DNA of 24,725 bases from a virus, in the IMG/VR virus record IMGVR_UViG_3300021963_000623, positions 1 to 24,725 of that record. One strand, 5' to 3'. The notes under the pieces are model-generated. The model searched no databases, was not told the origin of the DNA, and saw only the letters and a program-made list of their open reading frames with translations. Of this stretch, positions 1 through 24,725 are shown piece by piece (position 1 is the stretch's first letter; each line of letters opens with the position of its first letter). The position numbers were made by a program, and so were the translations under genes.

Positions 1-10
1 TGCGTTTACA

Positions 11-30
11 GATTTTCACCGATTTTCAGC
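11..30. repeat. Tandem 10-bp direct repeat before terminase small subunit
   Basis: Two adjacent copies of GATTTTCANC (gattttcacc, gattttcagc) lie about 26 bases before the first gene. Repeats just upstream of terminase genes can be small-terminase binding sites or part of cos/pac. With only two short copies this may be chance. Confidence 0.3.
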
Positions 31-56
31 ACTTTTTTGATGTTTTAGGAGAGAAG

Positions 57-533
57 ATGGCTCGAGGCCCGAAAAAAACACCGACAGCGATTTTAAAAAT
101 GCGAGGCGCATGGCGTGCCAAGGTGCGCACGCAAGAACCGCAACCGAACGTGACGCAGCTTGACTCACCGGAGTTTCTCGGAGAGCGTGAGAAAAATATT
201 TTTGACCAGATGAGCGAGGCATTGTTTCGAGTCGGGGTTCTTACCGAGGTCGATGGTTCAGCACTTTCTCGATATGCGGTTTGCCTGGTCAGATGGATCG
301 ACGCAGAGACCGCTCTCGCTGGAGGAGCTCCGACACATATCGAGATTATGGGAGAGGATGAGAAGCCGAAGGGATATAAAGAGACGCCCGCATACATGAT
401 CTCATGCAAAATGCACGAGCAGCTCCTGCGCCTCGAGGCCCAGTTCGGTTTGACACCTGCATCGAGACCGAGTCTCCAGTCTGCGAACAGCGGGAAGGAT
501 GGCGTCATCGATATCATGAGGGCGATCGAGTGA
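57..533 (+). CDS. terS: Phage terminase small subunit, P27 family
   Basis: This is the DNA-recognition subunit of the packaging motor. It binds the phage packaging site and hands DNA to the large subunit. The N-terminus (MARGPKKTPTAILKMRGAWR) is the signature of the P27 / Terminase_4 family, and 158 residues is the normal length for that family. The start at 57 has a purine-rich Shine-Dalgarno (ggagagaag) directly upstream. The stop lies three bases before the GTG start of the large terminase subunit, so the two are probably translationally coupled. The middle of the protein is helical with a conserved Trp (RWIDAETAL), as expected. A longer reading of terL overlapping this gene is rejected. 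Family assignment is by recognition of the sequence pattern and is quite sure. Confidence 0.9.
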   Translation: MARGPKKTPTAILKMRGAWRAKVRTQEPQPNVTQLDSPEFLGEREKNIFDQMSEALFRVGVLTEVDGSALSRYAVCLVRWIDAETALAGGAPTHIEIMGEDEKPKGYKETPAYMISCKMHEQLLRLEAQFGLTPASRPSLQSANSGKDGVIDIMRAIE

Positions 534-535
534 CC

Positions 536-2104
536 GTGAAGCAACCACGAAAAAAGAAACCTGTCGCAAAGGATCATCGCATCGTGCGATTTTTCGGGGA
601 GCACTTACGTCACACAAAAGGCGAGTGGTCGGGCTCGGAGTTCGTCCTGGCTGAATGGCAGCGACAGTTCTTAAATGAGTTATTCGGAACAGTGAGAAAA
701 GATAATCTCAGGCAGTACCGCACCGCTTACCTCGAAGTTCCTCGGAAGAATGGGAAGTCGACACTCGCAGCAGGCATCGCTCTTTTCCTTCTTTGCCTCG
801 ATCGTGAAGAAGGTGCTGAGATCTACTCGGCAGCAAGCGACAAAGATCAAGCCTCGATCGTATTTGACCAGGCGTGTCAGATGATCGAAGAGAACGCGAG
901 TCTCGGATCGCAGCTTCGCATCTACAGAAACAAAACTATCGAGCATAAAAACTCGAACTCTTTTTACAGATCGCTTTCCTCGGACGCATTTACGAAACAC
1001 GGGCTGAATGCTCATGGGGTCATCTTCGACGAGGTTCACGCTCAGCCGAATCGAGAGCTCTGGGATGTCTTGACCACCAGCACCGGAGCGAGAAGGCAAC
1101 CGATGACGCTCGCACTCACGACCGCAGGGCATGATCGTCAGAGTCTCTGCTGGGAGCTGCGCCAATATGCTGAAGGTGTTAACGATAAGCTGATACATGA
1201 CCCGACTTTCTATTCTCGGATTTATACCTCAACAGGAGACTGGAAAGCCGAGTCAACATGGAAAGAAGCGAACCCGAATTATGGCGTGACAGTTAAAAAA
1301 GACTACTTCGAAAAAGCAGTCGCCGAGGCATCAGCAAACCCATCGAGGGAGAATGCTTTCAGGCGTCTGCACTTGAACCAGTGGACATCGCAGGAGACGA
1401 GATGGATCTCGCTCGAAAGGTGGGATGCCTGCTCCCGCGATTTCCCTGATCTTTCCGGGAGGATGGCGTTCGGAGGCCTTGATCTTTCATCGACCCTCGA
1501 CCTAACAGCATTCGTGCTTCTATTCCCGCCTATCGAACCTAACGAACCCTACTGGATCTTACCGACTTTCTTTGCACCAGCAGACGCAGCGAGAGAGAGG
1601 GAGAGAAATAATAAACACAGGCTCGACGACTGGGAACGCCAAGGGCTCATCATAACGACTCCGGGAAGATCACTCGATTATAGAGCAGTGACAGCGGTTA
1701 TCGAATCGATGGCGCAAAAGTACAACATTCAAGAAATCGCAGTCGACAGGTGGAACATCAACCAGATCTCAAAAGATTTGGAAACGCTCGGAAAGAATAA
1801 CGGCAGGCCCGACTGGCTCGTCGGTTTTGGTCAAGGCTTCGCAGCAATGACCGCACCGAGTAAAGAGCTCGAGGTGCTAGTGCTCAGCGAGAAAATCGCG
1901 CACGACGGAAACCCAGTTCTCCGGTGGATGTTTTCAAACGTGCAGGTCGAGAGAGATAATGCAGGAAATATAAAAATGCACAAGGGTCGAGCAGTCGAAA
2001 AGATAGACGGAATTGTAGCCACAATTATGGCGCTCGGCCGAGCGCAGGTAAGCAGTCTGAGTGCCACTAACATTTACGACACCCAGGGGATAACACTATT
2101 ATGA
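536..2104 (+). CDS. terL: Phage terminase large subunit, HK97-like (Terminase_1)
   Basis: This is the ATPase/nuclease that pumps DNA into the prohead and cuts the concatemer. From the GTG at 536 the protein has 522 residues. The ATPase domain has a deviant Walker A (VPRKNGKST, about residues 68-76), a Walker B (GVIFDE, about 161-166) and a TTAG coupling motif near 195. The RNase H-like nuclease domain shows acidic motifs GGLDLSS (about 314-320), AVDRW (about 402-406) and KIDG (about 489-492). An in-frame ATG at 404 would add 44 residues that overlap terS and look unlike terminase; GTG 536, just after the terS stop, is preferred, with GAGGG 13 bases upstream as a distant ribosome site. The last bases overlap the portal start (ATGA), indicating coupling. 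Confidence 0.93.
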   Translation: MKQPRKKKPVAKDHRIVRFFGEHLRHTKGEWSGSEFVLAEWQRQFLNELFGTVRKDNLRQYRTAYLEVPRKNGKSTLAAGIALFLLCLDREEGAEIYSAASDKDQASIVFDQACQMIEENASLGSQLRIYRNKTIEHKNSNSFYRSLSSDAFTKHGLNAHGVIFDEVHAQPNRELWDVLTTSTGARRQPMTLALTTAGHDRQSLCWELRQYAEGVNDKLIHDPTFYSRIYTSTGDWKAESTWKEANPNYGVTVKKDYFEKAVAEASANPSRENAFRRLHLNQWTSQETRWISLERWDACSRDFPDLSGRMAFGGLDLSSTLDLTAFVLLFPPIEPNEPYWILPTFFAPADAARERERNNKHRLDDWERQGLIITTPGRSLDYRAVTAVIESMAQKYNIQEIAVDRWNINQISKDLETLGKNNGRPDWLVGFGQGFAAMTAPSKELEVLVLSEKIAHDGNPVLRWMFSNVQVERDNAGNIKMHKGRAVEKIDGIVATIMALGRAQVSSLSATNIYDTQGITLL

Positions 2105-3711
2105 TTAACGCAATAAAAAACTTCTTCACTCGAGCACTTTCCCTTAGTGGTGGTAACCTTCGAGATCCACGATTAAACGAGCTTTTCGGTGGCGCGTCAA
2201 CAGACTCAGGCGTCAGCATTACTCCTGAGACTGCGCTCACCTATAGTGCAGTTTATCAGGCTGTCCGATGTATCTCGGAAGCGGTCTCGAGTCTACCGCT
2301 GAACCTTTACGAGCGACAACCGGGAGGAGGCAAAAGCAAAGCGTCGGCGCATCCTCTTTACAGCATCCTCCACGACTCACCAAATCCTGAGATGAGTTCG
2401 CTCCAGTGGCGCGAATGCTCAATGGCGCATCTCCTGCTCTGGGGAAATTCTTACACCGAGATCGTGCGAGACCTCGAGGGGAACTGCGTCGAGCTTTGGC
2501 CGATCGACCCCTCGATCGTTACCGCAAAGCGTACTGATTCGGGCGAACTTTACTACGATCTGAATCGAGGGAAGTCATTCATCACCGCAGCGAATATGCT
2601 TCACATCAGCGGGCTTTCATTCGATGGCATCTCAGGCATGAGCCCGATTTCAATGGCTCGGCAGTCGCTCGGGCTTTCACTCGCAATCGAGCAGTTCGGT
2701 GCAGGTTATTTCGGGAGAGGCGCTCGCCCTGGTGGTGTCCTGACATTTCCCGGACAGCTTTCCCCAGAGGCTCGACAGAACTTGCGAAGGTCATTCGAGG
2801 AGCTGCACGCAGGAGGGGCGAACTCTCATCGAGTCGCTCTGCTCGAAGCTGGCCTGAAATGGGAAAGCATCGGAGTTCCTCCCGACGATTCACAGTTTTT
2901 GCAGTCGCGAGAATTCCAAGTGGTCGAAGTCGCTCGCTGGTTTAACATCCCACCGCATAAACTGCGCGATCTTAATAAACCTTCCTACAACTCGCTCGAG
3001 ATGATGAACATCGAATTTCTCACGGACACGCTTCGCCCGTGGCTCGTCAGATGGGAGCAGTCATTAAATCGAAAAATCATCCGACCGAAAGATCGAGGAA
3101 ACTATTTCTGCGAACATAATGTCGAAGGAGTTCTCCGAGGCGACATCGCCTCGAGATATCAAGCTTACTCAGTCGCTCGGAACTGGGGCTGGCTCAGCGT
3201 GAACGAAATCAGAGAGAAAGAAAACATGAACGGCGTCGGGCCCGAGGGCGATGTCTATATGCAACCCTTAAATATGCAGGCGCTTGGCACAGCTCCGACC
3301 GCAGCTCCTGCGACTGGCCCAAGTCTGGTGGCAGCGCCAGCACCCGAACCAGTTCCGACCACCCCGACCCGATCTGATGAGTCGATTCTTCTGCGTCTCC
3401 TCGACGATGCAGGCGAAAGGCTTCAGAGCATTGAGTGCAACGCAGTAAAACGCTTCGCTAATAAGCCGGGAGAATTTCTTGCAAAGATCGATCATTTCGT
3501 CGGTGAGCATCGAAGTCGAGTCGTGTCTGCTTACTTTCCAGTTCTTGAGGCGTTCGGGCTCGAGGCCGATATCGAGAAGCACGTCCAGCGTCATCTCGAT
3601 CAGTTCAGATCTGTCTGGCTGGATTTTTCAGGATCAGTGACCGCAGCGAAACTTGCTGAAGCAGTTTCCGAAAAGATCAACACCATGAAAGGGGTCAAAG
3701 ATGAAAACTAA
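2101..3711 (+). CDS. Phage portal protein, HK97 family
   Basis: This forms the dodecameric ring at the capsid vertex through which DNA enters and leaves, and to which terminase and the tail attach. The family core runs from about residue 40 (SAVYQAVRCISEAVSSLPLN) to 350 and includes the characteristic FQVVEVARWFNIPPHKL and YNSLEMMNIEF segments. At 536 residues it is longer than the usual 400-430. The extra part is an Ala/Pro-rich linker (about residues 395-425) followed by a helical C-terminal domain of about 110 residues. The start overlaps the terL stop by four bases, and the stop overlaps the protease start by 11 bases. The C-terminal extension may be a clip/barrel elaboration or a fused scaffold-like segment; I cannot tell which. 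Confidence 0.93.
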   Translation: MINAIKNFFTRALSLSGGNLRDPRLNELFGGASTDSGVSITPETALTYSAVYQAVRCISEAVSSLPLNLYERQPGGGKSKASAHPLYSILHDSPNPEMSSLQWRECSMAHLLLWGNSYTEIVRDLEGNCVELWPIDPSIVTAKRTDSGELYYDLNRGKSFITAANMLHISGLSFDGISGMSPISMARQSLGLSLAIEQFGAGYFGRGARPGGVLTFPGQLSPEARQNLRRSFEELHAGGANSHRVALLEAGLKWESIGVPPDDSQFLQSREFQVVEVARWFNIPPHKLRDLNKPSYNSLEMMNIEFLTDTLRPWLVRWEQSLNRKIIRPKDRGNYFCEHNVEGVLRGDIASRYQAYSVARNWGWLSVNEIREKENMNGVGPEGDVYMQPLNMQALGTAPTAAPATGPSLVAAPAPEPVPTTPTRSDESILLRLLDDAGERLQSIECNAVKRFANKPGEFLAKIDHFVGEHRSRVVSAYFPVLEAFGLEADIEKHVQRHLDQFRSVWLDFSGSVTAAKLAEAVSEKINTMKGVKDEN

Positions 3712-4261
3712 TACCGTAGAACGAAGGTTCTCAACCGAGCTCAGAGTCGATGTCGCAGCGCAAAAGATTATCGGGTACGCTGCCAAATATGATCTTAGCT
3801 CAGAAGACCTCGGGGGCTTTCGGGAGTTCGTGAGGCCGGGTGCATTCACCCGCTCCCTTGACAGCAACCCCGATGTGCGGGCCTTGATCGATCACAACCC
3901 GAGCCTCATCCTCGGGCGCACCGTCTCGGGCACCCTGAGACTTGAGAGCGATGCCACCGGGCTCAAGGTTACTATCGACCCGCCTGACACCCAGTATGCT
4001 GCCGATTTGATGGCAGTCATGGCGAGAGGTGATGTGAGCCAGATGAGCTTTGCCTTCACGACTTCCGAGGATGCTTGGGATCTGGTGGACGGTAAACGGG
4101 TGCGAAGCCTCCTCGCGGTCGAGCTCCATGATGTCTCGGTGGTGACTTATCCCGCCTACCCGGACACCAGCGTGGCAGTTCGCTCGCTCTCGATCTACAC
4201 CCAGGACGCCATCCGATCAGCGCAACGCCTGCGGGAGCTTCGCCTCCGGGGCGATCGGTAA
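3701..4261 (+). CDS. Prohead protease, HK97 gp4-like (peptidase U35)
   Basis: This is the maturation serine protease that cleaves the capsid delta domain inside the prohead. In 186 residues it carries the family signature: RPGAF (about 45-49), DHN with catalytic His65, and GDVSQMSFAF with nucleophile Ser116, followed by the conserved VELHDVSVVTYPAYPDTSVAVRS strand region. It overlaps the portal gene by 11 bases. Codon use differs from its neighbours: GCC, ACC, GGG and CGG are common here, whereas the rest of the operon prefers GCA/GCG/GCT and CGA. The capsid gene it acts on is not adjacent; it is separated by the regulatory island at 4262-5334, an unusual gap for this normally compact gene order. 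Confidence 0.92.
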   Translation: MKTNTVERRFSTELRVDVAAQKIIGYAAKYDLSSEDLGGFREFVRPGAFTRSLDSNPDVRALIDHNPSLILGRTVSGTLRLESDATGLKVTIDPPDTQYAADLMAVMARGDVSQMSFAFTTSEDAWDLVDGKRVRSLLAVELHDVSVVTYPAYPDTSVAVRSLSIYTQDAIRSAQRLRELRLRGDR

Positions 4262-4293
4262 GAAAAACGCACCTGTTTTGCTGACATCTCTAG

Positions 4294-4315
4294 GGGTGGG
4301 GGAAATCCTCCACCC
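4294..4315. terminator. Strong hairpin after prohead protease, no T-run
   Basis: GGGTGGGGG (4294-4302), loop AAAT, CCTCCACCC (4307-4315) forms a nine-pair GC-rich stem with one G-T pair, 33 bases after the protease stop. It is not followed by a T tract, so it is not a classic intrinsic terminator on either strand. It may pause RNA polymerase, protect an mRNA 3' end, or mark a processing site at the end of the packaging operon. Confidence 0.45.
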
Positions 4316-4384
4316 TACCAAAGCCCTTAAATCTAGCGGTTTCAAACTATTTTAAAAATACTTCCTAATTATCTACAATAAATA

Positions 4385-4400
4385 GTTCGCCACAGCGAAC
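4385..4400. promoter_or_regulatory. Inverted repeat, possible operator in leader of Cys-rich gene
   Basis: GTTCGC-CACA-GCGAAC is a perfect six-base inverted repeat in an otherwise AT-rich leader (4320-4430). A possible -10 (TATACT, 4408-4413) follows at a distance that would place the repeat over the -35 region. No good -35 is seen, which would fit an activator-dependent or weak promoter. The HTH protein encoded at 4954 is a natural candidate to bind here; this is inference only. Confidence 0.4.
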
Positions 4401-4469
4401 AATACTATATACTTACCACATGGCAACCGACGAGTGATCGGGAGCATGGGGCTAAAAAAGGAGATAGAG

Positions 4470-4961
4470 ATGAGCAATTGCACCTGCTGCGAAAAGTCGC
4501 CCGCGCACCCTCTTTGTGGTGACCATTGCGAGCAGTGTCATCGCCCATGCTGCTGCGCTGTTTGCGACAAAGAACTAGATTCGGACCTTGTTGAGAGCTG
4601 GAAGGCTGGAGAACCAACTGACATCTGTTGCGAGGCGTGCGAGGCCTCTAGAAAAAAGCACATTTGGATTGATGCGACTTGCTCCAGAGTCGAGGAGTTG
4701 GCCTCGACTAGTGGGTGGGAAACAGGCGACTGGAACACAGCAGAGACTGGCAGTCGGTACATTGAGTTGCATCGTGAGTGCTCGTCCTGCCTCGGGGTCG
4801 TTGATCGTGAGTGCGAATGCGAGACTCTCAAGGTCCGCGTCAGTGATCACGGGTCGGCCTATTGCTATGAAGACATTTCAATTGCCATGACCCCGAGCGG
4901 TGACGATCACACCCTCAAAGACCTAGAGCGCAGACTGATGCAGGATGTGAAAGTTGACTAA
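4470..4961 (+). CDS. Cys-rich, probably zinc-binding protein of unknown function
   Basis: I do not recognise a named family. The 163-residue protein opens with clustered cysteines (C4, C6, C7, C16, C20, C23, C27-C29, C32, then C53, C54, C57), with CxxC and HxxxCxxC spacings that suggest two or more zinc sites. A second half is more ordinary (ETLKVRVSDHGSAYCYEDIS) and ends in a charged helix. The start at 4470 is chosen because GGAG sits seven bases upstream in a purine run; an in-frame GTG at 4434 and ATG at 4446 lack such a site. It overlaps the next gene by eight bases. Its codon use resembles the protease and HTH genes rather than the structural genes. It could be a nucleic-acid-binding regulator or a host-modifying protein; nothing in the sequence decides this. 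Confidence 0.75.
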   Translation: MSNCTCCEKSPAHPLCGDHCEQCHRPCCCAVCDKELDSDLVESWKAGEPTDICCEACEASRKKHIWIDATCSRVEELASTSGWETGDWNTAETGSRYIELHRECSSCLGVVDRECECETLKVRVSDHGSAYCYEDISIAMTPSGDDHTLKDLERRLMQDVKVD

Positions 4962-5136
4962 CCTTATTCCAGTATCCAAAGCCGCTGCCTTCCTCGGGGT
5001 CACTCCGAGGCGGGTGCAGGCGTTGATCACCTCGGGGAAGCTCCGGGCCCAGCGCATCGGGCGTGACTACCTGATCGATCCAGCAGACCTCCCGACCTTG
5101 GAGCGCCGTCCACCCGGACGACCCCGCAAAGTTTAA
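4954..5136 (+). CDS. Small HTH DNA-binding protein (excisionase/MerR-like) with AT-hook-like tail
   Basis: A 60-residue protein starting at TTG 4954, preceded by AGGA eight bases upstream and overlapping the Cys-rich gene by eight bases. Residues 6-48 match the HTH_17 / excisionase pattern: VSKAAAFLGVTPRRVQALITSGKLRA, then the wing QRIGRDYLID and PADL. The C-terminus PPGRPRKV resembles an AT-hook core (GRP flanked by basic residues), giving a second DNA contact. Family members act as excisionases or as small transcription factors. Its place inside the late operon, between two inverted repeats (4385-4400 and 5188-5204) and directly before a terminator-promoter pair, favours a local transcription regulator over an excisionase for the distant integrase, but both stay open. 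Confidence 0.82.
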   Translation: MTNLIPVSKAAAFLGVTPRRVQALITSGKLRAQRIGRDYLIDPADLPTLERRPPGRPRKV

Positions 5137-5142
5137 CTCCCT

Positions 5143-5174
5143 AGGCTCGCCTTAACCGGCGGGCCTTTTTTTTT
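5143..5174 (+). terminator. Intrinsic terminator after HTH gene
   Basis: AGGCTCGCC (5143-5151), loop TTAACC, GGCGGGCCT (5158-5166) forms a nine-pair stem with one G-T pair and is followed by nine T. It lies seven bases after the HTH stop and closes the Cys-rich/HTH transcription unit, so read-through from the terminase operon would also stop here. Confidence 0.88.
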
Positions 5175-5184
5175 GGCACGATTG

Positions 5185-5212
5185 TTGACGGATCGCAGAT
5201 CCGTGGTTTAAT
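5185..5212 (+). promoter_or_regulatory. Sigma70-type promoter upstream of capsid gene
   Basis: TTGACG (5185-5190), a 16-base spacer, and TTTAAT (5207-5212) form a good vegetative promoter immediately after the preceding terminator. Predicted transcription start is near 5219. This should give the capsid gene its own transcript independent of the packaging operon. Confidence 0.7.
5188..5204. promoter_or_regulatory. Operator-like palindrome inside the promoter spacer
   Basis: ACGGATC-GCA-GATCCGT is a perfect seven-base inverted repeat that starts within the -35 hexamer and fills most of the spacer. A dimeric protein bound here would occlude polymerase or realign a short spacer, as MerR-type activators do. 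The upstream HTH protein is the obvious candidate. Confidence 0.6.
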
Positions 5213-5218
5213 CGATTA

Positions 5219-5276
5219 TCGAAATCAGTGCAGTCTTTACGCACAGATCCCGAATCAGGGGCCTGTGCGTTTTTTT
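5219..5276 (+). ncRNA. Predicted short terminated leader RNA
   Basis: Between the promoter (-10 at 5207-5212) and the T-run ending at 5276 there is room for an RNA of about 58 bases and no reading frame of note. Its 5' part AGTGCA-GTC (5227-5235) can pair with GAC-tga-TGCACT (5291-5302) beyond the terminator, enclosing the terminator hairpin, so an alternative long form of the leader is possible. It could be an attenuator leader, an antitermination-responsive leader or a free small RNA. No known RNA family is recognised. Confidence 0.4.
5239..5276 (+). terminator. Intrinsic terminator between promoter and capsid start
   Basis: ACGCACAG (5239-5246) pairs perfectly with CTGTGCGT (5263-5270), with an inner CCC/GGG contact, and seven T follow. 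It lies only about 20 bases after the predicted transcription start at about 5219 and 59 bases before the capsid ATG. A transcript from the upstream promoter would therefore end as an RNA of about 58 bases unless termination is overcome. Confidence 0.85.
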
Positions 5277-5334
5277 ATGTCTCTCACCGAGACTGATGCA
5301 CTGCCCTAATACCGCAAATATTAGGAAATTATCC

Positions 5335-6711
5335 ATGAACGAAATTGAGAAGTTGCGTGCAGAACGCACCGCAAAACTTTCTGAAGCCCGAGCGATTCAC
5401 GCAAAAGGCGAAGCTGAAAAACGTCAACTCACTCCCGAAGAGCAAACCGCTTTTGATGCTCTCGTCGCTGAAGTCGACGATCACGAAATGAGAATCGCAG
5501 ACCTTGAGTCGATGATGGTTCCTGTTGATCCCAACGCAGTGCAGGCGAATTCAACAGACGCAGGCACAGCACGCAGCGAAAAGCTTTCCGCTTTGGAGGC
5601 TCAGAGCAAGAAGCCCGCAGCGAGACGCTCAAGCCCGATCGAGGCTCCTGCGTTTGTGCGCGATTTTGGCGATCGTCAAGCGACCGCAGACCGAGCACTG
5701 GCCCTTCGAGGATGGCTCGGATTTCACAGCGTGAACGGCGCATCTGACGCTCAACGTGTCGCAGCTCAGAGATCTGGTCTCGAACTCGGCAACAACAGGT
5801 TGAGCTTTAAGCTGAACGCAAAAGCTCCGAAGAATCAAGCTGAAGCCCGCGCTCAGTCGACCTCCGGTTCTGCTGGTGGTTACACTGTGCCACAAGGTTT
5901 CATTAACCAGCTCGAAGCTTCTCTTCTAGCTTTTGGTGGTATGCGCGAAGTGGCGACCGTGTTAAGAACCGCTGAAGGTAACGACCTTCCGATTCCGACC
6001 GTAAGCGATCACTCCAACGTGGGCGCAATTCTCTCAGAAAATTCTCAGGTCGCTGAACAGGACATTACCTTTGGTCAGATCACTCTGAAAGCTTACAAAT
6101 ACTCTTCGAAACTCATCCGAGTTTCCGCTGAGCTTTTGCAGGATTCAGCGATCGATCTTGAGTCCTTCATCGGTGGCGCCCTTGGGGAGAGGATCGCCAG
6201 AATTTTTAATACTCACGCAACCACAGGAGATAACTCCTCAAAGCCCCAGGGGATTACTGCTTCTGGTGCTGGCGTGACTGCTGCCTCTGCGACTGCGATC
6301 ACCTATGGTGAGCTCGTCGAATTGCAGCACAGCGTCGATCCTGCATATCGTGCTAATGCTCGATTCATGATGCACGACTCGACGTTCAAAGCGATCAGGA
6401 AACTGCTCGACGGACAAAACCGTCCGATCTTCCAACCTGATATCACCGCCGCTTCTCCTGGTACTCTGCTCGGTTCGCCAATCGTGATTAATCAAGATTG
6501 CGCAACGATCGCAGCAGGAGCGAAGGCAGTCTTCTTCGGCGATTTCAGCAAGTATATTATTCGAGATGTTCAGGATTTCACTCTCCTGCGTCTTGAAGAA
6601 AGATACGCTGATTATCATCAGGTCGGTTTCGTTGGTTTCTCCCGTCACGACGGAAGAATCCTCGACGCTGGCACTGATCCGATTAAGCACTTGGTACTCG
6701 CAGCAAGCTAA
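5335..6711 (+). CDS. Major capsid protein, HK97 fold
   Basis: This is the shell subunit, 458 residues from ATG 5335. Residues 1 to about 75 are a charged coiled-coil delta/scaffold domain (EIEKLRAERTAKLSEARA), expected to be removed by the protease. The HK97 fold begins near GSAGGYTVPQGF (about residue 177) and includes the N-arm/E-loop strand EGNDLPIPTVSD, a P-domain helix and the C-terminal segment FGDFSKYIIRDVQDFTLLRLEERYA. The start is chosen for AGGA eight bases upstream; an in-frame ATG at 5296 would add 13 residues without a ribosome site. It is transcribed from its own leader (5185-5276). The stop overlaps the next start (TAATG). Confidence 0.93.
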   Translation: MNEIEKLRAERTAKLSEARAIHAKGEAEKRQLTPEEQTAFDALVAEVDDHEMRIADLESMMVPVDPNAVQANSTDAGTARSEKLSALEAQSKKPAARRSSPIEAPAFVRDFGDRQATADRALALRGWLGFHSVNGASDAQRVAAQRSGLELGNNRLSFKLNAKAPKNQAEARAQSTSGSAGGYTVPQGFINQLEASLLAFGGMREVATVLRTAEGNDLPIPTVSDHSNVGAILSENSQVAEQDITFGQITLKAYKYSSKLIRVSAELLQDSAIDLESFIGGALGERIARIFNTHATTGDNSSKPQGITASGAGVTAASATAITYGELVELQHSVDPAYRANARFMMHDSTFKAIRKLLDGQNRPIFQPDITAASPGTLLGSPIVINQDCATIAAGAKAVFFGDFSKYIIRDVQDFTLLRLEERYADYHQVGFVGFSRHDGRILDAGTDPIKHLVLAAS

Positions 6712-6917
6712 TGAAAATTAAATTTCACACTTCTGTAGCGGGTCTGTCGTACGCATATGATGCGAATCTAGTGTACGACCTCCCGCTCGATGAAGCGGCA
6801 AGCTGTATCCGACTCGGGTGGGCGAGCGCTGTTGAAGCGCCCGCTCCTCCGGTCTCGGAAACCCGAGAAAACAAAGCTGAGAAGGCAACCTCGAAAAAAC
6901 AAAAAGAGAAACGCTAA
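6711..6917 (+). CDS. Small conserved phage protein beside capsid gene
   Basis: A 68-residue protein sharing one base with the capsid stop and one with the next start. The first half (GLSYAYDANLVYDLPLDEAASCIRLGWA) has the pattern of short proteins found directly after HK97-type capsid genes, with a small beta module and an 'AxxxIxxGxA' helix. The second half is a Lys/Glu-rich, probably disordered tail. Function is unknown; a decoration or connector accessory role is a guess from position only. Confidence 0.7.
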   Translation: MKIKFHTSVAGLSYAYDANLVYDLPLDEAASCIRLGWASAVEAPAPPVSETRENKAEKATSKKQKEKR

Positions 6918-7486
6918 TGCTCACAGTCGTCACGCCACCAGCGACCGAACCGATCACCCTCGCCGAAATGAAGCTACATTCTCGCGTCGACGGAACGGAT
7001 GATGACACACTCATCGAAGGACTGATCACTGCTGCCAGAATGCAGATCGAGCAGATGGCGAGTCACAAAATGGTGACGCAGACCCTTGCGCTTTCGATCG
7101 ACGATTTTCCTGACAGCGGCATTCTTTATCTCGAAGGCCCAGTTCAGTCGGTGACATCAATCCAGTATTATGACCTCGATGGCGAGCTTCAAACTTGGGA
7201 CAACGAACTCTACCAAGTGGACACGACCTCGAACCCCGGTCGCGTAATGCCCGCATATGACGAATCATGGCCCGATTACCTCGACGACTATAACTCCATC
7301 GTGGTGACTTATGTCGCAGGATGTGGCAATGCAAACGAAGTGCCAGCAATTTTGAAACAGGCTTTAAAAATGCTAGTGGCGCACTGGTATAACCAGCGAG
7401 AAACGACATCCGAAGTGCAAGGGTATGAGACCCCGTACGCTGTAGACAACATCGTCAAAATGTTCTCTCGAGGGATCGTGAACTGA
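6917..7486 (+). CDS. Head-tail connector protein (HK97 gp6 / phiE125 gp8-like)
   Basis: A 189-residue adaptor expected to form the ring that sits under the portal. The N-terminus (TPPATEPITLAEMKLHSRVD followed by DDTLIEGLITAARMQIEQ) is typical of the gp6/gp8 connector family, as is the later strand SVTSIQYYDLDGELQTWD and the C-terminal helix PAILKQALKMLVAHWYNQRE. The gene is end-to-end with its neighbours through TAATG and TGATG overlaps, so translation is coupled. Confidence 0.9.
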   Translation: MLTVVTPPATEPITLAEMKLHSRVDGTDDDTLIEGLITAARMQIEQMASHKMVTQTLALSIDDFPDSGILYLEGPVQSVTSIQYYDLDGELQTWDNELYQVDTTSNPGRVMPAYDESWPDYLDDYNSIVVTYVAGCGNANEVPAILKQALKMLVAHWYNQRETTSEVQGYETPYAVDNIVKMFSRGIVN

Positions 7487-7812
7487 TGCTCAAAGCTGGC
7501 GAACTCACCCAGAGAATAAACCTTCAGCGTGACGACAGCACGACTGTCGACGATTACGGACAGGTGACTCGGAGCTGGTCAACCTATCACACGACCTGGG
7601 CGAGTGTTCGACCGCTCTCAGGCAGAGAGCAAGAGCAGGGGATGGCACGACAGGCTTCGATCTCGCACCGAGTTCGAATGCGTTTTAAAGGTGGTGTTCT
7701 TCATGGAGATCGCATCTCAATGGGAAACCGCATTCTCGAAATCGTAAGCATTCGAAACATCGACGAGGGCTCATGGGAGCTTGAGATTGATGCAGTCGAA
7801 AGGAGTGCTTAA
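7486..7812 (+). CDS. Phage head closure protein (SPP1 gp16-like)
   Basis: A 108-residue head-tail joining protein. The family pattern is clear: MLKAGELTQRINLQRDD at the start, then GQVTRSWSTYHTTWASVRPL, SGREQEQGMA, and the beta strands HRVRMRFKGGVLHGDRI and NRILEIVSI. It plugs the connector after packaging and is the tail docking surface. It sits between gp6-like and gp10-like genes, the standard order. Confidence 0.92.
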   Translation: MLKAGELTQRINLQRDDSTTVDDYGQVTRSWSTYHTTWASVRPLSGREQEQGMARQASISHRVRMRFKGGVLHGDRISMGNRILEIVSIRNIDEGSWELEIDAVERSA

Positions 7813-8342
7813 TGCCACGCGCAGAAATCAGAATCGATGCGTCAGCACTTAAAGGACTGCTCACAGTCATGGAACACATTGACAGTAAAGTCAAAAGAGC
7901 AGGCCTCAAAAAAGCTCTTCGAGACGCAGGGTCTCTGGTGATTAACGACGCTAAAACCATCGTTAAAAGAAAATACTCGATTCTTTATGATTCGCTCGCC
8001 TCGAAAGAAAAGGTGGTACTGAGAAAGGGAAATCAGTTCGCATTTTCAGTGATAGGAGCGACTCGAAGAGCAGGGCAGAAAATCGGAGGCGTCGAAAGAA
8101 TACCGACAAAATATTCGCATTTTGTGGAGTACGGAACAGCGCCTCACCCAATCGGAAAGAACGACGTCACCAGCGAAGTATTGCTCAAAAGAAAAAACGT
8201 GTCGAGAAAAGCGCAGGGATCGATGCACCCCGGCTCACCTCCTTTCCCATTTCTGCGAAGAGCATGGGATGGAAACAAAACTAAGGCACTCGATGTGATA
8301 GCGAAGGTATTAAAAGACACGATCGATGAGGGCGCATCATGA
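7812..8342 (+). CDS. HK97 gp10-family tail component
   Basis: A 176-residue protein of the HK97 gp10 (minor tail/connector) family. Features are the N-terminal helix LLTVMEHIDSKVKRAGLKKALRDAG, the basic GTRRAGQKIGG-like region rewritten here as ATRRAGQKIGG, the strand YSHFVEYGTAPHPIG, and the C-terminal HPGSPPFPFLRRAWD motif that marks the family. It lies in the usual place between head closure and tail completion genes; the stop overlaps the next start by four bases. Confidence 0.9.
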   Translation: MPRAEIRIDASALKGLLTVMEHIDSKVKRAGLKKALRDAGSLVINDAKTIVKRKYSILYDSLASKEKVVLRKGNQFAFSVIGATRRAGQKIGGVERIPTKYSHFVEYGTAPHPIGKNDVTSEVLLKRKNVSRKAQGSMHPGSPPFPFLRRAWDGNKTKALDVIAKVLKDTIDEGAS

Positions 8343-8746
8343 GTGCTAGTAAAGCCCTTCGAGCCCGACTAATTGACGACGCTACGATGTTTGGTCTTGT
8401 GGGAACTCGCATTTATCCTGGTCGAGCTCCGCAAAAGCCAGTGATGCCTTACATCGTTTATCACAGAATCAGCACAGTGCGAGCAGCGACGCTTGACACT
8501 GGCAGCGCAAAAGTGCCCGAGGTTCGCATTCAATGTGATGTGATCGCCTCGTCACAGTCCGAAGTCGAAACGGTTCTATCACGGATGAGAGTCGTGATGG
8601 ACGGATTTCGCGGAACGTCATCCGGTGTGACGGTTCTAGGTGTGAGTGTGGATGATGAACAGGATCAACCCGAATATATAGAGGGATCAGATTCCGTGTT
8701 TTATCATTCGAGTTTGGATTTTTCCATCATCTATAGGGAGTCATAA
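8339..8746 (+). CDS. Tail completion / terminator protein, DUF3168 family
   Basis: A 135-residue protein with the DUF3168 pattern: an N-terminal helix (KALRARLIDDATMFGLVGTRIYPG), then APQKPVMPYIVYHRIST, the strand VPEVRIQCDVIASS and the helix SEVETVLSRMRVVMDGF, ending FYHSSLDFSIIY. Family members terminate the growing tail tube and join it to the head. It is overlapped by gp10 (ATGA) and is followed two bases later by the tail tube gene. Confidence 0.88.
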   Translation: MSASKALRARLIDDATMFGLVGTRIYPGRAPQKPVMPYIVYHRISTVRAATLDTGSAKVPEVRIQCDVIASSQSEVETVLSRMRVVMDGFRGTSSGVTVLGVSVDDEQDQPEYIEGSDSVFYHSSLDFSIIYRES

Positions 8747-8748
8747 TT

Positions 8749-9156
8749 ATGGCAGCAGTAATCACGCAAGGAACAGCGATCACCATCGGAGGCGCAACGC
8801 TAACGGGTGTCACCGACATCACTCCTCCGAGTTCAACTCGTGGCACAGTAGATATTACGAATCTGCTCAGCCCCGATAAAACTAAGGAATATGCAGGAGG
8901 CCTTATCGATGGTGGTGAAATGTCAGCGACTGCAATCGTCGGAGTCGGCAACACGGCTCTAGGAACTATCAGCGCTTTTATTGAAGATTACGGTGCACCG
9001 AAAGCCTGCACGATAACTCTTGCAGACAGCTCTTCAGTAAGCTTCGACGGCATCATTACGAAGTTTCAGGTCGATGGAATCGCCACTGGCGATAACACCG
9101 TGAAAGCAACTGTGGGCGTAAAGCCCGTAGGGAAAATCAGTTATTCTTTTGATTAA
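8749..9156 (+). CDS. Major tail tube protein
   Basis: A 135-residue tube subunit. It has the compact all-beta composition and motifs of siphovirus tail tubes: TITIGGATLTGVTDI-like strand near residues 10-24, the loop PPSSTRGTVDITNLLSP, EYAGGLIDGGEMSATAIV and the final strand DNTVKATVGVKPVGKISY. A good ribosome site (GGGAG) precedes ATG 8749. Its position before the two tail chaperone frames and the tape measure gene is diagnostic. Confidence 0.88.
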   Translation: MAAVITQGTAITIGGATLTGVTDITPPSSTRGTVDITNLLSPDKTKEYAGGLIDGGEMSATAIVGVGNTALGTISAFIEDYGAPKACTITLADSSSVSFDGIITKFQVDGIATGDNTVKATVGVKPVGKISYSFD

Positions 9157-9514
9157 GGAGTTTCACATTTTAGATAAGGCAAAATTACTGGGCGCAGGAA
9201 GCGCATACAAGCTCGGGGAGATCGAGATCCCCGAGCTCGGTGGCAAAGTCTTTCTTCGAGTGATCAGCTCCCGCGAGCGTGATCAGCTAGAAAGCGAAAT
9301 CAGTTCCGGAGCAAAGTCGGGAAACCTGACGAACATCAGAGCGAAGCTCGTCGTGCGATCGATCGCCGATGAAACCGGAAAGCGTCTTTTTTCCGATGCC
9401 GACGTCGACGCGGTTGGAGAGATGCCTGCGCCTCTGGTGGGGACTCTTTTCGACGCCTGCGCTCGTCATAACGGCATGACCGCTGGAGCTGTCGAAGACG
9501 CCAGAAAAAACTAA
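9149..9514 (+). CDS. Tail assembly chaperone, gpG-like (zero frame)
   Basis: A 121-residue chaperone that coats the tape measure protein during tail assembly. It has the typical fold pattern (EIEIPELGGKVFLRVISSRE, then an acidic helical region) and the typical ending GAVEDARKN just before a slippery site. The start is uncertain. TTG 9149 overlaps the tube stop by eight bases but has no ribosome site. AAGGAG at 9155-9160 is ideally placed only for an in-frame ATT at 9167, which would give 115 residues. The gene ends at tandem stops TAA TAG (9512-9517) directly after the heptamer AAAAAAC (9505-9511); see the separate frameshift entry. Confidence 0.85.
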   Translation: MIKEFHILDKAKLLGAGSAYKLGEIEIPELGGKVFLRVISSRERDQLESEISSGAKSGNLTNIRAKLVVRSIADETGKRLFSDADVDAVGEMPAPLVGTLFDACARHNGMTAGAVEDARKN

Positions 9515-9831
9515 TAGATCGCCCTGGGCGTCGGTTCTTATTCAGGCTCGCAGGGCATTTAAAAAAAACAGTTCGAGAAATTCTCGACGAGATGGATTCT
9601 CAGGAGCTTACCGAGTGGCAGGCCTTTTCGACGATTGAACCTCTCGACGGAGATCGAGGCGACATTCATGCCGCTCAGATCTGCTCGACGACTGCAAACG
9701 TCTGGAGAGGATCAGAGACTAAAGCCCTTGAGGTGAAAGACTTTCTCCCAGACTGGTATGGCGAGAATAAAAAAGTCGAAAGCTTCGCAGCATTGAAAGC
9801 ATGGGCGACCGCAATGGGAACCAAGAAATAG
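9149..9831 (+). CDS. Tail assembly chaperone fusion gpGT, made by -1 frameshift
   Basis: Reading 9149-9511 in the zero frame and then 9511-9831 in the -1 frame gives a 227-residue fusion. The T part runs ...LIDRPGRRFLFRLAGHLKK, then TVREILDEMDSQELTEWQAF and a segment with ADLR-like acidic/Ala residues (DGDRGDIHAAQICSTTANVW). This is the DUF4035/gpT pattern. There is no ribosome site before ATG 9592, and the family motif TVREILDEM spans that codon, so the 79-residue ORF starting there is only the tail of this fusion. In lambda-like phages the G:GT ratio set by frameshifting controls tail assembly; the same is expected here. Confidence 0.82.
9505..9556 (+). promoter_or_regulatory. Programmed -1 ribosomal frameshift site, gpG to gpGT
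   Basis: The heptamer A AAA AAC (9505-9511) is in exact X XXY YYZ phase with the zero frame (AGA AAA AAC) and is followed at once by TAA TAG. A -1 slip continues into CTA ATA GAT CGC and stays open to the stop at 9831. Nine bases beyond the slip site GCCCTG (9521-9526) can pair with CAGGGC (9551-9556), and CGCC/GGCG (9520-9523, 9527-9530) is an alternative, giving a stimulatory structure at the usual distance. Confidence 0.88.
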
Positions 9832-9840
9832 GAGTCGGCG

Positions 9841-12570
9841 ATGGCAAAAACTATCGGATCTTTAAACGTCTCGATGGGCCTGTCGATCACCGATTTCATC
9901 GCTAATCTCGACAAAGTAAAAGAAGACATGAGCGGCCTCGAGGCGATCACATCGGAGGCCTCAAAGCACTTCGATGATGACGTCGCTGGCATCATGGGCG
10001 ACGCTCTTCATAAATTCGGAAAGACCTCGAAGCTCGGAGCTGACGACGCTTTAAAATTCGCAGTGAGTTTAAAGAGGCTCGGCCTCGATGCGGACACGAT
10101 CACCAGCACGCTCGACAAGTTCGGAAAGGGAATCGGTAAGTTCGCAAAAAATGCGGGTGAAGCTTCGAAAGCTTTTGCAGGAATCCTCGGAAAGATTGGC
10201 GACAGCGACAAGGTTCTTTTGAAAGATATTCAGGCTCTTGAAAGCATGGGCGTGAAAGCTTTCGATGCTCTCGCAAAAGAGCTCTCAAAGGTCGAGGGTA
10301 AAGCAGTCAGCACCGCAGATGTCATGAAGCGGATCGCATCGGGTGCAGTTTCAGGGGAGCAGGCTTTAAAGCTACTTACCCAGGGCGGGCAGGCTCAAGC
10401 GGGTGGAGGCATTGCAGCTAAAGAATCTCAAGCGAAGTCGAAGCTCGCATCATTTCTGAATCACGTCGAAAATAAAATCAAGAGCGCAGCGAGCTCTATC
10501 TTCTCAAGTGTAACTAATCTCATCATGAATCCAGTGACGCTCATCGGAGGAGCTCTCGCATCCTACGGCGTCTACAAAATTTATGATCGAGCGGTCGACG
10601 CATTCGCAAACACCGAAGAGATTCTCACGAGGATTAAAGGCCTTGCAGGAGATGCCAGCGCAGACCGACTCGGCGGCGTCATGAACGGCATCGCTAACCA
10701 AGGACGAATTGCTCAAGAGGTCGTGGGAAAACTTGCGACAGGATTTCTCGGTCTCGGAGTCTCAGGCGAAGACGCAGCTCGGATGATCGAGAGCTTTGGT
10801 CGCATCTCGCTCGTCGCAGGATCTGGAGCATCTGATGTATTTGGAAAGCTCGGCGAAGTGGCTCAAAACATGGTGAAGACTGGCGAAGCGTCGAAGGGAG
10901 ACTTCGAGGCTCTTGCAGCGATGGGGCTGCCTGTTTACGACGCTCTGGCGCAGCGTCTTTCGATGGTTCAAGGTCGAGCAATCAGTGCTAATGAAGCGAT
11001 GCAGATGCTCGCTGAAGGAAAGGTCGGAACAGCCGACGCGCTTAATGCGATCTCAGGGATGAGTAATAATGCCGATGTGATTAAGCAGTCGGAAGCAATG
11101 GCCGGAACTCTCAAAGGAATTTACGCACGACTCGCAGGAGAGATCGAAGGTTTCTTTACCGAGTTCGGTGGCGTGATCGTCGATGCTCTCGACCTCAAAG
11201 GTTTCTCGAATGGAATCATCGGTTTTATTCAAAATATCCGAATGAACTTCGATTCACTTATTCCAGCGATTAAGAATATCGGTATGGTTTTTTCTGTAGT
11301 TCGAGACGTTCTGTTTCAAGCTTTTGAAGGGCTGGTTAATTTCTTCACGACGATGGGAGGCGCAGACGTAGCGACAAGTAACATCGATAATATTAGAGCT
11401 GTAGTCTTAGGCTTTGCGCATGGCGTCATCACTGCAATGCAATCGGTGATGTTTGCAGCAGTCGACATATTAAATAATATTATAAAAACAGTCGGAGGCC
11501 TCGAAAGATTTGGAGCGATCGTCGCTGGTGTTCTAGGAGGAGCAGGAACAGGAGCTCTCGCTGGCGGTGTATCTACAGGGGTGGGAGCTCTTCCGGGTGC
11601 GATCATCGGTGGTGTAACGGGTGGCCTTTATGCTGCTAGCAAAGTCTCTGGAGGTGGAGCGCAGATCGATCCAGAGATGATCAAAGATAAAATGCAGGGC
11701 GCATTTAAAGCAATTAATGATGCTATCGGAAACACCGGATCTGACGCCGCTGGAAATCTCGTCGGGCAATTCGTCAAGAAATTTAACGACGCATTTAAAG
11801 CGGTCGGAGCTGGCGAGTTTAATACCGCGACGGCACTTTCACAGATTTCAAATTCCATGATCAATATGTTCGATAATCTGGAAATAGGATTAGAGAACGG
11901 AACGATCGGACACACCGCGTTTCTTAATCAGCTATCCGGAGGAACTGCCAGCGCAATTTCTATGTTCCAGCGACAGATGGCGCTCGGAGCGATATCGACA
12001 GAGCAGTTCGAGACAGCGATGGAAAAGCTCAGAACTGGAGCTTTTGAAGCTCTCGACTCGCAGCTCAGCGCAGGCACGATCACCAATGAAGAATATTCAA
12101 ACTCAATCGCAGCGATTCAGACTCAGTTTGACTCTTTAAACCCTCCTGAGATCTCGGGATTTAACGCTTTTAAGGGTGGCGATAATATGCCTGCATGGAT
12201 CAGAGATCTTTCAAAAGAAGAAAGCCCTCTCGAGGCATATCAAAGGAAACTCGAAGAACTAAAAAACACGCTCCAAGATAGGCCGGATCTTTTCGCAGTG
12301 GGTGCAGCGAAGCTCGCCGACGAACTCGAGCGCAGCGTCGGAGCGGTGGAAGCACTTAAAAATCCGGGAGCTCTCATGCAGGGCAGCGCAGCAGCATTCT
12401 CGCAGGCGCTTAAAATTCAGAACGCAGGAAAGGGCGAGACCGCAGCGGAAAAGCTTCTGCGAATACAGCAGCAGGCTTTTGCTCAGCAGCAGGCCCAGAC
12501 CGCTCTTCAGCAGCAGATCGCAGCAGCGACCATGAATCAGGCGAATATGATCGTCGCTAACATAAATTAA
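9841..12570 (+). CDS. Tail tape measure protein
   Basis: A 909-residue protein that sets tail length and is ejected ahead of the DNA. Evidence is its size, its position after the chaperones, the helical Ala/Gly/Lys-rich composition and a tape-measure domain at about residues 255-410 (TEEILTRIKGLAGDASADR, SGEDAARMIESFGRISLVAG, DFEALAAMGLPVYDALAQRL). Residues about 61-182 look like a diverged copy of the 285-406 segment. A Gly/Ala-rich hydrophobic stretch at about 556-600 could cross the host membrane. The C-terminus is Gln-rich. AGGAG at 9830-9834 serves the start. At about 0.15 nm per residue, the tail would be roughly 130-140 nm; this uses the general rule for siphophages, not a measurement. 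Confidence 0.92.
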   Translation: MAKTIGSLNVSMGLSITDFIANLDKVKEDMSGLEAITSEASKHFDDDVAGIMGDALHKFGKTSKLGADDALKFAVSLKRLGLDADTITSTLDKFGKGIGKFAKNAGEASKAFAGILGKIGDSDKVLLKDIQALESMGVKAFDALAKELSKVEGKAVSTADVMKRIASGAVSGEQALKLLTQGGQAQAGGGIAAKESQAKSKLASFLNHVENKIKSAASSIFSSVTNLIMNPVTLIGGALASYGVYKIYDRAVDAFANTEEILTRIKGLAGDASADRLGGVMNGIANQGRIAQEVVGKLATGFLGLGVSGEDAARMIESFGRISLVAGSGASDVFGKLGEVAQNMVKTGEASKGDFEALAAMGLPVYDALAQRLSMVQGRAISANEAMQMLAEGKVGTADALNAISGMSNNADVIKQSEAMAGTLKGIYARLAGEIEGFFTEFGGVIVDALDLKGFSNGIIGFIQNIRMNFDSLIPAIKNIGMVFSVVRDVLFQAFEGLVNFFTTMGGADVATSNIDNIRAVVLGFAHGVITAMQSVMFAAVDILNNIIKTVGGLERFGAIVAGVLGGAGTGALAGGVSTGVGALPGAIIGGVTGGLYAASKVSGGGAQIDPEMIKDKMQGAFKAINDAIGNTGSDAAGNLVGQFVKKFNDAFKAVGAGEFNTATALSQISNSMINMFDNLEIGLENGTIGHTAFLNQLSGGTASAISMFQRQMALGAISTEQFETAMEKLRTGAFEALDSQLSAGTITNEEYSNSIAAIQTQFDSLNPPEISGFNAFKGGDNMPAWIRDLSKEESPLEAYQRKLEELKNTLQDRPDLFAVGAAKLADELERSVGAVEALKNPGALMQGSAAAFSQALKIQNAGKGETAAEKLLRIQQQAFAQQQAQTALQQQIAAATMNQANMIVANIN

Positions 12571-12579
12571 GGAGCGCTC

Positions 12580-13530
12580 ATGTCAGTCATAAACACGTAC
12601 GAAACTTTTGAAGGTCGCACCGGAAGCGATGACTCAAAGCTCCAGGTCTCACTGGTTCGATCTTTTATCGTGCAGACCGATAATCTCGCCGACGACGTTC
12701 CTGATCTCTTCGGAACTAATCTGCCTGCCTTATTCTCTCAGCATCCGAATTTTGAGCGAGCATGGTGCATAGGTCGTACAGCGTCTCAGATGGACGACCC
12801 GCACTTCTGGAAAATCACCTGCTCTTATTCATCGAACATTGACACCGTCGCACCAAGTTCGACCCCGAGCGCACCGCAGACCCCGGAAGTCGCAAATCAG
12901 AATAAGGGCGCATCACCGGAAGAGAAGGCGAGCGAAGAGAATATAAATCCGCTCACTCGGCCGACAGACGTCGACTTCAGCACAAGCGATAAAGAATATG
13001 TTTTAGACACCGATTACAGCACGCCAACAAAACCGATGGTGAATGGAAATAACGAACGATTCGACCCTCCGGTGATGACTCATCGACCGCTCTTGTGTAT
13101 GAAACTGGAATTCAACAGCGCCACTTTCATCGCACTCGACTGGATGGATCGAGTCAAGTGCGTGAACACAAATTCATTTTCTGGGTTTCCTCCCCGCTCG
13201 ATGCTCCTGGACAAAGTCACGGCAAAACGAGTTTACGAGAACGGATACAAATACTGGCGCATCACTCTTGAATATCTGCTCGACAAAGACAACTGGGATG
13301 CGGTCGTGCTCAATCATTCTTATCGGGAGTGGAACGGAACGGAACTAGTTACAGCCAGAGACATCGCAGGCAACGTGCTCCCAAATGGAGTTATCATTCA
13401 GGGCGACACGGGCATCCCTCTCGATCCCGATGTCAAGCCAGACGAAGAGAATGGCGGCTTTTTACGTTTTAGAATTTACGATGATATCCCTTACACTTAC
13501 TTAACACCGATCTATAGAAAGATTCTCTAA
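12580..13530 (+). CDS. Probable tail tip structural protein, unknown family
   Basis: A 316-residue protein directly after the tape measure gene, the slot usually filled by a distal tail or hub protein. I recognise no named domain. The N-terminal third (ETFEGRTGSDDSKLQVSLVR, then HPNFERAWCIGRTASQMDD) is beta-rich. A Ser/Pro/Glu-rich linker occupies about residues 88-130, and the C-terminal half contains two strand-rich segments (KLEFNSATFIALDWMDRVKC; KYWRITLEYLLDKDNWD) and an ending IYDDIPYTYLTPIYRKIL. The ribosome site AAGGAG precedes the start. Its stop overlaps the next start (TAATG). It resembles proteins in this slot in planctomycete-like prophages from memory; treat this as weak evidence. 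Confidence 0.7.
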   Translation: MSVINTYETFEGRTGSDDSKLQVSLVRSFIVQTDNLADDVPDLFGTNLPALFSQHPNFERAWCIGRTASQMDDPHFWKITCSYSSNIDTVAPSSTPSAPQTPEVANQNKGASPEEKASEENINPLTRPTDVDFSTSDKEYVLDTDYSTPTKPMVNGNNERFDPPVMTHRPLLCMKLEFNSATFIALDWMDRVKCVNTNSFSGFPPRSMLLDKVTAKRVYENGYKYWRITLEYLLDKDNWDAVVLNHSYREWNGTELVTARDIAGNVLPNGVIIQGDTGIPLDPDVKPDEENGGFLRFRIYDDIPYTYLTPIYRKIL

Positions 13531-14687
13531 TGAGCGCCTATGGATTTTCAGAAGATAGCGCAAAGCGGATCGCTCGCGTCGTGAAAGCGGTCGAGGGTGA
13601 CACGACAGCACCGACTCGGATTGGGCCCATGCTCGGAGGAGCGACGATGAGCGTCGTGAAGGTGACTGCGGTCGCCTCGCCTTTATCGCTGGGTATACGA
13701 CTTGACTATCACGCAGCGGATGGCGTGCTTGTGGTGCAAAACGAAGTGAAGGTTAAAGAGGTGAATGGTCAAGCTCTGAAAGTAAATAATTATTACGTCG
13801 GGTTTTTTAGTGGGTACACCTCAGAAGGAGATCCTGTTTTCTTGGTGAGCGTTTCGAGTTCATCTACGTCAGCATCAGGAGGCGGAGGCAGCGGAGGAAG
13901 CGGAGGAAGCGGAGAGTGCTTTGATGTGATTCAGTCGATCGACTGCACCGACGGCGAACTAAGTGTCACCTATGCGACCATATGCCCGGACTCTGGTACA
14001 GCAGTCATCGTGGGGCAGCAGACTGGTAATTATTCCATTACGACTCGGTATTCAGTCGCTGGAGGAGCATCACTCTCAGCAGGCGTGACCTTAAACCTTG
14101 TCGGGGATGTATCTTCACCGGGTGCAAATATGTTCTACGGAACTAATTCCAGCGGTGCCCGTGGATGGTATCCGTTCTCAGATATCTGCACCGTATGCGG
14201 GAGCACACCGACCCCTACCCCAACGCCTACACCTACACCAACGCCTACACCAACGCCTACACCAACACCTACACCAACACCGACGCCAACCCCGACGCCT
14301 ACGCCTACAGTTTCAGCATCGATCTATGCGCAAGACTCGGGATGGACTACTGCCACTAACTCAGGGACAGGAACTGAGGCTAGCCCGAAAGTAATAAGCA
14401 GCAACAATGACTCGCTTTTAAGTGGAACTTCCGCTTTAACGTGGATTTTTACGGCGTCGGCGGCAGGAACTTTTCATTACTCTTTTAACTGGGCGAATCA
14501 TGACTACGGGTCAGGATTTAATGGTAATGATATTAGCCCTTGGGGCGAAGGTACGACCGCGACCATATCCGGCACCGTGGCAGTGACCAGCGGCCAAGTA
14601 GTAGACCTTACAGTTATTAGACCAGGCTTATTAGAAACCAGCGTAAACACCGAAGTTAATGCTTCTGTTTATTTAACAGTACCTTAA
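13530..14687 (+). CDS. Modular tail protein with Gly-Ser linker and Thr-Pro repeats
   Basis: A 385-residue, apparently virion-associated protein in four parts. Residues 1-112 begin GFSEDSAKRIARVVKAVEGD, a helical start found in some phage tail-tip proteins. Residues about 113-127 are a Gly/Ser linker. Residues about 128-225 form a small beta domain with Cys pairs (ECF, DC, ICP, CTVC). Residues 226-260 are 17 Thr-Pro dipeptides, followed by a C-terminal beta domain of about 125 residues (SASIYAQDSGWTTATNSG...). The linkers imply beads on a flexible string, as in adhesins or fibres. Thr-Pro tracts are good O-glycosylation substrates, and a glycosyltransferase gene lies 1.2 kb downstream. Binding target unknown. 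Confidence 0.72.
   Translation: MSAYGFSEDSAKRIARVVKAVEGDTTAPTRIGPMLGGATMSVVKVTAVASPLSLGIRLDYHAADGVLVVQNEVKVKEVNGQALKVNNYYVGFFSGYTSEGDPVFLVSVSSSSTSASGGGGSGGSGGSGECFDVIQSIDCTDGELSVTYATICPDSGTAVIVGQQTGNYSITTRYSVAGGASLSAGVTLNLVGDVSSPGANMFYGTNSSGARGWYPFSDICTVCGSTPTPTPTPTPTPTPTPTPTPTPTPTPTPTPTPTPTVSASIYAQDSGWTTATNSGTGTEASPKVISSNNDSLLSGTSALTWIFTASAAGTFHYSFNWANHDYGSGFNGNDISPWGEGTTATISGTVAVTSGQVVDLTVIRPGLLETSVNTEVNASVYLTVP
14205..14309 (+). repeat. Hexanucleotide repeat encoding (Thr-Pro)17
   Basis: Seventeen units of ACN CCN followed by one more Thr codon. Unit third positions vary (ACA/ACC/ACG, CCA/CCT/CCG), with the central part most uniform (ACA CCA ACG CCT). Copy number could change by slippage without breaking the frame. 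Other frames through the repeat are open but encode low-complexity artefacts. Confidence 0.95.
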
Positions 14688-14699
14688 AAAAGAAAAAAT

Positions 14700-15584
14700 A
14701 TGGCACTCGACTTAACTAGAAATGCACGAACGCAGCCGCAACCATGTGTGCCGTGTTGCGTTGGAGACCTTGGGAGATGCTGTACCAGTGAGTTGACCGC
14801 AGCGGAAAAGGATTCTATCCACATCCACTTTTATAATTTTAAGCTTTTACCAGCGCCAGAAAACAACCCCGGTTACACGATGATCGGTAACCCTTACCTA
14901 GATTTTAGTATCGAGCCTTTTTCCGCTACTCTCCCAAGAATTGATTTGGTTTCGTCTAGTACACCACCGGGATTTAACTACGGATCGTTTGGTAATAATA
15001 TGACAGATTTAGCCAGTGCAGGGCTCGACCCGACGGTCAATGATAGTTTTAATTACCCCCTGTATAATGTGACTGCAAGAGCAGTCCCAATGACCGTAAA
15101 CATAAACGCCAAAAATCCACCAGAAGTCGTTGCAGGAACTTATCGTGAAAAATATGAAGTCATAAAAGTAAATAACACTCAGTATTACGCAGACATTGCT
15201 GTTCAGTGTGATTCTAACCATTACACTGTAAACTTAAGTTGGTGGCGAGCCGCAGGAGAAAACGACATTCCATATTATCCATATTTTATCGAGCGTATTG
15301 AAAGGACAGGAATGACACGCATGATTCAGATGCTAAATGGACTGCCCGGTCAAGAATCATCGGGGCAGGTCAGTAGCTGTAACCCTTTATTAGTATCTGG
15401 CACCAGTGGAACCGTCTGCTTTCCATGCGGTTCTTTTATTGCTCCAACCGGAAACACGTTTACCGGGTTAGCTAACTGGAGATTGCGGTACAGTAATGAC
15501 AGCGGCGCAACATATAGCACTGGAATTTATAATTACTCATATCAGCTTTTCAATTATACGATGGACTGGATCATCACCGAATGA
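14700..15584 (+). CDS. Probable tail structural protein, unknown family
   Basis: A 294-residue protein with no family I can name. The N-terminus has two Cys clusters (CVPCCVGDLGRCC, about residues 16-28). The rest is rich in Tyr, Asn, Thr and Ser with alternating hydrophobic strands (YTMIGNPYLDFSIEPFSATL; YYADIAVQCDSNHYTVNLSWW), and another Cys pair occurs near residue 240 (CFPC). It ends in aromatic strands. This composition fits a beta-sandwich tail or adhesin domain. The ribosome site is poor (an A-rich run before ATG), so it may be expressed at low level or by coupling. Its stop overlaps the next start (ATGA). Position between the Thr-Pro protein and the Cys-rich/glycosyltransferase pair supports a tail-tip role. 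Confidence 0.68.
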   Translation: MALDLTRNARTQPQPCVPCCVGDLGRCCTSELTAAEKDSIHIHFYNFKLLPAPENNPGYTMIGNPYLDFSIEPFSATLPRIDLVSSSTPPGFNYGSFGNNMTDLASAGLDPTVNDSFNYPLYNVTARAVPMTVNINAKNPPEVVAGTYREKYEVIKVNNTQYYADIAVQCDSNHYTVNLSWWRAAGENDIPYYPYFIERIERTGMTRMIQMLNGLPGQESSGQVSSCNPLLVSGTSGTVCFPCGSFIAPTGNTFTGLANWRLRYSNDSGATYSTGIYNYSYQLFNYTMDWIITE

Positions 15585-15913
15585 AACGCCCCTGCGACTG
15601 CAATCGTGTAACCTCGCCCGACTGGTCAGCAGATCAGTGCCGATTGTGCTGGCTCGCCACCTACGATGAGCGCTACCAAAAACTCTTTAGCGTCCAGAAA
15701 CTCAGCGGCATTAAATCCGTAAAGATCACCCGACGTGATAACTGTATGAACCTCGGGAAAGTGATCGACCGTGGCTTGTGTAACTGCCCCTCGAAGTGGA
15801 TTCGCCAGTGCGAGAAACACGGAACGTGCAGGACAGGCCCGAGCTCCGATTCAATTCGATCGTGCTTGAAATGCTCTGAATACGAGGAGGATACACCATG
15901 CGTGCCGGTGTAA
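15581..15913 (+). CDS. Cys-rich small protein paired with glycosyltransferase
   Basis: A 110-residue protein with about fourteen Cys in paired spacings: CDCN at the start, CRLC, then C-MNLGKVIDRGLCNCPSKW-IRQCEKHGTC, and CLKC near the end. Spacing suggests two zinc sites or disulfides. The middle segment (LGKVIDRGLCNCPSKWIRQC) resembles a small conserved protein that I recall beside glycosyltransferases in planctomycete genomes. It overlaps the tail protein start/stop by four bases and the glycosyltransferase by 16 bases, so co-translation with the latter is likely. Function is unknown; a partner of the transferase is an inference from this tight overlap. Confidence 0.72.
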   Translation: MKRPCDCNRVTSPDWSADQCRLCWLATYDERYQKLFSVQKLSGIKSVKITRRDNCMNLGKVIDRGLCNCPSKWIRQCEKHGTCRTGPSSDSIRSCLKCSEYEEDTPCVPV

Positions 15914-16629
15914 TAATCGGGAGCTATAACTACCCTCGCCTTATCGAGACTCAGATTAAACTAATCCGAGAGTGCAACGGGTCAGAGACTCCGATCCTCG
16001 TATCGGACGACTGCTCTCCGGGGAGCTCCGACTTCCCCGACTATGATTCACATTTCACTGACCTTCTCAAGATCGTGGAAGATAACGACGTTGCGCTCTG
16101 GTGCTCTCCCGATCGGCTCGGTCATGTGGGGGGCGATCTCGCCTGCTACTATCTCGGTATCCAGTGGGGCAAAATGCAAGGGCTCGATGTGGTGTGTAAA
16201 CTTTCGCAGAGACTTCTTATCGATGTTCCATGCTGGCTGGAGGAAAGCGCAGAGAAGCTTCTGGCGAGCGGATTTGCGACTGGATGTCAGTCTTGCTTCG
16301 AAGGCCCGCATCGACTCCCGCTTCGAACTGAGGCGATTTTATTCGATGTTAAAAAATGGCATCGACAAGACGTGCTTCTTCATATGAGACCGAGGCCAAC
16401 GCAACGAATGGCTGCCGAGTCGATCGTGATGCAGGCGATGGAGAAAATCGAGTCAGATTTCTGGCGATGGGATCTTTTTCAGGAACGGCGCACCGTTCGT
16501 GATCCGGGAGTCGTTTGGCACTGTTCCGCACCCCGCGAAGAGTACCAAAAGATTGCAGATCGTTACGGCATCACTCTTGATGAGTCTTTCACAGTCGCAG
16601 GGTGGGGGCACACCCCGAATTATGCCTAA
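15898..16629 (+). CDS. Glycosyltransferase, GT-A fold (family 2-like)
   Basis: A 243-residue protein starting at ATG 15898 with a strong ribosome site (GAGGAGG). The N-terminal nucleotide-binding half shows a GT-A pattern: VIIGSYNYPRLIETQIKLI, then ILVSDDCSPGS with acidic D37/D38, and a donor-site-like RLGHVGGD at residues 73-80. The acceptor half has VVCKLSQRLLI and a Trp-rich middle. It is likely to transfer sugar from a nucleotide-sugar to a protein or surface glycan in the cytoplasm. Its place inside the tail-tip genes suggests a virion protein as acceptor, with the (Thr-Pro)17 protein a candidate. Host surface modification is the main alternative. The donor sugar cannot be read from sequence. 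Confidence 0.72.
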   Translation: MRAGVIIGSYNYPRLIETQIKLIRECNGSETPILVSDDCSPGSSDFPDYDSHFTDLLKIVEDNDVALWCSPDRLGHVGGDLACYYLGIQWGKMQGLDVVCKLSQRLLIDVPCWLEESAEKLLASGFATGCQSCFEGPHRLPLRTEAILFDVKKWHRQDVLLHMRPRPTQRMAAESIVMQAMEKIESDFWRWDLFQERRTVRDPGVVWHCSAPREEYQKIADRYGITLDESFTVAGWGHTPNYA

Positions 16630-16701
16630 GTGCGAGCGATTTGCCTTCATTACATAACAGAGTTACTCTCGATAATATTCTTTTTTTGGGAGGTCATGAC
16701 T

Positions 16702-17052
16702 ATGCCAGCGGGCTTATACAATTTCCTCGCGGAACAGGGCGCAACCCTCCAGCGCACCATCCTTTACACCGACGCAAATGATGTCGCAACGGATCTCACA
16801 GGCTATACAGCGGCGATGCAAGTGCGACCGAGTGCAGCTAGTGCGACAGTTCTTCTCACAGCTACAACGGAGAACGGCAGGATCACGCTCGGAGGAGCTG
16901 CTGGAACGATTGACATCGATGTCGATGCGAGCACGATGGAGGCGATGACTCCGGGAAAATATGTTTACGACCTCGAGCTCTATAACGATGGAGTAGTGAT
17001 CAGACTCATCGAAGGCAGTTTCACAGTGAAAGCGGAGGTGACGCGTGCCTGA
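16702..17052 (+). CDS. Phage tail/baseplate protein with BppU-like beta domain
   Basis: A 116-residue protein. The start at ATG 16702 is chosen because GGGAGG lies eight bases upstream; an ATG at 16696 is too close to it and an upstream in-frame start lacks a site. The pattern (PAGLYNFLAEQGATLQRTIL, DLTGYTAAMQVRPS, then strands and PGKYVYDLELYNDGVVIRLI with EGSFTVKAEVTR) is the common Ig-like phage tail domain seen in BppU-type receptor-binding complexes. It is followed, with an eight-base overlap, by a collagen-like fibre protein, so it probably anchors the fibre to the tail tip. Confidence 0.78.
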   Translation: MPAGLYNFLAEQGATLQRTILYTDANDVATDLTGYTAAMQVRPSAASATVLLTATTENGRITLGGAAGTIDIDVDASTMEAMTPGKYVYDLELYNDGVVIRLIEGSFTVKAEVTRA

Positions 17053-17392
17053 TTTGTTAGTAGTCACCGACGATGCAGGACTCGTAACAGTTTCGCAGGT
17101 CGCTAATACGATCACGATTTCGAACCCTTCCGCAGCGGTGACGATCAGCGATTCGACCCCAGTGATCGAGATCGCAGAAACGACATCGACGATCACGATT
17201 TATGATGGTCGAGGACTTACCGGAAAACAGGGAGAACCGGGAGCGAAGGGCGACCCCGGAGGAGCTCCTGCATACCTCGACGACCTGACGGATGTCCTCA
17301 CGATAAGTCCTGCGGATGGCGACATATTAAAATTCTCAAGCGGTCTTTCGACCTGGACTAACACGAATCAGATCGATGGCGGAAACTTTTAA
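17045..17392 (+). CDS. Short collagen-like tail fibre protein
   Basis: A 115-residue protein from GTG 17045 with GGAGG six bases upstream. Residues 1-54 are short beta repeats (TITI, VTI, IEI, TITIYDGRG) like a triple beta-helix. A brief Gly-X-Y run follows (GLTGKQGEPGAKGDPGGAP), typical of trimeric fibre shafts. The C-terminal module LDDLTDVLTISPADGDIL...IDGGNF occurs in many phage fibres. The ending IDGGNF is echoed by VDGGTF at the end of the next fibre gene. Confidence 0.72.
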   Translation: MPDLLVVTDDAGLVTVSQVANTITISNPSAAVTISDSTPVIEIAETTSTITIYDGRGLTGKQGEPGAKGDPGGAPAYLDDLTDVLTISPADGDILKFSSGLSTWTNTNQIDGGNF

Positions 17393-17405
17393 GGAAATTT
17401 AAATC

Positions 17406-18497
17406 ATGGCGAATACTATTAGATTAAAGCGACGAGCATCCTCGGGATCATCTGGAGCTCCTGCATCATTATCAAATGGAGAAATCGCAATAAATGAGGT
17501 GGGCGGTTCAACCGCATGGACTGCATACTATGGTTACGGCGACGCAGGATCAGGAGCCGCTTCAAGCGTCGTCGCAGCATTTGGCCCAGGGATGACAGGA
17601 TCGCTCACAGGAACGCAGACTTGGAGCGGAACGACGAACACTTTCACGAGCGCGGTCGTTCTCACTGGTTCCGTCTCTGGAACTGGAATCAGCAGTTATG
17701 TGACCGGAAAGAGGCTCGATGAGTTCGCAGTTCCGACTTCTGCTGTGTCAATGAACTCTAACAAAATCACGAATCTTTCCGACCCGACCTCCGCGCAAGA
17801 CGCGGCTACGAAAGCTTACGTCGACGCTGCTCGAAGCGGACTAGATGTGAAAGCCTCCTGCCGAGTTTCTACGACTGCTAATATTACGCTCTCAGGAACA
17901 CAGACGATCGACGGCGTCGCAGTTATTGCAGGCGATCGAGTTCTGGTTAAGAATCAGACGACTGGAGCAAATAACGGCATTTATGACGTCGCAGCAGGGT
18001 CATGGACGCGGAGCTCCGACAGCGACACCAGCACCGAGTTTAATTCGGGAGCTTTTACTTTCGTAGAAGAGGGAACGACGAACGGCGGTCGAGGTTACGT
18101 TTTAACGACAGCGAACCCGATCACCCTGGGCTCGACGTCTTTAACTTTCACGATGTTTTCTTCCTCCGGAGCAATCACCGCAGGAACTGCGCTGAGCTTT
18201 TCAGGAACGACTCTGAATGTCGGAACTGATGGAACCAGTATCACGACCGATGGATCAGGAAACCTGACGATCAAGTCGACGTGGGTGGGGCAGTCTTCTA
18301 TCACGACCCTCGGCACAGTGACCACAGGAACATGGAGCGCCACGGCGATCGGACTTTCGAAAGGTGGTACTGGTGGCGATCTTTCCGCAGCGAGCGACGG
18401 AGCGATCTTTAAAAAGTCTGGTTCATCTCTCACCGCAGCGACTGCTGGAACTGATTATCTTTCTTCGAGCAGCACCGTCGATGGGGGTACGTTTTAG
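17406..18497 (+). CDS. Tail fibre protein
   Basis: A 363-residue fibre. The N-terminus (NTIRLKRRASSGSSGAPASL then NGEIAINE) is a fibre attachment module repeated in the next gene. The middle contains the widely shared phage fibre segment KITNLSDPTSAQDAATKAYVD followed by a head-like domain (TIDGVAVIAGDRVLVKNQTT, NNGIYDVAAGSWTRSSDSDT). The C-terminal third is low-complexity Thr/Ser/Gly with GTWSATAIGLSKGGTGG, a typical fibre repeat, and ends in VDGGTF. AAGGAAATTTAAATC precedes the ATG. It shares one base with the next start. Ligand unknown. Confidence 0.85.
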   Translation: MANTIRLKRRASSGSSGAPASLSNGEIAINEVGGSTAWTAYYGYGDAGSGAASSVVAAFGPGMTGSLTGTQTWSGTTNTFTSAVVLTGSVSGTGISSYVTGKRLDEFAVPTSAVSMNSNKITNLSDPTSAQDAATKAYVDAARSGLDVKASCRVSTTANITLSGTQTIDGVAVIAGDRVLVKNQTTGANNGIYDVAAGSWTRSSDSDTSTEFNSGAFTFVEEGTTNGGRGYVLTTANPITLGSTSLTFTMFSSSGAITAGTALSFSGTTLNVGTDGTSITTDGSGNLTIKSTWVGQSSITTLGTVTTGTWSATAIGLSKGGTGGDLSAASDGAIFKKSGSSLTAATAGTDYLSSSSTVDGGTF

Positions 18498-19387
18498 TGC
18501 CTAATCCGATTAAGCCAAAACGCAGCTATACAACGACGAACACTCCATCGCTTACAAGTGGAGAGATCGGCATTAATGCGACTGATGGGAAAATATGGAT
18601 CGGGAACGCTGCCGGGAACGCAAATGTTCTAGTCTCATCTTTAGCACGCAGCGACCACACTGGAACGCTCGCCGTCGCTTCCGGAGGAACTGGAGCGACA
18701 TCTGCAAACGCAGCAGCGAATGCCATTCTTCCATCTCAGACGAGTAACAGCGGAAAATATCTGACCACGAATGGAACAGACACTTCATGGGGCACAGTCT
18801 CGTCAGGAACGACTCTTCCATCAGGATCAATGCAGATGTTTGCGGGAGCGATAACACAAAGCGCATCCGCAGGAGTCGTCACGACAACATCCCCTAGTGG
18901 TTGGCTTTTAGCTAACGGGGACATTATTTCCCGAACGACTTACAGCGCACTTTTTACTGCCATCGGTACAACATTTGGCGCAGGAGATGGGAGCACCACC
19001 TTCGCCCTGCCCGACATGAGAGGTCGTGTTCCGTCGGCAGTCGGTACTGGAACTTATTCCGGAGCAACAGCTCGAACTCTCGGTGGCACAATCGGAACTG
19101 AAACACACACGGTAAGTAGCAGTAACATTCAGTCTTTTTCGACTGGTAATATGAGTGCAAACGCAAGTCATACCCATAGTGCGACTAAACCAATTTATAT
19201 TTATGACCCTGGTGTTTCGTCTGGCGGTCTTACAGCATCAACATATGTCAGAGGCAACGATAGTGCAGGCATTAGCCCAGTTACCGCCACAAGCACAGAA
19301 CATACGCACACAGTGGGCACAGCATCACCGACAGGGATAAGCAATTTTCAACCGTCTATCGGTCTCAATTTTATCATAAAAACTTAA
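18497..19387 (+). CDS. Tail fibre tip with phage collar domain
   Basis: A 296-residue fibre starting at GTG 18497. It opens with the same attachment module (PIKPKRSYTTTNTPSLTSGE), has an SGGTGATSANAA repeat segment, then a phage tail collar domain from about residue 100: PSGWLLANGDIISRTTYSALF, TTFALPDMRGRVPSAVG, a variable His/Ser/Thr-rich insertion (SHTHS, EHTHT) and the ending NFQPSIGLNFIIKT. His-rich loops in collar tips commonly bind metal ions in a trimeric needle. As the last fibre gene it is the best candidate for the receptor-contacting tip. Confidence 0.85.
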   Translation: MPNPIKPKRSYTTTNTPSLTSGEIGINATDGKIWIGNAAGNANVLVSSLARSDHTGTLAVASGGTGATSANAAANAILPSQTSNSGKYLTTNGTDTSWGTVSSGTTLPSGSMQMFAGAITQSASAGVVTTTSPSGWLLANGDIISRTTYSALFTAIGTTFGAGDGSTTFALPDMRGRVPSAVGTGTYSGATARTLGGTIGTETHTVSSSNIQSFSTGNMSANASHTHSATKPIYIYDPGVSSGGLTASTYVRGNDSAGISPVTATSTEHTHTVGTASPTGISNFQPSIGLNFIIKT

Positions 19388-19396
19388 GGTGAAATT

Positions 19397-19585
19397 ATGG
19401 AAATACTGATCAGCGAAACAGTACAAAGCGACACGAACGCAGCAGGCTTTACTGTAACGTTCATTAATCGCAATAAAAAGAAGACGCTTAATGAAAATGA
19501 TTTTTTCGCTGACTCTACAGAGATAGCGCAGAAAGTGACTCAGTTAAAACGACTTTTAAAAACATATTTTGACGCTCAGGCTTAA
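19397..19585 (+). CDS. Small hypothetical protein after tail fibres
   Basis: A 62-residue protein with no recognised family. It starts at ATG with AAGGTG five bases upstream, right after the collar fibre. The N-terminal part is short beta-like (EILISETVQS, FTVTFINRN) and the C-terminal half is a helix (ADSTEIAQKVTQLKRLLKTY). Such a layout would suit a fibre chaperone, but nothing in the sequence proves this. Confidence 0.55.
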   Translation: MEILISETVQSDTNAAGFTVTFINRNKKKTLNENDFFADSTEIAQKVTQLKRLLKTYFDAQA

Positions 19586-19597
19586 CCCGAAAGGCTT

Positions 19598-21124
19598 ATG
19601 ATGAACCTCTTCCTTTACCTCCTGTTTTTCTCTCAGATCGAAGCAAGCTCTGTCGAGGGTGGTCGCACTTCTCCCGATGGGTCGGAAGAGATTCAGATCG
19701 ATCTTCCCGGATCGCAGCAGATGAAAAACACCGGGGGAAGAGACGGCGCAGGCCTCTGCGTATTCACCAGCATTGAGCACGCAGGACGATGGCAGAACGT
19801 CGATTCGATTCTCGGACTTCAAAAAAAGATGACTCAAGAACTCGGAGGAGGTTATCCTTCGAAGGTCGAGAAGATGCTTTCAAAATACTGCGACGGCGCT
19901 CAATATCTTCAGTATGAGGGGAGCGATCCTTCGCTCATTAAACTCGCTCTGACCACGGGAAGAATGCCCTCGGTCACTTATGGATACTCTCCGAGATACT
20001 CAGGAAAAATTGCGCATATGGTGAACGCCGCGCATCTCACAGAAAAATGGGCAGCGATCCTCGATAATAATTTCCCTGGTGAAAATAAATACGAATGGAT
20101 GAGCCCCGCAGAATTTCGAAAGCGCTGGATTTCTGGTGGTGGTGGGTGGGCAGTAGTTCTTCTCGCTCCTCCTCCTCCTCCGCTGCCAGTGAATGAGACT
20201 GAACCTGTCAAAGCCTATGGTCAGAAATGGGGTGCGCTCGGGTGCGCTGCGGTCGCAGTGCCTTATGAGTGGAGAATCATCGACGCGGATCAGGTCGCAC
20301 TTTACAGCGGAGCACATCAGCGCGGAGTCTGGATCAGAGCTCGTCAATGCTATCGAGAGCTTTTGCCTGATGGGAACTGGGGAGCAGACCAGGAGCTCGC
20401 TCCGATTGCACCTCCTGAGACTCATCTCGCAAAGATCATCGAGCAGAAGGAACAGAACTTCGGGCTCGATCGCAGTCGCATCGATTCAGGCGTCGAGAAG
20501 TTTTGGCTCGGAGGTCGAGAGGTTACACGGAAGCAGGCTTACAGCGCCATCGAAGGAACTGGAAAAGACCTCATCGACGACAGAGAGAAATTGCGTCTAA
20601 CTGTAATCGGCACAGCGTCCGAATGTAAGTCAGTGATCACAGATCTCGAAAGCGATCCCGCATTAAAAGCTTTCGCAGAAACCATGCTGGTTCAGTCGTA
20701 TAGGCCCGATTCGTGGGCTGTTAAGGATATCGGCCTGCTTCCGGGATCTCCTCGAATTATCGTGCAGGGAGGCCCAGATTCACGAGGCGCAGGAAAGGTG
20801 CTGCATTCTCAAGGCGATTACGATGGAGGAGCAAAAGCCCTCGCCGACGCACTGCGAAAAGTTCGCCCAGACTATGACCCGAAACGTGACGCAGATCTTC
20901 GAAAGCCTGCTCCGATCCTGCCGACGCCATCGCTCCCCGGCACTGGAAGCAGCACGATCGCACTGCTGGTGATGCTTATCGCTGGTGGTCTCACGGTCGC
21001 TGGTTTTCCAGTTCTCGCATCTCTAGTAAGAGCATGGGGAGCGATGTTTGCTTCAAAAGCTCCAGAGGTAAAAGTGGAAACTTTAAAGCGCAAAACTGTA
21101 AAGCCTAGAAAGAAAAAGGCTTAG
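19598..21124 (+). CDS. Membrane-anchored papain-like protein, possible lysis or exit enzyme
   Basis: A 508-residue protein. Residues 1-16 look like a signal peptide (hydrophobic MMNLFLYLLFFSQIEA). A papain-like/C39-like domain follows, with candidate catalytic C54 (GLCVFTS), H140 (KIAHMVN) and D156/N157/N158 (ILDNN), then YEWMSPAEFRKRW. A Pro-rich linker (APPPPPLP) leads to a middle module and a second domain with DDREKLRLTVIG and GKVLHSQGDYDGG-like text, which I recall from planctomycete phage proteins. Near residues 450-482 is a membrane segment, followed by a very basic tail. It stands directly before two small membrane proteins, so a role in cell-wall degradation or release is plausible. 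No lysozyme or amidase was seen elsewhere in the window. Two adjacent ATGs (19598, 19601) are possible starts. Confidence 0.68.
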   Translation: MMNLFLYLLFFSQIEASSVEGGRTSPDGSEEIQIDLPGSQQMKNTGGRDGAGLCVFTSIEHAGRWQNVDSILGLQKKMTQELGGGYPSKVEKMLSKYCDGAQYLQYEGSDPSLIKLALTTGRMPSVTYGYSPRYSGKIAHMVNAAHLTEKWAAILDNNFPGENKYEWMSPAEFRKRWISGGGGWAVVLLAPPPPPLPVNETEPVKAYGQKWGALGCAAVAVPYEWRIIDADQVALYSGAHQRGVWIRARQCYRELLPDGNWGADQELAPIAPPETHLAKIIEQKEQNFGLDRSRIDSGVEKFWLGGREVTRKQAYSAIEGTGKDLIDDREKLRLTVIGTASECKSVITDLESDPALKAFAETMLVQSYRPDSWAVKDIGLLPGSPRIIVQGGPDSRGAGKVLHSQGDYDGGAKALADALRKVRPDYDPKRDADLRKPAPILPTPSLPGTGSSTIALLVMLIAGGLTVAGFPVLASLVRAWGAMFASKAPEVKVETLKRKTVKPRKKKA

Positions 21125-21195
21125 AAGAAAGTTTTTACACGGCGCTTTATTTTTGGAAATCCTGAGCGATGATGAACGAATAACAGGAGGCTAAC

Positions 21196-21417
21196 ATGGA
21201 CGGACTTAAAGCGGGATGGAAAACCTCAGAATTCTGGACGACTCTCGTCGTGCAGGCAGTTTCGCTCACAGTAGTTCTCGGGCTCATAAATCGCACAGAA
21301 AGCGCAACGCTTACCGACTCGCTCACGACGATGGTAACTGCCGCATTCTCCATGATAATCTCAGGATCGACGGCGCTGGCCTACATAAAATCACGCTTCG
21401 AACTTAAGGCGAAATGA
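21196..21417 (+). CDS. Holin-like small membrane protein
   Basis: A 73-residue protein with two predicted membrane segments (about residues 14-32 and 46-64), a short charged N-terminus (MDGLKAGWKTSEFW) and a basic tail (KSRFELKAK). The size and hairpin topology match class II holins, and the FW-TTL start resembles small phage holins. A strong ribosome site (AGGAGG) precedes the ATG. The stop overlaps the start of another small membrane ORF by two bases. No biochemical proof can be read from sequence; other two-pass phage proteins look the same. Confidence 0.65.
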   Translation: MDGLKAGWKTSEFWTTLVVQAVSLTVVLGLINRTESATLTDSLTTMVTAAFSMIISGSTALAYIKSRFELKAK

Positions 21418-21560
21418 ACGCGCATCAGATCATCACTGGAGCGCTCGTCGGCTGGTGCTTATGGCTTACCATGTTCGGTTCGTGCCATTGCTACGCCGAT
21501 CGACCTTTCCTCAAGCTCGCTAAGCTCCTCCTCTGGCTCCTCGGGAGTCTCGCTCTCTAG
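21414..21560 (+). CDS. 48-residue membrane ORF coupled to the holin-like gene
   Basis: This ORF, below the usual length cut-off, starts at ATG 21414 within the holin-like gene stop (ATGA) and ends at TAG 21560. The product begins MNAHQIITGALVGWCLWLTM and has two hydrophobic stretches (about residues 6-21 and 35-48) separated by a Cys/His-containing turn (CHCYADRPF). Translation coupling, no gap, and a hydrophobic composition unlike random reading support it being real. It could be an antiholin, spanin-like partner or pinholin; which one cannot be told. Confidence 0.55.
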   Translation: MNAHQIITGALVGWCLWLTMFGSCHCYADRPFLKLAKLLLWLLGSLAL

Positions 21561-21573
21561 AGAGGGAACGCAC

Positions 21574-21924
21574 ATGGAAGAAGATCCCTGGCTAAAACAC
21601 CTCGAGCAGATTTATGTCGACAGAGACAACGGAGCGAAAGCCTCCGACCCTGAAGATCTTCGCACCCTTATGCTGCGACGTATCGTCGTCACGTTTGGTG
21701 TCGACTCAGACTACGTCAACAGCTTGATGCCTCTCCTCGTGCAGCAGTTCGTCATCGAATATGCGAGACACGGATCGAGCAAAAAATGCTTTGAAAGCCT
21801 CGACGACAATTTCGTCGATCTTAGCGACCCACGATTTCAAGTGAAACTAAAAAAGATTAGGAGAGGTCGCGGAACCGATCCCTATGAAATCCCGCCTAAG
21901 CCAAGAGGTAAAAATGATGGCTGA
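21574..21924 (+). CDS. Hypothetical phage protein
   Basis: A 116-residue, mainly helical protein with no family I recognise. It starts after GAGAGGGAA. It has acidic N-terminus (MEEDPWLKHLEQIYVD), a helical core (LRTLMLRRIVVTFGVDSDYV, LMPLLVQQFVIEYARHG) and a basic, Pro-rich tail (KKIRRGRGTDPYEIPPKPRG). The last bases overlap the zinc-ribbon gene by 11 bases, so the two are probably co-translated. The basic tail could contact nucleic acid; that is a guess. Confidence 0.62.
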   Translation: MEEDPWLKHLEQIYVDRDNGAKASDPEDLRTLMLRRIVVTFGVDSDYVNSLMPLLVQQFVIEYARHGSSKKCFESLDDNFVDLSDPRFQVKLKKIRRGRGTDPYEIPPKPRGKNDG

Positions 21925-22384
21925 GATCACCTGCGCAGGATGCGGAAAAATAAAACCACATCGAGCAAAAGGTCTCTGCATTAAATGCTATGATCGCATT
22001 CCTCGAAGGCTCATCACCTGCATCTCATGCGGAGAGCGAAAGCCTCATGAGGCTCGCCAGCTCTGCTGTGACTGCTATCGAAAGCGGGGAGCAGACACAC
22101 CCTTTCTGAAGGCGTCTCTGGGGTGCGTTATCGCTGAGGAGGAGGACAGGCGAGACTCGATGCGAGTGCCTCCACTGACCCCGACAATGGCTCGCCCAGG
22201 AACAGAGGAAAAGATCCGAGTCATGATGGCACGCCACGCTCGATGCGAGACGCTCTACCATGAGCACGATTGCATAATTCCGAAGGAGCTCGACACGATC
22301 ACGCCCAAACGTAGCAGGAATGGCGGATGGCATAATGAGCCGAGTGAAATCTTCTCAGTTCCGGAACTCGACCCCGATGAGTAA
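21914..22384 (+). CDS. Tandem zinc-ribbon protein of unknown function
   Basis: A 156-residue protein from ATG 21914 (GAGG five bases upstream; ATG 21917 is equally possible, and an upstream start at 21884 is not favoured). It opens with two copies of a 24-residue zinc-knuckle unit, ITCxxCGxxKPHxAxxLCxxCY (residues 5-28 and 34-57), so each should bind one metal ion. The second half contains RVMMARHARCETLYHEHD, a pattern I recall from small planctomycete phage proteins, and ends acidic. Tandem ribbons of this kind often bind nucleic acid or a polymerase. Its last eight bases overlap the next gene. Confidence 0.7.
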   Translation: MMAEITCAGCGKIKPHRAKGLCIKCYDRIPRRLITCISCGERKPHEARQLCCDCYRKRGADTPFLKASLGCVIAEEEDRRDSMRVPPLTPTMARPGTEEKIRVMMARHARCETLYHEHDCIIPKELDTITPKRSRNGGWHNEPSEIFSVPELDPDE

Positions 22385-22616
22385 GCAATCTCGCTCGATG
22401 TCTCTCATCGAGTCAGCTGCAAACACAGGGGCGGGTTTCCTGCTCTCCCTAGTGCTCCAGATTTCTCTTTTTTCACTAATGTCGATCGAAACTACCACCT
22501 CACAAAACCTCGTGATGAGCGTCGTTTTTACGCTCGCATCACTGGTGCGAGGCTACCTTCTGCGGAGGGTTTTCCTAGGGTTTGAGGAGCCCAAAACTGG
22601 TACTACAAAACTTTAG
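22377..22616 (+). CDS. Small membrane protein, DUF7220-like
   Basis: A 79-residue protein from ATG 22377, which overlaps the previous stop by eight bases; a longer reading from 22320 would run into the zinc-ribbon gene. The pattern MSLIESAANTGAGFLLSLVLQ, then SQNLVMSVVFTLASLVRGYLLRRVF matches a family of small phage membrane proteins annotated DUF7220. Two membrane segments are expected. Its function is unknown, and it is found in many marine and soil phages. Naming rests on pattern memory. Confidence 0.72.
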   Translation: MSKQSRSMSLIESAANTGAGFLLSLVLQISLFSLMSIETTTSQNLVMSVVFTLASLVRGYLLRRVFLGFEEPKTGTTKL

Positions 22617-22620
22617 AAAA

Positions 22621-22650
22621 TATGCGTATTTCCGCATAATAATGCGTAAG
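22621..22650. repeat. Short repeats around ATGCGTA left of attachment site
   Basis: TATGCG (22621-22626) and CGCATA (22633-22638) form an inverted repeat, and ATGCGTA occurs again at 22642-22648. Three copies of one element on one side of the tRNA fragment are consistent with integrase arm sites or a regulator site. Short enough to be chance. Confidence 0.4.
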
Positions 22651-22728
22651 AAATTTAATAGAATCGGGAATTTTACTGTCGATAATACGCTATCAGCAGC
22701 GGGCTTTAACGCTATTCCTTAGTGCGGG

Positions 22729-22772
22729 TTGGGGTGGAAGAGGTCGCAGGTTCAAATCCTGTATCCCCGACC
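22729..22772 (+). other. attP core: 3' half of a tRNA-Pro(GGG) gene
   Basis: From the anticodon loop TTGGGGT (22729-22735) onward the sequence is a good tRNA 3' half: stem strand GGAAG, variable loop AGGTC, T stem GCAGG/CCTGT (one G-T pair), T loop TTCAAAT, acceptor strand ATCCCCG, discriminator A, then CC. The anticodon GGG and G37 indicate proline. The 5' side does not pair (no CGGGGAT, no 5' anticodon strand), so this is not a whole tRNA. A partial tRNA 3' end next to an integrase is the classic phage attachment core, which restores the host gene on integration. Confidence 0.8.
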
Positions 22773-22799
22773 TTGTTTTTGAGAAAAGTGACGGAAATA

Positions 22800-22865
22800 A
22801 AAAGTAGTACTGTACAACATCGTACTACTTTTGCTAACATTCTCCGCATGTGGTGCTACTTTTGC
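22800..22865. repeat. Three copies of GTRCTACTTTT between attP and integrase
   Basis: AAAAGTAGTAC (22800-22810) and GTACTACTTTT (22822-22832) are a perfect 11-base inverted repeat with an 11-base gap. A third copy, GTGCTACTTTTGC (22853-22865), repeats the second (GTACTACTTTTGC, 22822-22834) in direct orientation 31 bases further, about three helical turns. These are likely arm-type integrase sites and/or operators for the integrase gene, which starts 22 bases later. Confidence 0.7.
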
Positions 22866-22887
22866 GCCTCGCTGCTGGAGTTAAAAC

Positions 22888-24108
22888 ATGGCTAAAAAGA
22901 AAAAGGTTCCTGGACTGCTCCATCATAAGCACAAGAACCTAGGTTACAGCGTCGACCCGAACACCCGAAAAACCACTTATCACGGTCAGTGGGGGCTCGC
23001 AACTACTAAGCAGAGTTATCTTCGCTGGTGCGCTGATCTCCTTACCGAAGAGGTCATGCCGAGGCTCCCTACTGAGAACGAGCCCGTCGTCGCCGATCTC
23101 GTCAACGCATTTATTAAGCACGCTATCTCCTATTACCGCGACCCGATCACGGGGAAACCGACCTCTCAGTTGGGAGTGATTAAGTCTGCCCTTCGGGAGC
23201 TCGACCTTTATCTCGAAATGAAAATAAAAGACTTTGATACTTCCACGCTCCTCGCAGTCAGGGCAGGGATTGTGAACAGAGACATTATGCCGAAGTCTGA
23301 GGGAGCACCGAGAAAAAAGCTTTGCATCAGTTCTGTCAATGGAGCGATCACCAAAATTAGAATGATGTTTAAATTGGGCGTCGAATGGAAGCTCGTTCCG
23401 GTCGAGATATATCAGGCACTCGCCTGCGTAAGCGCACTCAACTGGCGAACAGCTCCTTCTCTAAGATCGCCCGAGAAGATCACCCCAGTACCGCTTCATT
23501 ATTTCTCGCTCATCATGCCTCATCTTAAGCCGCTCTATCAAGCGGTTCTTAAAGTTCACATCGCCACGGGCATGAGGGTAAAGGAGCTATGCTCAATGAG
23601 GTGGAGCGAGATCACTGAGGTCGAGCCCGGTCTCTGGTGCTATTCACCGAGCGAGCACAAGAACTCCCATCGAGGAGATGACCGAAAAGTTTATCTTAAG
23701 AGCGATCTCATCGAGCTCATGAGGAGCGTGAGAAAACCTCTCTGGAAGGAAGACGCAGTTTGGTGTCATCGAGGGGTGGGTCGTCATGCTGGATATTCTG
23801 GAATGATTTCTCCAGACGCTTATGCTCGAGCGATTGAAAATGCTCAAGAGCGATACAACGACGGAAGAATCAGTCGGGAAGCAGGAGCGCGAACAGACCT
23901 CAAGAAGAAATATAAATACACCAGCGCTAAACGAGAACCGATGACGCCTTGGACACCGCTCCAGATCCGTCATACTGTTGCGACGCAGGTTCGCAGGACT
24001 CATGGACTTGAGGGAGCGCAGGCCGTTTTAGGGCACTCGACGCTCGACGCAACGCAGATTTATGCTGAAAAAAGGGATGATTTAGCGAGGAGCGTAGCGA
24101 GACTGTAA
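22888..24108 (+). CDS. int: Tyrosine recombinase, phage integrase
   Basis: A 406-residue site-specific recombinase that should integrate the phage at the tRNA-Pro core just upstream. It has an N-terminal basic arm region (MAKKKKVPGL), a core-binding domain (about residues 65-175) and a catalytic domain with R230 (ATGMRVKELCSMRW), K258 (HKNSHR), R361 (IRHTVAT), H383 (LGHST) and Y392 (QIYAEKRD). The box II histidine usually found three residues before the second arginine is replaced by Leu (PLQIRHT); His362 follows the arginine instead. The start has GGAG eight bases upstream. Repeats at 22800-22865 lie in its promoter region and probably link integrase binding with its own expression. Confidence 0.93.
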   Translation: MAKKKKVPGLLHHKHKNLGYSVDPNTRKTTYHGQWGLATTKQSYLRWCADLLTEEVMPRLPTENEPVVADLVNAFIKHAISYYRDPITGKPTSQLGVIKSALRELDLYLEMKIKDFDTSTLLAVRAGIVNRDIMPKSEGAPRKKLCISSVNGAITKIRMMFKLGVEWKLVPVEIYQALACVSALNWRTAPSLRSPEKITPVPLHYFSLIMPHLKPLYQAVLKVHIATGMRVKELCSMRWSEITEVEPGLWCYSPSEHKNSHRGDDRKVYLKSDLIELMRSVRKPLWKEDAVWCHRGVGRHAGYSGMISPDAYARAIENAQERYNDGRISREAGARTDLKKKYKYTSAKREPMTPWTPLQIRHTVATQVRRTHGLEGAQAVLGHSTLDATQIYAEKRDDLARSVARL

Positions 24109-24222
24109 AACAGGCCAAAAATTATTTAAAATATTTAAAGAGTTTTTTATTGCGTTCAATGTTTTTTAATTTATTTTGTTCTCAGCGTCGGGAAAATTAT
24201 TAACTAAAAAAGGACATCGCTC
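24109..24222. other. AT-rich intergenic region between integrase and winged-helix gene
   Basis: The 114 bases are strongly AT-rich (runs of ATTTAAA and T) compared with the flanking genes. No clear promoter hexamer pair, hairpin terminator or repeat could be fixed. A promoter for the downstream gene is expected here, since AT-rich DNA directly precedes it. Confidence 0.4.
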
Positions 24223-24633
24223 ATGAGCCTGATACTGGAAGCGGCACTTGATAGGGCAGCCGAAAAAGCCTTAAAGGAATATTTGACTTATAATGTAGGA
24301 GATAATGGAGAACTGTGCTATAAAGATAGTAGAGTTCTTGCTGTTAAGACAAAAAGGAGGGCACAAAAAATGTCCTGGATGGATTTCTCAGACGCAGAAT
24401 TGCGAATAGTGAACGAGGTCGAAAAGAATCCCGGAATGAAACAGACGGCAATCGTTTCGCTGATGAGCGTTCACGACGCATCTTATCCTGACGGCACGTG
24501 CGAAGCCGGAACCGTTCGCGTCCTTTTGTCGAATTTAGTAAAGCGAAAAGTACTCATCGCCAGTGGTACTAATGGGTATACGATAAACGACTCAGATACC
24601 CCCCCCCCCCTAGCTTACCATCAAAGTAATTAG
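24223..24633 (+). CDS. Winged-helix-like protein of unknown function, with alternative internal start
   Basis: A 136-residue protein from ATG 24223 (AGGA nine bases upstream). The second half (residues 56-122) has a winged-helix pattern: DAELRIVNEVEKNP, KQTAIVSLMSV, then TVRVLLSNLVKRKVLIASG and NGYTI as the wing. A regulator of lysogeny or of the integrase region is plausible. A second in-frame ATG at 24370 has AAAAAGGAGG (24351-24360) nine bases upstream, a better ribosome site than the first, so an 87-residue form holding just the winged-helix domain may also be made. A 12-C tract just before the stop makes the C-terminus prone to slippage. Confidence 0.7.
   Translation: MSLILEAALDRAAEKALKEYLTYNVGDNGELCYKDSRVLAVKTKRRAQKMSWMDFSDAELRIVNEVEKNPGMKQTAIVSLMSVHDASYPDGTCEAGTVRVLLSNLVKRKVLIASGTNGYTINDSDTPPPLAYHQSN
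24599..24610 (+). repeat. 12-base poly-C tract at the 3' end of the winged-helix gene
   Basis: Twelve C in a row occur inside codons for Thr-Pro-Pro-Pro. Loss of one C would create TAG directly after the tract. Gain of one C would instead end the protein about six residues later in another frame. Either a phase-variable site or a sequencing problem is possible. Confidence 0.95.
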
Positions 24634-24655
24634 TCGGGTTTCACATCGAAAAACT

Positions 24656-24688
24656 AAAAGGTCAGCGTCAAAAGCGCTGGCCTTTTTT
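24656..24688 (+). terminator. Intrinsic terminator after the winged-helix gene
   Basis: AAAAGGTCAGCG (24656-24667) pairs with CGCTGGCC plus T-run (24675-24688), with one G-T pair and a seven-base loop. Six T follow. It lies 22 bases after the stop codon and ends this transcript. The A-rich 5' arm with the T-run also makes it a fair terminator on the other strand. Confidence 0.88.
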
Positions 24689-24725
24689 CGTTTCATATCG
24701 CCTTTGGTCGTTGCACATCAAGTCT

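Follow-up and report, generated by a model that had tools for sequence, protein, structure and literature searches.

The 1,073-bp gap between the prohead protease and major capsid genes of an uncultured freshwater phage consists of two separate modules, an optional gene cassette on the one hand and a capsid promoter with a folded leader on the other. We consider it probable that the two act independently, the cassette as a self-regulated carrier of cargo genes resembling acr-aca operons, and the promoter as a capsid-only promoter whose conserved folded leader acts on the capsid mRNA. The sequence studied is a 24.7-kb virus record, and "the window" denotes this whole stretch of 24,725 nucleotides.

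Gene order around the gap

Pfam and PHROGs assignments gave the order terminase, portal, protease, gap, capsid, which is that of the HK97-type head cluster, with the difference that in the window a capsid-specific promoter and leader stand between protease and capsid. The flanking genes and the two modules are:

3701-4261, + strand: prohead protease, left flank (Peptidase_S78, PF04586, E 2.2e-45; PHROG 80)
4316-5165, + strand: optional moron-like cassette, about 850 bp (delimited by comparison with loci L028, L037 and L070 and by a census of slots)
5185-5334, + strand: capsid promoter and leader module, kept in all near relatives with or without the HTH gene
5335-6711, + strand: major capsid gene (Phage_capsid, PF05065, E 3.2e-68)

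An initial annotation of this DNA had reported a protease-capsid gap of about 1.07 kb containing hairpins, palindromes, Cys-rich and HTH ORFs, a promoter and terminators; the gene order bears out the gap, and all of the listed elements were found where they had been placed. Plain consensus scans returned three promoter-like sites (1.7 in shuffles) and three terminator-like sites (3.1 in shuffles), which is chance level when taken alone, and since they match the shuffles, the case for the gap elements rests on relatives. Elsewhere in the window, a run of Thr-Pro repeats (14250-14330) was noticed inside a 385-aa protein (13530-14687).

Relatives and clades

Searches with the HTH and Cys-rich proteins as queries retrieved 20 viral contigs and a search with a leader 19-mer (GTGCAGTCTTTACGCACAG) retrieved 58, and capsid searches brought in diverged clades. 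Clade A is that of the window (L001); clade B comprises L118, L120-L126 and L154 (L118 and L120-L126 with capsid identities of 72-76%); and clade C comprises L179-L200 in part, L217-L276, L290 and L295, with the capsid of L180 about 38-41% identical to those of clades A and B. The records of all relatives come from uncultured sources, and the search of known phages returned only capsids of less than 60% identity. We defined the slot as the protease-to-leader interval, which yielded 80 distinct sequences of 63 to 2,023 nt out of 205 loci; the HTH gene is present in 13 of these and absent from 67 (13 versus 28 in clades A and B alone). Scans of genomes for a host gave one match, a contig in a Rhodobacteraceae MAG bearing a clade C relative; as this contig may be misbinned, no host was assigned. 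Other Rhodobacteraceae genomes contained only distant capsid matches (in 4 of 295). The proteases of L012, L013 and L014 match that of the window at residues 1-174 of 186 (90% identity) and differ at the C-terminus.

The optional cassette

The elements of the cassette, together with the protease hairpin that precedes it, are as follows:

4293-4316, + strand: hairpin 3' of the protease gene (dG -19.6)
4385-4400, + strand: inverted repeat GTTCGC-CACA-GCGAAC at the cassette promoter, candidate operator of the HTH protein
4403-4413, + strand: likely -10 of the cassette promoter (TATAAT at this position in most relatives)
4427-4441, + strand: cassette leader hairpin with the conserved loop ACGAGUGAU (12 of the 13 HTH slots)
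4470-4961, + strand: Cys-rich cargo gene, 163 aa (relatives in L019 and L020 at 60-61% identity)
4954-5136, + strand: HTH gene, 60 aa, HTH_17/excisionase family (TTG start overlapping the cargo stop)
5143-5174, + strand: cassette terminator, 9-bp stem and nine T (dG -17.2)

Among the slots of clade A, the shortest are those of L028, L037 and L070. They are identical to the window up to and including the protease hairpin (GGGGTGGGGGAAATCCTCCACCC), after which the T-tract and capsid promoter follow without a break; L028 matches the hairpin region through CCACCC and then continues CCTCCTTTTTTTTT. In the cassette-free relatives the T-tract comes directly after the equivalent of hairpin 4293-4316, making it the protease terminator, and the cassette of the window splits this hairpin from its T-tract, the relatives presenting a precise empty site. 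From this empty site it follows that the protein genes of the window are an insertion, and also that the capsid promoter and leader are independent of them. A simple cargo insertion, the outcome that the initial annotation had set against its own model, therefore applies to the protein genes.

Morons are defined by their own promoter and terminator and by insertion between two genes that are adjacent in relatives, and Mu-like phages are known to carry an accessory gene between the protease gene and the major head gene (PMC4378225). The cassette of the window, with its predicted promoter and terminator, is likewise absent from the same site in L028, L037 and L070; it differs from a moron in having its own regulator and in swapping cargo between fixed ends. 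Its order is promoter with palindrome, small leader hairpin, cargo gene, HTH gene and terminator, and the window and L008 share a near-identical start of 208 nt (hairpin, palindrome, leader), followed by unrelated cargo and then by the same HTH gene. In all HTH slots the HTH gene comes after the variable cargo. The L004 group has one gene further downstream: L004, L005, L006 and L007 carry a second cargo gene (148 aa) between the HTH gene and the capsid leader, so that cargo can be added there as well. The HTH and Cys-rich genes had been taken for a single control module, a reading that is not supported, since the Cys-rich gene is interchangeable: it occurs in just 3 of the 13 distinct HTH cassettes, and unrelated genes fill its place in the others.

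Distribution and fold of the capsid leader RNA

The second module has the following parts:

5185-5212, + strand: capsid promoter, TTGACG-16-TTTAAT with TG ahead of the -10 (relatives have a TTGAC-type promoter at this position whether or not they carry the HTH gene)
5188-5204, + strand: palindrome in the capsid promoter spacer, perfect in the window (shuffle p 0.004)
5219-5334, + strand: structured capsid leader RNA, its putative start placed from the -10
5228-5232 with 5297-5301, + strand: closing helix P1, GUGCA with UGCAC (helix pairs changed in clades B and C)
5232-5238, + strand: internal-loop strand AGUCUUU (AGUNUUU in all three clades)
5239-5270, + strand: hairpin P2 (U-tract 5270-5276 in the window's clade only)
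5279-5293, + strand: hairpin P3, GUCUC/GAGAC (both-sided changes in 4 of 5 pairs in clade A)
5305-5325, + strand: hairpin P4, CCUAAUA/UAUUAGG, covering the Shine-Dalgarno AGGA (5323-5326)

The leader 19-mer lies 105-110 nt before the capsid start in 53 of the 53 contigs that hold the downstream gene, whether or not they carry the HTH gene, and the leader recurs in all three clades, about 110-170 nt ahead of the capsid start, with capsid identity falling to about 38%. A gapped pattern of the leader core was run against all viral contigs, and among the 80 stretches listed of 118, 72 precede a capsid gene, 3 lie at a contig edge and 5 are unrelated. Promoter and leader are also found in relatives with a protease-to-leader gap of 63-152 nt, from which the HTH and Cys-rich genes are both absent. 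The initial annotation had described the gap as a self-contained switch in which the HTH protein, perhaps with the Cys-rich protein, controls capsid expression; what stands of this is a conserved promoter and leader of the capsid gene's own, apart from the packaging genes, and what is not supported is control by the two proteins, since promoter and leader persist without either gene. Extra leader copies in whole contigs, including L021 and L217, were rejected, as they lie inside coding sequence and lack the fold. A different kind of repetition was seen in L154 (2781-2905), in which the leader core occurs twice in tandem before the capsid gene (AGTCTTTACGC and AGTCTTAACGC, 42 nt apart).

The clade A leaders fold into P1, P2, P3 and P4. 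Clade B retains P1 (GCGUA:UACGC), P2 and P4 (AUCCUUA:UAAGGAU), and clade C retains the core AGUNUUUACGCA...UGCGU with P1 as GCCC:GGGC or GCUG:CAGC; its P4 is CCUUGAA:UUCAAGG in the majority of members and absent in L180, L183, L230 and L249. Compensatory changes exceed the controls, as expected of a structured RNA. Within clade A, four pairs show double changes, all of them in P3; in the consensus fold of clades A and B, compensatory changes affect 9 of 24 pairs (the MAFFT columns leave P1 and P4 of these clades partly out of register, and P1 was compared there by sequence); and in clade C, 7 pairs are changed on both sides versus 2.4 in shuffles, exceeding every shuffle and every slid control. 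The clade C leaders are 96% paired, as against 28-46% for slid controls, and the + strand is rich in G-U pairs, as expected of RNA. Because shuffle-based counts are inflated by relatedness among the sequences, more weight is carried by a covariance model built from clade A only, which detects all eight clade B leaders and L154 with E-values of 1e-6 to 6e-3, at the capsid gene only, and which gave zero matches in loci with unrelated capsids. Clade C leaders are reached by it only marginally (E 0.75), and clades A and C are therefore linked by their common core, by position and by synteny.

The Rfam search returned nothing at gathering scores, and literature searches, which covered few subscription papers, turned up no account of a leader RNA at the capsid gene; within these searches the leader is apparently undescribed so far. 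Structured 5' leaders that gate the translation of phage or ribosomal-protein mRNAs are folded, hold the Shine-Dalgarno sequence in a hairpin and stand directly before the regulated gene. The capsid leader resembles them in being folded and covarying, in its Shine-Dalgarno hairpin and in its position directly before the gene, and differs in lying outside Rfam and in being confined to one gene, that of the major capsid protein, in this set of HK97-type phages.

Possible function of the leader

Judging from these sequence features, the leader most likely controls the translation or stability of the capsid mRNA. The capsid-only promoter would yield an mRNA with P1, the AGUNUUU strand and the long P2 at its 5' end, in which P4 would mask the Shine-Dalgarno sequence in most members, and the leader would thus gate translation of the capsid mRNA and/or shield its 5' end; a trans-acting factor would dock on the conserved loop. 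The unpaired AGUNUUU strand is among the best-conserved parts of the leader, and it is this degree of conservation that suggests recognition by a factor. The Shine-Dalgarno AGG was predicted to be paired in all three leaders folded (clades A, B and C), although occlusion is not universal, because P4 is missing in part of clade C. Two other readings of the same segment were discarded, namely a leader peptide from the ATG at 5277, after the U-tract, as this ORF is not conserved (L008 sequence), and a boxA-like reading of UCUUUA, as clade C is variable at the fourth base of AGUNUUU.

P2 had originally been described as a second terminator. A hairpin followed by a T run is indeed present; it is, however, part of a larger leader, and P2, very stable at -20 to -22 kcal/mol, is followed by a U run in every clade A member, by UUUAAAG or UCUAUAG in clade B and by no U-tract in clade C. 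A conserved intrinsic terminator is not what was found, and since the U-tract is confined to one of the three clades, termination is not the shared function of P2. In the window's own clade the leader could nonetheless be an attenuator, at which P2 and the U-tract terminate unless antitermination (by a Q-like factor or by alternative GUGC/GCAC pairing) lets transcription reach the capsid gene, the product being otherwise a short RNA. Throughout clade A a U run follows the stem (-20 kcal/mol), a combination that would count as an intrinsic terminator, and from its sequence the strand 5228-5232 could alternatively pair with the 5' arm of P2. Attenuation in clade A is thus a rival to be taken seriously, if less likely than control of translation or stability; as a shared function it is opposed by clades B and C, which hold P2 without the U-tract.

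The leader might instead mainly stabilise the 5' end of an mRNA of very high abundance without any regulator, as the ompA 5' hairpin is known to do. P1 begins within about 10 nt of the predicted start in all clades, and capsid is required in great excess, both of which suit such a role; the conservation of AGUNUUU goes beyond what stability alone would need, and we regard pure stabilisation as possible, with some reservation. The module bears on the fact that the capsid protein is needed in a far larger amount than portal or protease, and the occurrence of a capsid-only promoter and folded leader in three clades makes the setting of this ratio in HK97-type phages directly testable.

The HTH protein and its putative operator

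The assignment of the HTH family was upheld, with PF12728 (E 1.9e-8) and TIGR01764 (31.5 bits, cutoff 28.8) both above cutoff. The palindrome RTTCG-N6-CGAAY occurs in 13 of 13 distinct HTH slots (including L122 and L124 of clade B) and in none of the 67 HTH-free slots (Fisher p 3e-15, computed on distinct but non-independent sequences). It sits just upstream of a TATAAT-like -10, and no second exact copy of the 4385-4400 palindrome occurs elsewhere in the window. The stems of the cassette leader hairpin differ yet stay complementary (CCG:CGG, CUG:CAG, CGG:CCG, GGUAA:UUGCC).

In acr-aca operons, an inverted repeat in the core promoter is followed by at least one small unrelated gene and then by an HTH gene of ~60-80 aa, whose product represses its own operon through that repeat; Aca1-10 belong to HTH families other than HTH_17 (PMC9410906). 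The cassette of the window has the terminal small HTH gene after the cargo and a promoter inverted repeat tied to it, and by analogy the target of the HTH protein is probably its own cassette rather than the capsid; it would bind the inverted repeat at 4385-4400 and thereby limit expression of the cassette. Palindrome and HTH gene could also be co-inherited parts of the cassette without any binding. The extra leader hairpin recalls Aca2, which reportedly binds RNA. The HTH protein belongs to HTH_17/TIGR01764, outside the Pfam families of Aca1-10, no Aca chain was found among its PDB matches, and the cargo matches no known family in Pfam, PHROGs or PADLOC. Since the HTH lies outside the known Aca families, we describe the cassette as one that, from its sequence layout, appears to work like an acr-aca operon and not as a member of this group.

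A more far-reaching version of both proposals may be put forward tentatively, and we think it unlikely in full: the leader would be a dedicated capsid RNA switch, in which some trans-acting factor, perhaps the capsid protein or a different head protein, recognises AGUNUUU/P2 and toggles P4, tying synthesis to head assembly, and the HTH cassette would represent a new Aca-type family, with the HTH protein acting on a palindrome in DNA as well as on a hairpin in RNA, and marking candidate anti-defence genes. In either version the HTH_17 gene together with RTTCGC-N4-GCGAAY provides a sequence handle for finding new, fast-changing phage genes, which may counter host defences.

Its membership in the TIGR01764 excisionase family and its best solved relative (4j2n, Gp37, E 0.02), which we take to be a phage Xis, might suggest that the HTH protein serves the integrase encoded at 22888 as a recombination directionality factor (excisionase). 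We think this very unlikely: in the window the gene is 18 kb from the integrase gene rather than beside it, it is missing from most relatives, and the candidate site, the palindrome, has no copy around 22.7 kb, where attP is presumed to lie. Just ahead of the integrase gene, the sequence at 22722-22890 looks like the 3' part of a tRNA, about one half of it (GGTCGCAGGTTCAAATCCTGTATCCCCGACC), and may be attP; ARAGORN detected no tRNA in the window.

The palindrome of the capsid promoter differs in sequence from that of the cassette, and its description as a palindrome within the promoter spacer is correct for the window, where it is perfect, and does not extend to the relatives, in many of which the left arm is degraded, HTH-bearing and HTH-free alike. 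A capsid switch thrown by the HTH protein together with the Cys-rich protein through this palindrome, in favour of which stand its perfection in the window and the adjoining HTH gene, is thus highly improbable, as dozens of relatives keep promoter and leader without either gene, the palindrome does not track with the HTH gene (imperfect in the HTH-positive L011, L012 and L017, perfect in the HTH-negative L037 and L078), and the HTH gene tracks with the other palindrome, at the cassette promoter.

Cargo genes

Comparison of the cargo proteins with Pfam, PHROGs and PADLOC identified no firm family, and the predicted structure of the Cys-rich protein (pLDDT 66) gave no PDB match with E <=0.001. 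By eye, the cargo proteins of L011, L016 and L020 (clade A) and of L183, L228 and L244 (clade C) appear to have an N-terminal module in common, with W..ER or similar followed by FP.W or PPY and then by LPDDL, a sequence likeness that suggests modular exchange of cargo domains. Clade C slots (L180, L185, L225, L262 and others) often encode proteins of 86-90 aa that resemble two-helix membrane proteins and, from this resemblance, are possible superinfection-exclusion genes.
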